NCBI GenBank assembly: GCA_029785375.1
Contig: JAFLZV010000004.1
Span: 1-64,000, forward strand
DNA length: 64,000 nt
Source: Nitrososphaerota archaeon
Lineage (GTDB): Archaea; Thermoproteota; Nitrososphaeria; Nitrososphaerales; Gagatemarchaeaceae
Direction of reading: 5' to 3'
Part shown: positions 1 to 64,000 of the stretch, one piece after another
How the letters are laid out: each line of letters opens with the position of its first letter
How positions within the stretch are numbered: position 1 is the stretch's first letter
Position numbers and translations under genes: made by a program
Notes under the pieces: model-generated
The model's database searches: none
What the model saw: the letters and a program-made list of their open reading frames with translations, nothing else
What the model was told of the DNA's origin: nothing

Positions 1-1121
1 CCGTCAGGGTAGCCATGGACGCCCTTCCCGCGCCCGTCTGCGACGAGCTTCGCCCCCTCCTCCACTCCTCTTTCGACAGAGCCCTCAATCCTCTCCTTCG
101 AGGCCTTCGTGACCACGGGCCCCATCTCGGTCGCCTCGTCCATCCCGTACCCGACCCTGAACTCCCCTGCTGCCTTCGCGAACTTCCCGATGAGCTTCCC
201 ATGCGTCTCCCCGCCCACCGGGACGAGGACAGACCCGGCGAGGCACCTCTGCCCTGCGTTCCCAAAGAAAGACGAGACCATGGCCGGGACGTAGCTGTCT
301 ATCTTGGCGTCTGGCATGACGACGATGCAATTCTTGGCCCCGCCGTTTGCCAGGGCCCTCTTGCCGTGCTTCCCCGCGAGCTCGTAGACGCGCCTGGCCA
401 CCGGGGTCGAGCCGACGAAGGTCACCCCGCGCACCGCCTTGTTCGCGATCATGGTTTCGACGACGTCTCTGCTCCCTTGCACCAGGTTGATGACGCCCGG
501 AGGCAATCCCGACTCCTCCTGGATGAACCTGATCGCCTGGGTGGTCGGGATCGGGTCGGTCTCGCTCGGCTTCAGGACGACCGTGTCCCCGAGGACGACG
601 GCGAATGGGACGAACCAGAACGGGACCATGAGCGGAAAGTTGAACGGGGTGATCACGGCGAAGACCCCGAGCGGTTCCTTGACCGACTGCTCGTCTATCC
701 CCTCGGCAATCTGGCCCTGGGTCTCCCCCTTGGCCAAAGTGTACGCCGTGGAAATGGCCACCTCCACGTTCTCGATCATCCTGTGTACCTCCCCCCTGCT
801 CTCAAGGATCGTCTTCCCGTGGTTCTGCGTAACCGTCGCAGCGAGCTCCTCGAAGTGGGACTCCAAGACCGTCTTCATCTTGAAGAGATACTTCACCCTC
901 TCGAATATCGAAATCCTGCTCCACTTTTCGAACGCCACCTGGGATGAATCGATGGCCGCCTCGACCTCCTCACGCGTGGCGAAGGGCACCTCCCCTATGG
1001 GAACCCCCCTGCCCGGGTCGAAGGTGCTCTGGACCTGTGAGGAACCCGAGCCGCGCCATACCCCGTCGATGAGCATCTCTTGCCTCCCGTAGTTTGACGC
1101 GACCTTGGCCGCCTGGGTCAT
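1..1121 (-). CDS. mmsA: CoA-acylating (methyl)malonate-semialdehyde dehydrogenase, 3' end cut by window edge
   Basis: Reading the minus strand from the ATG at 1121-1119 gives an open frame that runs off the left edge (about 373 codons visible). It begins MTQAAKVASNYGRQEM and shows aldehyde-dehydrogenase landmarks: the substrate/cofactor stretch ITPFNFPLMVPFW, the GS-type cofactor-binding segment VTFVGSTPVARRVYE, and the catalytic cysteine in GQRCLAGS, the pattern of the MmsA subfamily. Family members convert malonate or methylmalonate semialdehyde with NAD+ and CoA to acetyl-CoA or propionyl-CoA plus CO2. The start overlaps the stop of the upstream aminotransferase by 4 nt (ATGA), so the two are probably co-translated. 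This supports omega-amino acid or valine/beta-alanine breakdown. The exact substrate is inferred from the neighbour. Confidence 0.9.
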   Translation of the reverse strand, partial: MTQAAKVASNYGRQEMLIDGVWRGSGSSQVQSTFDPGRGVPIGEVPFATREEVEAAIDSSQVAFEKWSRISIFERVKYLFKMKTVLESHFEELAATVTQNHGKTILESRGEVHRMIENVEVAISTAYTLAKGETQGQIAEGIDEQSVKEPLGVFAVITPFNFPLMVPFWFVPFAVVLGDTVVLKPSETDPIPTTQAIRFIQEESGLPPGVINLVQGSRDVVETMIANKAVRGVTFVGSTPVARRVYELAGKHGKRALANGGAKNCIVVMPDAKIDSYVPAMVSSFFGNAGQRCLAGSVLVPVGGETHGKLIGKFAKAAGEFRVGYGMDEATEMGPVVTKASKERIEGSVERGVEEGAKLVADGRGKGVHGYPD

Positions 1122-2458
1122 TTCCTTACCCCCTCGTCCGCGATGACCAGGGATTTATCGAGTGCGTCCACCCCTTCATCCATCTCCTCCTCTGTTATGA
1201 TCAGTGGAGGCGCTATCACGAAATGGCTCAGCCAGTCGAGCAGGTAGACTCCATTCCCCATCATGTCCGCCCCGACCTTGCCGAGCGGTGACGGGCGCCC
1301 GGCTAGCTTGTCCTCGGCGGTGAAGAACGGCTCTTTTGTCTTCCTGTCCCTGACCAGCTCGACCGCCCAGAACAGCCCGAGACCCCTGACGTCCCCGACC
1401 GACGGGTGCTTCGCCTTCAGCTCGGCAAGCCGCTTTCCGAGGTACTCCCCCTTCCTCCTCGCGCCCCTGATCAGGTCGAGGCGCTTGTACTCTTTGATCG
1501 CGGCGATGGCCGGCGCAAGGGTGAGCGGGTGCGCCTCGTATGTGTGCCCGTGGGCGAAGTAGCGGTCCTCGAAATAGTCCGCTATCTCGCGGGTCGTGGC
1601 GGTCAAGCCGAGGGGCGCGTAAGCCCCGGTTATCCCCTTCGCCGTCGTCAGGATGTCGGGAGCGACCTTCCAGTGGTCCACGGCGAACCATTCTCCGGTC
1701 CTCCCCCACCCGGACATGACTTCGTCGACGATGAGCAGGACCCCGTTCTTGTCGGTCACTTCCCTGAGCATCGGGAGATACTCCTTGGGGGGGACGAGCA
1801 CCCCGTTGGTCCCCACCACAGGCTCGATGAGCACTGCGGCCACGTTCCCCTCATTCCTGATCATGTAATCGATATAGTTCGCCGATGCGATGGCCCGGTC
1901 CCCGAACTCGACCCCGAACGGGGATCTGTAGGTGTCGACGTCGGGGGCAAAGATCACTCCATCGACCTTTCCGGCGGGTTCCACAGCGAGTCGCCTCATG
2001 TCCCCCGTGGCCGCGATGGAGGCTCCGGTGGAGCCGTGATAAGAGCGATATCGCGAGATTATCTTGTACTTGCCTGTGAACATCCTCGCTATCTTGATCG
2101 CCGCCTCGTTCGCCTCGGTGCCAGATGTCGAGTAGAAGAACTTCTCAAGGCCTCCGGGGAGCACCTCGAGAAGGAGCTTGCTCAACTCCGCTCGCACGTC
2201 GCAGGTGAAAGACGGCGCTATGTATGGAAGGCTACGGGCCTGGTCGCATATCGCCTCGATGACTGCCCTGTTCTTATGGCCCAAGTTGCAGCACATCAGT
2301 TGCGACGAGAAATCGAGGTACTTCTTCCCCGTGGAGTCGGAGAAGTAGCAGCCTTCTGCGTCGACGACCTGAAGAGGGCTCCAGCCTCTTTGGTACCTCC
2401 AGGTCCCGAAGGTGTACTTCTTGGTTAGGTCGGCAACACTTTTCTCTTTGGTGAGCAA
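1118..2458 (-). CDS. class III aminotransferase, omega-amino acid type
   Basis: A 446-residue PLP-dependent fold-type I aminotransferase. Visible motifs are the phosphate-cup segment STSGTEANEAAIKIAR, YHGST about 25 residues later, the acidic pair in LIVDEVMSGWGRTG that contacts the PLP ring nitrogen, and the Schiff-base lysine in TTAKGITG. Class III members move amino groups from omega-amino acids such as beta-alanine, taurine or 4-aminobutyrate to pyruvate or 2-oxoglutarate. The overlapping mmsA favours beta-alanine or 3-aminoisobutyrate as donor, giving the semialdehyde used next; that is inference. The TTG start at 2458 lies about 38 nt downstream of a TATA-like element near 2491-2500. 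Taurine:pyruvate aminotransferase is the main alternative. Confidence 0.88.
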   Translation of the reverse strand: MLTKEKSVADLTKKYTFGTWRYQRGWSPLQVVDAEGCYFSDSTGKKYLDFSSQLMCCNLGHKNRAVIEAICDQARSLPYIAPSFTCDVRAELSKLLLEVLPGGLEKFFYSTSGTEANEAAIKIARMFTGKYKIISRYRSYHGSTGASIAATGDMRRLAVEPAGKVDGVIFAPDVDTYRSPFGVEFGDRAIASANYIDYMIRNEGNVAAVLIEPVVGTNGVLVPPKEYLPMLREVTDKNGVLLIVDEVMSGWGRTGEWFAVDHWKVAPDILTTAKGITGAYAPLGLTATTREIADYFEDRYFAHGHTYEAHPLTLAPAIAAIKEYKRLDLIRGARRKGEYLGKRLAELKAKHPSVGDVRGLGLFWAVELVRDRKTKEPFFTAEDKLAGRPSPLGKVGADMMGNGVYLLDWLSHFVIAPPLIITEEEMDEGVDALDKSLVIADEGVRK

Positions 2459-2494
2459 GCGGTGGGTTCCCTTTTTCGTTGTTGCTCGGTGATA

Positions 2495-2728
2495 TTAAAT
2501 GATATCACTGAAACCGGGTGGGAACACAGCTGGAGACAGACGCGCAAAGAACTTGCGGTTCGTCCGCGAATTGATGCTCTTCATCGGATGGGCGTAGTTG
2601 GCATAGGCGAGGACCAGCTGGTTGATCAGGGCGTTGACGCTGATGTTCTGCTCCCTCGCGTCCTCCTGAAGGACGCCTGGGGCGGATTCGTCCAATCTGA
2701 ACGAAGCTGTGGTGGTCTTTGGTCTCAA
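2495..2728 (-). CDS. small ribbon-helix-helix-like protein
   Basis: A 77-residue product from a TTG start. Residues 6-45 follow the ribbon-helix-helix pattern seen in many small archaeal regulators: a beta strand (TTTASFRLDE) followed by two helices (VLQEDAREQ and SVNALINQLVLAYANY). The C-terminal 30 residues resemble nothing I know and are Arg/Phe/Pro rich, unlike the usual tail of this family, so the gene may be diverging or frayed at its 3' end. Its 3' end overlaps the putative promoter of the aminotransferase operon, which it could in principle regulate. The DNA-binding role is family-level inference. Confidence 0.5.
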   Translation of the reverse strand: MRPKTTTASFRLDESAPGVLQEDAREQNISVNALINQLVLAYANYAHPMKSINSRTNRKFFARLSPAVFPPGFSDII

Positions 2729-2879
2729 GCGGCGCTCGGGTTTGTCGAAGCCCGGTATGTTACTAGCTTGTGGTCGGTCTTTGCGGGAGCGCAGGGCAGA
2801 TTCGACCTCGATTGCATCCGCGTGCAGAAAATACGTCCTGCCTATATGCGGTCATGCCCGTTTCTACTCGTGAACTAAG

Positions 2880-2975
2880 ATGGCAACAAGCCAGCAAACG
2901 AAGGCAGTAGAGACGAAGTCGGGCAATCGGGTCATGGATTACCTCCGGCGGATGAAGGCGAGGCTGAGCCGCTAG
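2880..2975 (+). CDS. possible 31-residue basic peptide upstream of the thermosome
   Basis: ATG at 2880 opens a 31-codon frame, MATSQQTKAVETKSGNRVMD then a basic tail ending KARLSR, and TAG at 2973-2975. A TATA-like stretch (cctatatgcg) at 2841-2850 would place a transcript start about 8 nt before this ATG. It could be a small protein, an upstream reading frame in the thermosome leader, or chance. Only position and composition support it. Confidence 0.3.
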   Translation: MATSQQTKAVETKSGNRVMDYLRRMKARLSR

Positions 2976-3011
2976 AGACTCTGCAGGTCCTTTGGACATC
3001 CTGGGTGAACA

Positions 3012-4664
3012 ATGATGTCAGAAGCTTCGTTCGTGACCACGTCAGGAGGACAGCAGGTTCTGATCCTCCGTGAAGGGAGTACGCAGAACCGCGGAAGGCG
3101 GGCACAGAACAACAACATCTCTGCGGCCAAGCTCATCGCCGACCTGGTGAAGACATCGCTGGGTCCCAGAGGGATGGACAAGATGCTGGTGGACTCGCTT
3201 GGGGACGCCACCATAACCAACGACGGAGCGACCATGCTGAAGGAGATGGACGTAGAGCACCCAATCGGGAAGATGATAATCGAGGTAGCCAAGACGGTGG
3301 ACAAGGAAGCAGGAGACGGGACCACCTCTTCGGTGGTTCTGACGGGCGCCCTTCTGGAGGGAGCCGGCGAGCTGATTGAGAAGGGAGTCCACCCCATGGT
3401 CATCATCAACGGCTACAGTTCCGCGGCGAAGAAGGCCCAGAGGATCCTGGAGGAGATCGCCGTCGGCGTCGAACCAGAGGACACTGCCACCTTGAGGAAG
3501 ATAGCACGTACCAGCATGGCCTCGAAGCTGATCTCGAACGACAGCGCCGCGCTCGGAGCCATGGTGGTCGACGCCCTCCTCCAGGTGGCCGAGAAGACGG
3601 CGGACGGCGCCTACAGGGTGGATGTCGACGACCTGAAGGTGGAGAAGAGGGCCGGAGGCTCTCTAAAGGACACAAGTTTCACGCGAGGGATCGTCCTGGA
3701 CAAGGAAGTCGTACACTCCGGGATGCCGAAGCGCGTCGAGAAGGCGAGGATAGCGCTGGTCAACTCGGCGCTCGAGATCAAGAAGACCGAGTTCGACGCC
3801 AAGATCAACATAGTCAGGCCCGAGCAGATCCAACAGTTCATCGACGAAGAGACGCGGATGCTGAAGGGCATGGTAGACAAGATCATCGACTCTGGAGCCA
3901 ACGTCCTCATCTGCCAGAAGGGGATCGACGATGTGGCCCAGCACTACCTGGCGAAGGCTGGAATCCTGTCGGTAAGGAGGGTGAAGGAGTCCGACATGGC
4001 CAAGCTGGCGAAGGCCACCGGGGCAAGGATGGTGACCGGCGTCGATGGCTTGGCCACGGCAGACCTGGGTCAGGCGGGGCTGGTCGAGGAAAGGAAGCTC
4101 GAGGATGACAGGTGGGTGTTCGTGGTAGACTGCAAGAACCCGAAGTCGGTGTCGATACTGATCAGAGGCGGGAGCCAGAGGGTCATCGACGAGGCCGAAA
4201 GGTCCATCCACGACGCCGTCATGGTCGTCAAGGACGTTCTGGAGAACCCAGCGATAGTGGCCGGTGGCGGCGCGGTCGAGGAGGAACTAGCCTACCGCCT
4301 GTCGAAGTGGGCTGCCACGGTAGAGGGGAGGGAGCAGCTTGCCGTGGAGAAGTTTGCCGAAGCCCTGGAGAGCATCCCGCTCTCCCTGGCGTCGAACGCC
4401 GGCTTCGACCAGATAGACACCCAGGTCGAGCTCAGAGAGAGCCACGGAGCAGGCAAGACGTGGGCCGGGGTGGACGTCATGGGGAAGGGCGTCCGGGACA
4501 TGTTCGCCAAGGACGTCATAGAGCCGATCTCCGTCAAGGAGCAGGTCATCAAGTCGGCCACTGAGTGCGCCTGCATGATACTCCGGATAGACGACGTCAT
4601 CGCCGGCGGCAGGAAAGGTCGTTCGCCTCAAGGAGGCCCCGGCGGAATGGGAGGCACGGAATAG
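3012..4664 (+). CDS. thermosome subunit (group II chaperonin)
   Basis: A 550-residue group II chaperonin, full length for the family. The N-terminal equatorial domain carries LGPRGMDKMLVD, the nucleotide-binding NDGATMLKEMDVEHP and the catalytic GDGTTSSVVL. The apical domain contains the helical-lid region around VRPEQIQQFIDEE and the QKGIDDVAQHYLAK stretch. The C-terminal equatorial half has VAGGGAVEEELA and the glycine/methionine-rich tail (GGPGGMGG) that projects into the cavity. It forms a double-ring ATP-driven folding chamber in the cytoplasm. Two adjacent ATGs (3012 and 3015) are both possible starts. The gene is monocistronic here apart from a doubtful 35-codon frame just after its stop. 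Confidence 0.98.
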   Translation: MMSEASFVTTSGGQQVLILREGSTQNRGRRAQNNNISAAKLIADLVKTSLGPRGMDKMLVDSLGDATITNDGATMLKEMDVEHPIGKMIIEVAKTVDKEAGDGTTSSVVLTGALLEGAGELIEKGVHPMVIINGYSSAAKKAQRILEEIAVGVEPEDTATLRKIARTSMASKLISNDSAALGAMVVDALLQVAEKTADGAYRVDVDDLKVEKRAGGSLKDTSFTRGIVLDKEVVHSGMPKRVEKARIALVNSALEIKKTEFDAKINIVRPEQIQQFIDEETRMLKGMVDKIIDSGANVLICQKGIDDVAQHYLAKAGILSVRRVKESDMAKLAKATGARMVTGVDGLATADLGQAGLVEERKLEDDRWVFVVDCKNPKSVSILIRGGSQRVIDEAERSIHDAVMVVKDVLENPAIVAGGGAVEEELAYRLSKWAATVEGREQLAVEKFAEALESIPLSLASNAGFDQIDTQVELRESHGAGKTWAGVDVMGKGVRDMFAKDVIEPISVKEQVIKSATECACMILRIDDVIAGGRKGRSPQGGPGGMGGTE

Positions 4665-4665
4665 A

Positions 4666-4773
4666 ATGACGTTCGCACGCAGGAAGAAGTGGGCAGTGAT
4701 CAGGAAGCGCAGGCACTCTTCCCACCAGCACAGGCTTGAACAAAGCGTTACTCGTACCCCCAAGCCAACGTAG
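4666..4773 (+). CDS. possible 35-residue strongly basic peptide after the thermosome
   Basis: ATG at 4666 is 1 nt after the thermosome stop and opens MTFARRKKWAVIRKRRHSSH followed by a basic tail ending RTPKPT. The density of Arg/Lys/His and the tight coupling to the upstream stop are suggestive, but nothing confirms that it is translated. The rest of the gap to 4974 shows no gene. Confidence 0.25.
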   Translation: MTFARRKKWAVIRKRRHSSHQHRLEQSVTRTPKPT

Positions 4774-4974
4774 CCTGGGACCGCCCAGGAGATCCGATCG
4801 CCATGGAGACCAGGCTGGTCTTGGGATGAATCGAGAGGTTCTCGTCTCGGGCAAGTGAAATGCGGAGCTGCCGGAGCCGGTCCCTCCAGGCTGAAGAATG
4901 AATAATCAGGCGTGAAAGCTTCTTTGCACGCAAAGACCGGAGTGAATCTGATAGAAAAGAAAAAAGAGGGGTGC

Positions 4975-5484
4975 CTAGGCCCAGACGGGCTTGTAGGCTA
5001 ACAGCGTCTCGGTTGACTCTACGCCCTGCACTTCGGCGATCTTCGAAACTGAGGAAAGGATCTCTTCGTGGTTCTTTCCGTACACAGTCGCTAGGATGTC
5101 GAATTCGCCCGGTACGACGGATGCATTGCGGATTTGTGGGTGCTGTTCCAGGGACTGAAGGACCTTCTGCGCATTCTCGTTGACTTGCAACAGGACCAGC
5201 GCCAGAGCGTCAGTTGCCTGAACGTTCTTGCCGTTGGTGAAGCCTTCGAATGGCGAGTAGGTTCTTGTGCTTGTGATCCCGGAGATGGATCGGATCTTGT
5301 TGACCAGGTCGTAGGTCTGCTTCTGGTCCGCGGCCTTGAGCTCGATCGCGAGATCGAACCGGCCGGCGAGTGGTGAAAAGTAGGCTATTCCCTGAGTGTG
5401 CTTTAGCTGCTCAGTCACTTGACCGAGCATCCTCGGCTGAACAGAGGCTGTGATGGTTGTTGGATTCATGTTTGTGGTTATCAT
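4975..5484 (-). CDS. Lrp/AsnC-type protein with two RAM (ligand-binding) domains and no HTH
   Basis: A 169-residue protein with two tandem alpha/beta RAM-like halves: residues about 8-80 (ITASVQPRMLGQVTEQLKH, then FDLAIELKAADQKQTYDLVN) and about 95-165 (ALALVLLQVNENAQKVLQSL, then GEFDILATVYGKNHEEILSS). This is the fold that senses amino acids in Lrp/AsnC proteins. There is no N-terminal helix-turn-helix, so it is a stand-alone sensor, unlike full-length Lrp (about 150 residues with one RAM). It probably oligomerises or partners with a DNA-binding Lrp protein. A TATA-like run (5511-5525) sits about 30 nt upstream of the ATG at 5484; ATG 5469 is an alternative start. It is divergent from the ACT-type gene. 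Confidence 0.8.
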   Translation of the reverse strand: MITTNMNPTTITASVQPRMLGQVTEQLKHTQGIAYFSPLAGRFDLAIELKAADQKQTYDLVNKIRSISGITSTRTYSPFEGFTNGKNVQATDALALVLLQVNENAQKVLQSLEQHPQIRNASVVPGEFDILATVYGKNHEEILSSVSKIAEVQGVESTETLLAYKPVWA

Positions 5485-5500
5485 GGTGTTTCAGTTCTGG

Positions 5501-5552
5501 TATATTTATGACAGTATATATATGTATCTAATTATGATGGTACGTTTATTAC
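5501..5552. promoter_or_regulatory. divergent promoter region with three TATA-like elements
   Basis: Between the divergent Lrp-like and ACT-type genes lie tatatttatg (5501-5510), agtatatatatgtat (5513-5527) and cgtttattaca (5543-5553). The first two are spaced correctly for the minus-strand gene, the third for the GTG at 5577. The assignment rests on sequence and spacing only. Confidence 0.55.
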
Positions 5553-5576
5553 ACCCCGCCCGTAGTCGTAGACTCT

Positions 5577-6269
5577 GTGGGTAGAGTTCCAGCGCAGCCA
5601 TCCAAAGTAAGCGGTCTTCCGGTAAGTGAAGCCGTCTCAACGGTCATCTCAAGGAATTACATCGTTCTCGAGTCCTTGAAGCTCAAAATAGTCAATTATC
5701 ATCGGCTCGCGTCCAGGATCGCGCCAGAGGTGGAGGAGTTGACGGGGAGGAAGGCCAAGGCGGCAACCATTGTGGTCGCAATCAAGAGGTTCTCGGACGG
5801 ACTGGGTGAAGGAAGGATCGAAGAAATGTCTGCCAGCCTGAAGGGATCCAAGCTGGATCTCGCCGGACGGATGGTCGAAGTGAGAGTCGAGGCGAAGTCT
5901 GCTCAGCATCGTCAGATATTGCAAGACTTCCTGAAGCTGGAGGAAAGGTTCAACGCGATTCCGTACATCTTCCAGTTGTCCAACTCCGTCAAGCTGATCG
6001 CAGAGGAAGCAGACGCGCAACTTCTTGAGGAGGCACTGGGAGAGAACCACAAGACTACGGTTGTTAGGGATTTGGCCAAGATCACGATTCAGCTGTCTAT
6101 CTCCACCAAGAAACTCCCTGGAATCGCATCCTTCATCACGGAATTGCTTTACCGGAATGGAGTGGGCGTCCTCGACGCGTTCTTGAGCTACGATGATGTC
6201 GTATTGGTCTTGCAGGAACGGCTCGGGCCCAGAGCATACCAGGTGTTGAATGAAGAAATTTCAAGGTAA
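5577..6269 (+). CDS. ACT-domain-like regulatory protein, archaeal type
   Basis: A 230-residue protein starting at GTG 5577, about 30 nt after a TATA-like box. Residues about 20-80 (SEAVSTVISRNYIVLESLKL, RLASRIAPEVEELTGRKAK) resemble the N-terminal helical module of archaeal proteins annotated as ACT-domain containing. Residues about 155-228 (TTVVRDLAKITIQLSISTKK, PGIASFITELLYRNGVGVLD) match an ACT fold: a beta strand, then a helix beginning PGIAS, then a strand (VVLVLQE). ACT domains bind amino acids and control enzymes or transcription. It faces another amino-acid-sensing protein across a shared promoter region, so the pair may respond to nutrients together. The target is unknown. Confidence 0.7.
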   Translation: MGRVPAQPSKVSGLPVSEAVSTVISRNYIVLESLKLKIVNYHRLASRIAPEVEELTGRKAKAATIVVAIKRFSDGLGEGRIEEMSASLKGSKLDLAGRMVEVRVEAKSAQHRQILQDFLKLEERFNAIPYIFQLSNSVKLIAEEADAQLLEEALGENHKTTVVRDLAKITIQLSISTKKLPGIASFITELLYRNGVGVLDAFLSYDDVVLVLQERLGPRAYQVLNEEISR

Positions 6270-6540
6270 CGCCATCCCAGTCATCCCGTTTGAGCCCGCG
6301 GCCGCCGAGACACCCTCCTGAAAGTTCCTTGGAATCCACTCTTCGGACCCTCCAGGTTAGGCCTTCGGGGCTCGGTCCTGAATCGAAGTTGCTCTCGGGC
6401 GCTCGTAAATTTAGCTCTAGTCTGGCCCCCCGCACTTTCCCCGACGCATGCGCTCCAAGTTCCCAGGCCGGCTCCGGACCCGGAGCGCTGAGGACGCGAC
6501 GCGCGATGGCCGACCGAACCTCGCCGTGTTTTTGGCCCTG

Positions 6541-6762
6541 CTATCTCCTGTTCCTGTAAAGTATGTTCGGCTTCTTCTCCGGGCCCTTGTACTTCTCGTT
6601 TCTGGGGCAGTGCGGGCCGCATTTCTGGTCGGCCGGGTGGTTGTGCCCCTTCGTGTCCTTCAGCCGCTCTTTCTCTTCCATCCGCTTGCGATAGGACGCC
6701 ATCTCACGACGTGCGGACAGCCTCCCAAAGAGGCTTTGGACGTGGTGCGGAGCGACAGTCAC
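6541..6762 (-). CDS. small basic hypothetical protein with Cys/His cluster
   Basis: Up to 73 residues from GTG 6762; an internal ATG at 6702 would give 53. The C-terminal part is highly charged and contains KGHNHPADQKCGPHCPRNEK, whose two His and two Cys could bind a metal. I recognise no family. A TATA-like ggtatagag (minus strand, about 6777-6785) lies upstream. The stretch 6270-6540 on its 3' side shows no gene I can support. Confidence 0.4.
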   Translation of the reverse strand: MTVAPHHVQSLFGRLSARREMASYRKRMEEKERLKDTKGHNHPADQKCGPHCPRNEKYKGPEKKPNILYRNRR

Positions 6763-6835
6763 GTTGCCGCCGCAGCTCTATACCCTGGCTCCTGGCAGGG
6801 CCCCCGAAGGTCGCCTCGGGGCAGAGGTGGCAGGC

Positions 6836-7315
6836 TCACCCGATCCTGTCTTCGAACCTCGTACCGAGGTCGGAGCGGGGGAGCGCCCCCCTGATCTCGC
6901 TGACCTGCTGGCTCTGCAGCTTCCGGTTGCTCGAGAGGCTGAACTCGCGTCTCATCACGTACTGGTCTCCGTCGGAAGCTTGCCTCGACTCCCCCTCGAG
7001 CGCTGTCGCCAGGATGAGGACAGGCGCCTTTCCCCACGACTTGGTTAGTGTGACCTTGACGACGCTGCTGAAGGGGATGAGGAGGCTCCCCTTGTCCGCC
7101 GAGAGCCTCTCCTCTACGGTGAGCTCTTGCAAGAGTTCGTACTGCCCCTTCAGTGCCCGCTTCCATCCCCCGATGAAGGAGCCCAGGTAGCCGTAGCCAC
7201 GGGCAAGGCTCCCGGCGCTGAGGACCAGCACCCGGCTCTTCTCGAAGTCAAAGCAGAGGTCATAGGGGAAGTCGGGGCCGTTCCTTACCCAGAGGGGCGC
7301 CGTTTCTCCTGCCAA
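6836..7315 (-). CDS. hypothetical protein, beta-rich
   Basis: A 159-residue protein from a TTG start at 7315. It alternates hydrophobic strands (SRVLVLSAGSLARGYGYLG, SLLIPFSSVVKVTLTK, APVLILATALEG) with polar loops and ends in a charged helix, which would fit a small beta-barrel or PH-like fold; this is only a secondary-structure impression. No signal peptide, membrane segment or catalytic motif is visible. It lies downstream of a coiled-coil gene on the same strand, with a 153-nt gap. Confidence 0.6.
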   Translation of the reverse strand: MAGETAPLWVRNGPDFPYDLCFDFEKSRVLVLSAGSLARGYGYLGSFIGGWKRALKGQYELLQELTVEERLSADKGSLLIPFSSVVKVTLTKSWGKAPVLILATALEGESRQASDGDQYVMRREFSLSSNRKLQSQQVSEIRGALPRSDLGTRFEDRIG

Positions 7316-7468
7316 GCCGTGGGCGCCTCGAAGGCTCCAGGCTCTTAGCGTTTGTTAACAGCCCTTCGAGCTGATGGTCCGTCGGCCCGCGTGGGAAGAT
7401 GCCAGCCGCTGGGTCTGCAGCCAGCAGAAACCCCGTCGTTCAGGTCCCCGGCCGCGCCCCGGGCGCGG

Positions 7469-8239
7469 CTATTCCATCCTTGAGAGGGCCTCTGCCATCG
7501 ACCCCATCATCTCCGCCCTCTCTGCGACCAATTGGGCCCTCGCGAGCCTCTCCGTCTCCAGCTCCTTCAGCCTGGCCTGCATCGAGTCGAGCTGGTCCCA
7601 GTCCTCGACAAACGGCGACCCGGGGGTACGAAGGTCGACCAGCTTCAGCTGCTTCTTCTGCTCGGCAACCTCTTCGGAAAGGGCGGCCAGCTTTGCGCCA
7701 AGCTCCCTGATTCTGTTTTCAGAGACTCTTGCGGGCGTCTCGGACCTCCCCAGGAGGCGACTGAAGAACGAGCCTTTGACCGGGGATGGAGCCTCGCCCG
7801 CGACGCGCCTCCTCTCCTCCTCCAGCTCGATTGAGCATTGCGCTTCTTCCGCTTTCAGCTCTGCGACCCTTGAAGCCCTCTTGGTCCTCTCGGCTTCGAT
7901 CCGCCCCTCGACGGCAGCCATCCCCGACCTGAGCTCGGAGATGCTGTCATCTATCGACGCGACTACGACCGGCTTTGACAGCGTGGCGTTCAGCTCACGG
8001 CGCTTCGTCAGATACTCAGGCGAAAGCCTCGCGGCCCCGGCCTTCTCTTCGAACTCGTCGAGAAGGACGTTCACCCCCCTGACCCAGTTCTCGAGTGAAT
8101 ATCCGCCGGGCTCGGCGGAGAACCTCTGCCCCCCGAGCTTTTCCAGGGCGTTGACGGTCCTCGCCTTCAGCTCGTCGAAGTTCAACGCCGGGGTTTCCTG
8201 AACCCTGACCTTGCGCCGGTGGAAGGGCTGGCCCTTCAC
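7469..8239 (-). CDS. coiled-coil hypothetical protein
   Basis: A 256-residue protein rich in Glu, Arg, Ala and Leu. Residues about 110-165 (DSISELRSGMAAVEGRIEAE onward) and 180-256 (RVSENRIRELGAKLAALSEE onward) have heptad-like spacing typical of coiled coils, separated by a Pro/Gly/Phe hinge (SFFSRLLGRSETP). The start is GTG 8239, preceded by a GGAGG element about 8 nt upstream and a TATA-like cttaaattg near 8290-8298, so it is probably led by a short 5' UTR. I do not recognise a family. A scaffold or bridging role is possible but unproven. Confidence 0.7.
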   Translation of the reverse strand: MKGQPFHRRKVRVQETPALNFDELKARTVNALEKLGGQRFSAEPGGYSLENWVRGVNVLLDEFEEKAGAARLSPEYLTKRRELNATLSKPVVVASIDDSISELRSGMAAVEGRIEAERTKRASRVAELKAEEAQCSIELEEERRRVAGEAPSPVKGSFFSRLLGRSETPARVSENRIRELGAKLAALSEEVAEQKKQLKLVDLRTPGSPFVEDWDQLDSMQARLKELETERLARAQLVAERAEMMGSMAEALSRME

Positions 8240-8305
8240 GCCTTCCTCCAGGAGATCCCCTTCAAGCTACGACCCGCGCTGCATCTGAATCCAATTTAAG
8301 CGGTT

Positions 8306-9043
8306 TCACTCGGTCAGCCCCGGAACCCCCCTTACCTCGCGCGGACCAGCCTGTCCAGGTTGCCCCGAGGGGGCATCTGGAGGCGTAGTGCGGAGGACCG
8401 CGCGGAACGCTGCCTGACGGCCCCCGTTCCCTGCGTCCACGAGGGACCTCAGCAGGTTCGCAGTGTCTTCAGGACGCACTGAGCGGTAGGCGTGCAAGCC
8501 GAGGGACTTCGCGGTCCTGACGTTCTCCACGCTGTCGTCGACGAAGAGCGACTCCCCCGGCGAAGCCCCTGTGACATCCAGGGCGAGCTTGAAGAACCTC
8601 GGGTCGGGTTTCAGCAGCCCGTGCTCGAACGAGAGCACGGAGGAGTGGAAGAGGGAGCCGATCCTGAACTTCCTCTGAAGGGACGACCATACCTCCCTGG
8701 ACATGTTGCTCAGGGCGACGACCTCCATGGCGCCGGAGGCTTTGAGGTCCCTGACGGGCCCCCAGACCGGAGCTATCTTCTTCAACGCCGAGTCGAGAGC
8801 GTCTGAGAAGAGACGGTACGGCACCTCGTGACTTGCGGACTCTTCCAGCTCCAGGTGGTACTGCCTGAGCGTGATTTCGCCTCTGTCGAGCTTGATGCTG
8901 AGCCGCGTCAGGAGCCCGAAGACCTGTGCCTCGCCCATGCCGAGCCTTGGGGCCAGGGTCCGTGCGGTCGAGACCCAGGGCACCTCTATGAGGACCCCTC
9001 CCACGTCGCAGAAGAGGGTGGTCAGCCCCGACGGAGCTCTCAA
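8306..9043 (-). CDS. HAD-superfamily hydrolase
   Basis: A 245-residue haloacid-dehalogenase-like phosphatase. Motif I is LFCDVGGVLIE; here the second motif-I aspartate (DxD in phosphatases) is replaced by Gly, as in several epoxide-hydrolase or YihX-like HADs. Motif II is VVALSNMS, motif III the lysine in GLLKPDPRFF, motif IV SLFVDDSVENV. A cap domain lies at about residues 20-90. The chosen TTG start at 9043 leaves the N-terminus just before motif I and avoids overlap with the upstream gene. The last 45 residues are Pro/Gly/Arg rich and extend past the usual HAD end. The substrate cannot be told. Confidence 0.82.
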   Translation of the reverse strand: MRAPSGLTTLFCDVGGVLIEVPWVSTARTLAPRLGMGEAQVFGLLTRLSIKLDRGEITLRQYHLELEESASHEVPYRLFSDALDSALKKIAPVWGPVRDLKASGAMEVVALSNMSREVWSSLQRKFRIGSLFHSSVLSFEHGLLKPDPRFFKLALDVTGASPGESLFVDDSVENVRTAKSLGLHAYRSVRPEDTANLLRSLVDAGNGGRQAAFRAVLRTTPPDAPSGQPGQAGPREVRGVPGLTE

Positions 9044-9084
9044 TCGCAGGCGGCCGGCCCGCGGCGCACATAACGGTTCGGGGA

Positions 9085-9423
9085 CTAGAGCCTGTCGACC
9101 AGCTTCATCATTTCGGAGTAGTGGTGGTCGATTATCTCGGCGCCGCGCGTCCCCATCATCTGCTCCGCGTTCCGCCTGCATTCCGATATGGCCGCCACGA
9201 CCCCCTCCTTGGTGGGCGAGACATAGCTGACGCCGCACTGCGAGAAGACGTTCTCGACGAAGGTCTTGACCTGCCTCTTCAGCTGGTCGTCGGCGACCGG
9301 CTGGCGGAGGACGGCGGCGAACTCGGCGTTGGCGCTCTCAAAGCACTTCAGCAGCTCGTCTCTCACAAAGGTCGGCGTGACCTGGGAGTCAGGCACTTCG
9401 GGAGCCTTGTACCTAGACGGCAT
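9085..9423 (-). CDS. conserved-looking hypothetical protein, helical
   Basis: A 112-residue, mostly helical soluble protein beginning MPSRYKAPEVPDSQVTPTFV. It has three cysteines (in ELLKCFES, FSQCGVS, SECRRNA) but no metal motif. The ATG at 9423 lies about 24 nt from the centre of a TATA box shared with the divergent PLP/rhodanese gene, supporting this start over an upstream one at 9441. I recognise no family. Sharing a promoter with a sulfur-type gene may indicate a joint role, which is inference. Confidence 0.7.
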   Translation of the reverse strand: MPSRYKAPEVPDSQVTPTFVRDELLKCFESANAEFAAVLRQPVADDQLKRQVKTFVENVFSQCGVSYVSPTKEGVVAAISECRRNAEQMMGTRGAEIIDHHYSEMMKLVDRL

Positions 9424-9439
9424 TAAGCCAAGAGATAAC

Positions 9440-9453
9440 ATATGTTATATAAA
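9440..9453. promoter_or_regulatory. shared near-palindromic TATA box driving two divergent leaderless genes
   Basis: The element atgttatataaaga reads as a TATA box on both strands (centre about 9447). It is about 29 nt before the ATG at 9476 on the plus strand and about 24 nt before the ATG at 9423 on the minus strand, the normal archaeal TATA-to-start distance for leaderless messages in both directions. Confidence 0.65.
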
Positions 9454-9475
9454 GAGGCATGTGGAAAGCCCTTTC

Positions 9476-11017
9476 ATGCAGAAGACAGACGGCGATGTTG
9501 AGCTCCTCGCGCGGTTCGACTCGGAGGTGCTGGCGCGGGTTCCTCACCTTGCGGGCGGGAAGGCCGCCAACGCGACCCCGCTGGTAGAAGTGACTGGCGC
9601 GGTACTCGAGTGCGCCAAGGCGGAATATGGGCTGGACCTGTCCCCCGAAGGGGTCAGGGTGTTCGCCAAGATGGACTCAAAGCTCGCCGGGGGCTCCGTC
9701 AAGGTCAGGCCGGCGGTCGCGATCCTGCGTGAAGCCATAGCCAGCGGGAAGCTGACGAAGGGCCAGACGGTCTTCGAGGCTACGTCGGGGAACTTCGGCC
9801 TCGCCCTCGGGGAGATCGGGAAGCTCGGCTTGGACGTGGTGGCTCTAGTCTCCAGAAGGCTGCAGCAGGGGGTCACGGAGCGGCTGCGCGCGGAAGGGGT
9901 CAGACTCCTGAACCTGGACATCGACATATGCCCGGCTCCCGGGATGGTCGGCGACGAGGACGTGGCCATGGCGAAGGCGGTCGCCCAGGGCGTCAGACAG
10001 CAGCTCGAGGGACTGGGGTTCGACCCCAAACGCTTCGATGCCGTCAGGGGCGAGGCGGAGGCGCTCCTGGCCCGGCAGGACGCGATAGGGCTCGCTAAGG
10101 TGCTAGCCCGGGCCTACGGCGGGTTCTGCACCGAGCAGTACGACAACGAATTGAACGTGGAGGTCCACAGGACGGTGACAGGCCCTGAGGTGGACGCCCA
10201 GCTGGGGGAGAAAGGGCAGACTCTCGGAGAGGTCGACTTCGTCTGCGCGTTCGGCACCGGAGGGACGGCAACAGGGATAAGCAGGTACGTCGCCTCGCGG
10301 CATGGAAGGAAGGGGACGAGGGTGGTCTTTCCGCTTTCGGGGCAGGACGTCGCCGGCATCCGGACGAAGCAGAAGGCAGTCGGGCTGAAGTTCTACGAGC
10401 CGGGGGCCTACGCCGGAGAGCACGAGGCGGACTTCGAGGAAGCGAGCAGGGTCTTCGGGTTCTTCAACCGGAAGGGGTACGACGTCGGCGAGAGCGGGGC
10501 GCTCGCCCTGTATGCCACGATGCAGCTCCTCAACTACGGAGTGGGGAAGAAGTTCGTGGTCATGGTGGCCGACGGCTCCTCGAAATACATCTCCGAGGTG
10601 CAGGCCGTGGCCAGGAAGGGAAAGAGGGACCAGGTGAGGCTCAACGAGGCCGCATCGAGCATCGTAGAGTACGGCGGGGTGCTCTGGGTGCATAACAGCT
10701 TCACGCCCAGGGACGAGGGCGTCGAGATCATCGCGTCTTCACTGGGGGTCAGGAGGGAGTCGGTGAAGGTCGCCGACGCGAGGGACGTCCAGGCGGTCCT
10801 CAACGGGTCGGAGCCTTCAGATGAGTTCGGGGAACTCCTTCCCAAGGACGGGAAACCGCTGCTGCTGGTGTGCATGGCCGGGGGCACTTCGCTGATGATG
10901 GCCAAGGCGCTGGAGAGGAAGGGGGTGGCCGCGGAGAGCCTCGTCGGAGGGATCACAGGGCTGCCGGCATCGAGGGGGAGGCAGCCGCTCGAACTGGTCC
11001 AGAGAGCGAGGAGCTAG
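9476..11017 (+). CDS. PLP fold-type II enzyme (cysteine synthase-like) fused to a rhodanese-like domain
   Basis: A 513-residue protein. Residues about 1-380 resemble the cysteine synthase/threonine synthase family. GGSVKVRPA carries the PLP lysine, TSGNFGLALGEIG corresponds to the substrate loop (TSGNTG in CysK), and FGTGGTATGISRY is the phosphate-binding loop. The C-terminal part (from about 395) reads like a rhodanese: VADARDVQAVLNG, then CMAGGTSLMMAKAL, equivalent to the Cys-x-x-G-x-R/T active loop, then LVGGITGLPASRG. CysK enzymes join sulfide to an activated serine; rhodaneses carry persulfide sulfur on cysteine. A fusion could deliver sulfur directly to the PLP site, which is inference. 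The start at ATG 9476 is set by the TATA box 29 nt upstream. The next genes are the Apr operon. Confidence 0.8.
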   Translation: MQKTDGDVELLARFDSEVLARVPHLAGGKAANATPLVEVTGAVLECAKAEYGLDLSPEGVRVFAKMDSKLAGGSVKVRPAVAILREAIASGKLTKGQTVFEATSGNFGLALGEIGKLGLDVVALVSRRLQQGVTERLRAEGVRLLNLDIDICPAPGMVGDEDVAMAKAVAQGVRQQLEGLGFDPKRFDAVRGEAEALLARQDAIGLAKVLARAYGGFCTEQYDNELNVEVHRTVTGPEVDAQLGEKGQTLGEVDFVCAFGTGGTATGISRYVASRHGRKGTRVVFPLSGQDVAGIRTKQKAVGLKFYEPGAYAGEHEADFEEASRVFGFFNRKGYDVGESGALALYATMQLLNYGVGKKFVVMVADGSSKYISEVQAVARKGKRDQVRLNEAASSIVEYGGVLWVHNSFTPRDEGVEIIASSLGVRRESVKVADARDVQAVLNGSEPSDEFGELLPKDGKPLLLVCMAGGTSLMMAKALERKGVAAESLVGGITGLPASRGRQPLELVQRARS

Positions 11018-11133
11018 CGGCGCGACGAAGCGCCCTGACTCGGCGTGACAGTCGTGCCCCGGGTCCGGCCGTCTCCCATGCGAAGGACGCCGCAAAGTCA
11101 GGCCCTGCCGGGGGTCGCCTTCGCAGCGAAAAG

Positions 11134-11148
11134 CGATTAATAATTCGG
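11134..11148 (+). promoter_or_regulatory. putative promoter of the apr operon
   Basis: An AT-rich stretch gattaataattcgg stands out in very GC-rich surroundings about 70 nt before the first gene. It would start a transcript near 11165 with a leader of about 45 nt containing GGGGGGACGGAG, a good ribosome-binding site 5 nt before TTG 11210. Confidence 0.5.
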
Positions 11149-11209
11149 AAAACCGCGTCTTTACGCAAGTGATGCGGCAGTTGGCGCGAACCGGGGGGAC
11201 GGAGTAGCG

Positions 11210-11953
11210 TTGTCGTTCATGGACCTGCCCGTGGCAAACGCCCTCATCGACCTGGGGAGCGTCGTGGTCCTGCTCGCGGTAGTCGCTGGCGCGCTGTACA
11301 AGCTGAAAGGTGGGTCCGCGCATCACTTCGACAGGTGGGACGTGCTGAAGCCGCCCACGAAAGCGGACGTCCCGAAGGGGACGTCGCTGAAGAGCTTCTC
11401 CACGGTCCTGTTCCGCGACGTGTTCACCACCAAGGTCCTAGACTCGTGCAGCAGGTTGAAGCGGGGGGCCCACCTCGCCATCTTCTGGGGCTTCGTCTTT
11501 CTGGGCATATCGACGACGCTGGCGTTCATCACCAACCCCGACAACAGGGTCTTGCCACTGACAAACCCCGTGAAGGTCTTCGGGAACGCGGGGGGGCTGC
11601 TGATCGTGATCGGGTTCGTCTTCATGTTCCACGTCAGGTACCGCGAGCACGCCCCCGTGTGGCGGCTGACCCGGTCCGACTTGTTCATGCTCACCCTCTT
11701 CCTGGCGGTCGTCACGGGGTTCGTCACACAGCAGGCGGTCTACTCGGCGGGGGGGTCTCTCTGGGTCTCTGACGCCTTCTGGGTCCACATGGCCTTCGTG
11801 GTGGTCCTGCTCGCCACGGCTCCCTTCACGAAGTTCTTCCACGCCGTCTCCAAGCCGCTCTCTATCTTCCATGATGAAGTCGACGCCAGGCTGGGGAGGG
11901 AACCTGTCCTCCCGGTGCCCGCCGCGGAGACCAGGGAGGCAGGGCAGGCCTAG
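11210..11953 (+). CDS. membrane haem-b type subunit (HdrE/QmoC/NarI-like), putative Apr membrane anchor
   Basis: A 247-residue membrane protein with five predicted helices at about residues 7-31, 86-108, 124-144, 156-178 and 188-210. Histidines at H88, H141, H193 and H211 sit at helix ends, as for the haem-b ligands of the nitrate reductase gamma/HdrE/QmoC C-terminal family. The segment FRDVFTTKVLDSCSRLKRGA before helix 2 is also typical. The TTG start is chosen because GGAG lies 5 nt upstream; ATG 11219 is possible. The stop overlaps the aprB start by 1 nt (TAGTG), so it is translationally coupled to AprBA and probably exchanges electrons between it and quinone. That role is inferred from context. 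Confidence 0.8.
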   Translation: MSFMDLPVANALIDLGSVVVLLAVVAGALYKLKGGSAHHFDRWDVLKPPTKADVPKGTSLKSFSTVLFRDVFTTKVLDSCSRLKRGAHLAIFWGFVFLGISTTLAFITNPDNRVLPLTNPVKVFGNAGGLLIVIGFVFMFHVRYREHAPVWRLTRSDLFMLTLFLAVVTGFVTQQAVYSAGGSLWVSDAFWVHMAFVVVLLATAPFTKFFHAVSKPLSIFHDEVDARLGREPVLPVPAAETREAGQA

Positions 11954-12405
11954 TGCCGACCTACGTGGACCCGAACAAGTGCGACGGCTGCGGCAAGTGC
12001 GTCGACATCTGTCCCAGCGACATAATGCACCTTTCGAACAGCGTCTTTGGTGGGAGGAAGGCCTACAACGTCGAGCCTGACTACTGCTGGGAGTGCTACT
12101 CCTGTGTGAAGGAATGCCCCCAGCACGCAATAGACATGAGGGGGTACGCGGACTTCAACCCCCTTAACCACAAGCTGACAGTCCTGAGGGACAAGGAAAA
12201 GAACTCCGTGAGCTGGAAGCTGAAGTACAGGAACGGGACGAAGAAGGAGTTCGAATTCCCGATCCGCACAACGCCGTGGGGGTCTATCCCCCCGGCGCAG
12301 AGCCATCCGGCTCCCACCCGAGAGCAGTTCGGCTCGCAGCTCCTCGCCCACGAGCCGGAGTACCTGAAGTCGGAGAGGGGCCTTGTCACGGTGACGACAC
12401 GATGA
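11953..12405 (+). CDS. aprB: adenylylsulfate reductase beta subunit
   Basis: A 150-residue two-[4Fe-4S] ferredoxin-type subunit, the usual AprB length. Cluster ligands are C10, C13, C16 and C20 (KCDGCGKCVDICP) and C45, C48, C51 and C55 (CWECYSCVKECPQHAIDMRGY). After the ferredoxin part comes a beta segment (WKLKYRNGTKKEFEFPI) and the RTTPWGSI motif found in AprB tails that wrap around AprA. AprB carries electrons between the FAD of AprA and the membrane partner. The GTG start overlaps the preceding stop. The alpha subunit follows after 22 nt. Confidence 0.95.
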   Translation: MPTYVDPNKCDGCGKCVDICPSDIMHLSNSVFGGRKAYNVEPDYCWECYSCVKECPQHAIDMRGYADFNPLNHKLTVLRDKEKNSVSWKLKYRNGTKKEFEFPIRTTPWGSIPPAQSHPAPTREQFGSQLLAHEPEYLKSERGLVTVTTR

Positions 12406-12427
12406 CGCTTCCGCACGGTCCTGGAGG

Positions 12428-14266
12428 ATGCTGCTTCTGAAGACGAAGACGGTGGACTGCGACGTCCTCGTCGTGGGAGGCGGGATGGCTGGATGCGGCG
12501 CTGCCTACGAGGCGAGGTACTGGGGGCGGGACCTCAAGATAGTCGTCGTCGAGAAGGGGCACATAGAGAGGAGCGGCGCAGTCGCCATGGGCCTTTCAGC
12601 AATCAATTGCTACATGGGGATGCGGTGGAACGAGAACACCCCCGAGGACTTCGTCAGATACGCCCGGAACGACCTGATGGGGCTGGTGAGGGAGGACCTC
12701 GTCTTCGACATCGCGAGGCACGTAGACGCGACCGTGCACCTGTTCGAAGAGTGGGGGCTCCCCATCGTCTACGACGAGCAGACGAAGAGGTACAAGCGGG
12801 AAGGGCGGTGGCAGATCCTGATACACGGGGAGTCGTACAAGCCGATAGTCGCCGAGGCGGCCACGAAGTCCGCCACGGAAGTGTACAACAGGGTGATGGT
12901 CACCCACCTCCTGACGGACGAGGAGGACGGCGGAAGGATAGCGGGGGCGGTCGGGATAGGGGTGAGGGACGGAGCGTTCTACGTCTTCAGGGCGAAGGCG
13001 GTGATAGTCTGCGCTGGGGGGGCGACCCATGTGTTCAGGCCCAGGTCGGTAGGCGAGGGGGCAGGGAGGACCTGGTACTCTCCCTGGAGCACGGGGTCGG
13101 CCTACGCCCTGCTGGTCGAGGCGGGAGCCGAGATGACGCAGATGGAGAACAAGCTGGTGGTGACCCGCTTCAAGGACGGGTACGGTCCGGTGGGAGCGTG
13201 GTTCTTGGCGCTGAAGGCGAAGGCGTCCAACGCCTACGGCGAGGACTACGAGATGAAGTACAAGGAGGAGCAGCGCGCGCTCTACGGGGACTACGTGGAC
13301 GCCAAACCCTTCCCGACCTGCCTGAGGAACGACGCGATGCTCCGGGAGATCAGGGCGGGACGGAGCCCTATCTACATCCACACGGAGAAGGTCCTCGACA
13401 CCAGGGAGAAGGAAGAGCTCGGCCAGGAGGACTTCCTCGACATGACCATGAGCCAGACCATAGTGTGGGCGTCACAGAACATCGACCCAAAGGTTCGTCC
13501 GTCCGAGCTGCTCCCGTCTGAGCCGTACATCATGGGCTCGCATGCGACCTGTTCGGGAGCCTGGGTCAGCGGACCGGCCGACCTTTCGCCGAAGGAGTGC
13601 TTCTGGGGGTACAACAGGATGACCACAGTGCAGGGGCTGTTCGGGGCCGGGGATACCGTAGGCGGCTCGGCGCACAAGTTTTCTTCAGGCTCCTTCACGG
13701 AAGGGCGGCTCGCAGGGAAGGCGGCGGTCGCCTACATATCGGAGCGGGTCGCGGACCGGAAGCCTTCGGTGACTGAAAAGAAGGTCGAAGCCTTCAGAGA
13801 TGAGATCTTCCAGCCCGTGAAGACGTTCAGGCTCGGACGGAACATGATCACGAAGGGGACAGTGTCCCCGTTCTGCATCTATCCCGACCAGGGGGTCGTT
13901 CGCCTGGAGAAGATAATGGGCGAGTACGTCGGAGGATGGGGCTCGTTCTACACCACCAACGAGGTGCTGCTCGGCAGAGGGTTGGAGCTGCTGGAGATGC
14001 TCAGGGAGGACCTCGACCATCTGGGAGCCGAGGACCTGCATCAGCTGCAGAGGGCCTGGGAGCTCCACCACAGAGTGGTGACCGCAGAGGCCGTGCTCAG
14101 ACACACCCTGTTCAGGAAGGAGACGAGATGGCCCGGGTACTGCTACCGGTCGGACTACCCGGCGCTGGATGAGAAGAACTGGCATGTGTTCGTCAACTCC
14201 AGGTACGACCCCTCGACCGGGGGATGGTCGCTCTTCACCCGGCCTTGCACCAGGCTGGTATCCTGA
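12428..14266 (+). CDS. aprA: adenylylsulfate (APS) reductase alpha subunit
   Basis: A 612-residue flavoprotein of the fumarate reductase/succinate dehydrogenase superfamily, clearly on the AprA branch. The FAD dinucleotide fold is VLVVGGGMAGCGAA (about residues 14-27). AprA-typical blocks are RSGAVAMGLSAIN, DLMGLVREDLVFD, LFEEWGLPI, RFKDGYGPVGAWF, PTCLRNDAMLREIRAGR, LPSEPYIMGSHATCSGAW and GSAHKFSSGSFTEGRLAGK. AprA interconverts APS and sulfite plus AMP at the FAD in the cytoplasm; bacterial and archaeal versions work in sulfate reduction or, in reverse, sulfite oxidation. No sulfate adenylyltransferase, Dsr or complete Qmo genes lie in the window, so direction is open. The alpha subunit of a known archaeal sulfate reducer is somewhat longer. 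Confidence 0.95.
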   Translation: MLLLKTKTVDCDVLVVGGGMAGCGAAYEARYWGRDLKIVVVEKGHIERSGAVAMGLSAINCYMGMRWNENTPEDFVRYARNDLMGLVREDLVFDIARHVDATVHLFEEWGLPIVYDEQTKRYKREGRWQILIHGESYKPIVAEAATKSATEVYNRVMVTHLLTDEEDGGRIAGAVGIGVRDGAFYVFRAKAVIVCAGGATHVFRPRSVGEGAGRTWYSPWSTGSAYALLVEAGAEMTQMENKLVVTRFKDGYGPVGAWFLALKAKASNAYGEDYEMKYKEEQRALYGDYVDAKPFPTCLRNDAMLREIRAGRSPIYIHTEKVLDTREKEELGQEDFLDMTMSQTIVWASQNIDPKVRPSELLPSEPYIMGSHATCSGAWVSGPADLSPKECFWGYNRMTTVQGLFGAGDTVGGSAHKFSSGSFTEGRLAGKAAVAYISERVADRKPSVTEKKVEAFRDEIFQPVKTFRLGRNMITKGTVSPFCIYPDQGVVRLEKIMGEYVGGWGSFYTTNEVLLGRGLELLEMLREDLDHLGAEDLHQLQRAWELHHRVVTAEAVLRHTLFRKETRWPGYCYRSDYPALDEKNWHVFVNSRYDPSTGGWSLFTRPCTRLVS

Positions 14267-14330
14267 CGGTGCGAGCGCAGGCCACCACCCTCTGCCGTGG
14301 ATCGGGACTGCTTCGGTAACAGTTTAGGAC

Positions 14331-16055
14331 ATGCGGCTCCCTGGCCGTGGGATGGAGCGTCCAGAAGACCCCCGCGAGACCCTCGCGAGACTTGCAAAGA
14401 GCTACTGGGAGGAGAGGATGTCTAACGAGCCGCTTTCGGCGACCGCCCTCGGCGACCGCAGGTTCGACGACAGGCTCCCAGACATCACGCCGGAAGGGAG
14501 GGACCGGGTCCGCAGGCAGTATGCGGAGGTGGTGCGAAGATGCGAGGCCATCCCCGAGAAGGGTCTGCCAGCCGAGGAGCGCCTCACCAGGACCGCGCTC
14601 ATGGTAGACGCCAGCGCCGCGGCAGACTACCTCTCATGCGGCCTCGACGACTGGGTCGTCGATCCTCTGGGCGGACCCCAGGTGGAGCTCCTGAACGTCG
14701 AGTCGTATCAGCCCGTCCGGACCTTTGACGAGGGGGCCTCGATGGTAAGGCGGTGGCAGGCAATCGGAACCCACCTCGCTCAGCACGTCGCCAACCTCAG
14801 AGCGGGGGCATCGGCACGGAAGATGGCGGTCAGAGAGGAGGTGGAGAAGGTGGTGGATGAGCTAGCAGACCTGCTGGCGAAGCCCGACAGGGAATGGGCT
14901 CTCCTCAGACCCCTTTCCACATCCCATGACGACTGGACCGAGGGGCAGAGGCGCGAGTTCAGGGCGGGGCTGGAAGGTGCAGTCGGGAGGCAGGCCAGGC
15001 CCGCGTTCACCGGGTATCTCGAGTTCCTGAAGGCGGAGATACTCCCCAGGGCCAGGCCTGGGGAGAAAGCCGGCATCATGCACATCCCCGGAGGGAAGGA
15101 GGCATACCTCAAGCTCGTCCGGGTACACACTTCGATGGACCTGGCCGCTGAGGAGGTCCACCTGACCGGGCTCAAGGAGGTGGAGAGGATTGACGGGGAG
15201 ATGGAGCGGCTCGGCAAGAAACTCTTCGGGGCCTCCAGGCTAAAGGAAACGCTCGACAGGCTGCGGACAGACCCTTCGCTGTACTTCGACAGCAGGGACG
15301 AAGTCGAGGAGGCGGCCGAGTCAGCGCTTTCAAGGGCGAACGCGGCGATATCGAAGTGGTTCGGGCGGCTCCCGAAGACCCCCTGCGAGGTCGTCAGGAT
15401 GGAGGAGCATGAGGAGAAGCACTCGACGATAGCGTACTACCGGCAGCCAGCCGCCGACGGCTCCAGGCCCGGGAGGTATTACATCAACACCTCCGAGCCG
15501 CGGACCAGGCCGAGGTACGAGGCTGAGGCGCTCGCCTTCCACGAGTCGGTCCCAGGGCACCACCTCCAGATCGCCATAGCGCAGGAGCTGGAAGGGATCC
15601 CGGAGTTCAGGAAGAACAGCGGGGTGACCGCGTTCATAGAAGGGTGGGGGCTGTATGCGGAGAGACTCGCGGACGAGATGGGGCTGTATTCTTCAGACCT
15701 CAGTCGCTTGGGCATCCTCTCCTACGACGCGTGGAGAGCCTGCAGGCTCGTCGTGGACACCGGGATGCACGCGATGGGTTGGAGCAGGGAGCGAGCCATC
15801 CGGTTCATGACGGAGAACACAGCGCTGGCCAGGAACAACATCGTCAACGAGGTGGACAGGTACATCACCTGGCCCGGCCAGGCGCTCGCCTATAAGACCG
15901 GACAACTGGAGATCCTCAAGCTCCGGAACGAGTCCCAGGGGAGGCTCGGGCCGAAGTTCGACGCGCGGAGGTTCCATGACTCCGTCCTCGGGAGAGGTGC
16001 GATCCCTCTGAAAGCCCTGAGGGAGGCCGTGGAACGCGACACCGGTGGACTCTAG
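14331..16055 (+). CDS. DUF885-family metallopeptidase-like protein
   Basis: A 574-residue soluble protein of the DUF885 family. The zinc-binding helix is AFHESVPGHHLQIAIAQ (HExxxGHH variant, about residues 400-417), followed by FIEGWGLYAERLADEMG, whose Glu is a likely third ligand. The N-terminal half is long and helical, as in other members (usually 550-600 residues). Members are thought to be metal-dependent carboxypeptidase-like enzymes. ATG 14331 is used; ATG 14352 is also possible. It follows aprA by 64 nt on the same strand but has no evident link to sulfur metabolism. Its stop abuts the decayed methyltransferase. Confidence 0.85.
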   Translation: MRLPGRGMERPEDPRETLARLAKSYWEERMSNEPLSATALGDRRFDDRLPDITPEGRDRVRRQYAEVVRRCEAIPEKGLPAEERLTRTALMVDASAAADYLSCGLDDWVVDPLGGPQVELLNVESYQPVRTFDEGASMVRRWQAIGTHLAQHVANLRAGASARKMAVREEVEKVVDELADLLAKPDREWALLRPLSTSHDDWTEGQRREFRAGLEGAVGRQARPAFTGYLEFLKAEILPRARPGEKAGIMHIPGGKEAYLKLVRVHTSMDLAAEEVHLTGLKEVERIDGEMERLGKKLFGASRLKETLDRLRTDPSLYFDSRDEVEEAAESALSRANAAISKWFGRLPKTPCEVVRMEEHEEKHSTIAYYRQPAADGSRPGRYYINTSEPRTRPRYEAEALAFHESVPGHHLQIAIAQELEGIPEFRKNSGVTAFIEGWGLYAERLADEMGLYSSDLSRLGILSYDAWRACRLVVDTGMHAMGWSRERAIRFMTENTALARNNIVNEVDRYITWPGQALAYKTGQLEILKLRNESQGRLGPKFDARRFHDSVLGRGAIPLKALREAVERDTGGL

Positions 16056-16684
16056 GTGGACGTGCACCGCGGAGTAGCGATCAAAGGCGCATCGCTGAAC
16101 TGGTACCAGGACAGGAAGGTCGAAGAAGACGTCGTCCTCTTCGCCGAGAGGCTCCATGCGGGACGCCTCTCGAAGGTCCTCGACTTCGGCTGCGGCACGG
16201 GAAGGAACACGGTCTACCCTTGCCAGGATGGGATTCGAGGTGCACGGCTTCGAATGGTCTACTGCGTCGGTCACCCCCTGCAGGCGAGAGCCCTCCAGAC
16301 CGGGCCTGGAAGAGGACGCCCCCGTCTGGGACATGAACAGGACCCCCTCCCCGTATCCCGACAAGGGGCTTGGGCATCCTAGTCATGGAGGTGATGCACC
16401 GCGCATGCGCGGACAACGTCATGCGGATCGCGGCTGAGATCACCCGCCTTACGAGGAGCGGCGGGCTCCTGTACGTGGAGTCTCCAGCCTATGTAGCCCA
16501 CAAACCCCAGTCCTACACCGAGCCCGGGCCCGGGACGTATGTACCGGCGGGCGGAGACGAGCAAAGCGTCCCGCATCATTACTTCAAGAAAGAGGATCCC
16601 TCTCCCTCTTCTCCGGCTTCGACCCGCTTGACCCTGAGCGTGAAATGCGGCTACAACTACTGCCTTACGGCGCGACGAAGGTAA
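16056..16684 (+). pseudogene. decayed class I SAM-dependent methyltransferase
   Basis: Pieces of one methyltransferase occur in order but in different frames. Frame one from GTG 16056 gives NWYQDRKVEEDVVLF and motif I KVLDFGCGTGRNTVY. Near 16217 the continuation LARMGFEVHGFEWSTASVT is in the next frame. Near 16368 the frame changes again for ILVMEVMHRACADNVMRIAA and SGGLLYVESPAY, ending PGTYVPAGGDEQSVPHHYFKKED. LFSGFDPLD needs a further shift near 16595, and GYNYCLTARRR restores the previous frame. At least four indels disrupt the gene, so no full enzyme can be made. Sequencing error could explain one or two but hardly all. It abuts the DUF885 stop (TAG then GTG). Confidence 0.85.
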
Positions 16685-16765
16685 AGCATGGGAACTGGAA
16701 GGCCGCGAGGATGCGGTGGGGCCGGGCAACTAGTCTTTTATCGCTCTGGTCCCCGTCCCCGACCC

Positions 16766-17059
16766 ATGAGCCTCAAACTTGGTAACTTCCGGGTGACGAG
16801 CCCCGCCTTAGGGCCCTCCGGACGGATGGACAAGAAGTACGGAGGGGACTCGGGCAAGCCTCCGCATCTTGAGTGGAGCGGGGCCCCGATGGGACGGAGT
16901 CCGCGCTGGTCTGTCACGACCCCGACGCACCGCTCCCATGTGGGTTCACCCACTGTGTGTTGTACGGGATTCCGGCCAGCGTCACCCACCTCTCTGAGGG
17001 ACGCCATTTCCGACCCCAGCCTGGAGCAGGCCCGCCTCGTAGGCACCTACGAAAGATAG
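16766..17059 (+). pseudogene. decayed PEBP-family (YbhB/YbcL) protein
   Basis: From ATG 16766 the sequence begins like a phosphatidylethanolamine-binding-like protein: FRVTSPALGPSGRMDKKYGG then PPHLEWSGAP. After about 16890 the family continuation ALVCHDPDAPLPCGFTHCVL then YGIPASVTHLSEG is in another frame. The last third (a remnant of the GPxPPxxHRY region) is shortened and shifted. The first frame stops at 17059. Intact homologues are about 150 residues. It lies right after another decayed gene and 13 nt before an intact aldo/keto reductase. Confidence 0.8.
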
Positions 17060-17072
17060 TGGTGTCAGAGTC

Positions 17073-18056
17073 ATGGAATACGTCAGGCTAGGACAGGCAG
17101 GCATCAAGGTCTCCCGCATCTGCCTCGGTTGCATGACGTTCGGGAACGAAGAGGCGTGGATGGTGGACGGGGAAGGGGCGAAGAAGGTCCTGAAGCGCGC
17201 CTGGGATATGGGGATCAACTTCTACGACACCGCGAACGTCTACTCGAATGGGAGGTCTGAGGAGATAGTTGGAGAGTTCCTCCAGGGGATTAGGGACGAT
17301 GCGGTGCTGGCTACGAAGGTCCGCGGTGGGATGGGCGAGGGGCCCAACAGGCGAGGGCTTTCCAGGGGCCACATCATGTGGCAGGTGGAGGAGTCGCTGA
17401 AGAGGCTGAAGACCGATCATGTGGACCTCTACCAGATACACCGGTGGGATTACGAGACCCCCATAGAGGAGACGCTTTCGGCGCTCACTGACCTGGTGAG
17501 GAACGGGAAGGTGCGCTACATCGGCGCCTCGAGCATGTGGTCCTGGCAGTTCGCGAAGGCGCTCTACACCAGCGACATTAAGGGGTACGCGCGCTTCGTC
17601 AGCATGCAGGACCTCTACAATCTCCTCTATCGCGAAGAGGAGAGGGAGATGATACCCCTCTCCAAGGCCGAGGGGGTAGCTCTCATCCCCTGGGGGCCGA
17701 CCGCCGGCGGGTTCCTGTCGGGGAAGTATCTCGTGAACGGAAAGCTGGCGCCGGAGGAGGGGGACAGCAAGAGAGTCGCCCCCGGCACCATGGGCTACAG
17801 CAGATATGCGGGGAAGCCCCAGAACGACACGATAGTGGGAAGGCTCGTGGAGACGGCCAAGCAGAAGGGGGCGACCCCCAACCAGGTCGCCCTAGCCTGG
17901 CTGTTGCACAAAGGGGTGACGTCCCCCATTGTCGGGACTTCAAAGGTGGAGCACCTGGAAGAGATGATAGGAGCCCTGGACGTGAAGCTTTCGGAAGGCG
18001 AGACGAAGTACCTCGAGGAGCCGTACCTTCCTCAGCCAGTAACCGGGCACGCCTGA
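17073..18056 (+). CDS. aldo/keto reductase
   Basis: A 327-residue (beta/alpha)8 NADPH-dependent oxidoreductase. The catalytic tetrad is visible: Asp and Tyr in FYDTANVYSNGRSEE, Lys in VLATKVRG and His in LYQIHRWD. The C-terminal cofactor-binding segment SPIVGTSKVEHLEEMIGAL is typical of the YhdN/YajO/Gas5 type group. Substrate aldehydes or ketones cannot be predicted. The gene is intact although the two genes before it are decayed. Confidence 0.92.
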   Translation: MEYVRLGQAGIKVSRICLGCMTFGNEEAWMVDGEGAKKVLKRAWDMGINFYDTANVYSNGRSEEIVGEFLQGIRDDAVLATKVRGGMGEGPNRRGLSRGHIMWQVEESLKRLKTDHVDLYQIHRWDYETPIEETLSALTDLVRNGKVRYIGASSMWSWQFAKALYTSDIKGYARFVSMQDLYNLLYREEEREMIPLSKAEGVALIPWGPTAGGFLSGKYLVNGKLAPEEGDSKRVAPGTMGYSRYAGKPQNDTIVGRLVETAKQKGATPNQVALAWLLHKGVTSPIVGTSKVEHLEEMIGALDVKLSEGETKYLEEPYLPQPVTGHA

Positions 18057-18102
18057 GGCGCCCCTCTGTTTATAGGAAGCCCGGAGCCGGGAGAGGGAGA
18101 CA

Positions 18103-18783
18103 TTGACGGAGATGGCAAAGGGGATCCAGTATGTAGACGGGACCAACGCCAACTCCTACCTGGTGGAAGAGGAAGGCGGCGCCCTGACGCTTGTGGACGC
18201 GACCATGCAGGGAGACGGGAAGAAGATCCTGGAGTTCCTCGAAGCGGCAGATCGGAAGCCTTCGGACGTGAAGACGATAGTCATCACTCACTGCCACGTC
18301 GACCACATAAGGGGGCTGGCTGCCCTGAAGGCGGCGACCGGGGCCACCGTAGCAGTCCATGAGGCAGACGCAGACTTCGTTTCTGGGAGGGCGAAGTATC
18401 CCTCACCGGGCGGGGCGGTAGGGCTCGCGTTCAAGGTTGCGTCGTCGATGATGAGCGTCAAGCCGGTGGAACCCGAAAGGAAGCTGAAGGACGGAGATGC
18501 CGTGGGCCGGCTTTCGGTCATCCATACCCCCGGTCACACCCCAGGGAGCATCTCGCTCCTCGACAGGGAATCGAAGGTCCTTTTCGTCGGGGACACGGCT
18601 AGATACATGAAGGGTAAGCTAGAGGGGCCCCCTCCGCAGTTCACAAAGGACATGCGACAGGCGAAAGTTTCCATAGAACGGCTCGCCGCCCTTGACTTCC
18701 AGGTCATGTTGAGCGGCCACGGCGAGCCGCTGAAGTCGGCCGACGGTCCCAAAATGCTGGGAGAGCTTTCGAAGAGGCTCTGA
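18103..18783 (+). CDS. metallo-beta-lactamase-fold hydrolase
   Basis: A 226-residue MBL-fold protein. Metal ligands are in ITHCHVDHIRG (HxHxDH), HTPGHTPGS, FVGDTARY and the final LSGHGEP. This pattern fits the glyoxalase II/lactonase-like subset. TTG 18103 follows a purine-rich GGGAGAGGGAGA; ATG 18112 is an alternative. A TATA-like tgtttatagg at 18067-18076 suggests its own promoter. Function beyond hydrolysis of an ester or thioester is unknown. The 279-nt gap after it shows no gene. Confidence 0.88.
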   Translation: MTEMAKGIQYVDGTNANSYLVEEEGGALTLVDATMQGDGKKILEFLEAADRKPSDVKTIVITHCHVDHIRGLAALKAATGATVAVHEADADFVSGRAKYPSPGGAVGLAFKVASSMMSVKPVEPERKLKDGDAVGRLSVIHTPGHTPGSISLLDRESKVLFVGDTARYMKGKLEGPPPQFTKDMRQAKVSIERLAALDFQVMLSGHGEPLKSADGPKMLGELSKRL

Positions 18784-19062
18784 CCCAGCCTAGCGCTTGC
18801 GGGAGCCGAACCATTGGAAGCCGCCCGCGCAGCTTTTGCCTCGTCCTAGCCAAATTTGCGAAACGCCGGGAAAGGCAATGGGTGTTCTGAATGACCCTCT
18901 CCGGAACCGTTCCGGTTCTACAGGGCCATTGATGGCCTCTTGACCGAACGATCATAGGCGCGAGTCCACGGACAGGTCACCAAATCTCTTGAAGACAGAT
19001 GCAGGCTTGCCACTCATTCCGGACGAGTCGCCCTTAAATCCGCTGGCCCGGCCTGCGAGACC

Positions 19063-19575
19063 ATGAGACGGGCGTGGCTTGTACTTCTCCTCTTCCTCGT
19101 CATCTCGACCCAGCTCGCAATCCTCTCCGCATTTCATGACGTAGAGTTCAGCGGGTACGCCACTGGGAACTCGGTCGTCGTCATCGGGAAGTGGGACTAC
19201 GCCCAGGGGTCTGTGCGTGTCACCGTAACGCCCGCGCTGCTGCATAACGGTACCTTCAGCGCCGAGGTCGTTTTCCCCAATGGGACCAGGGTAGACGCGC
19301 CATCGAGCCAACCGTTCTCGTTCACCTACCGACTCCCCAGGACTGGGGACTGCTTCTGCAGCGGAGGGACCTATGGAGGACCGGGAGCCGGCCTGGCTCT
19401 AACGCCCAGCAAGCCGCTCAACGTGACCATGACCCAGAACGTCGCCGATGTCCCCAGCTTCCTCAACGCCGTATCGGCAGCATACGGAGGGATGCAGCCA
19501 GCCGTCGACACCTATGCCTTCGTGATCTACGGGGACGCCCAGGTCTACGTCTCCGGGTATGTGGTTGCGATATGA
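19063..19575 (+). CDS. membrane-anchored or secreted hypothetical protein
   Basis: A 170-residue protein with an N-terminal hydrophobic helix (residues 4-24, AWLVLLLFLVISTQLAILSA) acting as signal or anchor. The remainder is beta-rich and extracellular in character, with N-glycosylation-like sequons (HNGTF, PNGTR, LNVT) and a CFC pair near residue 97. A TATA-like cttaaatc about 29 nt upstream of ATG 19063 supports the start. It overlaps the next gene by 4 nt (ATGA). I recognise no family. Confidence 0.7.
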   Translation: MRRAWLVLLLFLVISTQLAILSAFHDVEFSGYATGNSVVVIGKWDYAQGSVRVTVTPALLHNGTFSAEVVFPNGTRVDAPSSQPFSFTYRLPRTGDCFCSGGTYGGPGAGLALTPSKPLNVTMTQNVADVPSFLNAVSAAYGGMQPAVDTYAFVIYGDAQVYVSGYVVAI

Positions 19576-20288
19576 GCGAAGTCCAGGTGTTGACCAAGGT
19601 CGAGGAACTGATGGGGGCCCTCGACCAGGTCAAAAGATACAAGGCCCTGACGAGGCTGCTGGTCGACTTCGCCGTCATCTTCCTCGCCGCCATCGCGGTC
19701 CTGCTGGGGTGGGAGTTGGGTTTCGACTTTTACAGGCTGGGGAGCGCGACCGGGTGCTACTATGCGCCCTTCGGTGAGTTCACCTGTACCGCTTCATCCG
19801 CCGCTTTGCCCCTGGCCGTGCAGCTCTTCTCCGGCCTCGCGATACTCCTGATACCGATGGCTGGGCTCTTGGGAGGGATAGTCTGGGTCGACAGGGGGCT
19901 CAAGAAGGTCGAGGTCGAAGGATGGAAAGGAGTGTTAGGAGAAGGGATCCCCGGGGCGATCAAGCTGCTTCAGGAGCTGAACTGGGACTCTGTGCTCGAC
20001 GACATCAGGGCGTCGAAGTCAGGGTACTCGGTATATTTCACTGTGAAGGTCGCGGGGTACTGGATGCTCGCGTTCGTGGTGCTGTTCTTCCCCTACGACG
20101 TGGGGATGTCCGCGCTCCATCTCGCCCCGAACATGTATGCCCTGGCGCTAGTCTCATTCGTCTTGGTCGTCTTGGTTGCCAGGGGGGACCTTCAGAAGAA
20201 GTACAGACAGGTCGTGTCGCTTGACAATCTGATGTGGGAGTTGCGGTGGTTCAGCGGTGAGTTCAAGGCAGCCAAGTTCGAAGCCTGA
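19572..20288 (+). CDS. multi-pass membrane protein of unknown function
   Basis: A 238-residue protein with about four membrane helices: residues 27-48 (LLVDFAVIFLAAIAVLLGWE), 78-105, 160-180 (AGYWMLAFVVLFFPYDVG) and 188-204. A soluble loop at about 108-152 (VDRGLKKVEVEGWKGVLGEG and following) lies between helices 2 and 3. Both flanking genes overlap it, by 4 nt upstream and 32 nt downstream with a winged-helix protein, so the three likely form one transcript. It could be the sensor partner of that regulator; this is inference. Confidence 0.7.
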   Translation: MSEVQVLTKVEELMGALDQVKRYKALTRLLVDFAVIFLAAIAVLLGWELGFDFYRLGSATGCYYAPFGEFTCTASSAALPLAVQLFSGLAILLIPMAGLLGGIVWVDRGLKKVEVEGWKGVLGEGIPGAIKLLQELNWDSVLDDIRASKSGYSVYFTVKVAGYWMLAFVVLFFPYDVGMSALHLAPNMYALALVSFVLVVLVARGDLQKKYRQVVSLDNLMWELRWFSGEFKAAKFEA

Positions 20289-20541
20289 CCTCTACGTCGT
20301 AGCGAGGATAGTGAAGGAGTTGAGCGACAATGGCTCGATGAAAAGGACCCAGCTGGCCACGGCGACCAGGCTCTCCTATGACGTCCTGGTGAGGTACCTG
20401 GGATGGATGAACGAGAAGGGGTTCGTGCGCATGGATGGCGAAGAGAACGTCGTTCTTACGGAGGAAGGGCACGATGTCTACGAAAGGCTGGTCGAATGGA
20501 TACTCGAATATGTGGGGAAACTCAGGTTCCCGAGGTTCTGA
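20257..20541 (+). CDS. winged helix-turn-helix regulator
   Basis: A 94-residue protein with a winged-helix fold common in archaeal regulators. Helix 1 is PDLYVVARIVKELSDNG, the HTH is MKRTQLATATRLSYDVLVRY, and the wing is GFVRMDGEENVVLTEEGHDVYERL. The C-terminal helix is hydrophobic (LVEWILEYVGKLRF) and probably dimerises. GTG 20257 overlaps the membrane gene by 32 nt; a later start would cut helix 1. The target is unknown. Confidence 0.75.
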   Translation: MSSRQPSSKPDLYVVARIVKELSDNGSMKRTQLATATRLSYDVLVRYLGWMNEKGFVRMDGEENVVLTEEGHDVYERLVEWILEYVGKLRFPRF

Positions 20542-20560
20542 GAGGAGCCAATGGTTAGCC

Positions 20561-21226
20561 ATGTTCTCAGGGAAAGAGGTCCTGGTCCGCTACGACCGGA
20601 CCCTGAACCCAGAGAAGAACGTCGCCATGGAGCAGGAGGTCTTCGCGAAGGTCGAAGCCAGTGAGCTCCCGGAGTCGGTCAGGTTCTGGGTGGACACCGA
20701 GTGTCTTGTGAGGGGGAAGGTGAAGAACGTCAGGTACGGCTGGTATCACGAGGGGCTGGCGCGGAGGCTCGGGGTGAGGGTCGTCCAGAGAGAGACCGGG
20801 GGCGGGGTGGTCTATCACGACCGCGGGAACCTGAACTGGAGCATATTCGTCAGGTCGGCGGGCCCCTTTCACTCTCCAGCCAAGCTCTTCGGCCAGGCTT
20901 CTGGTTACATCGTCAGGGCGCTCGAGAGGCTCGGCGTCCCCGCCCGGTTCGCGCCCCCAAACAGGGTCGACGTGGGAGGGTACAAGGTGTCAGGGATGGC
21001 AGCGAGGGCCACCCCCAGGGCCCTGCTGGTCCATGGTACCCTCCTCCTGAACACCGACCTTGACAGGCTCAACTTGCTCTGCATCCCGCCGCCGGGGTGC
21101 CCGCCGGTAGCAAACGTCAGCAGATGGGTGGGAGACGTCAGGGCAAGGAGCCTCGTCGACGCGACCGTCCAGGTCCTGAAGGACTCCGGGATGAAGGTCC
21201 GCCTGCGAACGCCTTCGGTCGCATGA
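20561..21226 (+). CDS. lplA: lipoate-protein ligase A, catalytic domain
   Basis: A 221-residue protein of the LplA/LipB/BPL fold. The lipoyl/ATP-binding signature is RETGGGVVYHDRGNLNWSI, and the segment VGGYKVSGMAARATP carries the conserved lysine that contacts lipoyl-AMP. It attaches lipoate to E2 or GcvH proteins. It lacks the accessory C-terminal domain of bacterial LplA, as in bipartite archaeal ligases, and I see no separate LplB partner nearby. Start ATG 20561 is 19 nt after the upstream stop and follows GAGGAG. Octanoyltransferase activity is a less likely alternative. Confidence 0.85.
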   Translation: MFSGKEVLVRYDRTLNPEKNVAMEQEVFAKVEASELPESVRFWVDTECLVRGKVKNVRYGWYHEGLARRLGVRVVQRETGGGVVYHDRGNLNWSIFVRSAGPFHSPAKLFGQASGYIVRALERLGVPARFAPPNRVDVGGYKVSGMAARATPRALLVHGTLLLNTDLDRLNLLCIPPPGCPPVANVSRWVGDVRARSLVDATVQVLKDSGMKVRLRTPSVA

Positions 21227-21286
21227 GCGACGCTGCGGTCAGCGTCGCGCGTCGCCTTTTAGCCCGCCGGCCGGTACCGGGCGGAC

Positions 21287-23431
21287 ATGACGACGTCTGG
21301 ATACCGCGCCGCGGGCATGGCGAGCTTCTTCGCGCCCCGGAGCATAGCCGTAGCGGGGGTCTCATCAGACCCCGGGAAGATGGGGTCGATAATATTCGCC
21401 AATCTCCTCGAGAACCGTCAGAGGGGAGTCCTTGGGGCGAGCGTCTACGCCCTCAATCCGACGCATGGTTCTGTGATGGGCCAGCGGGCATACGCGTCGG
21501 TCGGCTCCCTCCCTGAGGTCCCCGAACTGCTTGTGGTAGCCGTCCCCGGGCCGCAGGCTCTGGGGGTGATAGAGTCGGCTGCCAAGGCCGGCGTGAAGGC
21601 TGCCATCGTCGTGACGAGCGGCTACGCCGAAGCCGGCAGGGCGGACGCTGAAGCCAGGATGGCGGAGATCTCCGCCGAGAGCGGGATGAGAATCCTCGGC
21701 CCCAACACCATAGGGTTGGTCGACATGGCGTCAGGGGTAGATACCCTCTTCCTGCGTCCAACGAAGACCCTCCCCGACGGCACCCAGGTCGCGTCGCTCC
21801 TGAAACCGCTGCGCGGCGGGATAGCGATCGTCAGCCAGAGCGGACACTTGGGTCAGGCGCTCATAGAAGAGCTAACCGCCGGAGGGGTGGGGATAAGGGC
21901 CCTGGTGGGGACAGGGAACCAGGCAGACGTCTCGGCGGAGGACGTGATGGAGTACTTTGCAGACGACCCGGAAACGAAGGTGATCGTCCTATACCTGGAA
22001 GGGGTGCGCGACGGGAGGAAGTTCCTGAGCGCAGCCCGCAGAGCGTCCAGGTCAAAACCTGTGGTGGTGTTCAAGGCGGGGAAGACGCCGGGCGGAGCCA
22101 GGGCGGCGCTGACCCACACGGCGTCTCTCGTCGGGGATTATGACGTATACAGCGCCGCGTTCCGGCAGGCAGGGATCGTCGAGGCGGTGAGCTTTCAGGA
22201 GCTTGCCGACTTGGCAGTGGCGCTCCTGATGCTCCCGAAGCCAGCGGGCGGGAGGCTTGCGGTGGTCACCAACGCAGGAGGGGTCGGCACCATCGCGATC
22301 GACGAAGCACAAGAGGCAGGCCTGAAGACAGACCCGCTGGGAAAAGAGGTGGCCGACCGCATCCGCTCCGAGTTCAATGGGTCCGGTTTCGTATACAACG
22401 CGTCCCTCGGGAACCCCGTCGACCTCACGGCGTCTGTGAGCACCGAAGAACTCGCCAGGGTTGTAAAAGAGGTCGTTTCGTCAGAAGGATACGACGTGGG
22501 CCTCGTCCTCCCTACCCATCAGGCCCCAGGCATCGACCCCGACGTGGCAAGCAGGCTGATTCCCGCCATCAGGGGGACCGGGAAGCCTGTGTGCGTGTGC
22601 GTCGTGGGGAGGTCGGAGCTCGCCTCCCGCATCCACCTGGAGTTCATGAAGGCTGGCATCCCCAGTTTCCCGACCCCGGAGAGGGCGGTCCGAGCCCTCG
22701 CGGCGGCTTTGAAATACGCGCAGATGCAGAAAGAGAGGAGTTCTCTGGCGATGGCGACGCCGGCTAAGCGGAAGGCGAGAGAGACGGACATGCCCTTCAC
22801 TCGAGAGGGGCTGGCGAGCCTGCTGGCCAGTCATGGCATAGCGGAACCCCGTTCCATGATGATCAAGACGCAGGCCGATCTCGTGGGACTGAAGAAGTGG
22901 CGGTTCCCCGTCGCCTGCAAACTGCTGTCGCCCGACCTCCCTCACAAGGCAGACGTCGGCGGGGTGGTCCTGGGAGTGCGGTCCCCTGAAGAGGCCGGAG
23001 CTTCCCTCGCCCGGTTCCAGAGCCTAGCCAGGAAAAGGAAGGTCCGGTTCGGAGGCATGCTGGTTCAGGAGATGGTGGAGGACGCCTTGGAACTGATCGT
23101 GGGGTGCACGCGAGACCCTACCTTCGGGCCGGTGGTGGCGGTGGGGCTCGGAGGGACCTACACTGAGCTCGTGCGGGGCCTTTCGTTGGCCGTGGCGCCC
23201 GTGACCCCGGCCTGGGCGAAGTCGATGATCAGCGGGGGCAGCTTAGGGGCCCTGGTGAAGGGATACCGAGGAGGTCCGAGGGCCTCCATAGCGCAGCTGG
23301 CCAACACCGTTTCCAAGTTCTCACAGATACTCCTGGAGCACCCCGAGGTCCAGGAGATCGAGGTGAACCCGCTCATGGCGAAGGGAAGAGAGCTGATTTC
23401 GGTAGACGCCAGGGCGGCCCGAAGCGCCTAA
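21287..23431 (+). CDS. ADP-forming acyl-CoA synthetase (acetate-CoA ligase), fused alpha-beta
   Basis: A 714-residue fusion of both halves of the ACD family. Residues 1-130 are the CoA-binding Rossmann domain (SIAVAGVSSDPGKMGSIIFA). The succinyl-CoA-ligase-like middle contains IVSQSGHLGQALIEE and the phosphohistidine loop ALTHTASLVGDYD. From about residue 495 an ATP-grasp domain follows (FPVACKLLSPDLPHKADVGG, MLVQEMVEDALELIVG, EIEVNPLMAKG). The enzyme makes ATP from acyl-CoA and phosphate, a standard archaeal way to gain ATP from acetyl-, propionyl- or branched acyl-CoA, or works in reverse for activation. The stop overlaps the convergent phosphodiesterase gene by 4 nt. Confidence 0.95.
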   Translation: MTTSGYRAAGMASFFAPRSIAVAGVSSDPGKMGSIIFANLLENRQRGVLGASVYALNPTHGSVMGQRAYASVGSLPEVPELLVVAVPGPQALGVIESAAKAGVKAAIVVTSGYAEAGRADAEARMAEISAESGMRILGPNTIGLVDMASGVDTLFLRPTKTLPDGTQVASLLKPLRGGIAIVSQSGHLGQALIEELTAGGVGIRALVGTGNQADVSAEDVMEYFADDPETKVIVLYLEGVRDGRKFLSAARRASRSKPVVVFKAGKTPGGARAALTHTASLVGDYDVYSAAFRQAGIVEAVSFQELADLAVALLMLPKPAGGRLAVVTNAGGVGTIAIDEAQEAGLKTDPLGKEVADRIRSEFNGSGFVYNASLGNPVDLTASVSTEELARVVKEVVSSEGYDVGLVLPTHQAPGIDPDVASRLIPAIRGTGKPVCVCVVGRSELASRIHLEFMKAGIPSFPTPERAVRALAAALKYAQMQKERSSLAMATPAKRKARETDMPFTREGLASLLASHGIAEPRSMMIKTQADLVGLKKWRFPVACKLLSPDLPHKADVGGVVLGVRSPEEAGASLARFQSLARKRKVRFGGMLVQEMVEDALELIVGCTRDPTFGPVVAVGLGGTYTELVRGLSLAVAPVTPAWAKSMISGGSLGALVKGYRGGPRASIAQLANTVSKFSQILLEHPEVQEIEVNPLMAKGRELISVDARAARSA

Positions 23432-24681
23432 CGACCCTGCAGGTCCGAGAGCCTCGCGGCAGCGAGGGGGATGGTCATCTCATCCTTGGTGAGCCCGCCG
23501 TGGTGCCCCTTGAGGTCGGGGAGGGCTCCCTTCCTGTACCTGTAGAAGACGGTCTTGTTCCCGTGGGGCAAGACCATTAGGTTCCCCACCCGCCTCAGGA
23601 ACCTCCCGCTCGGCCTGTTGATGCCGAAAAGCCCCTCCTTTATCCCGTCGGCGGTCTTCATGACCGTGGCCACGCCGTCCAGCTTTTCCCGCATGTACCT
23701 CTCCGTCTCCTCCAGCCTGCTTTCATCCACCAGATAGTAAGTGTCCCTGGTGTTGCCCCATGGAGGGATCATATCTCCGCGGGGATTTCTTTGCAGGCTC
23801 CTCGTCAGCTTGGCGAACCGGTTCACGTACACCGTCTTCTCCGGCTCGATGGTGAGCTGTCCGTGGTCCGCGGTCAGTAGGATCAGGGTCCTTCTTGCGG
23901 CCTCCCTGTCCACCTTGTCAAGGAACCCCTCCTGCATGGCGTGTGACAGAAGTGACGTCTCGACGAGGGATTCGTCCGTCCCCTGGCCGTAAGTGTGCTC
24001 GATGTGGTCGATGTTGCTCCAATAGACATAGGCGAAGTTCTTCCCATTCGCCCCTTCGACGAAACGCCTCAGGGACACGCTGAGGTCTGACGCGCTCGAA
24101 TACGGCGTGACTCCGGTCCCCGCCCTGATGAGGGTAGAATAGACCGTGTTGGCAAGGTAGCCGCCCGTGAACGTCATGCATCCGATCCCTGCTGTCTTCA
24201 GCCGGCTGAAGACGGGGGTTCCGTCGAAGAGGGAACGTTCGGGGAACTTCCCCTTGAGGGTGTCTCGGCCGTATTCGCCCAGCCTGGAGAAGGGAAGCGT
24301 GAGTATTATCTCCCCAAGTTCTTGCATGTAGACAAACCACTCCGGGAGCCCGTGCTCCTGTGGTGTCAGGCCTGTGTTGACGCTGGTCAGCGCCGCGGCC
24401 GTGGTAGAGGGGAAGATGGTGGTGATTGGCCTGACGCTCCCCTTCGAGCCGAAGGCGCCCAAGAGGCCCGTCCGGGGAGATCTGTGCCACTCGTTGTATC
24501 CCAGTCCGTCGCACACCATGAGTATCACGTTGTCGACTCCGGCCGTATCCACGTCTCCCAGCGCGTCATTCGGAAGTCGCGGTCTCCCAGGGTCCAGGCC
24601 GAAGATGGATTGAACCGTCGATGGGACATTGGATAGGCAATAGCCTTCGTAGTCAGGTCTCACGGCGCCAGGGGGAAGCAA
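23428..24681 (-). CDS. alkaline phosphatase superfamily phosphodiesterase/nucleotide pyrophosphatase-like
   Basis: A 417-residue protein of the type I phosphodiesterase family. Metal ligand Asp is in ILMVCDGLGYNEW, the nucleophile Thr in TTIFPSTTAAALTSVNTG, further ligands in WSNIDHIEHTYG and LLTADHGQ, and a His in LKGHHGGLTKDE. No signal peptide is evident, so it is probably cytoplasmic. It hydrolyses phosphodiester or pyrophosphate bonds; the substrate is unknown. A TATA-like gcatatcag (minus strand, about 24704-24712) lies about 27 nt upstream of TTG 24681, supporting that start. Confidence 0.85.
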   Translation of the reverse strand: MLPPGAVRPDYEGYCLSNVPSTVQSIFGLDPGRPRLPNDALGDVDTAGVDNVILMVCDGLGYNEWHRSPRTGLLGAFGSKGSVRPITTIFPSTTAAALTSVNTGLTPQEHGLPEWFVYMQELGEIILTLPFSRLGEYGRDTLKGKFPERSLFDGTPVFSRLKTAGIGCMTFTGGYLANTVYSTLIRAGTGVTPYSSASDLSVSLRRFVEGANGKNFAYVYWSNIDHIEHTYGQGTDESLVETSLLSHAMQEGFLDKVDREAARRTLILLTADHGQLTIEPEKTVYVNRFAKLTRSLQRNPRGDMIPPWGNTRDTYYLVDESRLEETERYMREKLDGVATVMKTADGIKEGLFGINRPSGRFLRRVGNLMVLPHGNKTVFYRYRKGALPDLKGHHGGLTKDEMTIPLAAARLSDLQGR

Positions 24682-24774
24682 CGACGACGCCTCGGCCGCT
24701 GGGCTGATATGCCTTGTGAAGGGACCCGAAGCTCCGGCAACCGATATATCTCAGCCGTTGCTTGGGCCGAAGGC

Positions 24775-26289
24775 ATGGCTCCGGCTCCCACCTGGAGGCT
24801 CGCGGCGGTCCTCGTTGCTTCCCTGCTTGCGGCCCAGGCCATGGCTGGTGCAGTCCCCGCGGCTACCGCGTCGGGCACGGCCACCCCGATAAAGCACGTG
24901 GTAATCGTGATGATGGAGAACCACAGCTTCGACAACATCTTCGGCCTCTATCCGACCATGAACTCGAGCACCCCTTCGCCTCTGCTGTCGTCGCTGCAGG
25001 CCCCAGACGATCTCCTGGGTGCCCCGGCGTCCGCCACCCAAGCCCTCACCCAGGTCCCCAACGGAGTCTATTCTACGGCTGACCCCAACGAGGGGGTCTA
25101 TTCTGCGGACTGGAACGGTGGGAAGATGGACGGGTTCGCGGCGAACAGCGGGAGCGTGTCGATGACGTACTTCGGCCCATCGCAGGTGGCGGTGGAGTGG
25201 GACTGGGCGGAGCAGTACGCCATAGCCGACAGGTACTTCTCGAGCTGCCTTTGCATGACCAACCCGAACAGGCTTTACTCTCTAGCTGGATACGGGGCTG
25301 GGATAACCACCGATAGCGGGCCGCCCCCATACATACCTGTGAACCAGTCGATCTTCTCCGAGCTGAGCCGCTACGGGGTGAGCTGGGGGTACTACATACA
25401 GAACCCGGCATCGGATAACTTCCCTCTCAACTACTTCGATGGCATAGGAGCCTACTCGTCCCAGATCCAGAGCTGGGGCTCGTTCTACGGCGCTCTACAG
25501 CATGGAAGCCTCCCGTCGGTGTCCTGGGTGATGCCGGTCGGGGGAGGTGCGACGGGGGTAGACCAGCACCCCTCGGCCAACATGACAGTGGGAGAGGATT
25601 GGCTCCTTGGGGTGGTGGACAGGGTGATGCAGAGCGGCTACTGGAACTCGACCGCGATATTCGTAACCTATGACGAAGGAGGAGGGTACTACGACCACGT
25701 CCCTCCACCGACCGTCGATGGGGTGCAGCTGGGGTTCAGGGTGCCGTTCTTCGTCATCTCGTCCTACGCAAAGGAGAACTACGTCTCCCACACGGTCATG
25801 AACCACGCGTCCACGCTGGCCTTCGTAGACTACAACTGGAAACTCCCCGCCCTCAACACCTTCGTAGCCGATTCCGGGCTCCCACTGGACATGTTCGACT
25901 TCAACCAGACATACCCCGGAGGCTCGCTCGCGAGGCAGCCTGTGGTGCTCGGCAACGGGAGCTCGTTCCCGGTGGAGCCGCAGATTCCGTTCACGAGCCT
26001 CCCATACCAAAGGCAGGGGTCCTATGCCGGTGACCTCGCCTCGTTGGGGGTTTCGACGCTGGCCGCCTCCAACTCGACGGTGACTCCGTTCTACCAGAGC
26101 GTACCCTTCACTGGCGCCGTGGCCGGGCTACTTTTGGTCGCGCTGGTGCTAGCTGCGAGGTACGGAAGGTCACTCAAGAAGCGCCAGGACACGAGTGGAG
26201 TTACCGCCCAGAATGGCGGAGAGCGCGCGTATCTGAGAGTCGGTCACAGTCCAAAAAGGCGAGCTAGGGCCTATGGTGGCCCTACGTAG
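24775..26289 (+). CDS. secreted, membrane-anchored phosphoesterase (phospholipase C/acid phosphatase family)
   Basis: A 504-residue protein of the PF04185-type phosphoesterases. Active-site region 1 is VVIVMMENHSFDNIFGLYP after a signal peptide (residues about 6-30, RLAAVLVASLLAAQAMAGAV). A later block is FVTYDEGGGYYDHVPPPTVD. A C-terminal helix (about 446-463, VAGLLLVALVLAARYG) followed by Arg/Lys anchors it, leaving the enzyme outside the cell. It may release phosphate from lipids or other phosphoesters. A TATA box (gatatatc, 24743-24750) puts the transcript start at the ATG 24775, a leaderless message, and argues against an upstream ATG at 24709. Confidence 0.88.
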   Translation: MAPAPTWRLAAVLVASLLAAQAMAGAVPAATASGTATPIKHVVIVMMENHSFDNIFGLYPTMNSSTPSPLLSSLQAPDDLLGAPASATQALTQVPNGVYSTADPNEGVYSADWNGGKMDGFAANSGSVSMTYFGPSQVAVEWDWAEQYAIADRYFSSCLCMTNPNRLYSLAGYGAGITTDSGPPPYIPVNQSIFSELSRYGVSWGYYIQNPASDNFPLNYFDGIGAYSSQIQSWGSFYGALQHGSLPSVSWVMPVGGGATGVDQHPSANMTVGEDWLLGVVDRVMQSGYWNSTAIFVTYDEGGGYYDHVPPPTVDGVQLGFRVPFFVISSYAKENYVSHTVMNHASTLAFVDYNWKLPALNTFVADSGLPLDMFDFNQTYPGGSLARQPVVLGNGSSFPVEPQIPFTSLPYQRQGSYAGDLASLGVSTLAASNSTVTPFYQSVPFTGAVAGLLLVALVLAARYGRSLKKRQDTSGVTAQNGGERAYLRVGHSPKRRARAYGGPT

Positions 26290-26322
26290 CGCCCTTCCAT
26301 CACTTTGCGCGTGTGGCAGATT

Positions 26323-26799
26323 TCACATTTGCATTGGTGGTTTCCGCATCAGGTAAATCTGGCTGAGGCCTGCGAAAATCAGGAGGATCCCGGCCATGCC
26401 GAGCCCAGAGAGGTCGTAGCTGTTCCCGAGCAACCCGTTGAAAGCTCCGTAGTAGGTGTAGAGTGGGACGAGTACGATGCCGAGGACGATGATGACCGGT
26501 ACGAAATAGAGCTTGTTCGACTTCGACCTCGTGTTCCTCCAGTCAAGGAAGCCGAACACTGCGATGAGAACGCCAAGGAGGGCAATGATTGCCACGTCCG
26601 TAGTGTTCAAGCTGCTCGCGGGGGTCCACACGTCTTCATAGCTCTTCGGATAGTACAGTGTCAAGGGGCCGAAGACCAAAATCGACAGTCCGATGAGAAT
26701 GTAAAGCCAATCGAAGTACATTAAGTTGATTGATTTTCGCGGTGCGGGTCCGATGCCAGTTGCGGAAGCCCCCGTTGCGTTAAGGACTTTTTCGGACAT
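26323..26799 (-). CDS. four-helix membrane protein, hypothetical
   Basis: A 158-residue protein with four membrane helices (LYILIGLSILVFGPLTLYY, VAIIALLGVLIAVFGFLDW, FVPVIIVLGIVLVPLYTYY, GLGMAGILLIFAGLSQIYL). Helix 3 contains a conserved-looking LVPLYTYYG. ATG 26799 lies about 29 nt downstream of a TATA-like cttattag (minus strand), favouring it over a start at 26844. It is divergent from the ECF substrate-binding component; no link is proven. Confidence 0.65.
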   Translation of the reverse strand: MSEKVLNATGASATGIGPAPRKSINLMYFDWLYILIGLSILVFGPLTLYYPKSYEDVWTPASSLNTTDVAIIALLGVLIAVFGFLDWRNTRSKSNKLYFVPVIIVLGIVLVPLYTYYGAFNGLLGNSYDLSGLGMAGILLIFAGLSQIYLMRKPPMQM

Positions 26800-26936
26800 C
26801 CGAGGTCTGGGTTCGTCGCCCAATTCTAATAAGCGTTCCGCCATCGCCCATCGTGCGTGGTATAAGAGAGCGGGCTCGAAGGTGGAAGCACTGCGAACGT
26901 TTATTAGAAGTTCTTGAAGAGTAGGTGTTCACTAAC

Positions 26937-27695
26937 ATGGGTTTCAACGACATTGCGGGCTCGCTGAACCAGGTTGGCCAGATTCCTTGGGAGTATGTCG
27001 TGGGCTATTTCGTGATAGCCCTGGTAGTGGCATTCGTCCTGGGAAAGAAAACAGGTGGACTAAGCTCATTCACAACACTCGACTTCGTCTACATAGGCAT
27101 CGGCGTCGCATTCGCCGTGGTATGGCAGTGGTTCATCGGCGCATTCCTTGGGGGGTTCCTCCCGACCTCGGTGAGCGCCTACATAGGCATCGGCTTCATC
27201 GGCGGGCAGCTGATCACCATGATGGTGGTCGCAGCGCTCGTGAGAAAGGTAGGCGTTGGTATGACGTCTTTCGTCGTATACTCCTTCCTCAGCGACATCT
27301 TCCATTACGGGTTCGGTGGAGAGCCGATGTACTTCATCTATGAAGGACTTACCTATGGGCTCTTCCTCGACCTCACAATCGCGTTGACTGGAGGCAACAT
27401 CTTCGGGGTCAAGAGTTCAATCAAAGCATCGGCTGAGGCCACCGCAACGTCAGGGGGTGGTTCGTCAGGGAAGCTCCTCGCGCTGATGATCATCGAGGGC
27501 GCGATAATCGGCTTCCTCTTCGCATTCCCAGATCCCATCATATACTCGGCCTTCTTCGGCCCATTCATCAACGCAAGCAAGGTCAACTGGCAGACCATCT
27601 ACAGGACTTTGACAACGAACGTAATCAGCGGCATCCCGGCTGGAGCGCTGGGCGGGGTAATCGCGAATCGTGTGTCAAGGGCCATAGGTGGATAA
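26937..27695 (+). CDS. ECF transporter substrate-specificity (S) component
   Basis: A 252-residue membrane protein with about six helices and small-residue-rich segments (VVGYFVIALVVAFVLGKKTG, FVYIGIGVAFAVVWQWFIGA, PAGALGGVIANRVSRAIGG). Its position just before a fused ECF ATPase and EcfT identifies it as the likely S component. The vitamin or cofactor is not evident from the sequence and I see no riboswitch upstream. A TATA-like gtttattagaa at 26897-26907 supports ATG 26937 rather than GTG 26925. A hairpin follows the stop. Confidence 0.75.
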   Translation: MGFNDIAGSLNQVGQIPWEYVVGYFVIALVVAFVLGKKTGGLSSFTTLDFVYIGIGVAFAVVWQWFIGAFLGGFLPTSVSAYIGIGFIGGQLITMMVVAALVRKVGVGMTSFVVYSFLSDIFHYGFGGEPMYFIYEGLTYGLFLDLTIALTGGNIFGVKSSIKASAEATATSGGGSSGKLLALMIIEGAIIGFLFAFPDPIIYSAFFGPFINASKVNWQTIYRTLTTNVISGIPAGALGGVIANRVSRAIGG

Positions 27696-27727
27696 CAGCG
27701 AGACCGACTTGAGATAGGAGGGAAAGG

Positions 27728-27759
27728 GGAGGCTGCAAGGCCTCCTCCCGACCTGTTTT
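27728..27759 (+). terminator. putative terminator after the ECF S component
   Basis: A six-base-pair stem GGAGGC/GCCTCC (27728-27733 and 27740-27745) with loop TGCAAG is followed by CTGTTTTGT. It lies about 30 nt after the S-component stop and would separate it from the ATPase-EcfT transcript. Intrinsic hairpin terminators are less defined in archaea. Confidence 0.4.
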
Positions 27760-27886
27760 GTCAGGGTCACAGGAAGCCGGTATTACCCCACCCCATAGAG
27801 AAGAAGCCCATTGTGTCGTTATGCTCGGTCCCTTGCAGGACCTGCCTCGGCAAGACTTAAGCGCATGACGGGGGCGCCTTGGCCCC

Positions 27887-29533
27887 GTGGTCGAGACAGG
27901 TTCGACCGAGGTATCCCTGGCCAAGCCCGTGCAGGTTCATAACCTTGCCTTCAACTACGTCGGCGTAGGCAGGCCGGTCCTAACGGTCGACTCGTTCCAC
28001 GTAGACGATGGTGAAGTTATCCTGATAATCGGCAAGTCTGGAGGAGGGAAGTCCACCCTGGTGAACTGCTTCAACGGGGTGATACCTCACATCTTCCATG
28101 GGAACAATCCAGGAGGGGTCGTCGTCTATGGGCATGTCGTGAAAGAGACCCCCCTTCCGAAGCTCTCGGTCATGGTTGGGACACTCCTCCAAGACCCTGA
28201 AACCCAGGTGCTGAACTACACTGTCGAGGAGGAGGTGGCCTTCGGACCTGAGAACCTCAGGCTCCCTCCTGAGGAGATCCGACGGCGGGTAGACGATGCC
28301 ATAGCCACGACGGACATCGAAGGGCTGCGGAACAGGGAGACCTACGTACTTTCCGGAGGGGAGCTACAGAGGGTGGCCCTGGCCGCGGTCCTGGCCATGA
28401 AGACCAAGATGCTCATCATGGACGAGCCCACATCCAACATCGACCCCGAGGGGACGGCACGAGTCTTCCAGACTCTCACTGGGCTGAAAGGGAAGAGCAC
28501 TCTGATAATAGTGGAGCATAAGCTCGAGAGGGCCCTTCACTTCGTGGACCGGGTGGTGCTGGTCGACGAAGGGAAGATAGTCTTCGATATCGAAAAGTCG
28601 AAGCTGGTCGACTACGTCGAAGAGCTCCATGCAGCCGGCATCGACGTGCCGGAACACTACCTCTATGCAAAGAGGTTCGGGATGAACCCCTCAGACATCG
28701 ATGGCATAAGGAAAAGGATAGCCACCGAGGGGCTTCAGCTCGGCGTCCCTAAGAGGGACAAGGGGGGGGAAGTCATCCTCGACGCTCGTTCACTTGTTGA
28801 GGTGCCGGGGAAGGTGTTGGTAGACGCCGAGGTGACATTGAGAGAAAGACAGGTCCTGGCGGTGATGGGGAGGAATGGGGCGGGGAAGTCGACGCTCCTG
28901 AAGTCGATCATGAACTTCCTCGACAGGCAGCTGACTGCGAAGTCCACCCTGACGGTGGACGGGGTTGACCTGAGCAGAGCCAACATCCAGACGCGGGGGA
29001 AGCACATCGCCTTCGTCCCGCAAAGCTTCGACCTGATGCTGATCAACAAAACGGTGGAGGACGAGGTGTCCTACTCGTTGAGGAAGCGGGGGGTCAAGGA
29101 CCACAAGCAGAAGACTGAAGAGTTCCTGAAGCTCTTTGGACTGCAGGACTTCAGGAGGAGGGACCCGCTTATGCTCAGTGTGGGCCAGAGGAGGAGGGTA
29201 GCGATGGCGTCCGCCCTCTCCGCGGGTGTGAAGATCGTGATGCTCGACGAGCCTACATCGGGACAGGACTTCTACCACAAGGAGATAATCGCCAGAGAAA
29301 TCGCCATGCTCAAGGGACTGGGGTACTCATTCATCATAGTCACTCACGACGCGAAGTTCGTGTACCGATACTCCGACTACATGCTCATCTTGGACGGGGG
29401 AAAGAAGGTGCTCGAAGGGACCCCCGAGGAGGTCTTCGCGGTGTCGCAGAGGTACTCGGTGATCCCGCCGACGGAGTACTACCTGCGTAACCCCCAGATA
29501 CAGATCCCCGAGCTCGGGATGCTGGGGGTCTGA
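27887..29533 (+). CDS. fused double ATP-binding subunit of ECF transporter (EcfA-EcfA')
   Basis: A 548-residue protein with two ABC ATPase domains. Domain 1 has Walker A GKSGGGKST, signature LSGGELQRVA, Walker B MLIMDEPTSNID and the switch His in IVEHKLE. Domain 2 has Walker A GRNGAGKST, signature LSVGQRRRVA (the second G of LSGGQ replaced by V), Walker B VMLDEPTSGQD and IVTHDAK. It powers vitamin or cofactor import with EcfT and an S component. GTG 27887 follows a TATA-like acttaagc (27855-27862) by about 28 nt. EcfT starts 2 nt after its stop. Confidence 0.93.
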   Translation: MVETGSTEVSLAKPVQVHNLAFNYVGVGRPVLTVDSFHVDDGEVILIIGKSGGGKSTLVNCFNGVIPHIFHGNNPGGVVVYGHVVKETPLPKLSVMVGTLLQDPETQVLNYTVEEEVAFGPENLRLPPEEIRRRVDDAIATTDIEGLRNRETYVLSGGELQRVALAAVLAMKTKMLIMDEPTSNIDPEGTARVFQTLTGLKGKSTLIIVEHKLERALHFVDRVVLVDEGKIVFDIEKSKLVDYVEELHAAGIDVPEHYLYAKRFGMNPSDIDGIRKRIATEGLQLGVPKRDKGGEVILDARSLVEVPGKVLVDAEVTLRERQVLAVMGRNGAGKSTLLKSIMNFLDRQLTAKSTLTVDGVDLSRANIQTRGKHIAFVPQSFDLMLINKTVEDEVSYSLRKRGVKDHKQKTEEFLKLFGLQDFRRRDPLMLSVGQRRRVAMASALSAGVKIVMLDEPTSGQDFYHKEIIAREIAMLKGLGYSFIIVTHDAKFVYRYSDYMLILDGGKKVLEGTPEEVFAVSQRYSVIPPTEYYLRNPQIQIPELGMLGV

Positions 29534-29535
29534 GG

Positions 29536-30582
29536 GTGACCCTCCTCGAGGCCGTCTACATCAACGCCGGGAGCTGGGTCCTGTTCCTATTCGGGCTCGC
29601 TTTCCCCATCTATCTGATCTTCGGATACATGGGGCTCACAGGGTTCAAGGACTTGACGAGGTATGAGGAGGCCAAGACATTCTACTACAGGCTCAACCCG
29701 CTGACGAAGATCGCGTTCACCATCGTCCTCACCTTCGTCGTCGCTGTAACTGCGTGGTCAGCCGACCTGGCGCTAGGTCTGATAATACTCGTGTCGTACC
29801 TGAGTCTCAGGAGAGGATTCAGAAAGCTCCTGTTGGGGAGTGCGCTCGCGTTTGCGTCGGTGGTCGGTTTGGCATGGACATTTTCGACGGCCACCCCCTA
29901 CACGCTCATCATCTACGCGTTCACCCGCCAGTGCCTGACCGTGGCCCCGCCGACGATGAGTCCCGCATGGCTCCATTACTTCACGCCTCTATGGACCTGG
30001 GCCTCGTACTTCCAGTACTGGGGGTTCCAGCCGGTCTTCACTCTGCAAGGGCTCCTGTATGGTCTCCAGGTTTCGACGAGGACAGGGGCCGTCCTTTTGG
30101 CTGCGCTCATCCTGGTGATGACGAGCACGCCTTCGGCCATTCTGCGGAGCCTGGGGAAGCTGAAACTCCCCATCGTCCTGATATTCGCCTTGGTCGTAGG
30201 GCTGAGGACAGTCCCGAGAATTTTCGACTCTCTCGACACGGCGGTGAAAGTCCAGTTCATGAGAGGGTATGGGTCGCGCGCGAACAAGGCCACCCGCGTG
30301 TTCTACCTCTTCGGAGGCGTGTTGTCGAGCATCGTGCCGGCCATGACATTTCTCTTCAGAGGGGCACAGAACACCGCGATTTCTGCCGACACGCGGGCGT
30401 TCAGGGCTTACAAGGACCGCACATTCCTGACCCCCTTCACCTTCTCCAGGGAGGATTACATCCTGTTCGCGGTCGTCGCTGCCCTCGTCGTCTTTGCTGT
30501 GGTCTCGAACATCTATGGGTTCGGGCGCGCAATCCCGTACTCGGCGGTCGGCTCTAGCTGCGGTGCGACGTCAACGGCCTAG
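29536..30582 (+). CDS. ECF transporter transmembrane component EcfT
   Basis: A 348-residue membrane protein. EcfT landmarks are FYYRLNPLTKIAFT at the start of the conserved core, LILVMTSTPSAILRSLGKL, and the coupling helices around VKVQFMRGYGSRANKATR and AISADTRAFRAYKDRT that contact the ATPases. An N-terminal extension of about 45 residues adds a helix (VLFLFGLAFPIYLIFGYMG). It directly follows the fused ATPase (gap 2 nt). Ten nucleotides separate its stop from that of a paralogue on the other strand. Confidence 0.9.
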   Translation: MTLLEAVYINAGSWVLFLFGLAFPIYLIFGYMGLTGFKDLTRYEEAKTFYYRLNPLTKIAFTIVLTFVVAVTAWSADLALGLIILVSYLSLRRGFRKLLLGSALAFASVVGLAWTFSTATPYTLIIYAFTRQCLTVAPPTMSPAWLHYFTPLWTWASYFQYWGFQPVFTLQGLLYGLQVSTRTGAVLLAALILVMTSTPSAILRSLGKLKLPIVLIFALVVGLRTVPRIFDSLDTAVKVQFMRGYGSRANKATRVFYLFGGVLSSIVPAMTFLFRGAQNTAISADTRAFRAYKDRTFLTPFTFSREDYILFAVVAALVVFAVVSNIYGFGRAIPYSAVGSSCGATSTA

Positions 30583-30592
30583 TGAAACCTGG

Positions 30593-31474
30593 TCACAAAA
30601 TAACTGAGCTCGCCAAGAAGCCCGCGGCCAGAAGGAGGACCACTACGTCTGCGACGCCGAAGGGTGACTTCGTGATGTATGTGCGCGTCTTGTATGCTCC
30701 GAACGCCCTAGTCCCAGTCGATATGGCCGTGTTCCTCGCGCCTCGGAGCAGATAGATCAGGGAAGGGATTAGAGCGAGGACCGCCGCAGCCAGGACATAC
30801 AGGGGGCCGAGCAGGTTCACCCACCTCGTCCCGAAGCCTCTCATAAGCTGGACCTTGGTAGTCGCATTGAGAGCCTCCAGCAGGGCGGGAACGGTCTTCA
30901 TGCCTACAACGACTGAGAATGTAATGGGGTTGGGGAGGCCGATCCTCTTCAGGGCACGCATGACGGATGAAGGGGTACTTGTCATCACGAGAATCAGCGC
31001 CATCAGGAAAACCCCCGAGACCGCGACCTCTTCCCCGAAAATCCTGGTCAGTTCGTAGTAGAAGATGGAGAAGCCCCGGGGGTTTGCGGCCAATCCCGAG
31101 CTAAGAAGGAAGGAAAGCCGGTCTGAGACCGAGCCCCAGACGGTCCCCCAGACTACGGCCACTGTGAAGAGCGCTCCTATCTTGAACTTCTCCTTCCCTC
31201 TGCAGAGGGTCGCATAGGAAGCGAGTATCACCCCCGTGGCCAGGAGCCCTAGGTAGAGGCCGGCGAAGGAAGTAGCCAGGGCGACCATGAACAGGGCCGC
31301 TATCTTTGTGACTGGGTTCAGGCGGTAGTAGAAAGAATCATGGCCTTCATACCTAGTGATTTCTTTCAATCCAGATAGGCCGATGAGACCGAAGACGATG
31401 TAGACGGGCATCGCTGCCCCAAGGAAGAACAGAGTCCATCCGAGAATCCCCGAGATGACAGGTGTGACAGGCAA
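30593..31474 (-). CDS. second EcfT paralogue
   Basis: A 293-residue membrane protein clearly paralogous to the neighbouring EcfT. It matches the N-terminal extension (FFLGAAMPVYIVFGLIGLSG), FYYRLNPVTKI, LILVMTSTPSSVMRALKRI, VQLMRGFGTRW and AISTGTRAFGAYKTRT. The TTG start at 31474 is about 28 nt from a TATA-like cttaagtgg on the minus strand. A longer start at 31591 would overlap the peroxiredoxin gene. It may pair with the same double ATPase and a different S component, giving two transporters from one motor; this is inference. Confidence 0.85.
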   Translation of the reverse strand: MPVTPVISGILGWTLFFLGAAMPVYIVFGLIGLSGLKEITRYEGHDSFYYRLNPVTKIAALFMVALATSFAGLYLGLLATGVILASYATLCRGKEKFKIGALFTVAVVWGTVWGSVSDRLSFLLSSGLAANPRGFSIFYYELTRIFGEEVAVSGVFLMALILVMTSTPSSVMRALKRIGLPNPITFSVVVGMKTVPALLEALNATTKVQLMRGFGTRWVNLLGPLYVLAAAVLALIPSLIYLLRGARNTAISTGTRAFGAYKTRTYITKSPFGVADVVVLLLAAGFLASSVIL

Positions 31475-31531
31475 CGTCGGGGCGAAGCCTGTGGCCGCCC
31501 ACTTAAGGGCGAAGGTATGAGGCCTACCCCG

Positions 31532-31542
31532 CAGGATTAATA
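31532..31542 (+). promoter_or_regulatory. TATA box of the peroxiredoxin gene
   Basis: gattaatacag is centred about 29 nt before ATG 31567, so the peroxiredoxin message is probably leaderless. It is also AT-rich on the other strand but too far from the EcfT paralogue start to serve it directly. Confidence 0.5.
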
Positions 31543-31566
31543 CAGTCCCCGCCGAACGGGTTGGAC

Positions 31567-32031
31567 ATGCTAGGGGTAGGAGACAAGGCACCTGATTTCG
31601 CCCTCTACGACACAGACCTGAAGCTGAGGAAGACGAAGGATTTCCTCGCCGCTGGGAGGAAGACGATCTTCGCTTTCTACCCGGGGGCGTTCACCGGGGT
31701 ATGCACGAAGGAGATGTGCGCGTTCAGAGACATGCATGAGGGGCTCAAGAAGCTGAGAGCTGATGTTGTCGGGATCTCGGTCGACCCTCCTTTCGCCAAC
31801 AAGGCGTTCGCCGAGCAGCACAACTTGAGCTTTCCTCTGCTCAGTGATTTCAAGCGAGAAGCAATCAGGGAGTACGGTGTCGTCTGGAAGAACCTAGGAG
31901 GGATGGAGGGGTACGACGGCGCCAACAGGGCCATCTTCGTGGTAGACGGATCGGGGAAGATCGTCTACGAGTGGGTAGGAGAGAACCCGGGCAAATACCC
32001 CGACTTCGACGCCATTGACAAGGCGCTCTAG
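31567..32031 (+). CDS. peroxiredoxin (AhpC/TSA, Bcp-like)
   Basis: A 154-residue thioredoxin-fold peroxidase. The peroxidatic cysteine is in YPGAFTGVCTKEMCAFRD; a second Cys five residues later could resolve it, as in atypical two-Cys Bcp proteins. FVVDGSGKIVYEW is the conserved C-terminal strand. It reduces hydroperoxides. ATG 31567 is preferred to TTG 31561 by TATA spacing. It is convergent with the BCCP gene and overlaps its stop by 4 nt. Confidence 0.92.
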   Translation: MLGVGDKAPDFALYDTDLKLRKTKDFLAAGRKTIFAFYPGAFTGVCTKEMCAFRDMHEGLKKLRADVVGISVDPPFANKAFAEQHNLSFPLLSDFKREAIREYGVVWKNLGGMEGYDGANRAIFVVDGSGKIVYEWVGENPGKYPDFDAIDKAL

Positions 32032-32537
32032 CGGACCCTCACGAGCCCCTGGCCGCGCCTGACGGCGGCCCCTTCTTCCGCCAGGACCTCCGCAACTTCG
32101 CAGTCGCGGTCCGCCCTGACTGCCACCTCCATCTTCATCGACTCCAGTATCACCAGGGGGTCCCCAGCCTTCACCTTCGCCCCTTCCTGGACGAGGGCTG
32201 AAATCACCTTGCCAGGCATAGGAGCCACGATGACGTCCTTCGGACTCGCAGAAGTCGGTGCGATTGCTGCGGCTACGGTGCGGGTCGCAGCTGCTACACG
32301 TCGGTAGGCGAAGCGCTCCCCGCCTATGGTCAGCTCTAGACTGGACTGGGTCGCCCTGACAGAGGTTACGATGAGGGGCCTCCCAGACAGCTCGGCAACG
32401 AGCGTCCCCGCAGACGACCCTGGTCTGATCTTCAGCCTGTACGCCTTCCCTGACACCGTCACGCCGTACGCGTCGCCCGCAGAGACCGCGTCGACGGTGA
32501 AGTCGCCGTCGTCGCTGTTCAGCTCATATCGCGTCAT
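32028..32537 (-). CDS. biotin carboxyl carrier protein of acyl-CoA carboxylase
   Basis: A 169-residue protein. The C-terminal biotinyl domain (about 100-169) has PMPGKVISALVQEGAKVKAG and the biotinylation site ILESMKMEV, with the target Lys between the methionines. The N-terminal part is beta-rich and probably docks to the carboxylase, with an Ala-rich linker between. It is the last gene of the carboxylase operon and overlaps the biotin carboxylase gene by 14 nt. It carries carboxybiotin between the two catalytic subunits. Confidence 0.92.
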   Translation of the reverse strand: MTRYELNSDDGDFTVDAVSAGDAYGVTVSGKAYRLKIRPGSSAGTLVAELSGRPLIVTSVRATQSSLELTIGGERFAYRRVAAATRTVAAAIAPTSASPKDVIVAPMPGKVISALVQEGAKVKAGDPLVILESMKMEVAVRADRDCEVAEVLAEEGAAVRRGQGLVRVR

Positions 32538-34038
32538 AGTGCCTCGCCTTCTGGACTGGCTGCTGCCTCATGGGGGCGGGCCGCGTTCGTACCACCGGCC
32601 CCGTGCCTGTTCCAGACTCCATTATCACTGCCGCGATGGCCGCTCCCTGACTGGCGAGCTCGGCCCGGTCGGCGGCGACCTTCTCGACGTATGACTCGAC
32701 GATCCTGTTCCTCCTGAGGAACTCGACGTCGAGATTCCAGCCCGTGAACTCCTCGTGCTCCAGGATGAACCTCTGGAGCCGGACAGTCGTCTTCACCCCC
32801 TCGATTTCGAACTCCGACAAGGCGAGGAGCATCCTCTTCCGGGCATCCTCCATGTCGTTTCCCCTGACCACCAGTTTGGCTAGCAGGGAGTCGTAGTACT
32901 CGGGGACTTCGTAACCGGGGTAGACGGCGGTGTCTATCCTCACCCCGGCGCCCCCGGGAAAGAAGAGCCGCTCTATCCTCCCGCTCGACGGTGCGAACCC
33001 CGCCGCGGGATCTTCAGCGTTGATCCTGCACTGCATGGCCGCCCCCGTCAGCTCAACGTCGTCCTGCCCGTAGTCCACTCCCTCCCCGGCCGCGATCTCG
33101 AGCTGCTCCTTCACGAGGTCCAAACCCGCCCTCATCTCGGTGACGGGATGTTCTACCTGGAGCCTGGAATTGACCTCGATGAAGTAGAAGTTCTGGTCTT
33201 TGTCCATCAGGAACTCGACTGTCCCGACGTTCTCGTAGGAGAGCGCCTTCGCGAGGTCGACGGCGTATCCTGCGACCATCATCCTGGCGAGCTCGTCCAG
33301 GCCAGGGGCAGGGGTCATCTCGAGCAGCTTCTGGTGCCTGCGCTGGATGCTGCACTCCCTCTCGCCAAGCTGGATGACCTTCCCCCTGCCGTCCGAGACT
33401 ATCTGGACTTCGATGTGCCGGGCAGGCTTGACGAGCTTCTCGACGAAGAGCCCCGACTTCCCGAGGGAACGCCTTGTCTCGGTCGAGGCCAGTTTGAACC
33501 CTTGGGCGAGCTGCCTGTCGTCGTAGGCTTCCCGTATCCCACGGCCTCCGCCCCCGAACGCCGCCTTGAGGAGGACCGGGTAGCCGAGCTCGCGGGCCGC
33601 GTCCAGGGCGCTCTCCGGGGTGTAGCATACCGTCTCTCCCCCATCGATAACGGGGACCCCGGCCCGTCTCGCGACCCTCTTGCAGTCGACTTTGTTCCCG
33701 GCGATTACCAGGGTTCTGGGGCTGGGGCCGACGAACTTTATCCCGGCCTGGCGGCACTTCTCAGCCAGGTTCCAGTTCTCGGAGACGAATCCGTATCCCG
33801 GGTGGAGGGCGTCGACCCCGGCGTCCGCGGCGGCCTGCACGAGCTTGTCTATGTTCAGGTAGCTGTCCCCGGGGTCGGCGGGGCCTATCCTTACCGCCTG
33901 GTCGGCCAGCTTGACGTGGAGCGCCTCGGCGTCCACGTCGGAGTATATCGCCACCGTCTTGACCCCAAGGAGCCTGCAGGTCCGGATTATCCGGACTGCT
34001 ATCTCCCCCCGGTTCGCTATGAGGACGCTGTCGAACAA
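32524..34038 (-). CDS. accC: biotin carboxylase subunit of acetyl-/propionyl-CoA carboxylase
   Basis: A 504-residue ATP-grasp enzyme, full length. Features are VLIANRGEIAVRIIRTCR at the N-terminus, VDALHPGYGFVSEN, the glycine-rich ATP lid KAAFGGGGRGI, ERECSIQRRHQKLLE, and the active-site IEVNSRLQVEHPVTEM. It carboxylates biotin on BCCP with bicarbonate and ATP. The start is TTG 34038, 8 nt after the carboxyltransferase stop. In archaea without fatty-acid synthesis, this enzyme usually makes methylmalonyl-CoA or malonyl-CoA for CO2-fixation cycles or propionate metabolism; which applies here is open. Confidence 0.96.
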   Translation of the reverse strand: MFDSVLIANRGEIAVRIIRTCRLLGVKTVAIYSDVDAEALHVKLADQAVRIGPADPGDSYLNIDKLVQAAADAGVDALHPGYGFVSENWNLAEKCRQAGIKFVGPSPRTLVIAGNKVDCKRVARRAGVPVIDGGETVCYTPESALDAARELGYPVLLKAAFGGGGRGIREAYDDRQLAQGFKLASTETRRSLGKSGLFVEKLVKPARHIEVQIVSDGRGKVIQLGERECSIQRRHQKLLEMTPAPGLDELARMMVAGYAVDLAKALSYENVGTVEFLMDKDQNFYFIEVNSRLQVEHPVTEMRAGLDLVKEQLEIAAGEGVDYGQDDVELTGAAMQCRINAEDPAAGFAPSSGRIERLFFPGGAGVRIDTAVYPGYEVPEYYDSLLAKLVVRGNDMEDARKRMLLALSEFEIEGVKTTVRLQRFILEHEEFTGWNLDVEFLRRNRIVESYVEKVAADRAELASQGAAIAAVIMESGTGTGPVVRTRPAPMRQQPVQKARHYDAI

Positions 34039-34045
34039 CTGAAGG

Positions 34046-35596
34046 TCACAGCTGGATGTTCCCGTGCTTCTTGGCTGGTCTGAACTCGGACTTCGACTTC
34101 AGGGACCCGAAGGCTGCGACGAGCTTGGGCCTGGTCGAGGTCGGCGAGATCACTTCGTCGATTATTCCCCTCCCCGCCGCGACGTAGGGGTTGGCGAACT
34201 TCTTCCTGTATTCGGCTGCGAGCCGCTTCCTGGTGGCGTCCGGATCGGCAGAGGCCTCTATCTCCTTCCTGTAGATTATGCTGATCGCTCCCTCCGGGCC
34301 CATGACCGCGATTTCCGCCCCGGGCCACGCGTAGCAGATGTCTGCCTTGCTGTATTTCGACCCCATGGCGCAGTAGGCGCCTCCGTAGGCCCTCTTCACT
34401 ACCACTGTGACTTTCGGGACGGTCGCTTCCGAATAGGCGTACAGGAGCTTGGCGCCGTGGCGGATGAGGCCCCGGTGCTCCTGGTCGGTACCCGGTATGT
34501 ACCCGGGGACGTCCACCAGGGTGAGGATGGGGATGTTGAACGCGTCACAGAAGCGGACGAACCTCGCGGCCTTGTCAGAGCTGTCGACGTCGAGCGCCCC
34601 TGAGAGACATGCGGGCTGGTTGGCGACTATGCCGACGGTGCTGCCTGCGAGCCGTGCGAACCCCACGATGACGCTCTGCGCCCAGGCGGCGTGCACCTCG
34701 AGGAGGTCCTGATCGTCTACAAGCCTCAGGATGATGGTCCTCATGTCGTAGGTCTTGTACGGTTCGCTGGGAGCGAGCGCGTTCATCTCCGGGTCTTCCT
34801 TGGCCGCCTCGTTCGGGGTCGTGACGGCGGGCGGGAGCTCTGAGCTGTTCTGTGGGAGGAAGGACAGGAGCCGCTTGATGGACGAGAAGCATTCCTTCTC
34901 GCTCTCAGAAACGAAGTGGGCTACTCCGCTCTGTGCAGAGTGGACGGCGGCTCCGCCCAGCTCTTCGGATGTGACAGTCTCCCCCAGCGCGGCCTTCACC
35001 ACCTCGGGGCCGGTCACGAACATCTGTCCGATCCCCTTTACCATGAACACGAAGTCGGTCAGGGCGGGCGAGTAGGCAGCGGCGCCTGCGCTCGGCCCGA
35101 GGACTGCACTGATCTGTGGAATCACTCCGGACGCCAGGGTGTTCCGGAAGAACATCTCGCTCACCCCTGCGAGGCTTAAGACCCCCTCCTGTATCCTGGC
35201 ACCACCGGAGTCGTTGAGCCCGATGATCGGCGCGCCGTTCTTGAGCGCGAGGTCCATCACCTTCGTGATCTTTTTCATGAGCGCCTCACCGAGGGAGCCG
35301 CCGAAGACCGTGAAGTCGTGAGAGTAGACGTAGGCGAGCCTGCCGTCAATCCTCCCGTACCCAGTGACCACGCCGTCCCCGAGCGGCTTCGAGCGGTCCA
35401 TCCCCAAGTCTGTCGACCTGTGGGTCACGAATTTGTCCAGCTCGTTGAACGTCCCCGGGTCGAAGAGGAGGTCTATCCGTTCGCGGGCCGTAAGCTTCCC
35501 CTTCCTGTGTTGTTCGTCGATCCGGTCCTTCCCTCCGCCCAGCTCCGCGACCCTGTTCATCTCTCCGAGCTCCCTCTCGGCGTCGCCTGCACTCAA
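34046..35596 (-). CDS. pccB: carboxyltransferase subunit of acetyl-/propionyl-CoA carboxylase
   Basis: A 516-residue protein of the propionyl-CoA carboxylase beta family with two crotonase-like halves. Characteristic blocks are GKLTARERIDLLFDPGTFNE, the oxyanion-hole segments LNDSGGARIQEGVLSLAG and VVKRAYGGAYCAMGSKY, and TLVDVPGYIPGTDQEHRGLI. TTG 35596 is chosen because a TATA-like ctttttatc (minus strand, about 35621-35629) lies some 28 nt upstream and because the frame then starts like homologues; upstream codons have no family match. It moves the carboxyl group from biotin to acyl-CoA. Confidence 0.95.
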   Translation of the reverse strand: MSAGDAERELGEMNRVAELGGGKDRIDEQHRKGKLTARERIDLLFDPGTFNELDKFVTHRSTDLGMDRSKPLGDGVVTGYGRIDGRLAYVYSHDFTVFGGSLGEALMKKITKVMDLALKNGAPIIGLNDSGGARIQEGVLSLAGVSEMFFRNTLASGVIPQISAVLGPSAGAAAYSPALTDFVFMVKGIGQMFVTGPEVVKAALGETVTSEELGGAAVHSAQSGVAHFVSESEKECFSSIKRLLSFLPQNSSELPPAVTTPNEAAKEDPEMNALAPSEPYKTYDMRTIILRLVDDQDLLEVHAAWAQSVIVGFARLAGSTVGIVANQPACLSGALDVDSSDKAARFVRFCDAFNIPILTLVDVPGYIPGTDQEHRGLIRHGAKLLYAYSEATVPKVTVVVKRAYGGAYCAMGSKYSKADICYAWPGAEIAVMGPEGAISIIYRKEIEASADPDATRKRLAAEYRKKFANPYVAAGRGIIDEVISPTSTRPKLVAAFGSLKSKSEFRPAKKHGNIQL

Positions 35597-35681
35597 TTGG
35601 GGGTCGGGCCCAGTCTGTCGATAAAAAGGATGGGCAGCCGGGGCCGTGCCGTCGGTCGCCAGTAGTCGATTGACGAAGGGG

Positions 35682-36422
35682 CTAGCCCTGCTCCTTGAGC
35701 CACTCGAGATCCTCGGCGCGTACGACCCTGGCTCTCCCGGCAAGCGAGACCGACAGGCTTCCGTCGTCTTCGAGCGCCGCTGCCGTGCATGAAAACGGGT
35801 TTTCTTCGGTTTTCAGCTTGACCAGGACCTGCTTCCCGAGGGTGGCCACCCTCCTCGTCCATTCCTCCCGCACGTCCTCCCCGGCGGCCCATCTGGCGTA
35901 GAGCACGGAGAAAGAGCCGAGGATGGAGCGCATGACTTCGGGGATTGCGACAGGCCTGCCCAGTTCTTCCTCGACCGTGGTCGCCTCTCCTCCCAGAGAC
36001 TGCAGGCCTGCCGAGCGCCTGTTGCAGTCTACCCCTATCCCGACTATGATTGAGGACACCACGCCCCCCGACGCTTGCGCCTCGGCGATCACCCCTGCAA
36101 GTTTCTTCCCACCGAGCATGACGTCGTTGGGCCATCGAATCGTTGGAGCAAGGCCGGTGCTCTTCTCGATGCCTTCGGCAACCGCCGTGGTGGAGACGAT
36201 GGTAGCCAGCTCGGGGAGGGCAATCTGGTCCGGCCTGAGCACGAACGACAGGTAGAGCCCGCCTTCCGGGGACAGCCACCTCCTCCCCAGCCTCCCCGTG
36301 CCTGAGACCTGAGATTTGGCGACCACCGTCGTGCCTTCTGGTGCGCCCTCCGCTGCGAGGCCCCTCGCCACTTCCTGGGTGGACCTGACTTCGTCTAGCT
36401 CTATGAAGGACCACCTGATCAA
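35682..36422 (-). CDS. birA: biotin-protein ligase
   Basis: A 246-residue ligase. Biotin/ATP-binding motifs are VAKSQVSGTGRLGRRWLSPE (GRGRxGRxW type) and IRWPNDVMLGGKKLAGVIAE (KWPND type). A C-terminal SH3-like domain follows (LGKQVLVKLKTEENPFSCTA). There is no N-terminal HTH, so it is a catalytic ligase rather than a repressor. TTG 36422 is about 29 nt after a TATA-like gcatatcgg on the minus strand. It heads the carboxylase operon, whose BCCP is its obvious substrate; 85 nt and a second promoter separate it from pccB. Confidence 0.93.
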   Translation of the reverse strand: MIRWSFIELDEVRSTQEVARGLAAEGAPEGTTVVAKSQVSGTGRLGRRWLSPEGGLYLSFVLRPDQIALPELATIVSTTAVAEGIEKSTGLAPTIRWPNDVMLGGKKLAGVIAEAQASGGVVSSIIVGIGVDCNRRSAGLQSLGGEATTVEEELGRPVAIPEVMRSILGSFSVLYARWAAGEDVREEWTRRVATLGKQVLVKLKTEENPFSCTAAALEDDGSLSVSLAGRARVVRAEDLEWLKEQG

Positions 36423-36518
36423 CGGCGCGTCGCGGTCGGGGTCGGCCGATATGCTTTGCGTCCGCTCGTGGGGAACCAGTTAAGACATAAAGACGGTCGG
36501 CGACCCGCCGCAACGAGC

Positions 36519-36626
36519 GGCCCTGGTGGTGCAGCTTGGTTAGCATAGGAGGCTGTGGAGCCGGCCCCGTGACACGAGGCCTGCGCCGTCACCTCTCGAT
36601 CGTGGGTTCAAATCCCACCCAGGGCC
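36519..36626 (+). tRNA. tRNA-His (GTG) with a 32-nt intron at the 37/38 site
   Basis: The acceptor stem GCCCTGG (36520-36526) pairs with CCAGGGC (36619-36625). G-1 at 36519 faces C73 at 36626, the histidine identity pair. D-arm GTGC/GCAT, anticodon stem GGAGG (36548-36552) with CCTCT (36592-36596), and T-arm GTGGG-TTCAAAT-CCCAC fold normally. The anticodon GTG is at 36555-36557. Thirty-two extra bases (about 36559-36590) follow position 37, the canonical archaeal intron site, and can fold back on themselves (GGCC...GGCC). A TATA-like element lies upstream near 36478-36490. Confidence 0.9.
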
Positions 36627-36713
36627 TCTTTGACACTCTCTCTGCTCAGTCCGACCGCCTCACGTTTCACATGCCTCCAGCGGTCGATTTTGCAATGAGA
36701 ACATGATTGTCGC

Positions 36714-36733
36714 GCTTGGCAACCGTGCCAAGC
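36714..36733 (+). other. isolated strong hairpin downstream of tRNA-His
   Basis: A perfect 8-bp stem GCTTGGCA/TGCCAAGC with tetraloop ACCG lies in the 190-nt gap between tRNA-His and the duplicated membrane gene. No T-run follows. It could be part of a small RNA or an operator; nothing else supports it. Confidence 0.3.
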
Positions 36734-36816
36734 CGACGTCAGCCACGTGCCGCCACGAGGCGGAGTTACCGCTAGAGTAGCGCCTCGCCCGTCCCTTCCT
36801 CGTCGCTTTACGTAGT

Positions 36817-37155
36817 TTAGATGAGACCCAAGATGCCGACGATGATTGCTATGATTCCTATGATCGTTTGGAATCGTCCGAGCCATTTCGCCAGCTTCTC
36901 AAGGCTTGCCCCGATTGCAGGGATGCTTGGGAGTATCCCCATGACTAGGATTAGCCCGGCGATTATGGCCACCGTCCCCTGGAGTAGCGAGAAGTAGACG
37001 ACTGCAACGATAATCGCGATGATTCCTATGATCGTCTGGAACCTTCCGAGCCATTTTGCTAGTCTCGCTATGTCCTTTCCCACGGCCGGTATGCTTGTCA
37101 TTATGCCTGCGGCCAGCACCAGGCCTGCGATGATATTCATTACCTCTACGATCAT
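36817..37155 (-). CDS. small membrane protein made of two tandem repeats
   Basis: A 112-residue hydrophobic protein. Residues about 8-52 and 64-108 are near copies of one unit: a helix (IIAGLVLAAGI / IIAGLILVMGI), a SIPA(V/I)G turn, and the identical core LAKWLGRFQTIIGIIAIIV. Each unit has two membrane helices joined by an amphipathic Lys/Trp/Arg segment, giving four helices. A TATA-like ctttaagac on the minus strand lies about 33 nt upstream of ATG 37155. I recognise no family. The internal repeat is also visible in the DNA. Confidence 0.75.
   Translation of the reverse strand: MIVEVMNIIAGLVLAAGIMTSIPAVGKDIARLAKWLGRFQTIIGIIAIIVAVVYFSLLQGTVAIIAGLILVMGILPSIPAIGASLEKLAKWLGRFQTIIGIIAIIVGILGLI
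36848..37062. repeat. internal direct repeat, two 47-nt copies 168 nt apart
   Basis: 36848-36894 and 37016-37062 align without gaps with six mismatches in 47 positions. The 168-nt spacing is exactly 56 codons, so the repeat encodes the duplicated protein unit. Most differences are silent, indicating a duplication kept under selection or recent gene conversion. Confidence 0.8.
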
Positions 37156-37422
37156 TTTGTTTGCAGTATCAAGGTAGGCAGTCGCGTCTTAAAGCTCTGC
37201 CGTCCCCAAAGGCAAGCGCCTCGACGAGCTCTCCATACGCACCGGGGAAGACATGCGGGTGAAGATGCCGTATCAAAGCGTGATTACAGGCCGCGGGCTG
37301 ACTAGGTCGCTCAACTCTGGCCCTCTCATTTCAATGTGCTCTCTTTCGCTCGTGCCTGTACGCCCATGTGCCTGCGTGTCTTTGTGCGTGCGACAGGCTC
37401 TCCGATTATGCCTGGAGCCTGG

Positions 37423-37620
37423 TCAGGTCAGGAACGCGGTTATGGCGAGTATCAAGAAGATGACCAGCTGCCCCAACAGTGCCCAGCGGAGGATTCGTAT
37501 CCCCTCGTCGGCCAGCTCTCCCTTCGCGTGGCTCTTGGCCGCTATCCTGTAGAGGTACCCGAAGACCAGGAGGAGGGCCCCGGCGAAGGCGACAATGGCG
37601 AGGAGGGCGCTTGCATTCAT
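37423..37620 (-). CDS. small two-helix membrane protein
   Basis: A 65-residue protein with two membrane helices (LLAIVAFAGALLLVFGYLY and LLGQLVIFLILAITAFL) joined by a charged loop (KSHAKGELADEG). Its ATG directly follows the TAG of the upstream gene, so they are co-transcribed. It may be a small subunit of the same membrane complex. No family recognised. Confidence 0.6.
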   Translation of the reverse strand: MNASALLAIVAFAGALLLVFGYLYRIAAKSHAKGELADEGIRILRWALLGQLVIFLILAITAFLT

Positions 37621-38217
37621 CTAATACACCGCGAGGTGAGCCATCACCAATATTATCAGAATCTGGAAGACCGCCTGGCTGGCGGCGAGCCGGACGTTCC
37701 TCATGGTCAGCTTCGATATCAAGGCAGGGTCGGGCTTCGCCTTCGCCAGTTCGAGGAATATCCTCACCCCGTTGGGGAGGAAAATCCCGAAGCCCTGGGC
37801 AACGAGGATGATCACTATGGCCCCGGCGGCGAGTATCCAGGGGTCGTTCAGGTTGAACTCCCCGAGTTTCTGAGCGAGATAGATGCCCGCGGTTATGGCG
37901 ACCGCAGACAGGGACGGGAGGATGAAGAAGGTCGTGGGGGTGAGCCTCTTGGCGACCTCGACCCTGGCGGGGACTTCCAGGGACCTCAGGATGCGCGACA
38001 AGATTAGGCCGGTGTAGAGGTCGAACCCGGTCCAGGCGCCCCCTGTGAGCACATGCACGTAGTCAAGCATGTAGAGGCTCTTCAGGGCGAGGGCGGCCAC
38101 TAGGGCGACCGGAGGGATGACGCCGATGGCGAAGCTCCATTTCAGGAGGCTCTTCGTGTAAGGAGGGAGACCGGGGGAGGCGGTCTGGACGGATGGGGCG
38201 TCCTGGGCCACAGCCAA
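37621..38217 (-). CDS. five-helix membrane protein, hypothetical
   Basis: A 198-residue membrane protein with helices at about 27-46, 50-75, 95-115, 127-150 and 172-195. The segment YVHVLTGGAWTGFDLYTGLI (His followed by a GGAWTG turn) recalls CopD/DUF2269-type membrane proteins that have His-containing helices, but the match is by eye only. The N-terminal 20 residues are polar. It is followed without gap by a two-helix membrane protein. A function in haem or metal handling is speculative. Confidence 0.65.
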   Translation of the reverse strand: MAVAQDAPSVQTASPGLPPYTKSLLKWSFAIGVIPPVALVAALALKSLYMLDYVHVLTGGAWTGFDLYTGLILSRILRSLEVPARVEVAKRLTPTTFFILPSLSAVAITAGIYLAQKLGEFNLNDPWILAAGAIVIILVAQGFGIFLPNGVRIFLELAKAKPDPALISKLTMRNVRLAASQAVFQILIILVMAHLAVY

Positions 38218-38490
38218 GGGAAGGAAAGGCGGTCGTAAAAACGATGTTACACAGGCGACAGGAGTTCCCCGGAGTACTCACAGGCGGGGAGCGCAGCTTC
38301 CTATGAGTACCAGAAGGTGCGGCGATTCCCTTCTTGTTCTCCTGAAGGCTATGACGACGGATTCGACGTCGCCGTGCTTCCTTCACCCAGTGTTTGCGCA
38401 CCTTGGGCTCGGGCGCGAAACCCCCACGTAATGACGAGCCAGCCGTGGAAAGGCTCTGCGCGTCCTATGAGCCCACAGAATTTGAACGGG

Positions 38491-38934
38491 TTACGTCCCC
38501 TTGTAGCAGAAGTATGGGTACCCGCCGTTCACCATGCCTACGGCCATGTCGACGACCTTCTCAGAGACCTCCTTCCACCTGGTGTCCCAGTCGATGCCGT
38601 CCACCACGAACTCCTTTTCGTCGTCGCTGGGCTTCGATCTGACCTGCTTCCAGACGGCTCTCCCGTAGAAGGGCTTGACGATGCGGACGTGCCACTTGTT
38701 GCATGACGTCTTCCTCCCCTCTGACTTGAAGTAGCGGCACGACTTACAGAAGTTCGACAGCCAGATGATTTCCTTCGTCGGCTTCACCAGCTTCCCGATC
38801 TCTTCGAGGAGGCGCTCCGACTCCTTGCGGATCATGTCGGCCAGCTCCTTCTGTCCCTGCTCCGTGTTGGTGTAGTAGTCGGGGTCCCTTGAGAGGGCCA
38901 GCCACCAACTGACGTACTCCTCCGCTTCGCTCAA
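38491..38934 (-). CDS. hypothetical protein with a cysteine cluster
   Basis: A 147-residue soluble protein. Cysteines at about residues 63, 66 and 78 (NFCKSCRYFKSEGRKTSCNK) and one near the end (YFCYKG) could bind zinc or an iron-sulfur cluster. The N-terminal half is helical (ELADMIRKESERLLEEIGKL) and the C-terminal half rich in Trp and Asp. ATG 38934 lies about 28 nt from a TATA-like ttttattag on the minus strand. I recognise no family name. The 270 nt beyond its 3' end (38218-38490) show no gene. Confidence 0.65.
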   Translation of the reverse strand: MSEAEEYVSWWLALSRDPDYYTNTEQGQKELADMIRKESERLLEEIGKLVKPTKEIIWLSNFCKSCRYFKSEGRKTSCNKWHVRIVKPFYGRAVWKQVRSKPSDDEKEFVVDGIDWDTRWKEVSEKVVDMAVGMVNGGYPYFCYKGT

Positions 38935-39089
38935 CAGGACGGACGAAGCGCGGCCTGCTAATAAAACCGAGCCGATTTACAGGCCGGGAACGGATAAATA
39001 GAAAGAAGAGATGCAAAAACCGGTCTGGCACGCGGCGCGCTACGACGGGCGATCTGGACTGGCCCGACTCCAAGGGCCGGGATGATGAC

Positions 39090-39677
39090 CTAATGCTGCG
39101 TGCTGGCCAATTCCCTGACCACGGCCTCTGCGCTCAGCAGGCGGACACCGGCTCTCCCGATTTCAATCAGTGCCCTCTCGCCGTCCCCAGGTTTTGCGTT
39201 CACGGCCCTGACGCAGTCTACGACGACCTCGACCTTGAAGCCTGCGCGGACCGCGTCGAGGGAGCTCTGCCTGACGCAGTAGTCCGTCGTCAGGCCGCCT
39301 ATGACGACCTCGTCAACGCCGGCCCTTTTCAGGCGCGACTCGAGGTCTGTCTCCTGGAAACCAGAGTACGCCTCCTTCGCCGGGTCGTCTCCCTTGCTTA
39401 TGATTGGGGCTCCTGCGGGCACCTTCAGCTCCGGGTGGAACTCGGCACCCTTCGTATCCTGGACGCAGTGCGGGGGCCAGATCCCTCCCTGGCTCCTGAA
39501 CGACGCGTGGTTGCGCGGATGCCAGTCCCTGGTGAAGAAGATAGGGAGGCCGCGCTTCTGGAACTCCAGGATCAGCCTGTTCAGCCCGGGGACCACCTCG
39601 TCGCCTGACTGGACAGCCAAGGACCCACCGGGGCAGAAGTCGACTTGTACATCGACCGCCAGGAGCGCCGGTCGCAC
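39090..39677 (-). CDS. pncA: nicotinamidase
   Basis: A 195-residue cysteine hydrolase of the isochorismatase fold. Catalytic Asp is in LLAVDVQVDFCPGGSL, Lys in IISKGDD, and the nucleophile Cys in GGLTTDYCVRQSS. Metal ligands fit TRDWHPRNHASF, and PPHCVQDTKGAEFHP is the classic PncA block. It deamidates nicotinamide to nicotinate. The GTG start is 7 nt after the stop of the nicotinate phosphoribosyltransferase gene, so the two form an NAD-salvage operon. Confidence 0.93.
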   Translation of the reverse strand: MRPALLAVDVQVDFCPGGSLAVQSGDEVVPGLNRLILEFQKRGLPIFFTRDWHPRNHASFRSQGGIWPPHCVQDTKGAEFHPELKVPAGAPIISKGDDPAKEAYSGFQETDLESRLKRAGVDEVVIGGLTTDYCVRQSSLDAVRAGFKVEVVVDCVRAVNAKPGDGERALIEIGRAGVRLLSAEAVVRELASTQH

Positions 39678-39683
39678 CGAGCG

Positions 39684-40904
39684 TCACCTCCACTTGAGCG
39701 CCGGGGTCGACCTGCCAAGCTCTGCCAGGTCTTTCAAGACCCTGGTTCTCACTTCGTCGACCGATCTGAAGGTCCCCACCATCTTCCCCTTGGAGAGCAG
39801 CGGTTTGAGCATTGGGACCGCACGCCCGGGCTTGGCCGCTTTCTCGAGGACGACCTGGTCCCTGAACCCCTGAGACCTGAACACCGCTTTCCTACCGCCG
39901 AGTCCTCCGCGCTTTGCCCTGAACTCCATCCTATCGCCGTTCGCGACCTCGACGATCTTTGCGCTCAGGTCTACGACAGGCGGATATGCGACGGCAGTCC
40001 CCACGCCGTAGCCGTCGACCAGGGGGTTCAGCCTCGCCATAGTCTCCTCGTCCAGCCTCCCTGACGCGATGATCTTCACCTTCTTGCCACCGCGGATGTC
40101 GAGCTCCCATCTCACCTCCTCGACTATCTTAGCGAAGTCTCCGCGCCTGGAGGCGGGCGTGTCGAGCCTGACCCCCCAGAGCTTCGGTCCCAGGACCTCC
40201 AATGCCTTGATGGATTCGGTCTTCTCGTCCCAGAAGGTGTCTACCAGGGCGACGCGGGGGATCCCCACTGGGACTGCCTCGTCGAAAAGACGCCAAGCCC
40301 TCTCCTGGCTCCCCAATATCTGGACGAGGGAGTGAGGCATGGTCCCCGACGGCTCGATCCCAAGGAGCTTGGCCCCCAGCACGTTGGAGACGCCGTCGAA
40401 CCCCGCTATGTAGCACGCCCGTTCGACCAACGGAGCAAGCGCAGGGTGTATCCGCCTCGTCCCGAAGCTGAGAAGGAGCCTTGGGCCAGCCGCCACTCTG
40501 AGCTTTGCGGCACGGGTCGAAACGCTGGTGGAAGAGGACAGCAGCCCCAGCAGGGGGTTCTCGTATTCGAGGAAGTCCGAGTATCTACCTTCTATCGTCA
40601 TCAGTGGCTCGTACATCGCCGTGCTCTTGTCAGCGAGGAAGACAGACCCCTCGTCGAAGGCCCAGACGTCCACGGGGAGCCCTTCTAGGAGCTTGGCCGC
40701 CTCGTAGACCCCGGTCAGGATTCCCCAGTTGTCGGCGTAGGGGACGTCCCGGGCGAACACCTCCATGACAACCCTAGACTCGATGTTGTTCTTCCTGAGA
40801 ACCTTCTTCGTGTGGAGGAAGTAGGCGTCCGTGGCAGCGGCGGTCCTGATCTCCTTCTCTGTGGCAAGCCAGAAGAGCCTGTCGTCCAGGTCTCCGTGGG
40901 GCAT
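39684..40904 (-). CDS. pncB: nicotinate phosphoribosyltransferase
   Basis: A 406-residue NAPRTase of the archaeal/short type. Visible are DAYFLHTKKVLRKN near the N-terminus, LSFGTRRIHPALAPLVERAC (the conserved GTRR-type segment), GTMPHSLVQIL containing the usual active-site His, and the phosphate-binding stretches ALVDTFWDEKTES and KIIASGRLDEETMARL. It joins nicotinate to PRPP to give nicotinate mononucleotide. Together with pncA it recycles nicotinamide to NAD. Confidence 0.93.
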   Translation of the reverse strand: MPHGDLDDRLFWLATEKEIRTAAATDAYFLHTKKVLRKNNIESRVVMEVFARDVPYADNWGILTGVYEAAKLLEGLPVDVWAFDEGSVFLADKSTAMYEPLMTIEGRYSDFLEYENPLLGLLSSSTSVSTRAAKLRVAAGPRLLLSFGTRRIHPALAPLVERACYIAGFDGVSNVLGAKLLGIEPSGTMPHSLVQILGSQERAWRLFDEAVPVGIPRVALVDTFWDEKTESIKALEVLGPKLWGVRLDTPASRRGDFAKIVEEVRWELDIRGGKKVKIIASGRLDEETMARLNPLVDGYGVGTAVAYPPVVDLSAKIVEVANGDRMEFRAKRGGLGGRKAVFRSQGFRDQVVLEKAAKPGRAVPMLKPLLSKGKMVGTFRSVDEVRTRVLKDLAELGRSTPALKWR

Positions 40905-40960
40905 GGCTGATTTGCGGCGCGGCCCCTGCGCAAAAGGGTTTCTCCGAAAGACGCCCCTTG

Positions 40961-42151
40961 TCAGCCCACTCTGATGATTTCGCGCTGGCTCTTGGAGAGT
41001 TCCCTGTACCCCCTCGCGGTGACCAAGACGTCTTGCTCCAAGTTGCAGGTCCCTGCCTTCCCCTCGACCGAGGGTTCGATGGTGAAGACCATGTCCCTCT
41101 CGACTTTTTTCTCACCTTGTTTCCCATACCTGTTAGGCCACCTCGGCCCGAGGAGGGGGCCTATCTCGTGCGTGCTCCTTCCGAGGGCGTGGCCGAGGGC
41201 GTGTTTGTACTCTGGGAAGCCGTCCTTCACTATCAGCCGCCTGGCTATGTCGTCCACCCTCCAGCCAGGGACGCCTGGTTTCAGGATGGAGAGGGCGGCG
41301 TCGTTGGCGCCGCGGGCCGAGGCAAAGGCCCTCTTCACCTCCTCTGGGATGGAGCCGCCTCCGACATAGTAGACTCTCTGTATGTCGCTGCAGTAACCTT
41401 CGTACCTGACCCCGAAGTCGAGCTTGACCATGTCTCCCTTCGTTATCTCGGCACCACGGAACCCGAGGTGTCCCGCCGGGACCGAGCCTACCTGGACGGA
41501 AGGACAGTGGTCAGGTGCCCAGGCGGGAGGGAGCCTCTTCTCGTCTAGCAGGAGGTGGGCGGCGTCGTGGACCTGCTTGTCGGTCCTCCCGGGGCGTATC
41601 TCACCCTCCAGTTCGTCGTAGACCTTCTCGCACTCTCTGACCGACTTCGTGAGGAGCTCGACCTCTTCCGGGATGAGCCTGGCCCGGAGAGCGATGGCAA
41701 GGTCCTCCGCGGGGACGAGCCTCTTAGCGTACCCCTTGAGCGCGACCTTCAGGTACCCCTCCATCCCGGAGCTGAGGCCGTCAGCCTCCCCGAGGTCGCG
41801 GCTGGAGTTGACCGCGATCTTTTTCGGACTCCGCTTGGTGACGAACTCGTTCAGCCCGGGGGCGGCCCCCTCTCGCCCATAGCCGATCACCTTCCGGTAC
41901 ACCCCTCGCCCCTCCACGAGCTCCGCCTCCAGGCTTCCCACTATGGCCGTCCTGGTCCCGTCTCGCTCTATGATGGCCGCAGAGCGCCAGGTCAGGTTGT
42001 TGAAGCGCAGGTCCTCGGCGAGCGGGTCTTCGTTCCCCTCTCGGGAGAAGGTGATCCACATGTCTATCCCTCGCTCGTCCATTGCTTCGCAGACGAGCTT
42101 CATCTTCCTCTCGAGGAACTCCTGCTTCAGCACCCCGCTGTCGCCGTCCAT
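40961..42151 (-). CDS. M24-family metallopeptidase (Xaa-Pro peptidase-like)
   Basis: A 396-residue protein with the creatinase/aminopeptidase P arrangement. The N-terminal domain (1-150) contains DERGIDMWITFSREGNEDP. The catalytic pita-bread domain has metal ligands Asp in MVKLDFGVRYEGYCSDIQRV (two Asp), His in ALGHALGRSTHEIGP, Glu in VFTIEPSV and Glu in CNLEQDVLV. Members cut the bond before proline or act on related small substrates. ATG 42151 is about 27 nt after a TATA-like ggataagt on the minus strand. Confidence 0.9.
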   Translation of the reverse strand: MDGDSGVLKQEFLERKMKLVCEAMDERGIDMWITFSREGNEDPLAEDLRFNNLTWRSAAIIERDGTRTAIVGSLEAELVEGRGVYRKVIGYGREGAAPGLNEFVTKRSPKKIAVNSSRDLGEADGLSSGMEGYLKVALKGYAKRLVPAEDLAIALRARLIPEEVELLTKSVRECEKVYDELEGEIRPGRTDKQVHDAAHLLLDEKRLPPAWAPDHCPSVQVGSVPAGHLGFRGAEITKGDMVKLDFGVRYEGYCSDIQRVYYVGGGSIPEEVKRAFASARGANDAALSILKPGVPGWRVDDIARRLIVKDGFPEYKHALGHALGRSTHEIGPLLGPRWPNRYGKQGEKKVERDMVFTIEPSVEGKAGTCNLEQDVLVTARGYRELSKSQREIIRVG

Positions 42152-42230
42152 GGCGTCCTGTGGGAAAAGGGGCGACTTATCCGTTCTCAGGTTGCTCTGT
42201 TAAATACGACGGGCATTCAGCTGGATTTGT

Positions 42231-42320
42231 GGGCCGGTAGTTCAGCGGTATGAATGCCCGCCTCGCACGCGGGAGAACCAAGGGGTCCCAAGGTCGGGGG
42301 TTCAATTCCCCCCCGGTCCA
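42231..42320 (+). tRNA. tRNA-Ala (CGC) with an apparent 17-nt intron in the variable loop
   Basis: Acceptor GGGCCGG (42231-42237) pairs with CCGGTCC (42313-42319), discriminator A73 at 42320, no encoded CCA. D-arm GTTC/GAAT, anticodon stem CCCGC (42257-42261)/GCGGG (42269-42273) and T-arm GGGGG-TTCAATT-CCCCC are regular. The anticodon is CGC (42264-42266). Between anticodon and T stems are 22 bases, where alanine tRNA should have about 5. Removing 42276-42292 restores AGGTC. A TATA-like gttaaatac at 42199-42207 precedes it by about 28 nt. Confidence 0.88.
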
Positions 42321-42326
42321 CTCCAA

Positions 42327-43583
42327 TCAGTATTGTGCGCTTACCAGCTCCTTGAATACCGGATAGAGCGCCAGCGTCGCTCCCGCGGCTGCGACCCCGG
42401 AGCCTATGAACACTGTGCTAACCGTGGTGAGCCCTGCCAGGACTCCGGCTAGGACCGCAGCCACTGGCTGAGCGCCGGCCAGAGTGGCACCGAGGACGGT
42501 GTTCACCCTCCCCAGCATCTCCCCCGGGATGCGTGCTTGTATCACGGTGCTGATGGGGACGTTTACTGCGGCGAGCACGACCCCGACGGCCACGAAATCT
42601 GCAAACGCGACCGGTATGCTGGTGACCAGGCCTGCTGTCGCTATAAGGAGGCCAATTCCCATTATACCGAAGAAGACGAGCTTTCCGACATACCTCCTGA
42701 AGTTCACTTTGCCAATCAGGACAGAGCCGACGACCACCCCCAGCGCGAAGGCGGACAAAAGGAAGCCGTAGGTGGACGCGTTGCCGTGAACTGCGAACTT
42801 CGCATATGGGGCCAGGAGGGTGGAAGCTGCGGTGAAGAAGAAGTTGACTAGAAGCCCGAGAACCATGATTTCGAGGAAAAGCCTGTTCCCGCGGACGTAT
42901 CTGATGCCTTCCTTGAAGTCTACTGAGAAGCTGGCCCGGGGACCGGTCGGGTCTGATGAAGCGCCTCTTGGAACCCCATATGGCTTTGCTATGAGAATCA
43001 AAATGAAGGAGGCGGCGAAGAACGTCAGGCTATCATAGGTGATGGGGACCACGGGACCCAGGGCATAGATTATGATCCCTCCTGCGCTGTATCCCACTAA
43101 CTGGTTGAAGGACTGGCTGAGCGTGAACAGCCCGTTGGCCGCCCCCAGGTCTCCCTTCCTTACCATCCGGGGCATGATAGCTCCGCTCGCAGCTCTGTAG
43201 AACTGGGCGCCAGTATAGAGGGCCAGGACCAGGACGATGAGAACCGCGTAGTGAAGCGAGCTTAGCAGGTAAAGGACAGAAACAACCGCGGTGATGGCGC
43301 CCTGGAACAGGTTGCTCACGACCATGATGTTCCGTCTGTTGACTCTGTCGGCATAGACACCGGCCAAGGGAGAGATTAGGACGGCGGGGACGAGCACTGC
43401 GGCCTGGGTGAGCCCCACGAGGACGGTGGAACCCGTGGTTGCCAAGACGAGCCATAGGAGGGCCACATCGAAGACGGCGTCCCCAGACTGGGAGATGAGC
43501 TGGCCCACGAAGAGGTGCGAGAAGGGTCTGTTCTTCAGGAGGGCGGAGTAGCTGGGCTTCGACTCGTCGGGGACTTCCGCCAC
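42327..43583 (-). CDS. MFS transporter, DHA3-like drug/solute efflux permease
   Basis: A 418-residue protein with about 12 helices. The N-terminal part begins RPFSHLFVGQLISQSGDAVFD, typical of the MefA/DHA3 group, and the loop between helices 2 and 3 is GVYADRVNRRNIMVVSN. Half two starts near FKEGIRYVRGNRLFLEIMVLG. Substrate unknown. GTG 43583 is about 27 nt downstream of an atatat box near 43606-43613 (minus strand), so it is probably leaderless. Its 3' end is 6 nt from the tRNA-Ala end. Confidence 0.88.
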   Translation of the reverse strand: MAEVPDESKPSYSALLKNRPFSHLFVGQLISQSGDAVFDVALLWLVLATTGSTVLVGLTQAAVLVPAVLISPLAGVYADRVNRRNIMVVSNLFQGAITAVVSVLYLLSSLHYAVLIVLVLALYTGAQFYRAASGAIMPRMVRKGDLGAANGLFTLSQSFNQLVGYSAGGIIIYALGPVVPITYDSLTFFAASFILILIAKPYGVPRGASSDPTGPRASFSVDFKEGIRYVRGNRLFLEIMVLGLLVNFFFTAASTLLAPYAKFAVHGNASTYGFLLSAFALGVVVGSVLIGKVNFRRYVGKLVFFGIMGIGLLIATAGLVTSIPVAFADFVAVGVVLAAVNVPISTVIQARIPGEMLGRVNTVLGATLAGAQPVAAVLAGVLAGLTTVSTVFIGSGVAAAGATLALYPVFKELVSAQY

Positions 43584-43804
43584 GGGCCTGGTACAGGCAG
43601 GGGCCGATATATTGTCGGCTCACAGAAAGTGATTGACCGTGCAGCAACCGGTCAGACGGCGGGCGCGGTGGAGGGAGCGGCAGATAATTGGGATGACCGG
43701 CCCTACGTAGAACGATAGAGCAGATGATACCAACCGGTACCTATGAGGGCGTACACGGCTCCTGCTACCAGGAGACAGACGAACTCAGCGTTCGCTCGTA
43801 GCGG

Positions 43805-44770
43805 CTACTGGACTGCGACGTGCGCCTCGGCCTCAGACAGGCCGAGCTGTGTCCCCAGGTCTGCGCGGAGCCCCTTGTACCTGTTGCGGACCGTCACCTC
43901 AGTTACACCTGCCGCTTCCGCGATGTCCTTCTGAGTCTTGACCTCGCCCTCCATTACCCCGGCGAGGTACAAGGAGGCAGCCGCCAGCCCCATGGGGGAC
44001 TTGCCCGCGGAAATCTCCTTCTCCTCTGTGATCCTGACTATCTCTATGGCCTTGCGGGCGACCCTTTCCGACAGCCCGACGCGGGACGCTATCCTGTTCA
44101 CGTTCCTGGCGGCGTCTGCAACCGGCATCGTGAGGTCCATCTCCCTAAGGAGGATTCGGTAGTCGCGCGCGACCGCCTTCCTGTCGAGGTTGTTGGCTTC
44201 GGCTATGTCCTTGAGCGTCCTAGGGGTTTCCGTGTCGCGCATGGCCGCGTAGAGCGAGGCCGCTGATATGCCGATGATGGATCGGCCTCTGAGGAGCCCC
44301 CTCTCGAGGGCCTTCCTGTAGATATAGGCAGCGCGCTCTCTCACCGCCTGAGATACGCCTAGCTTGTCGGCCATCTTCTCGAGCTCGCGCAGGGCTATGC
44401 TCAGGTTCTTCTCTTGATTGCCGAAGGCGGGGGAACGGTTGTCCCACTTCCTCAACCTGTCAATCGTGCTGCGCATGGGAGAAGCGAAAGCGCGACCTGA
44501 GGCGTCCCTGTTGGAGCCACCTATCATGGTCGACAGCCCCATGTCCCTGTAGGTTATGGAGATCGGCGCGCCGCCCCTGGCCCTGTCCGCCCCCTTCTCG
44601 TCCCCGAAGTTGCGCCATTCGGGGCCCTGGTCCACCGACTTCTCCGTGATCACGTAGCCGCAGTTGTTGCAGGAGAACTCGCCGGTGTTGACGTCCTCGA
44701 CTAGCGTCCGCTTTCCACAGTGGGGGCACCTGTCTGAAACTTGAAGAACAGATGTTCTAGTATATCTCAT
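43805..44770 (-). CDS. tfb: transcription initiation factor B (TFB)
   Basis: A 321-residue archaeal TFIIB homologue. The N-terminal zinc ribbon is CPHCGKRTLVEDVNTGEFSC ending with NNCG; the B-finger/B-reader segment is GPEWRNFGDEKGADRARGG. Two cyclin-like repeats follow (about 115-205 and 210-305), the second ending with a recognition HTH (TQKDIAEAAGVTEVTVRNRY). It bridges TBP-DNA and RNA polymerase. A strong TATA box lies 38 nt upstream. Other TFB copies may exist outside the window. Confidence 0.97.
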   Translation of the reverse strand: MRYTRTSVLQVSDRCPHCGKRTLVEDVNTGEFSCNNCGYVITEKSVDQGPEWRNFGDEKGADRARGGAPISITYRDMGLSTMIGGSNRDASGRAFASPMRSTIDRLRKWDNRSPAFGNQEKNLSIALRELEKMADKLGVSQAVRERAAYIYRKALERGLLRGRSIIGISAASLYAAMRDTETPRTLKDIAEANNLDRKAVARDYRILLREMDLTMPVADAARNVNRIASRVGLSERVARKAIEIVRITEEKEISAGKSPMGLAAASLYLAGVMEGEVKTQKDIAEAAGVTEVTVRNRYKGLRADLGTQLGLSEAEAHVAVQ

Positions 44771-44802
44771 ATCTATTCACTCAGTGGCTAGTATACAACT
44801 TT

Positions 44803-44813
44803 GAGTATATAAG
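44803..44813 (-). promoter_or_regulatory. TATA box of the tfb gene
   Basis: On the minus strand this reads CTTATATACTC, the closest match to the archaeal TATA consensus in the window. Its centre would start a transcript about 12 nt before the ATG at 44770. Confidence 0.65.
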
Positions 44814-44870
44814 TGCGGTAGTATTCTCTGCATTAGTAGCGAAACCTGAGCATACCAATGGAACATGATT

Positions 44871-45421
44871 CTAAAGAGAGTCTTGGCCACGGGTTCGGGA
44901 CGTCCAAGCCTTGGCCGCGTTCGCGCTTCTTTTCAGAAGCCCTGTTCTCACCGGCTCCTTCCTTGCTGCAAGGCCGTGGCAACAGAACGCCGGTGCGAGA
45001 GCCGTCAGTCCCCTTGCGGCACTCCCGCGGGAAGGCTGGAAACAGGTCCAGCCAAGGGCGGGGACGACATAGCGCGACAGTCTGTCGGTCGCATCTCTGG
45101 AAGCAGGCGTCCACCCGTCGAAGGTCCAGACGTATGATACCACCCTCGCTCCCGGCCGCAACTCAGACAAGAGTTTCGGCATCAGTCTCTGGTTGGCGCC
45201 CCGGGAAAGGAAGACCGTCACCACGGTAGCCTCGAACCCATGTAGAGGTTCCAGTCGGTCCTGACCTTCACCCGCCTGTCCTCAAGTATCGCCCTGGTCC
45301 GCCAGTATTCCGGCTCCCTAGAAATCTGGAAGAGCTTGTACACGGTAAGGATCAGGACGGCCGTACCCATGACGAGAACGTGTGGAACGAAGTCGATGAA
45401 GCGATATCCGTTCATCCCCAA
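44871..45421 (-). pseudogene. decayed membrane-anchored SAM methyltransferase with internal deletion
   Basis: The frame from 45421 starts with a membrane helix (YRFIDFVPHVLVMGTAVLIL then TVYKLFQISREPEYW) and then jumps to RRVKVRTDWNLYMG. A second frame continues GFEATVVTVFLSRGANQRLM and KLLSELRPGARVVSYVWTFD. In intact relatives these pieces flank about 100 residues with the SAM-binding motif (DLGSGDG type), which is absent here. The gene therefore carries a large deletion and a frameshift near 45225. After TFDGW the sequence loses similarity. The catalytic pocket is gone. Confidence 0.7.
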
Positions 45422-45471
45422 CGAGGTGCGAAGACGGAGCAGGAAGTAAGAGTCCCGTCACGGGCCCTGCC

Positions 45472-45966
45472 TCAGGCGTTGGTGGCCTTCCTGACGAGCT
45501 GTGTCCCGCAGACGGGACAGACGACTAGCTTCGGGTTGGTGTAGTTCTTCCCACACCCCCTGCAATAGATCTTCCAGGTGATGTTCTTCCACTCTCCTCC
45601 CTTCATGGCGGTCGGCGCGAGAGGGATGGAGAGGACCTCGGCTACGTTGCGGACCGCGAAGTCGTCTGAGATGAGGCTCGCGCCTCCGTCGGTGCCCTTT
45701 AGGTCGAGGGCGAGCGCCAGCAGCGAGATGTCCGTCTGTGACAGGGCACCCAGGTCCCCCGACTTTGCCGCGGTGGTCTTCACCCGGTTCGTGGACTCGG
45801 GGGACGGCTCGGTGACCATCACCCGGGTCTGGATGAACGAAGACCCTACGTTGTGGTGCTTGACCTCTTCCAGGACGAGATACGTGGTATAATATCGGCC
45901 GCTCCCCTGATAGGGTATCCCCGCGTAGAACGCTGTAGAGTCAAGGACGTACGCCGGCTCAGACAA
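45472..45966 (-). CDS. nob1: Nob1-like PIN-domain endonuclease with zinc ribbon
   Basis: A 164-residue protein. The PIN domain has acidic residues in YVLDSTAFYAG, YLVLEEVKHH, LSQTDISLLALALDL and SLISDDFAVRNVAEVL. The C-terminal zinc ribbon is YCRGCGKNYTNPKLVVCPVCG (two Cys pairs). Nob1 matures the 3' end of 16S rRNA. TTG 45966 fits the usual N-terminus. It is divergent from the aIF5A gene, a sensible translation-related neighbourhood. Confidence 0.92.
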   Translation of the reverse strand: MSEPAYVLDSTAFYAGIPYQGSGRYYTTYLVLEEVKHHNVGSSFIQTRVMVTEPSPESTNRVKTTAAKSGDLGALSQTDISLLALALDLKGTDGGASLISDDFAVRNVAEVLSIPLAPTAMKGGEWKNITWKIYCRGCGKNYTNPKLVVCPVCGTQLVRKATNA

Positions 45967-46099
45967 TTGTTGTTGCCTTCAAAGACTCGATCTTGCCTTT
46001 CTCAGGTGCCGGCCTGGGGACGCGCCATCATCGACCTGTGGAGGCTGTCCTTCGGTGAGACGTTTATTTACTTTAACAAAAAGGCAAACGCGTCAGTTC

Positions 46100-46510
46100 T
46101 TGAGCAGACCCGCAGAACTCGGAAGCGTGAAAGAAGGGAGCTACATAATCATCGACGACGAGCCATGCAAGGTGGTCAGCCGGGAGCACTTCAAGCCGGG
46201 GAAGCACGGGAGTGCCAAGGTGAGGCTCGTCGCACTCTCTCTCTTCACGGGGTCGAAGAAGAGCTACGTAGCGCCGGCCGAGTCCAGGGTCGACATACCG
46301 ATGATAGACAAGAGGTCGGGACAGATCACTTCGATAATGGACAACGCCGTCCAGATCATGGACCTTCAGACCTTCGAGGTACTTGAGACGCCGAAGCCTA
46401 CGCCCGAGGAGATGACCGAGCTCAGCGGGGACATAGTCCCCGGGGTCGAGGTCGAATACTGGGCGATGCTGGGCCGGAACAGGATAATGCGCGTGAAAGG
46501 CGGGAGCTAG
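46100..46510 (+). CDS. translation factor aIF5A
   Basis: A 136-residue protein from TTG 46100. The SH3-like N-terminal domain carries CKVVSREHFKPGKHGSAKVR; the Lys in PGKHG is the deoxyhypusine/hypusine site. The OB-like C-terminal domain follows (RSGQITSIMDNAVQIMDLQT). Homologues begin about two residues before PAELGSVKEG, which fits TTG 46100; an ATG at 46055 would add a non-homologous leader and lies inside the promoter (gtttatttac, 46064-46073). It assists peptide-bond formation at proline stretches. Confidence 0.95.
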   Translation: MSRPAELGSVKEGSYIIIDDEPCKVVSREHFKPGKHGSAKVRLVALSLFTGSKKSYVAPAESRVDIPMIDKRSGQITSIMDNAVQIMDLQTFEVLETPKPTPEEMTELSGDIVPGVEVEYWAMLGRNRIMRVKGGS

Positions 46511-46562
46511 GCGGCCGTTCAAATCTGTAGGTTTAACCCCGAAACCACGACCTAGCCGTCCT

Positions 46563-47540
46563 ATGGAAAAAACGAAGAGGATACTCCCACTCGCAGCACT
46601 CGTCATCGCGCTCTTCTCGCTCGCCCCCGTCGTCGGAGCTTCTACTCTGACCGTGACACTCAACCCCACCGACAAGACGGCCAGAGTCGACAGCGTCAGC
46701 ACCACGAAGATCATCTTCACCTACCCCGCAGGCTCCGAGGTGGCCAGCCACCTTGAGAACGTGAGTTCGTCGGTCAAGCTGAACTCGTCATTCGCAGGGA
46801 GCGACCAAGGGGTAACGGAACTCCAGGGTAGCTTCGACCACCAGGACGGCGACTCCCGGAGCCATGTCTCGGTGAGCAACATGTCGGTGTCCCTAGACTA
46901 CACGGCCACAGGGAACTCCACCGCCCTGGTCATCAACAAGGTGACCAACATCACAGCTTGGGTTACCGGGGTCTTTACCGTGGTCAACGGCACCGTCGAG
47001 GCCAGCCTCGGCTGGAGGTCGTTCGTGGTGGCAGGCCCCATGAACTTGGACATGGAGAACCACATAGTCGACGTCAATCAGGTCGGCTCGGCTTTCCAGT
47101 ACTCCCTATCTTCACAGACCTATGCGACCGGCTTCCTCATGTATGCGTTCGGCAGAAACAGCATATGGGGGATGCCTACCCTCAACTTCACAGCCCTCAA
47201 CGCTCCCCTGAGCACCTGGACCAGGAGCTACAACTCCGCCACCAACACCACCGAGTTCTCCAAGACCGTTGCGGGGCAGTCGAGGTTCACCGCCGACTAC
47301 TCGGTCAACAACCAGAACTACACCCTGTCGGCCGTGTCCGACCCCACCGGGGTGGTGGCGATCCAGGGATACGCCAACGCCCAGGGGGACACCTTGGTCA
47401 TGGCTTCGGCTCCGCCAGCGACAGCAGGATACCTGGAAGTAGGGGCGGCAGTCGTCATAGCGGCCCTCGCTGCTGGGTATCTCGTCCTCAGGTCGAAGAG
47501 GAAGCCCCTAGCAAAGGCAACTGCGGGTAATCCAGTTTGA
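46563..47540 (+). CDS. secreted, C-terminally anchored glycoprotein-like protein
   Basis: A 325-residue protein with a signal peptide (residues 7-26, ILPLAALVIALFSLAPVVGA), a long beta-rich extracellular part with many N-glycosylation-type sequons (NVSS, NSSF, NMS, NSTA, NITA, NGT, NFT, NTT, NYT), and a C-terminal helix (about 291-308) followed by KRKPLAK. This is the layout of archaeal cell-surface proteins. No enzyme motif is visible. A TATA-like ggtttaacc at 46530-46538 precedes ATG 46563 by about 29 nt. A clear hairpin follows the stop. Confidence 0.75.
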   Translation: MEKTKRILPLAALVIALFSLAPVVGASTLTVTLNPTDKTARVDSVSTTKIIFTYPAGSEVASHLENVSSSVKLNSSFAGSDQGVTELQGSFDHQDGDSRSHVSVSNMSVSLDYTATGNSTALVINKVTNITAWVTGVFTVVNGTVEASLGWRSFVVAGPMNLDMENHIVDVNQVGSAFQYSLSSQTYATGFLMYAFGRNSIWGMPTLNFTALNAPLSTWTRSYNSATNTTEFSKTVAGQSRFTADYSVNNQNYTLSAVSDPTGVVAIQGYANAQGDTLVMASAPPATAGYLEVGAAVVIAALAAGYLVLRSKRKPLAKATAGNPV

Positions 47541-47542
47541 AC

Positions 47543-47578
47543 GGAGAGCCTTGCGGCTCTCCCCTCCGCTTTGTTTTC
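47543..47578 (+). terminator. hairpin terminator after the surface-protein gene
   Basis: A perfect 8-bp stem GGAGAGCC/GGCTCTCC (47543-47550, 47555-47562) with loop TTGC is followed by a pyrimidine-rich stretch and CTTTGTTTT. It starts 3 nt after the stop. Confidence 0.6.
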
Positions 47579-47738
47579 ATGGCGATAGTGGAAAAGCCAG
47601 GAGTGCTCTATCGATGGTTTGGCTCTTCATCGGATACCTCAGACGGCTCTTCCCGAAACCCCTTCATCTAGAGCAACCGCGTCAAGTTGTGTTTTCGGAT
47701 ATAGGTTTTTGTGCCGGTCGGCGGGCAAATCCGCGAAG

Positions 47739-48938
47739 ATGAAGGTCCGCAGGGGAGCAGGAACGGGGTATTGGGGGCTGCTGGCTGTCGCCGTGGTGGT
47801 TGCCTCCGTCCTGACCTTCTCTGCGGTTTCTGAGGTGAGCCAGTCGAGGGCCAGGTCTGACAGCGCTCTCATCAACTCCTTGATATCCGAGAACTCCCAG
47901 CTCCAAAAGCAGCTGGCGGCGGGCACCCAGCAGACGAACGGCACGTTCCAGGGGCTCGACACGGTCCAAATCTACCAGGCCGACTCCGGCGGTGTGGTGA
48001 CCGTCCAAGGGACGAGCACCTCTGGTGGGACGAACTCGACAGTCCTTGGGTCGGGGTTCGTGGTCAACTACACCGGGAACTTCTATGTCGTGACCAATTT
48101 CCATGTAGTAAGCGGGGTGAACGGCATCACGGTGACGTTCCAGGACGGGGACGCCTACCCGGCCATGGTGCTGGGAAGCGACGGGTATAGCGACCTCGCT
48201 GTGCTGAACGTGAGTGCGCCCGCTTCTGAGTTCCACCCCCTCGACCTAGTCAGTTCGGCGCTCCTGGCCGTCGGCCAGCCAGTGGCCGTCATTGGGAACC
48301 CCTTCGGGCTTGCCGGGTCGATGACCGCGGGGATAGTCAGCCAGCTGGGGAGGACCATCTCCGACCCTCTGGCAGGGAACTTCGCGATAGCCGACGTCAT
48401 CCAGTTCAGCGCCCCGATCAACCCCGGGAACTCTGGGGGCCCTCTGTTGGACTCCCGTGGGGCTGTGGTGGGGATAACGACGGCGACGGTCCAGAGTTCT
48501 CAGGGGGTCGGGTTCGCCATCCCTTCTGACACCATCCTGAAGGAGCTCTCTTCCCTAGTAACGACCGGCTCCTACGACCTCCATTCTTACATGGGGATCA
48601 CGACCGTGGACATGAGTTACCAGCTAGCCCAACTGGAGAACACCGACGTCACATACGGGGTCCTAGTCGAGCAGGTCGCAAGCGGAGGACCGGCCCAGGC
48701 CGCTGGGCTGAAGGGAGGGACCAGCACGGTAGATGTGAGCGGGAGCAGCTATCTCATCGGCGGGGACATAATCACGGCAGTCAACGGGACGAAGGTCGTG
48801 AACTCCGACTCGCTGTCCACCTACCTGGAAGAGTACACCCTCCCCGGGCAGACCCTGTCCCTCGGTATAATCAGGGACGGGCAGCAGATGACCATCAATT
48901 TGGTCCTGGGGACCAGGCCGCCTCCACCCTCGAGCTAG
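47739..48938 (+). CDS. HtrA/DegP-type serine protease with PDZ domain
   Basis: A 399-residue protein. An N-terminal membrane anchor (about 12-30, GLLAVAVVVASVLTFSAVS) is followed by a short coiled-coil-like linker. The trypsin-like domain shows the triad His in VVTNFHVVSG, Asp in DGYSDLAVLN and Ser in NPGNSGGPLLD. A PDZ domain follows (about 295-392; GVLVEQVASGGPAQAAGLKG, DIITAVNGTKV). It degrades or handles damaged extracytoplasmic proteins. ATG 47739 is supported by TATA-like ggatatagg at 47698-47706. Its 3' end overlaps the convergent dph6 gene by 44 nt. Confidence 0.93.
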   Translation: MKVRRGAGTGYWGLLAVAVVVASVLTFSAVSEVSQSRARSDSALINSLISENSQLQKQLAAGTQQTNGTFQGLDTVQIYQADSGGVVTVQGTSTSGGTNSTVLGSGFVVNYTGNFYVVTNFHVVSGVNGITVTFQDGDAYPAMVLGSDGYSDLAVLNVSAPASEFHPLDLVSSALLAVGQPVAVIGNPFGLAGSMTAGIVSQLGRTISDPLAGNFAIADVIQFSAPINPGNSGGPLLDSRGAVVGITTATVQSSQGVGFAIPSDTILKELSSLVTTGSYDLHSYMGITTVDMSYQLAQLENTDVTYGVLVEQVASGGPAQAAGLKGGTSTVDVSGSSYLIGGDIITAVNGTKVVNSDSLSTYLEEYTLPGQTLSLGIIRDGQQMTINLVLGTRPPPPSS

Positions 48939-49617
48939 GCTTGGGGACCAGCCTGGCGTCGGTTATCTCCAGGTATCCTCTGTCCCCGCGCCAGTGTTTC
49001 AGTGCGGAGCGGACCTCCACCCTCTTGGAGAAGATGGGCGCGTCCAGCACGAACGTCTCGCCTTCGCCCCCTTCCAGCCCGGGGTGGAGCCTGTACCGCC
49101 TCCCTAGGGCGAGAAGTTCGTCGACTGCACCCTCGTCTAGCATCCTCCCCAGCCACCCTTCGTCCAGACCGAGGGCGGACACGCTCACCATCATGGCGGA
49201 GAAGCCGTCGCGCACCAGCCTCCGCAGGTGGGCTTCGGGGTCCGCGCCCCACAGCGGCGAGACGCAGGTCAGGTCGAGCTTCTCGCAGGCCCTTTCTACC
49301 CTGCTCTTCTGGTAGACGCTCGCCAGCGCGCCTGTGTACACCCCCTCGAGGTCGAACCTGGACTTCGCCTCGGCAAGAGTGTCATCCAGGTCCTTCAATT
49401 CCTCTTCCTTGACCCCTTCGGTGTCAGATGTGAGCTGTGGGACCCCCATCGCTTCGGCCTGTAGAGTCGTCCACTTCAGGTCTGGGTAGTGGAACATGTA
49501 TGACTCGTCTGACTTCGGGGTGATGGTTACCAGACAGGCGAGCTCTTCCTTCTTGGAGGCCAGCCAGGCGGAGTAGGTGGAATCCTTCCCTCCCGACCAG
49601 AGTACGCCTACCCTCAT
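48895..49617 (-). CDS. dph6: diphthine-ammonia ligase (Dph6-type ATP pyrophosphatase)
   Basis: A 240-residue adenine-nucleotide alpha-hydrolase. The P-loop is VGVLWSGGKDSTYSAW; further family blocks are GVYTGALASVYQKSRVERAC, VSPLWGADPEAHLRRLV and the C-terminal GGEGETFVLDAPIF. It performs the last step of diphthamide formation on elongation factor 2. The ATG overlaps the stop of the truncated methyltransferase by 4 nt (ATGA). Confidence 0.92.
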   Translation of the reverse strand: MRVGVLWSGGKDSTYSAWLASKKEELACLVTITPKSDESYMFHYPDLKWTTLQAEAMGVPQLTSDTEGVKEEELKDLDDTLAEAKSRFDLEGVYTGALASVYQKSRVERACEKLDLTCVSPLWGADPEAHLRRLVRDGFSAMMVSVSALGLDEGWLGRMLDEGAVDELLALGRRYRLHPGLEGGEGETFVLDAPIFSKRVEVRSALKHWRGDRGYLEITDARLVPKPSSRVEAAWSPGPN

Positions 49618-49943
49618 TCCGATTCTGACGTTTCGATTACCAGGTGGAGCGGGGCTTCCGGCACCCCGGCGCCCTTGTCGCGGGCTTGCGCGCTCCTAAT
49701 CAACATAGAGGACTCGTCCACCGCTGTCACCCGCGTCCCCGGTGTCGTGAGCCTGCGAGAAAGGTAACCGTTGCCGCTCCCGAGGTCCAGGGCGTCCTTC
49801 CCCCTGCAGCCCCTGACCACACGCAGCAGGCCAGGGTCGATGGGGGTCCAGTGCCAGAGGTCCCCCGACTCCCCCTGCTCCCGGTCGTACCAGTCAGAAA
49901 AATCGTCCCAGTCGTCCAGCTTAGCTGTGCTTGACCTGGGCAA
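49614..49943 (-). CDS. truncated class I SAM methyltransferase (N-terminal half only)
   Basis: About 109 residues from TTG 49943 (TTG 49964 is possible but sits only about 8 nt from the TATA box). It starts like a full methyltransferase (WDDFSDWYDREQGESGDLWH) and has motif I ALDLGSGNGYLSRRL and the acidic-loop strand VTAVDESSMLIRSA, then ends after about 30 further residues with a non-family tail. Motifs II-III and the substrate region are missing; intact relatives are about 250 residues. It is either a relic kept for coupling to dph6 or a SAM-binding fragment. Confidence 0.6.
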   Translation of the reverse strand: MPRSSTAKLDDWDDFSDWYDREQGESGDLWHWTPIDPGLLRVVRGCRGKDALDLGSGNGYLSRRLTTPGTRVTAVDESSMLIRSAQARDKGAGVPEAPLHLVIETSESE

Positions 49944-49966
49944 ACCTGCCTCCTGCGGACTCAACC

Positions 49967-49976
49967 CTATTAAAGA
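49967..49976. promoter_or_regulatory. shared divergent TATA element of srp54 and the methyltransferase-dph6 operon
   Basis: ctattaaaga reads as a TATA box in both directions. It is about 35 nt before the srp54 ATG (50007) and about 28 nt before TTG 49943 on the minus strand. Confidence 0.55.
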
Positions 49977-50006
49977 ACCGGAAACGCGGAGTTCCGAGTT
50001 CGTTTC

Positions 50007-51329
50007 ATGCTAGACTCTCTGCGAGATGGGCTCCAGGCTGCTGTCCGCAAACTCGTCGGGGCGAACCTGGTCGACGAGAAGTCGGTTAAGGAGTTCGTCC
50101 GTGACCTGCAGCGAGCCCTCATCCAGTCCGATGTCAACGTAAGGATAGCCCTGGAAGCGACAGAGAGGGTCCAGAAAAGGGCCCTGGAGGAGAAGCCCCC
50201 GGCCGGAGTCACCAAGAAGGACCAGATAGTCTCGATATTGTACGAGGAGCTCGCCGGGGTCCTTGGCGGCGAAGGGGAGCTCAAGCTCGACAAGACCAGG
50301 ACAAACGTGTTGGTGATGCTCGGGGTCCAGGGGTCAGGGAAGACGACGACGACCGGGAAACTGGCGCGGCTGTACTCCAGGCGCGGATTCAAGGTCGGGG
50401 TGGTGGCTGCAGACACCTTTAGGCCGGGAGCCGTAGCCCAGTTGAAGACCCTGGCGGCGTCGGCCGGAGTGGAGGTGTACAGCGACGAGAGGGAGAAGGA
50501 CTCGGTGAAGATAGCAAAGGATGGGAGGAAGGCGTTTGAAGGGTCCAAGAACCTAGTGATCATAGACACTGCCGGGAGGCACAAGGAGGAGAAGGGCCTC
50601 CTCCAGGAGATGAAAGAGGTGGTAAGCGGCGTTAAGCCCGACGCAACCATCCTCGTAATAGACGGGACCATAGGCCAGCAGTGCTACAACCAGGCAAAGG
50701 CGTTCCATCAGGCTGCGCCCGTAGGGGGCATCATAGTGACGAAGTTGGACGGTGCCGCGAAAGGAGGCGGCGCCCTGGCTGCATCGGCAGCCACCGGGGC
50801 GAAGGTCCACTTCATCGGCACCGGAGAGAGAATCGACGACCTGGAGGAGTTCGTCCCCACGAGGTTCGTCGGGAGGCTCCTCGGGATGGGGGACCTGAAG
50901 GCCCTCATGGACATGGTACGGGAGTCTGAGGTGGTGGTCGACGAGAAGATGACCCAGCGCGTGATGTCGGGGAAAATGACCATGAATGACCTGCTGATTC
51001 AGTTCGAGCAGATGAAGAAGTTCGGCTCCCTGAAGAAGATCCTGGAGCACATCCCCGGGTTCTCGGGCCAGGTGGACGCCAAGGAGCTTGACAAGGCCGA
51101 GGACAGGGTCAAGGTCTACAGGTCCATAATCCAGTCGATGACGGGAGACGAGAAGGAAAACCCGGAGACGATAAACGCCTCCAGGCTGAGGCGCATAGCA
51201 AAGGGGTCAGGCCGGAGTGACAAGGACGTGAGAGAGCTTCTGACGAGGTACAAGCAGATGAAGACCTTGGTGAAGACCAGCAAGGGGCGCGAGCTCAGGC
51301 AGATGATGCGCCGCATGGGCGAAGGATAG
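50007..51329 (+). CDS. srp54: signal recognition particle 54 kDa protein
   Basis: A 440-residue SRP GTPase. The N domain is residues 1-90. The G domain has G1 GVQGSGKTTTTGKLARLYS, DTFRPGAVAQL, DTAGRHKEEKG, TKLDGAAKGGGAL and GTGERIDDLEEF. The M domain (about 295-440) contains FSGQVDAKELDKAEDRVKVY and the basic RNA-binding stretch NASRLRRIAKGSGRSDKDVR. It targets nascent membrane and secreted proteins. Pus10 begins at the nucleotide after its stop. Confidence 0.98.
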   Translation: MLDSLRDGLQAAVRKLVGANLVDEKSVKEFVRDLQRALIQSDVNVRIALEATERVQKRALEEKPPAGVTKKDQIVSILYEELAGVLGGEGELKLDKTRTNVLVMLGVQGSGKTTTTGKLARLYSRRGFKVGVVAADTFRPGAVAQLKTLAASAGVEVYSDEREKDSVKIAKDGRKAFEGSKNLVIIDTAGRHKEEKGLLQEMKEVVSGVKPDATILVIDGTIGQQCYNQAKAFHQAAPVGGIIVTKLDGAAKGGGALAASAATGAKVHFIGTGERIDDLEEFVPTRFVGRLLGMGDLKALMDMVRESEVVVDEKMTQRVMSGKMTMNDLLIQFEQMKKFGSLKKILEHIPGFSGQVDAKELDKAEDRVKVYRSIIQSMTGDEKENPETINASRLRRIAKGSGRSDKDVRELLTRYKQMKTLVKTSKGRELRQMMRRMGEG

Positions 51330-52472
51330 GTGCAGCTGACGCAGCGATGGCATCGTCTCTGCAGACTCTGTTCTGAGAGACAAGGGGCAGGGGCGCCGCG
51401 TTTCGAGGTCGTCCCCGGGAGCGAGTGCTCCGTCTGCTCAGGGACCATGGATGCGACGGACGAGATGGCCGAGCGGACGAGGAGGGAGGTCAGGGCGTAT
51501 GAGTTCAGGACGTTCGCCGTCGGAGTCACGCTTCCGGAAGGGGTTCAGGAAAGGGAGGACGAACTCAGGTCGGAACTCAGGCTGAAGGGGAACGAGACGG
51601 TGAAGACGCAGGCGGCGAGGCTCGTCGCCTCGGGGGTGGTCCGGTCGACCCGCAAGCGGGTGGATAAAGCGCGACCGGACCTCAGCGTCCTCGCCGACTT
51701 CGGGACGGGCGGGGTCTCGGTCTCGTCCAGACCGGCTTTCTTCTATGGGAGGTATTCCAAGCCTGCGGGGGTTTCCCAGCGGAGGCTGCTCTGTCCTGAA
51801 TGCAGAGGAGGAGGGTGCCAGAAGTGCGGAGGGACTGGGTTCGACAGGAAACCGAGCGTCGAGGAGGCCCTCAGGCGGAAGATAGGGGAGTTCACCGGGA
51901 GTGAGAGAATGATATTCACCTGGCTCGGCAGCGAGGACAGGGAGAGCAGGGTCTTCCCTCCTGGGAGGCCGTTCGTCGTCGAGGTGAAGAGCCCTAAGAA
52001 GAGAAGGATTCCCACGAGGTTCGGAGCGAGGGTCAAGAGAGGGCTGGTCTCGGTGTCGTCCGGGAGGACGCTCCCGTCCAAGCCGGTCACGCTCCCGCCT
52101 TTCCGATTCCTTACGAGGATTAAGGCAAGAGCAGCCGCCAATATCACCCCCGAAGGGCTCAGGGAGCTCCGCGCGAGGTTCCGCAGGGCTGAGGTCACCT
52201 TCGAGAGGCCAGGCAACAGGCCGGCCTTCAAGAAGGTCTACAGCGTGGCCGCCTCCGCGAAGGGGAAGGCGCTGGTGATAGACGCCGAACTGGACGGGGG
52301 TCTTCCGGTGAAGAGGTTCGTGAGCGGGGAGCTCGTCTCACCCTCGGTGTCGGAAGTCTTAAAAACTGAAGTCGGTTGCCGCACCTTCGACATCTGCAGA
52401 GTCAAGGAGAAAGGGGGTTTCAGATTTACCGAAGTCGCACGGAACAAGGAGAAGGACCAGGTCGCTCCTTAG
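51330..52472 (+). CDS. pus10: tRNA pseudouridine synthase Pus10
   Basis: A 380-residue protein with an N-terminal THUMP-like/zinc region (CRLCSERQGAG, CSVCSG, then CPECRGGGCQKCGGTG) and a C-terminal synthase domain. The catalytic Asp is in WLGSEDRESRVFPPGRPFVV (GREDxDVRMLGxGRPF in homologues), followed by RRAEVTFERPGNRP and the final FVSGELVSPSVSEVL. Pus10 modifies U54/U55 in the tRNA T-loop. Some normally conserved residues after the ED pair differ. GTG 51330 abuts the srp54 stop. Its last 47 nt overlap the start of L21e. Confidence 0.92.
   Translation: MQLTQRWHRLCRLCSERQGAGAPRFEVVPGSECSVCSGTMDATDEMAERTRREVRAYEFRTFAVGVTLPEGVQEREDELRSELRLKGNETVKTQAARLVASGVVRSTRKRVDKARPDLSVLADFGTGGVSVSSRPAFFYGRYSKPAGVSQRRLLCPECRGGGCQKCGGTGFDRKPSVEEALRRKIGEFTGSERMIFTWLGSEDRESRVFPPGRPFVVEVKSPKKRRIPTRFGARVKRGLVSVSSGRTLPSKPVTLPPFRFLTRIKARAAANITPEGLRELRARFRRAEVTFERPGNRPAFKKVYSVAASAKGKALVIDAELDGGLPVKRFVSGELVSPSVSEVLKTEVGCRTFDICRVKEKGGFRFTEVARNKEKDQVAP
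52358..52366 (+). promoter_or_regulatory. internal TATA-like element for the L21e-rpoF genes
   Basis: cttaaaaac inside pus10 would start a transcript near 52390, giving a leader that contains GGAGAAAGGGGG (52406-52417) just before the L21e coding start. Confidence 0.45.
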
Positions 52473-52710
52473 GTCATCGTCGAAGAAGGGGCTCAGCAGC
52501 CTCCTGGTGGAATACTCCCCCACCGACAAGGTCGTAATCAAGATCGACCCTGCTCAGGTGAAAGGGATGCCCCACAGGAGATTCAACGGCCTGGTAGGGA
52601 CGGTCACCAAGGTAGGGAGGCGGGCCGTCACCGTCGACGTCAGGGTAGGGGACAAGGTCAAGACCCTTATCGCCAGGAAGGAGCACGTGGTCAGGATGGA
52701 GGGAAGCTGA
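52426..52710 (+). CDS. rpl21e: ribosomal protein L21e, apparently beginning at a non-standard TTA codon
   Basis: Translation in this frame gives PKSHGTRRRTRSLLRSSSKK then GLSSLLVEYSPTDKVVIKID, MPHRRFNGLVGTVTKV and VGDKVKTLIARKEHVV, full-length L21e (94 residues against about 95-100 in archaea). The position of the usual initiator Met, directly before PKSHG, is TTA (52426-52428). No ATG, GTG or TTG occurs in frame between the upstream stop TAA at 52360 and GTG 52507, and starting at 52507 would remove the conserved basic N-terminus. A ribosome-binding GGGGG lies 8 nt before TTA. Overlaps pus10 by 47 nt; the stop shares bases with the rpoF ATG. Confidence 0.85.
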   Translation, partial: LPKSHGTRRRTRSLLRSSSKKGLSSLLVEYSPTDKVVIKIDPAQVKGMPHRRFNGLVGTVTKVGRRAVTVDVRVGDKVKTLIARKEHVVRMEGS

Positions 52711-53036
52711 TGTCAGAGAAGCCCGAGAAGAAGCTGCTGTCGATCCCCGAGGCAAACCAGATACTAGAGAAGATCGACCTGGAGAAGGCAGACCAGATTC
52801 AGAAGAGGACATTAGACTACACGATGAAGTTTTCGAAAGTCCAGGCGGACGCCGCCAAGAAGCTTAGGAAGGAGTTGGAGACCGAAGCGGGGCTGAGCGA
52901 AGAGGAGGCGGTGGAGTTGGTCAATGTCTCGCCGAAGTCGGTGGAAGAGTTGAGGACGTTCACATCAGGATGGAGGAAGCTCCTCTCGACCGAGACGCTC
53001 GAAAAGATACTGAAGATACTGCATCCGAAGTCTTAG
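52710..53036 (+). CDS. rpoF: RNA polymerase subunit RpoF (Rpb4)
   Basis: A 108-residue helical protein matching archaeal Rpo4/RpoF: LLSIPEANQILEKID, QKRTLDYTMKFSKVQADAAK, and the HRDC-like C-terminus EEAVELVNVSPKSVEELRTF. It forms the polymerase stalk with Rpo7. Coupled to L21e (TGATG). Confidence 0.95.
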   Translation: MSEKPEKKLLSIPEANQILEKIDLEKADQIQKRTLDYTMKFSKVQADAAKKLRKELETEAGLSEEEAVELVNVSPKSVEELRTFTSGWRKLLSTETLEKILKILHPKS

Positions 53037-53185
53037 CTTAAGACATCGTTAAATATCAAGGCGCCCCTGAATGCGAGTAGGGAAAAGACCGGAGGGTATG
53101 CACATCGTGTTCGCGATTCTCTTCCGCAGGTCGAGGTCCCCCTCCAACTAGCTGGCCCAAAAAGGAAGTGTAGGCCTGGGATTTG

Positions 53186-53740
53186 ATGCCGGCGGATAAG
53201 AAGTACGAGGAGAACGCCTATGTCCTTGACTTCCTCCAGAGGGGGAAGTCGGTGGTGATCAAGGGGCGAGAGGGGCCGATGGTCCAGGCTCTGGGTGAAG
53301 ACAGACTGACCCTCCTCGAGCTCCTGGCGATGGAGAACCAAGACTTCGAGACCGGAGAGAAGGTGAAGATAGGGAAGGAAGGACGCGAGAAGATAGCGAG
53401 CGTGCTTGGGAAGCTCACTTATGAAGAACTCACGCCCGAAGCCAGGGCGTCGCTCCCCTCTGTCGCCGAAGACCTGGTCAAAGATAACGAGAAGAAGTAC
53501 GTGGCATACCTCAACGACCTGCAGCCACTCACCCCCAGGCTGCACGCCCTCGAGTTGATCCCCGGCATAGGGAAGACCTTCATGAAGGAGATCGTCGAAA
53601 TGAGGGAGAAGCAGCCCTTCGCCAGCTTCGATGACGTCCAGAAGAGGGTAGGGCTCAGGGAGCCCGCAAAGATGATGGCCAAGCGGATTGTGGAAGAGCT
53701 CGCCGGTGACTCCAGGGTGAGCATCTTCGTCAAGAAGTAA
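53186..53740 (+). CDS. DUF655 RNA/DNA-binding protein
   Basis: A 184-residue protein from ATG 53186. The N-terminal OB-like part is KKYEENAYVLDFLQRGKSVV. The C-terminal helix-hairpin-helix region is ALELIPGIGKTFMKEIVEMR and FASFDDVQKRVGLREPAKMM. DUF655 genes usually sit between rpoF and ksgA in archaea; here an amino-acid permease separates it from ksgA. A TATA-like gttaaatatc at 53047-53056 is more than 100 nt upstream, leaving a long leader. Confidence 0.92.
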   Translation: MPADKKYEENAYVLDFLQRGKSVVIKGREGPMVQALGEDRLTLLELLAMENQDFETGEKVKIGKEGREKIASVLGKLTYEELTPEARASLPSVAEDLVKDNEKKYVAYLNDLQPLTPRLHALELIPGIGKTFMKEIVEMREKQPFASFDDVQKRVGLREPAKMMAKRIVEELAGDSRVSIFVKK

Positions 53741-53766
53741 CCTAACACACTCTGTGCAGGATGATC

Positions 53767-55077
53767 TTAGGACGAGCCGCCTTGTCGAATCGCTCGGCCA
53801 TACTCCGTCGAGCCCTCCCGCGGTGACGCCTTGACGATACGCTCGTACACCGAATGAAAGACGAGGCCCACCAGCAACGTCAGAGACCCGATCACGAGGG
53901 ACTGCTCGCCGAGACCGAGCATCAAGGAGCCCGAAAGCACGACGGAGAATATCTGGACGTAAGGATAGCCTAGCGAGAGGTAGCTCCCTCTCATCTGCCT
54001 CTTCCTCGTTATCGCGACTTCTACCCCGGAGAGCATGTACGAGAAGATGACACCAAAGTTCGCCACGAGCGCGATAGACTCCACGTTTCCGAGCGCAAGC
54101 GATGAAAGCATCACGACGGCTATGACCAGCGTTGGTACCCTCGTGCCCCTGCCCAGAAAGGAGGGGAGCATCCTGTCTTCTCCCATCTGCTTGGCGGTTC
54201 TCGAGCCAGCTATGATGAGAGAGAGCGTCACGGTCAGAGTCGCCGTCAGAGCGGCCACGCTGACGACACTGGAAATCAGGCCCGGGGCCCGGACCGCGGC
54301 GAGGGCGAGCGAAACAGGGTTCGAGGCAGTCCCGTACCCCGTCCATCTCGTAGCGTACAGCAATGAAAAGACTACCAACATGTAGAAGACCGAGCTTATC
54401 CCGAGAGAGGTCATTATCGCCTTGGGGACCTTCTTTGCCCCGTCCTCCACGTCTGGGGTCAGGGTTGCAATCGTGTTGAAGCCGGAGTAGGCAAAGAAAG
54501 CCAGGCTCGCAGCCTGGATGACTCCCAAAGACCCTAGTGGAAACAGGGGGGTAAAGTTACTGGGAGAATACCTCCCGAAGAAAAGAACCGCTGCGACGGT
54601 CAGACCGAGGCCCAAGATCGTGAAGGCCACAAGCCATTTTTCGAATTCGGAGGCGATCTTGATCCCTCTCATCTCGACAAGGCAGAGGGCTATGATGAGG
54701 GTCGCTGCAAGTGGGAAGTAGGCTATCCTGGGCAATCCAAAGTCTATGAGGTAAGCCGCGAAGCCCAGGGCAACTGCCGCGCCGCTCACCGCGTAAGATA
54801 TGAGTCTGAACCATCCCACGAGGAAGCCGATGGTGTCCCCGAGGGTGGCCTTGGCGAAGCTGTAGACCCCTCCTTCTATGTCCGGCAGTTTTGAAGCGAG
54901 TTCCGCGCTGTTCAGACCGACCGTAGTCGCGAGGGCCGCGGTGATGATGAAAGCCACCAAGGCCCCGGCTCCGGCTTCGCTGACAGCAGCCCCAGCCATC
55001 ACGAATATGCCTGCCCCGATAATGTTCCCCAACCCGATGGCCGTGGCTTCCCAGAAGCTCAGTTTCCTTCTACTCAT
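53767..55077 (-). CDS. APC-family amino-acid permease
   Basis: A 436-residue protein with about 12 helices. Helix 1 carries the ligand-binding GLGNIIGAGIFVMAGAAVSE, helix 6 FFAYSGFNTIATLTPDVEDG. Both are standard for APC transporters. Substrate probably an amino acid; which one cannot be told. It is inserted in reverse orientation inside the usual L21e-rpoF-DUF655-ksgA order. The ATG is at 55077. Confidence 0.92.
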   Translation of the reverse strand: MSRRKLSFWEATAIGLGNIIGAGIFVMAGAAVSEAGAGALVAFIITAALATTVGLNSAELASKLPDIEGGVYSFAKATLGDTIGFLVGWFRLISYAVSGAAVALGFAAYLIDFGLPRIAYFPLAATLIIALCLVEMRGIKIASEFEKWLVAFTILGLGLTVAAVLFFGRYSPSNFTPLFPLGSLGVIQAASLAFFAYSGFNTIATLTPDVEDGAKKVPKAIMTSLGISSVFYMLVVFSLLYATRWTGYGTASNPVSLALAAVRAPGLISSVVSVAALTATLTVTLSLIIAGSRTAKQMGEDRMLPSFLGRGTRVPTLVIAVVMLSSLALGNVESIALVANFGVIFSYMLSGVEVAITRKRQMRGSYLSLGYPYVQIFSVVLSGSLMLGLGEQSLVIGSLTLLVGLVFHSVYERIVKASPREGSTEYGRAIRQGGSS

Positions 55078-55663
55078 GAACTATGGTCTACCTCGCAGCC
55101 CTTGTCCAGGCAACGAGAGCCCTTGGTTACAGCCTTTCATAACCTGTCACTTCCATTATGGAAGCCACCCAATCTGCCAAATCTCTGACATGACCTGCGT
55201 TCTCGCAAAGAAGGCACCCACGCAGGACGTTAGATCGTCTCTGAACGTGCAAGCCGCAGCAGATGACAAGACCAACAGGTGCAACAGAGAAACGACGGTG
55301 TGTGATTACAGTTACCATGTCTTTGGCCCCGCGTGAACCATCGTGTGCTACGCCGCGTGTTTCTCCCGAAATACCAGAGGCGTATGTTTGCTTGACTGGT
55401 GAGGGTCACGGGACGTGACCGTTCCTCCATGTGCCAGATCTAGACAGGCCGGGCGCTGATGCAGAAGCTACTGACACGACGCCTACATTCCGGGCCGCCG
55501 CGACATGGCATGCCGGCAAGCCAAAGCTTAACATGTGGCCTCCCCATCAATTCGTCGAGTCCGGGGCGCCTTGGTTTCCCGCTGGTTCTGCCTTCCAACG
55601 TATGTGAGAGAATGGTGACAACAAATGATTGTCAGAGTGTTTGACGTAACTGTTTGGCAGTAG
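55078..55663. other. 586-nt gap without a supportable gene
   Basis: No frame here has family-like sequence. It contains a perfect inverted repeat GGTCACG-GGA-CGTGACC at 55404-55420, which could be an operator or a short hairpin. Base composition is visibly less GC-rich than the flanks, especially 55130-55360. It may be the remnant of DNA that arrived with, or was broken by, the permease gene. Confidence 0.4.
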
Positions 55664-56365
55664 ATGAAGAGGCATAGACTCGGGCAGCACTACCTGGTGG
55701 ACCAGGAACTCGTCGGGAGGATGGTGTCGTACGCCGCCATCGGTCCAGGGGAGAGGGTGCTTGAGATAGGAACCGGAAGGGGAACGCTGACCAGGCTCCT
55801 CACAGGGAGAGGCGCGTCCCTGACCGGGTATGAGGTGGACCCTGTGAACCACGAAGAGACGGTGAGGGCTCTGGAGGGGACGGGAGCGGACATACGCCTC
55901 GGAGACGCCTTCGAAGTGACGCCAGGATTCGACGTTCTGGTGGCGAGCCTCCCCTACTCCGAGTCGTCCGCTTTCGTCGATTGGTTGAGCCGGGCGAAGT
56001 TCTCCAGGGCCGTGGTGATGCTGCAGGAGGACTTCGTCAGGAAGCTGACTGCGCCTCCGGGGGACAGGGACTACCGGGGGGTCTCGGCCCTCGCCCAGGT
56101 CGCCCTCGATGTGAAGGTCTTGGAGCGGGTGGGGAGGGAGGCGTTTTCGCCCCGCCCAAGGGTCGACTCGGCCCTCGTCTCGATCGCCCCCAGGCGCGTG
56201 GTGACCCAGGAGGAGGAGTTGAAGATAGCCCGGCTCTTCTCGCTGAGGCGGCGCGAAGTGGCCGGAGCCCTGGCTGAGCTAGGGATGAAAGGACAGGGAG
56301 ACTATGGCAGGCGGAGAGTGTATTCCCTCACGCCCTCCGAGGTCCATGAAATCTGCGGAAGGTAG
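55664..56365 (+). CDS. ksgA: 16S rRNA adenine dimethyltransferase KsgA/Dim1
   Basis: A 233-residue methyltransferase. It begins LGQHYLVDQELVGRMVSYAA (KsgA start), motif I VLEIGTGRGTLTRLL, the acidic loop TGYEVDPVN, and motif IV VLVASLPYSESSAFVDWL. Family members usually have N-L-P-Y; here it is S-L-P-Y. The C-terminal FSPRPRVDSALVSIAPRR is the KsgA F-x-P-x-P-x-V-D-S block. It dimethylates two adjacent adenosines near the 16S 3' end. Confidence 0.93.
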   Translation: MKRHRLGQHYLVDQELVGRMVSYAAIGPGERVLEIGTGRGTLTRLLTGRGASLTGYEVDPVNHEETVRALEGTGADIRLGDAFEVTPGFDVLVASLPYSESSAFVDWLSRAKFSRAVVMLQEDFVRKLTAPPGDRDYRGVSALAQVALDVKVLERVGREAFSPRPRVDSALVSIAPRRVVTQEEELKIARLFSLRRREVAGALAELGMKGQGDYGRRRVYSLTPSEVHEICGR

Positions 56366-56396
56366 CGGCTTTATCCCGCCAAGCCCAGGCGCCCCC

Positions 56397-57110
56397 ATGC
56401 TTCCCAGAGGAGTCTCGCTCACTATGGTCGAGCCAAGGGGGCCGGTCAATGTGGGTCATGTGGCCAGGCTGGTCCAGAACTTCGGCGTCGAGAGGCTCTA
56501 CCTTGTGAACCCCAAGGTCGACCTTTCTGTGGCAGCGGTGTATGCCTCTCACGCGTCAGAGATCCTCGACAGGGCGGTCGTGACGACTTTCGAGGCAGTG
56601 AGAAAAGAGAACGAGCTCCTAGTTGCAACTACCGCCGTCAGGGCGTCAAAGAGATCTAATGTGATCAGGAGAACCGTCAGTCCCGACCGGCTGCATGAAG
56701 TGCTCGCCTCTGCGGGCTCGTCGTCCATAGTCCTGGGGAGGGACACGACGGGGCTCACCAACGGAGAGATTGGGGCCTGCGACGTCACCAGCACCATAGA
56801 TACAGGACAGGCGTACAGGTCCCTTAACATCGGCCATGCGGCTGCCATCGTGCTCTACCTCGCGTCCAGGGGGGACAGGAGGAGGGGACCCGCTCAGGGG
56901 CGAACGGCGAGGGAGGTTTTCGCCAGGAGCCTCTACGAGCTAGCCGAGGCGTCCAGGGTACCCAAGCACAGAGCTGGGAGTATGTTCCAAGTGGGGAAGA
57001 GGATGGCAGCCACCTCGCGGATGACCGACGCACAACTCAACCTGCTGTCGGGGGTCTTCAGGAAGGCCGTCGCGGAGCTGGAAAATCAGGACTTGGGCTC
57101 GAAGACGTAG
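56397..57110 (+). CDS. SpoU/TrmJ-like tRNA or rRNA 2'-O-methyltransferase
   Basis: A 237-residue SPOUT methyltransferase. Motif 1 is VEPRGPVNVGHVARLVQNFG with the catalytic Arg/Asn, motif 2 IVLGRDTTGLTNGEIGACDV, motif 3 RSLNIGHAAAIVLYLASRG, the trefoil-knot SAM site. A C-terminal helical extension fits TrmJ, which methylates nucleotide 32 of tRNAs. ATG 56397 lies at the expected start of a transcript from TATA-like gctttatcc (56368-56376), a leaderless message, and follows ksgA by 31 nt. Confidence 0.88.
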   Translation: MLPRGVSLTMVEPRGPVNVGHVARLVQNFGVERLYLVNPKVDLSVAAVYASHASEILDRAVVTTFEAVRKENELLVATTAVRASKRSNVIRRTVSPDRLHEVLASAGSSSIVLGRDTTGLTNGEIGACDVTSTIDTGQAYRSLNIGHAAAIVLYLASRGDRRRGPAQGRTAREVFARSLYELAEASRVPKHRAGSMFQVGKRMAATSRMTDAQLNLLSGVFRKAVAELENQDLGSKT

Positions 57111-58267
57111 ACTGCCCGTTTTATCCAGCGGGTGCTCTCAAAGGACAGCCTGACAGGATATTCGAACCCCACTGGTCCAGGCTGGAACAGGTGTAAGCCG
57201 AGGCTCCTTCCGTCCAGGGTGAGCGTGACTTCGTCTCCGTCCATCGTCTGGACCACCGGGACCACCACGACAATCCGCCCCCCGGGGCGGACGGACTCGG
57301 CCATGGAAGCAAGGGCGTCATTGTAGACCCCCGCCGCCTCTCCGACCATAGCCTGCGCCGTCGCCGTCCTGGGCCTGGCGTCGAGGCTTGGAAGGAGGAG
57401 CGGTTCGGTCACTATGCCGTCCACCTTCGTCCCCCTGAGCAGCCGAGCGAGGTCCCTGGCGTCCCCCTTCCTGATGTCATACCCCATCCCGGCACCTTCG
57501 GCCGTCGACCAGCGAAGGTTCTCCCTTGCTTCCTGGATCCTGCTCGCCCGGACGTCAAGGCCGAGGCACCGGAGGGATTTTTTGTGCGCCTCTACGAGCA
57601 CGGTTCCCGAGCCGCAGAAGGGGTCGAGGACTGTCTGCCCCTGTGTCATCCCCGCCAGGTTGACGAGCGTCCTCGCGAGCCGGGGGGAGAGCGCGATCTC
57701 AGGTCGAGGCGCCGGTCTCTGCGTCCCCCTTCGGCGCATGGATACGGAGTCGGGGACCCACACGGTCGGCCCGAGGGCGAACCCCCCGTGGTATGGGAAG
57801 GCCACGACGTCGAGCGCCTTCCTCGCGAGGACGTCCTCGGCGAGGAGCTCGTTCCCCTTTGGCCTGAGCAGCCTGACCTTTCTGAGCCCCCGCTCCCGGA
57901 GGCCGTCTAGCATCCCTCTGACGAGGTCATCGTAATCGCTTTCCTCCAGCTCGTAGCCGCTGAGAGAGACGTTCGACTTCTCGTCTAGGTGCTCAGCCAT
58001 CAGGTCCGCGAGAGCCCCCTGGACTTCGGACGGCCCGTCAAGCAAGGAAACTAGAGGTGCAAGCTTGTGGACCCCCGCGAGTTCCGCGAGACGCTCTGCG
58101 GGGATGCGGTCACCGTGGAGGACGGAGACCCTTTCGCACGGAGCTTCGGCACGCTGCACGAAGCCCTCCAAGAGCGAACAGGCTTCGAGTACGGAGAGCT
58201 TCCCGAAAGCCAGGACCGCTGCGACGGAGTCGGATTCGAGGAGGGAGAAGGGAAGGACGGAAGGCAA
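57086..58267 (-). CDS. Trm-G10/TRM11-like RNA methyltransferase
   Basis: A 393-residue protein. The N-terminal THUMP-like half (1-190) precedes a Rossmann methyltransferase with motif I TVLDPFCGSGTVLVEAHKKS and acidic loop LGLDVRASRIQEARENL. Motif IV, normally DPPYG in Trm-G10 enzymes, reads DGIVTEPLLLPS. It probably methylates guanosine 10 of tRNA. TTG 58267 lies about 28 nt from a TATA-like cttaatac on the minus strand. The 3' end overlaps the convergent trmJ-like gene by 25 nt. Confidence 0.85.
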   Translation of the reverse strand: MPSVLPFSLLESDSVAAVLAFGKLSVLEACSLLEGFVQRAEAPCERVSVLHGDRIPAERLAELAGVHKLAPLVSLLDGPSEVQGALADLMAEHLDEKSNVSLSGYELEESDYDDLVRGMLDGLRERGLRKVRLLRPKGNELLAEDVLARKALDVVAFPYHGGFALGPTVWVPDSVSMRRRGTQRPAPRPEIALSPRLARTLVNLAGMTQGQTVLDPFCGSGTVLVEAHKKSLRCLGLDVRASRIQEARENLRWSTAEGAGMGYDIRKGDARDLARLLRGTKVDGIVTEPLLLPSLDARPRTATAQAMVGEAAGVYNDALASMAESVRPGGRIVVVVPVVQTMDGDEVTLTLDGRSLGLHLFQPGPVGFEYPVRLSFESTRWIKRAVYVFEPKS

Positions 58268-58346
58268 CTGGCCGGCTCGACCAGCCCGCGGTATTAAGGT
58301 GGACCGGTAGGCAAGACCGATTAGAGGGGGGAGTCCCCGTTGCGGC

Positions 58347-59084
58347 GTGGTCGACAAGGTACTGCAATATGGGGAGCTTGCCAAGTACTACGACGTCATG
58401 TACTCCTGGAAAGACTACCGCAGGGAGTCGGGAATCGTACGTCAACTGGTAAGACGATACAAGCGGTCCCGGGGGAGGGCGCTCCTCGACGTCGGGTGCG
58501 GCACCGGGAAGCACCTCGAGGCGCTGGCAGGGAACTTCGACTGCGTGGGAGTCGACTCGTCTAGGGATATGGTCAGGCTGGCTAGGCAGAACGTCGCCGG
58601 AGTGGAGTTCGTCCGCGGAGATATGGAGACGTTCGACCTGGGAAGAGAGTTCGACGTCGTCCTCTGCCTTTTCAGCGCTGTCGGGCACGTCGAGACCTAC
58701 CCCCGCCTCGCCAGGACCCTCCACAACTTCGCCAGGCACCTAAGACCAGGGGGCGTAGCGATCATAGAGCCTTGGCTCACGAGGTCGACGTTCAAAGACG
58801 GCCATGTCCATGTACTGACCCAGGGGACTGACGACCTCAAAGTCGTCAGGGTCAGTTACGCGACCGTGGAGAGAGGGCGCTCCGTCCTGGACATGAGGAT
58901 TATCGTCGCCGAGGGCGGGAAGGGGATGAAAACCTACAGAGACAGGATGGTGATGGGGCTCTTCGAGGTGGACAAGTTCTTGGACCTGATGAGGAAGGCG
59001 GGAATGGAAGCAAGGTACCTGAAGCGGTCGCTGGCACCTGGGAGGGGGCTTTACGTCGGCGTCAGGCGTCCAGAGGCGCCCTAA
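58347..59084 (+). CDS. class I SAM-dependent methyltransferase
   Basis: A 245-residue enzyme, intact. It begins YGELAKYYDVMYSWKDYRRE, has motif I ALLDVGCGTGKHLEALAGNF, the acidic loop VGVDSSRDMVRLARQNV, then VEFVRGDMETFDLGREFDVV and the post-motif LRPGGVAIIEPWL. This arrangement fits small-molecule or sugar-type methyltransferases; the substrate is unknown. GTG 58347 is used. It is divergent from the Trm-G10-like gene with a shared AT-rich promoter stretch at 58290-58298. Confidence 0.88.
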   Translation: MVDKVLQYGELAKYYDVMYSWKDYRRESGIVRQLVRRYKRSRGRALLDVGCGTGKHLEALAGNFDCVGVDSSRDMVRLARQNVAGVEFVRGDMETFDLGREFDVVLCLFSAVGHVETYPRLARTLHNFARHLRPGGVAIIEPWLTRSTFKDGHVHVLTQGTDDLKVVRVSYATVERGRSVLDMRIIVAEGGKGMKTYRDRMVMGLFEVDKFLDLMRKAGMEARYLKRSLAPGRGLYVGVRRPEAP

Positions 59085-59284
59085 GGACTCCGGCGCCTTG
59101 GATGGGGGCTGGGTGAGACCGAAGAGGGGAAGTCCTCGGATGGATGGTCGAGACACCTCCAGGTAAGGCGAAGGCACCTGTTTGACCGACGGCTCTACCT
59201 TGCGAGACTGGCATCCCGGGACAGGGCGGTCCCTTTGAAGCTTAATTAGGGGTCGCGGACGCGCGGGCCTGAAAGGCTAGGGAA

Positions 59285-59809
59285 TTGCACGGAAAGAACT
59301 ATCGTGTCATCAAAGGCATGGCGTACACCTCGAAGAAGTACGCGCCAGGAGCGCCTAACCCCAAGGTAGCCAGGTTCACCACCGGTAAGAACAGGCCAGA
59401 CTACGACGTGAAACTGAGCCTTGTCTCTGACGGCCGGGTCCAGATAAGAAGTAATGCCCTGGAGGCCGCCAGGGTAGCAGCAAGCAAGAAGGTCGCCATC
59501 CTCACGGAAGAGCAGTTCTGCCTGAGGGTAGTGACGTATCCGTTCTCGATTCTCAGGGAGAACAAAATGATCGCCACGGCAGGAGCGGACCGTCTTCAGG
59601 AGGGGATGAGGAAGGCGTTCGGGAAGCCCATAGGCATGGCAGCCAGGGTCGGCATCGGGAGTGTGATTTTGGAGCTCAGCGTGATGAAAGAGAACCTCGA
59701 CAAGGCGAAGCTGGCCATGTGGGCCGCGGGGACCAAGCTACCCATGAAGACCCACACGGAGATCGTCGAACGCCAGAAGGCAGCGGCCTCCGTCGCGCAG
59801 GTATCGTAG
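59285..59809 (+). CDS. rpl10e: ribosomal protein L10e (uL16)
   Basis: A 174-residue protein of normal length. It begins GKNYRVIKGMAYTSKKYAPG, with the L16/L10e core FCLRVVTYPFSILRENKMIA and GRVQIRSNALEAARVAASK, and GIGSVILELSVMKENLDKAK toward the end. It lies near the tRNA A-site in the large subunit. TTG 59285 gives the family N-terminus. TATA-like gcttaattagg at 59239-59249. Confidence 0.96.
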   Translation: MHGKNYRVIKGMAYTSKKYAPGAPNPKVARFTTGKNRPDYDVKLSLVSDGRVQIRSNALEAARVAASKKVAILTEEQFCLRVVTYPFSILRENKMIATAGADRLQEGMRKAFGKPIGMAARVGIGSVILELSVMKENLDKAKLAMWAAGTKLPMKTHTEIVERQKAAASVAQVS

Positions 59810-59833
59810 TCGCAGGCGCTACCTACCGACGGA

Positions 59834-61792
59834 CTACCATACGCCGACTTTCGCCGCGGGCTTTTCGCCGCGCCTAGGCGGGAAGGCGCTGTCGAACGCC
59901 GGATGGTTCATGGCTGGTATCTCCGCCCTCTGCTTTCCAAGGGAGTGGGGGTCGATGGTGGTCCTCCTTCTGACCTCCTCCACGGTAATGACCTGTTTCC
60001 AGACCTGGGCGTAAGAGACGAAAAAGCGCTGCTCGGGGGTCATGCCGTCCTTCTTCCCGGGGCGCTTCGATCCCGCCAGCCTGCCCTGGAGGGCCTCGTA
60101 TGCAAGGCTCACCCCTCCGAGATCGGCTATGTTCTCTCCGAGGGTGAGTTCGCCGTTGCCGTGTAGCCCGGGAAGGACCTGGACCGAGCTGTAGGTCTTG
60201 ACCACCCCCTGCGCCCTCTTATCGAACTCCTTCTTGTCTGTAGACGTCCACCAGTCCCTGAGGTTCCCCTTCGCGTCGTACCTCCTCCCCTGGTCATCAT
60301 AGCCGTGGGTGATTTCATGGCCGATGACCACGCCGATTGCTCCATAGTTCACAGCGTCTTCGGCCGTTTGATCGAAGAACGGAGGCTGGAGTATCCCGGC
60401 CGGGAACACTATTTCGTTCATGGTCGGCTCGAAGTAGGCGTTCACAGTAGGGGGGCTCATCTGCCACTCCTCCCTGTCCACAGGTCCCCCGACCCTCCCT
60501 GCCTGCCTGTCGAACTCGAACTCCGAAGCCCTGAGGACGTTCCCCAGGAGGTCAGCGGGGTCGACCCTTACAGACGAGTAGTCGCGGAACTTCTGAGGGT
60601 GCCCTATCTTTACCCTGAAGGTCCGGAACTTCTCGAGGGCGAGCTGGCGGGTCTGCTCGGACATCCAGGGTAGCCCCTCCAACCTCTTTGTGAACACGCT
60701 CCTCAGGTCGTCGACCAGTGTGACAGCCCTCCGCCTTGCTTCCTCGGGGAAGTGCTCGTCAACGAAGAGCTTCCCAAGGGCCTCCCCCAGGAGGCTGTCG
60801 ACCAGCCTGACGGAACGCTTCCACCTCGGCTCGGGCTTCTTCTGTCCCGTGACCTTCCTGTTGAAGAAGTCGAAGTTCTCCCTCTCCACGGCGGCGTGCA
60901 GGTAAGGAGCGGACGTGTGAAGGACGCACCAACACAGATAGGCCTTCAGGTCCTCCGGATCAGAGTCCTTGATGAGGCCGTCGACTGCCTTGAGGAACTC
61001 GGGCTGGCGGACCACTATGTGCGGCACTGCGGGTACCCCTGAGGCGTCGAGGAACTTCCTGACGGAGAGGTTCGGATAGTCCGACCCGAGGCTGGCGATG
61101 GCCTCCCGGTTGTAGTTCTTCTCGCTGTCTCTCAGCTCTGTCCTCGTCCTGCTGGCCTTGGCCAGAGCGGTCTCGACGCGCAGTACCCGCTCAGCCCAGT
61201 CTTTGGCTCGGTTTCGCGGCAGCCCCTTCAGGACGAACATCCGGGCGACGTGCTCTCGGTACTGGCGGCGGAGTTTCCGAAATGTCCCAGACAGGTAGTA
61301 GTCCCTGTCGGGCAGGGAAAGTCCCCCCTGCTGTAGATAGAAGGCATAGACCCCACTGTCCTTCTCGTCAGGCCCCGAATAGGTTCCGAACAAGGGTTCG
61401 ATGTACATCCGGTGAAGCTGGGACACGACCCTGACGGCGTCATGGGCCGACCCTATCCCTTCTGCGAGCCCCCACATCTTTTCGATGGGGCTGAACTTGA
61501 GGGCCTCGATCCTCCTGGTGTCCATGGCGGACCTGTAGAAGTCTCCCACCAGGGCTGAGACCGGGTCAGCTCTGCCCGCTTTGCTGAGTTGGGAGCACCT
61601 CTCTGCTATCCTCTTCAGTCGGAGGAGGTTCGCCTCGTCCACCTCGTTGAAGGTCCCATACCTAGACTTGTCCGGGGGGAGCGGGTGGGTCTTGATCCAT
61701 CGTCCGGTTGCGTATCGGTAGAAGTCCCTTCGTGGGTCTGCCTTTCGGTCCATGTAGCTGACCGAGAATTTCGGGTTTCTGGAGGAAGCCAA
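59834..61792 (-). CDS. M13-family zinc metallopeptidase (PepO/neprilysin-like)
   Basis: A 652-residue enzyme, normal for soluble M13 peptidases. Substrate strand is VNAYFEPTMNEIVFPAGILQ, zinc motif VVIGHEITHGYDDQG (HExxH), and third ligand with Asp in GENIADLGGVSLAYEAL. There is no signal peptide, so it is probably cytoplasmic. TTG 61792 follows a TATA-like gtttaacat on the minus strand by about 34 nt; ATG 61753 is an alternative. Confidence 0.93.
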   Translation of the reverse strand: MASSRNPKFSVSYMDRKADPRRDFYRYATGRWIKTHPLPPDKSRYGTFNEVDEANLLRLKRIAERCSQLSKAGRADPVSALVGDFYRSAMDTRRIEALKFSPIEKMWGLAEGIGSAHDAVRVVSQLHRMYIEPLFGTYSGPDEKDSGVYAFYLQQGGLSLPDRDYYLSGTFRKLRRQYREHVARMFVLKGLPRNRAKDWAERVLRVETALAKASRTRTELRDSEKNYNREAIASLGSDYPNLSVRKFLDASGVPAVPHIVVRQPEFLKAVDGLIKDSDPEDLKAYLCWCVLHTSAPYLHAAVERENFDFFNRKVTGQKKPEPRWKRSVRLVDSLLGEALGKLFVDEHFPEEARRRAVTLVDDLRSVFTKRLEGLPWMSEQTRQLALEKFRTFRVKIGHPQKFRDYSSVRVDPADLLGNVLRASEFEFDRQAGRVGGPVDREEWQMSPPTVNAYFEPTMNEIVFPAGILQPPFFDQTAEDAVNYGAIGVVIGHEITHGYDDQGRRYDAKGNLRDWWTSTDKKEFDKRAQGVVKTYSSVQVLPGLHGNGELTLGENIADLGGVSLAYEALQGRLAGSKRPGKKDGMTPEQRFFVSYAQVWKQVITVEEVRRRTTIDPHSLGKQRAEIPAMNHPAFDSAFPPRRGEKPAAKVGVW

Positions 61793-61900
61793 AGCGAGTC
61801 CTTAGGGGGTGAAGAGGGGCATGTTAAACCGTTGGCCTTCCGCGCAAGGGGCGCCCCGCACCGGAGAGCTCAAATCAGATAGGAGGGGCCTTGAGAGCCA

Positions 61901-62347
61901 TTGAACGAGAGCCCTGTCACGGCGTTCGACTCCAGAAGGTGGGGGGTCGGCGGCGTCGCCTCTGTAGTGGTGCTCCTGGCGCTGGGAGCGTCGCTGTTCG
62001 TATATGGATTGGAAGTCAGGTCGACGGGGCTCCAAGTGCTTGGGTCGGTATGCCTGGTGGGCGGGGTGGCCGTGTTCGCCGTCAAACTCGGCGAAGAGAT
62101 ACGTCCTGCTACGGCCAAATGGGATATCGTGGGCGAGGCAGGAGAGGTCGTTAGAGAGGTCGGCGCTGGAAGGAAGGGCGTCGCAAGGGTGCGGTCGGAG
62201 CAGTGGACTTGTATGAGCAAAGACCTGCTGATGCCTGGAACCAAAATCAGGGTGGTCCGGGTAGAGGGCCTTGTGGCTTGGGTCGAAAGGGTCGATGACG
62301 CGACCACCCTCAAGGCCGGCTCGGGGTTCGAGCCCCGAGGAGCCTGA
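61901..62347 (+). CDS. NfeD-like membrane protein with OB-fold domain
   Basis: A 148-residue protein. Two helices (about 17-37, GGVASVVVLLALGASLFVYG, and 43-62) are followed by a soluble NfeD-type OB domain (about 88-125): GRKGVARVRSEQWTCMSKDL then GTKIRVVRVEGLVAWVERVD. NfeD proteins partner with stomatin-like proteins in membrane quality control; no stomatin gene is visible here. TTG 61901 is the assumed start. A palindromic CTCGGGG/CCCCGAG hairpin lies in its last codons. Confidence 0.72.
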   Translation: MNESPVTAFDSRRWGVGGVASVVVLLALGASLFVYGLEVRSTGLQVLGSVCLVGGVAVFAVKLGEEIRPATAKWDIVGEAGEVVREVGAGRKGVARVRSEQWTCMSKDLLMPGTKIRVVRVEGLVAWVERVDDATTLKAGSGFEPRGA

Positions 62348-62442
62348 CCATCCTGTCTCCAACAGTCAGACGGCGGCAGACTGCCGCCGGAAGACCTCGA
62401 CTTCGGCGTACGTGGAAGGCTGTTCCATCGGGTCATGGACAG

Positions 62443-62452
62443 ACTTTAACTA
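62443..62452 (+). promoter_or_regulatory. TATA box of the 58-residue protein gene
   Basis: actttaacta, centred about 27 nt before ATG 62475, would start the transcript at the start codon. Confidence 0.55.
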
Positions 62453-62474
62453 AGGTCGGCCTCTCGCCCAAGGC

Positions 62475-62651
62475 ATGCCTCGAATCGAACTGTATGAAGG
62501 GTCACAGAAGGTCGCCGACATCGGCCTCCCTGAAAAGAAGTTCTCGACCGGCTCCGTGGGGTACTGGGCGACCCAGAAGGTCGAGATAAACGGGAAGCGG
62601 TACCAGGCTCAGTTCCAACTCGTCGAAGTAGGGTCCAAGAACAAAGCGTAA
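62475..62651 (+). CDS. 58-residue small protein, leaderless
   Basis: ATG 62475 opens a 58-codon frame: MPRIELYEGSQKVADIGLPE, then FSTGSVGYWATQKVEINGKR, then AQFQLVEVGSKNKA, stop at 62649. Strand-like segments alternate with turns, consistent with a small beta fold. The precise TATA-to-ATG spacing and protein-like composition argue it is real despite its size. Similar small proteins occur, to my recollection, in Nitrososphaeria, but I cannot confirm this. Function unknown. Confidence 0.7.
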   Translation: MPRIELYEGSQKVADIGLPEKKFSTGSVGYWATQKVEINGKRYQAQFQLVEVGSKNKA

Positions 62652-62669
62652 GCGAAGTCTCTCCCGGCT

Positions 62670-63207
62670 GTGAAAGCTGGGCGGACGCGGCTCTGGGACC
62701 GGAGCTACGGGAAGGAGATACTCGGGGCGGAAGGGAAGACCCTGCACGCTGAGAAGTACAGGGCCCACGGACTGAAGGGCTGTGGAGACGTTCGTGGAGT
62801 TCGGGCCCGCTTTTGTCAAGCTCGGACAGCTCCTTTCCGTCGGGCCCGACGTGCTTCCGGAGCCCTGCATGGATGAGTTCACCAGGATTCAGGACGAGGT
62901 TCCCCCGGCCCCCTTGGAAGAGGTCAGGCCGATCATCGAAGCGGATTTGGGGCCCATCGACGGCGTCTTCGACTCCGACGAGTCGGCCATCTCAGGGGCG
63001 AGCCTCGGACAGGTGTACGGGGCACGCTACGAGGGGGAGGATGTAGTGGTCAAAGTCAACAGGTCGGGGATCCGAGAAGTGGTGTCTGTCGACGTCAAGG
63101 CCCTTAAGAGGCTCGTTCCCCCTTTGGCGAGGCTCATCGACGGGGGGTCGAGGGTGTTCGCCCCCAGGCGACCTCTGTGGTGCAGGCACTATATCCTGTC
63201 AGGGTGA
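62670..63207 (+). pseudogene. decayed UbiB/ABC1-family kinase-like gene, N-terminal part only
   Basis: YGKEILGAEGKTLHAEKYRA matches the segment before the first conserved block, in one frame. From about 62780 VETFVEFGPAFVKLGQLLSV, FTRIQDEVPPAPLEEVRPII, AISGASLGQVYGARYEGEDV and VVKVNRSGIREVVSVDVKAL continue in another. After LIDGG the frame is lost again and stops at 63207. The kinase-like core with the DFG-type motif is absent. Intact homologues exceed 450 residues. Two frame changes and the loss of more than half of the gene mark it as dead. Confidence 0.8.
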
Positions 63208-63241
63208 CCGTCTTCGGACGGGGGCAATCCGCTACAGATGC

Positions 63242-63499
63242 CTATCGAGGCGGCGCGGGTGTGGAAACCTGTCGTCCCGCCCTGGGCCAGTTGCCGCCCA
63301 GGATGATCAGCAACCCGACCACGGCGACCACCGCGCCCACGTAGATGTAGGTGGGGTCTCCGGTCATGTAGCTCCCTGGGATGTACCCTTCTCCCTGCAG
63401 AGAGAAGACTGCCCCGATGAGCACGACCATTATCCCCAATGTCGAAAAGCCGACCTTGCGCCCGTTCACGATATCTCTTCCTCTGGTGTCCCCTGACAC
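63242..63499 (-). CDS. small two-helix membrane protein
   Basis: An 85-residue protein with two helices (FSTLGIMVVLIGAVFSLQG and YIYVGAVVAVVGLLIILGG) separated by an outside loop GYIPGSYMTGDPT. Its GTG start is 1 nt after the stop of the BNR-repeat gene, so it is co-transcribed. No family recognised. Confidence 0.6.
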   Translation of the reverse strand: MSGDTRGRDIVNGRKVGFSTLGIMVVLIGAVFSLQGEGYIPGSYMTGDPTYIYVGAVVAVVGLLIILGGNWPRAGRQVSTPAPPR

Positions 63500-63500
63500 A

Positions 63501-64000
63501 TCACGCAGAAGATACAGAAACCGACAGTATCGGGGGGAGGCCGTCCGCTATCCTCTCCCATTTGTTACCTTGGTCCCTGCTGGCGAACAACTGGCCGGTC
63601 GTGGAACCGAAGTACAGGCCACAAGGCTCTCCCTGGTCTGTCACCATCGCGTCCCTCAACACGGTGAAGTATGACGTTTTGGGGATGCCTGAATCCAACT
63701 TGCTCCACTCCTTCCCTCCGTTGTCCGTCGCCCAGACCGCGAATTGTCCTCCCAGAGGTATCCTGGAGAAATCGCCCTCGAGTGGCGCGAGGTAAAACCG
63801 CTCAGGCTCGTTCGCGTCCACGGCGGCAGGGAATCCGAAGCGGGACGGAAGGTTGTTCCGGATGTCCTTCCAGTCGTCTCCCGCGTCGTCGCTCCTGTAG
63901 ACCCCGGTGTGATTCTGCTGGAAAATCGTGTCGGGCTTTGACTGGTTGATGGCCAGCTTGTGTACGCACGTGCCGAACTCGGGGTACTTCTCCGGCTGAA
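63501..64000 (-). CDS. BNR/sialidase-like repeat protein, 5' end cut by window edge
   Basis: The open frame continues off the right edge (166 codons visible). Repeated Asp-box-like motifs are present: YRSDDAGDDWKDI, WATDNGGKEWSKL and FASRDQGNKWERI, each in a four-stranded blade, as in sialidase/YCF48/VPS10-type beta-propellers. Other strongly patterned parts are GTCVHKLAINQSKPDTIFQQ, NHTGVYRS and YFTVLRDAMVTD. No signal can be seen because the start is missing. Such proteins bind ligands or sugars, or act as assembly factors; no enzyme residue is evident. Confidence 0.85.
   Translation of the reverse strand, partial: QPEKYPEFGTCVHKLAINQSKPDTIFQQNHTGVYRSDDAGDDWKDIRNNLPSRFGFPAAVDANEPERFYLAPLEGDFSRIPLGGQFAVWATDNGGKEWSKLDSGIPKTSYFTVLRDAMVTDQGEPCGLYFGSTTGQLFASRDQGNKWERIADGLPPILSVSVSSA

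Follow-up and report, generated by a model that had tools for sequence, protein, structure and literature searches.

A predicted aprMBA operon of Apr lineage I with a QmoC-like membrane subunit suggests sulfite oxidation in a Nitrososphaerales archaeon

The window, a 64,000-nucleotide stretch of a Nitrososphaerota genome assembly (728 kb, estimated 61% complete), carries three overlapping or closely spaced genes for a membrane protein and the two subunits of adenylylsulfate (APS) reductase, AprB and AprA (Table 1), and the three-gene operon of the original prediction is real. The membrane gene and aprB overlap by 1 base, 22 bases separate aprB from aprA, and translation of the membrane gene could start equally well at an in-frame ATG at 11219. 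A TATA-like TTAATAAT at 11137-11144, found by eye upstream of the membrane gene, is a candidate promoter element. AprB passed the TIGR02060 model (178 bits against a cut-off of 136) and AprA the TIGR02061 model (902 bits against 642), and a third-codon G+C of 85-91% in the three genes supports coding. The host, expected to be Nitrososphaeria-like, belongs to the same genus as MAG A_CRE_07 (G027 below), which its authors put in GTDB Nitrososphaerales UBA183 (PMC9326234). It is an archaeon of acid-mine type with kinship to the ammonia oxidisers; an alternative host from the Lutacidiplasmatales was rejected on the basis of kinship. AprA of the window's type occurs in 6 of the 31 genomes of this genus, and aprA in 14 of the 400 genomes of the class as sampled, making it a patchy trait.

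Table 1. Features of the aprMBA locus and of a possibly related gene in the window.
Feature	Coordinates	Strand	Description
Promoter candidate	11125..11148	+	TATA-like, AT-rich, in GC-rich spacer; by eye only
aprMBA cassette	11087..14274	+	Missing at the same site in the complete relative G016
Membrane protein gene (aprM position)	11210..11953	+	TTG start; five helices; QmoC/NarI-type cytochrome b domain without Fe-S domain
H88 codon	11471..11473	+	Invariant; predicted haem ligand, presumed equivalent of NarI H56
H193 codon	11786..11788	+	Equivalent to NarI H187 by alignment
H211 codon	11840..11842	+	Invariant; predicted haem ligand, equivalent to NarI H205
aprB	11953..12405	+	APS reductase iron-sulfur subunit, two [4Fe-4S]; lineage-I loop pattern
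aprA	12428..14266	+	APS reductase FAD subunit, Apr lineage I
Lipoate-protein ligase	20435..21226	+	57-58% identical to ligase in relatives' Hdr/LbpA sulfur islands

We then placed the enzyme by AprA phylogeny, which the original prediction had proposed for separating oxidising from reducing branches, and by features of AprB. The closest AprA sequences outside the genus come from other archaea, including Nitrososphaeria and Marsarchaeota (74-83% identity), followed by those of Thermoplasmata including Sysuiplasma (~70%) and of lineage-I sulfur-oxidising bacteria (about 60-70%). In the AprA tree, the window's clade, Sysuiplasma and relatives, and the lineage-I bacteria form one group (support 98/98), which excludes the sulfate reducers as well as the lineage-II-type second copies found in Thiobacillus and others; the window's AprA sits on the sulfur-oxidiser branch, apart from sulfate reducers, with lineage-I phylogeny judged on AprA only. 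Its genus groups with other Nitrososphaeria and Marsarchaeota (support 99 in one tree and 100/100 in another). Lineage-I AprB is marked by the lack of a Qmo-type loop and by a mostly acidic insertion between strands 8 and 9 (PMC2211403). In the window's AprB the KGxD/EK/R loop characteristic of Qmo-dependent enzymes is missing and the lineage-I insertion between these strands is present, here as DKEKN of mixed charge. The aprM-aprB-aprA order, the AprA sequence (about 60-70% identical) and the AprB loop pattern are shared with the aprMBA of the sulfur oxidisers Allochromatium vinosum, Thiobacillus and Pelagibacter, from which the window differs in its archaeal host and in having no adjacent sat. 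Judged from its sequence, the locus belongs to the oxidative "Apr lineage I" as an aprMBA operon.

Within the wider lineage, bacterial lineage-I AprA branches inside the archaeal sequences, and the archaea as a single clade are rejected weakly (AU p 0.03), a weak hint that the lineage-I enzyme of abundant marine bacteria may have arisen among archaea. At nine Thermoplasmata loci with related aprBA, no membrane gene was found upstream of aprB.

The original prediction had remarked that no sat or dsr genes lie nearby, which is true of the window but not of its genus: sat lies at most about 40 bases after aprA in four same-genus genomes (G009, G016, G027 and G029), and dsrAB lies ~6 kb upstream of the apr operon in G016. 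The aprMBA-sat arrangement was also seen, by eye, at Centralia and Sysuiplasma loci. Upstream of its operon, G027 carries an island of Hdr-like subunits, a QmoC-like pair, DsrE, a GcvH-like LbpA, lipoate ligase, TusA, DsrE2 and an ArsR-type gene, and from this set HdrB, the QmoC-like protein, lipoate ligase and DsrE2 recur on the apr contig of G013. LbpA is indispensable to sHdr, a sulfur-oxidising system (PMC10332631). The QmoC-like protein of G027 is split into a membrane gene and an Fe-S gene adjoining the Hdr-like subunits (locus L130, 9202-10391), and this pair is a candidate for the quinone link of the island. In G016, DsrAB, a DsrM-like protein and a DsrK-Rieske fusion stand in the island's place, again with TusA and DsrE2. 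The fusion (locus L128, 15840-17897) is a DsrK-like protein with a C-terminal Rieske domain (matches to NF045796 and TIGR02694), adjoining dsrAB and the DsrM-like gene. Only one of the six Apr-carrying genomes of the genus, G016, has dsrA, and all five Apr-carrying relatives have COX1 (haem-copper oxidase). No sat, dsrA, dsrAB, Hdr island, DsrE2 or COX1 was found in the window's genome, which, at 61% complete, does not allow absence to be judged.

The placement of the relatives' aprMBA-sat in Hdr-like/LbpA/TusA/DsrE or DsrAB islands, together with their haem-copper oxidase, favours sulfite oxidation over the published reading of sulfate reduction. Oxidation of sulfite to APS, a direction already put forward in the original prediction, is supported by the lineage-I AprA and AprB and by these sulfur-oxidation islands, and we consider it the probable direction of the window's AprMBA (probability about 0.7), bearing in mind that APS reductase is reversible and that no sequence feature sets its direction. 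The published reading concerns UBA183/UBA164 Nitrososphaeria of the same organism family, whose aprAB were reported earlier and interpreted as serving sulfate reduction (PMC10833072). Quinol electrons would then pass through AprM to AprBA, which would reduce APS to sulfite, and DsrAB would reduce sulfite to sulfide. The same paper describes such MAGs as having aprAB, sat, dsrMKOP and a dsrAB placed in the reductive archaeal clade, and the case is strongest for G016, with its dsrAB and DsrM-like and DsrK-like genes near aprMBA-sat. However, the AprBA is of lineage I rather than the sulfate-reducer type, dsrA is confined to G016 among the six Apr-carrying genomes of the genus, TusA and DsrE2 lie beside aprMBA, the relatives possess a haem-copper oxidase, and the paper itself found aprAB only in aerobes or facultative anaerobes (PMC10833072). 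Sulfate reduction by the window's enzyme appears unlikely.

The window's operon forms a solitary 3.2 kb cassette between two unrelated genes, encoding a PALP enzyme and DUF885, without sat, TusA, DsrE2 or an ArsR regulator. In the complete relative G016, whose flanks are 91-92% identical, the PALP and DUF885 genes adjoin at this site, indicating that the cassette was either gained in the window or lost in G016. Because it is mostly 74-89% identical to G016's own aprMBA, the cassette is not simply that operon moved. We found no repeats of note at its ends. Its isolation between unrelated genes, and the lack of any sulfur-oxidation island found in the window's genome, would fit sulfite detoxification or another side role (e.g. 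on sulfite from organosulfur breakdown) in place of energy conservation. Yet the genome in which no island was found is 61% complete, the presence of a membrane partner implies that the enzyme is coupled to quinone, and the close relative G013 (97-99% identity with the window over the regions they share) has both this locus and the Hdr-island locus, leaving a side role very improbable beside sulfite oxidation for energy. The window's species may also have the Hdr-island locus, in the missing 39% of its genome.

Further copies and neighbours were noted. The island aprA of G013 (locus L132, contig C5), compared with window positions 12410-13460, is 91-98% identical in some 150-base steps and 79-84% in others, a patchwork reflecting either gene conversion or an assembly mix-up. 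G009 has a second apr copy, on contig C4, with 94-96% identity to the window; it was set aside, G009 being 77% identical elsewhere and 8% contaminated. The window's lipoate-protein ligase is a possible, unproven member of a sulfur pathway. Two overlapping short frames at 16056-16684 look, by eye, like one methyltransferase broken by a frameshift, and 21287-23431 and 32028-36422 encode a CoA-binding/ATP-grasp acyl-CoA synthetase and a carboxyltransferase (Pfam) with adjoining biotin-type genes (by eye), a set as expected for propionyl/acetyl-CoA carboxylation.

The membrane protein had been predicted to replace Qmo as a one-subunit link, a role that our comparisons support, although it is not new: the gene stands where aprM is already known from lineage-I aprMBA. 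A membrane protein of 230-300 aa is encoded directly upstream of aprB in the lineage-I bacteria and in archaeal members of their clade. Most of these proteins match the window's significantly (E 1e-9 to 1e-18 for most lineage-I bacterial matches), and the AprM of Pelagibacter, which has no direct match, nonetheless aligns in the family alignment. AprM upstream of aprBA is the known arrangement of lineage-I aprMBA (PMC2211403, PMC3779200), and the presence of a homologous gene in the same place marks the window's membrane partner, by position, as one of this known kind. No QmoA or QmoB gene adjoins the window's operon, and for qmoABC in the 61% complete genome, a search with the qmoC model alone found only the aprM gene. 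Against the QmoC family the protein scores 73.5 bits (cut-off 300), matching profile positions 177-357 only, the C-terminal membrane half; plain QmoC membership was rejected on this score and on the lack of an N-terminal Fe-S domain. With the QmoC of QmoABC it shares the membrane-domain motifs NPVKxxGN, TGF and VHxxF...TKFxH, whereas the His of the QmoC HPVK motif is Asn in the window. With lineage-I AprM it shares two invariant histidines and a C-terminal G...LP motif, but it is closer to QmoC than other AprM are (73.5 versus 27-56 bits) and keeps H193. An AprM versus DsrM profile comparison gave a probability of 17% and was disregarded, and the QmoC fragment had no match in the PDB.

Four candidate haem histidines had been proposed in the membrane protein, a number that did not survive comparison: of its eight histidines, two (H88 and H211) are conserved without exception in 52 homologues, and the other six are not. 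Position 193 is a histidine in 7 of the 52, all from the window's clade, and in QmoC, and is mostly Tyr or Phe in other AprM. NarI of nitrate reductase, also a protein of five membrane helices, has four ligands for two haems: H56 and H205 hold a haem near the cytoplasmic side, and H66 and H187 hold the distal haem. Alignment of the AprM family profile to NarI puts H211 on H205 and H193 on H187, while NarI H66 has no equivalent in the window's subunit; we infer that H88 corresponds to H56, given that it lies where the second membrane helix begins and given the NarI pattern. AprM would keep NarI's cytoplasm-side haem without the distal one, because the only two invariant histidines match that ligand pair, suggesting one haem b and not two. 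A two-haem NarI-type cytochrome b, which requires four ligand histidines, was rejected. Two structure models (mean pLDDT 82 and 89) show five long helices, and the top fold matches, EtfD and NarI, had TM-scores of 0.28-0.50 (0.28-0.43 for NarI), which lend weak support. That AprM is a haem-less anchor, with electrons leaving AprB by another carrier, would agree with its 2013 description as lacking similarity to any known domain or cofactor site (PMC3779200), but is highly doubtful in view of the family-wide QmoC similarity (27-74 bits) and the two invariant histidines.

For sulfite oxidation with a haem-bearing AprM, we propose that the membrane-attached APS reductase would run as a sulfite oxidase, in which AprBA would join sulfite and AMP into APS on AprA and AprB would dock on AprM. 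Electrons would pass from FAD through the two [4Fe-4S] clusters of AprB to a single haem b that H88 and H211 of AprM would bind close to the cytoplasmic face, and from there to quinone, the presumed acceptor, and finally to oxygen. APS would then be converted to sulfate, with formation of ATP, by a Sat presumably encoded at another place in the genome. If haem sits only on the cytoplasmic side, this step would probably not in itself move charge across the membrane.

The AprM tree conflicts with the AprA tree: in it the window's genus stands apart from the other 27 AprM, all of them, on a branch with support 100/99. Constraining the genus with Nitrososphaeria and Marsarchaeota AprM was rejected (p 0.036), as was constraining it with all archaeal AprM (p 0.0006), in tests whose groups were chosen after the sequences were seen and on a tree containing long branches. 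AprM of the genus shares the QmoC motifs, including H193, and three members of the window's clade score 68-73.5 bits against QmoC versus 27-56 bits in nine other AprM. We tentatively raise the possibility that in the ancestor of the UBA183 genus a cytochrome b domain derived from QmoC took the place of the original AprM, either entirely or in the membrane core, and that the cassette then moved as a unit. Against this, the window's clade and AprM have K215 and the C-terminal LP motif in common, and all AprM fall on one side of a reduced tree (95/78), although they do not in a fuller set (AU p 0.34).

The aprMBA kind, the AprM position and aprAB in such archaea were already known; the window's AprM is, by sequence comparison, more QmoC-like than other archaeal AprM. 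We found no earlier report of aprM in archaea in the part of the literature covered, and the passages covered of the UBA183/UBA164 paper make no mention of an AprM partner or lineage-I placement (PMC10833072). If displacement occurred, an APS reductase would have been wired to the membrane through a stand-alone Qmo fragment. A haem b held by H88 and H211 at the cytoplasmic face would offer a testable answer to how AprM could carry electrons. These results suggest that some acid-mine Nitrososphaeria published as likely sulfate reducers may instead oxidise sulfite, which would reverse their place in the sulfur cycle.
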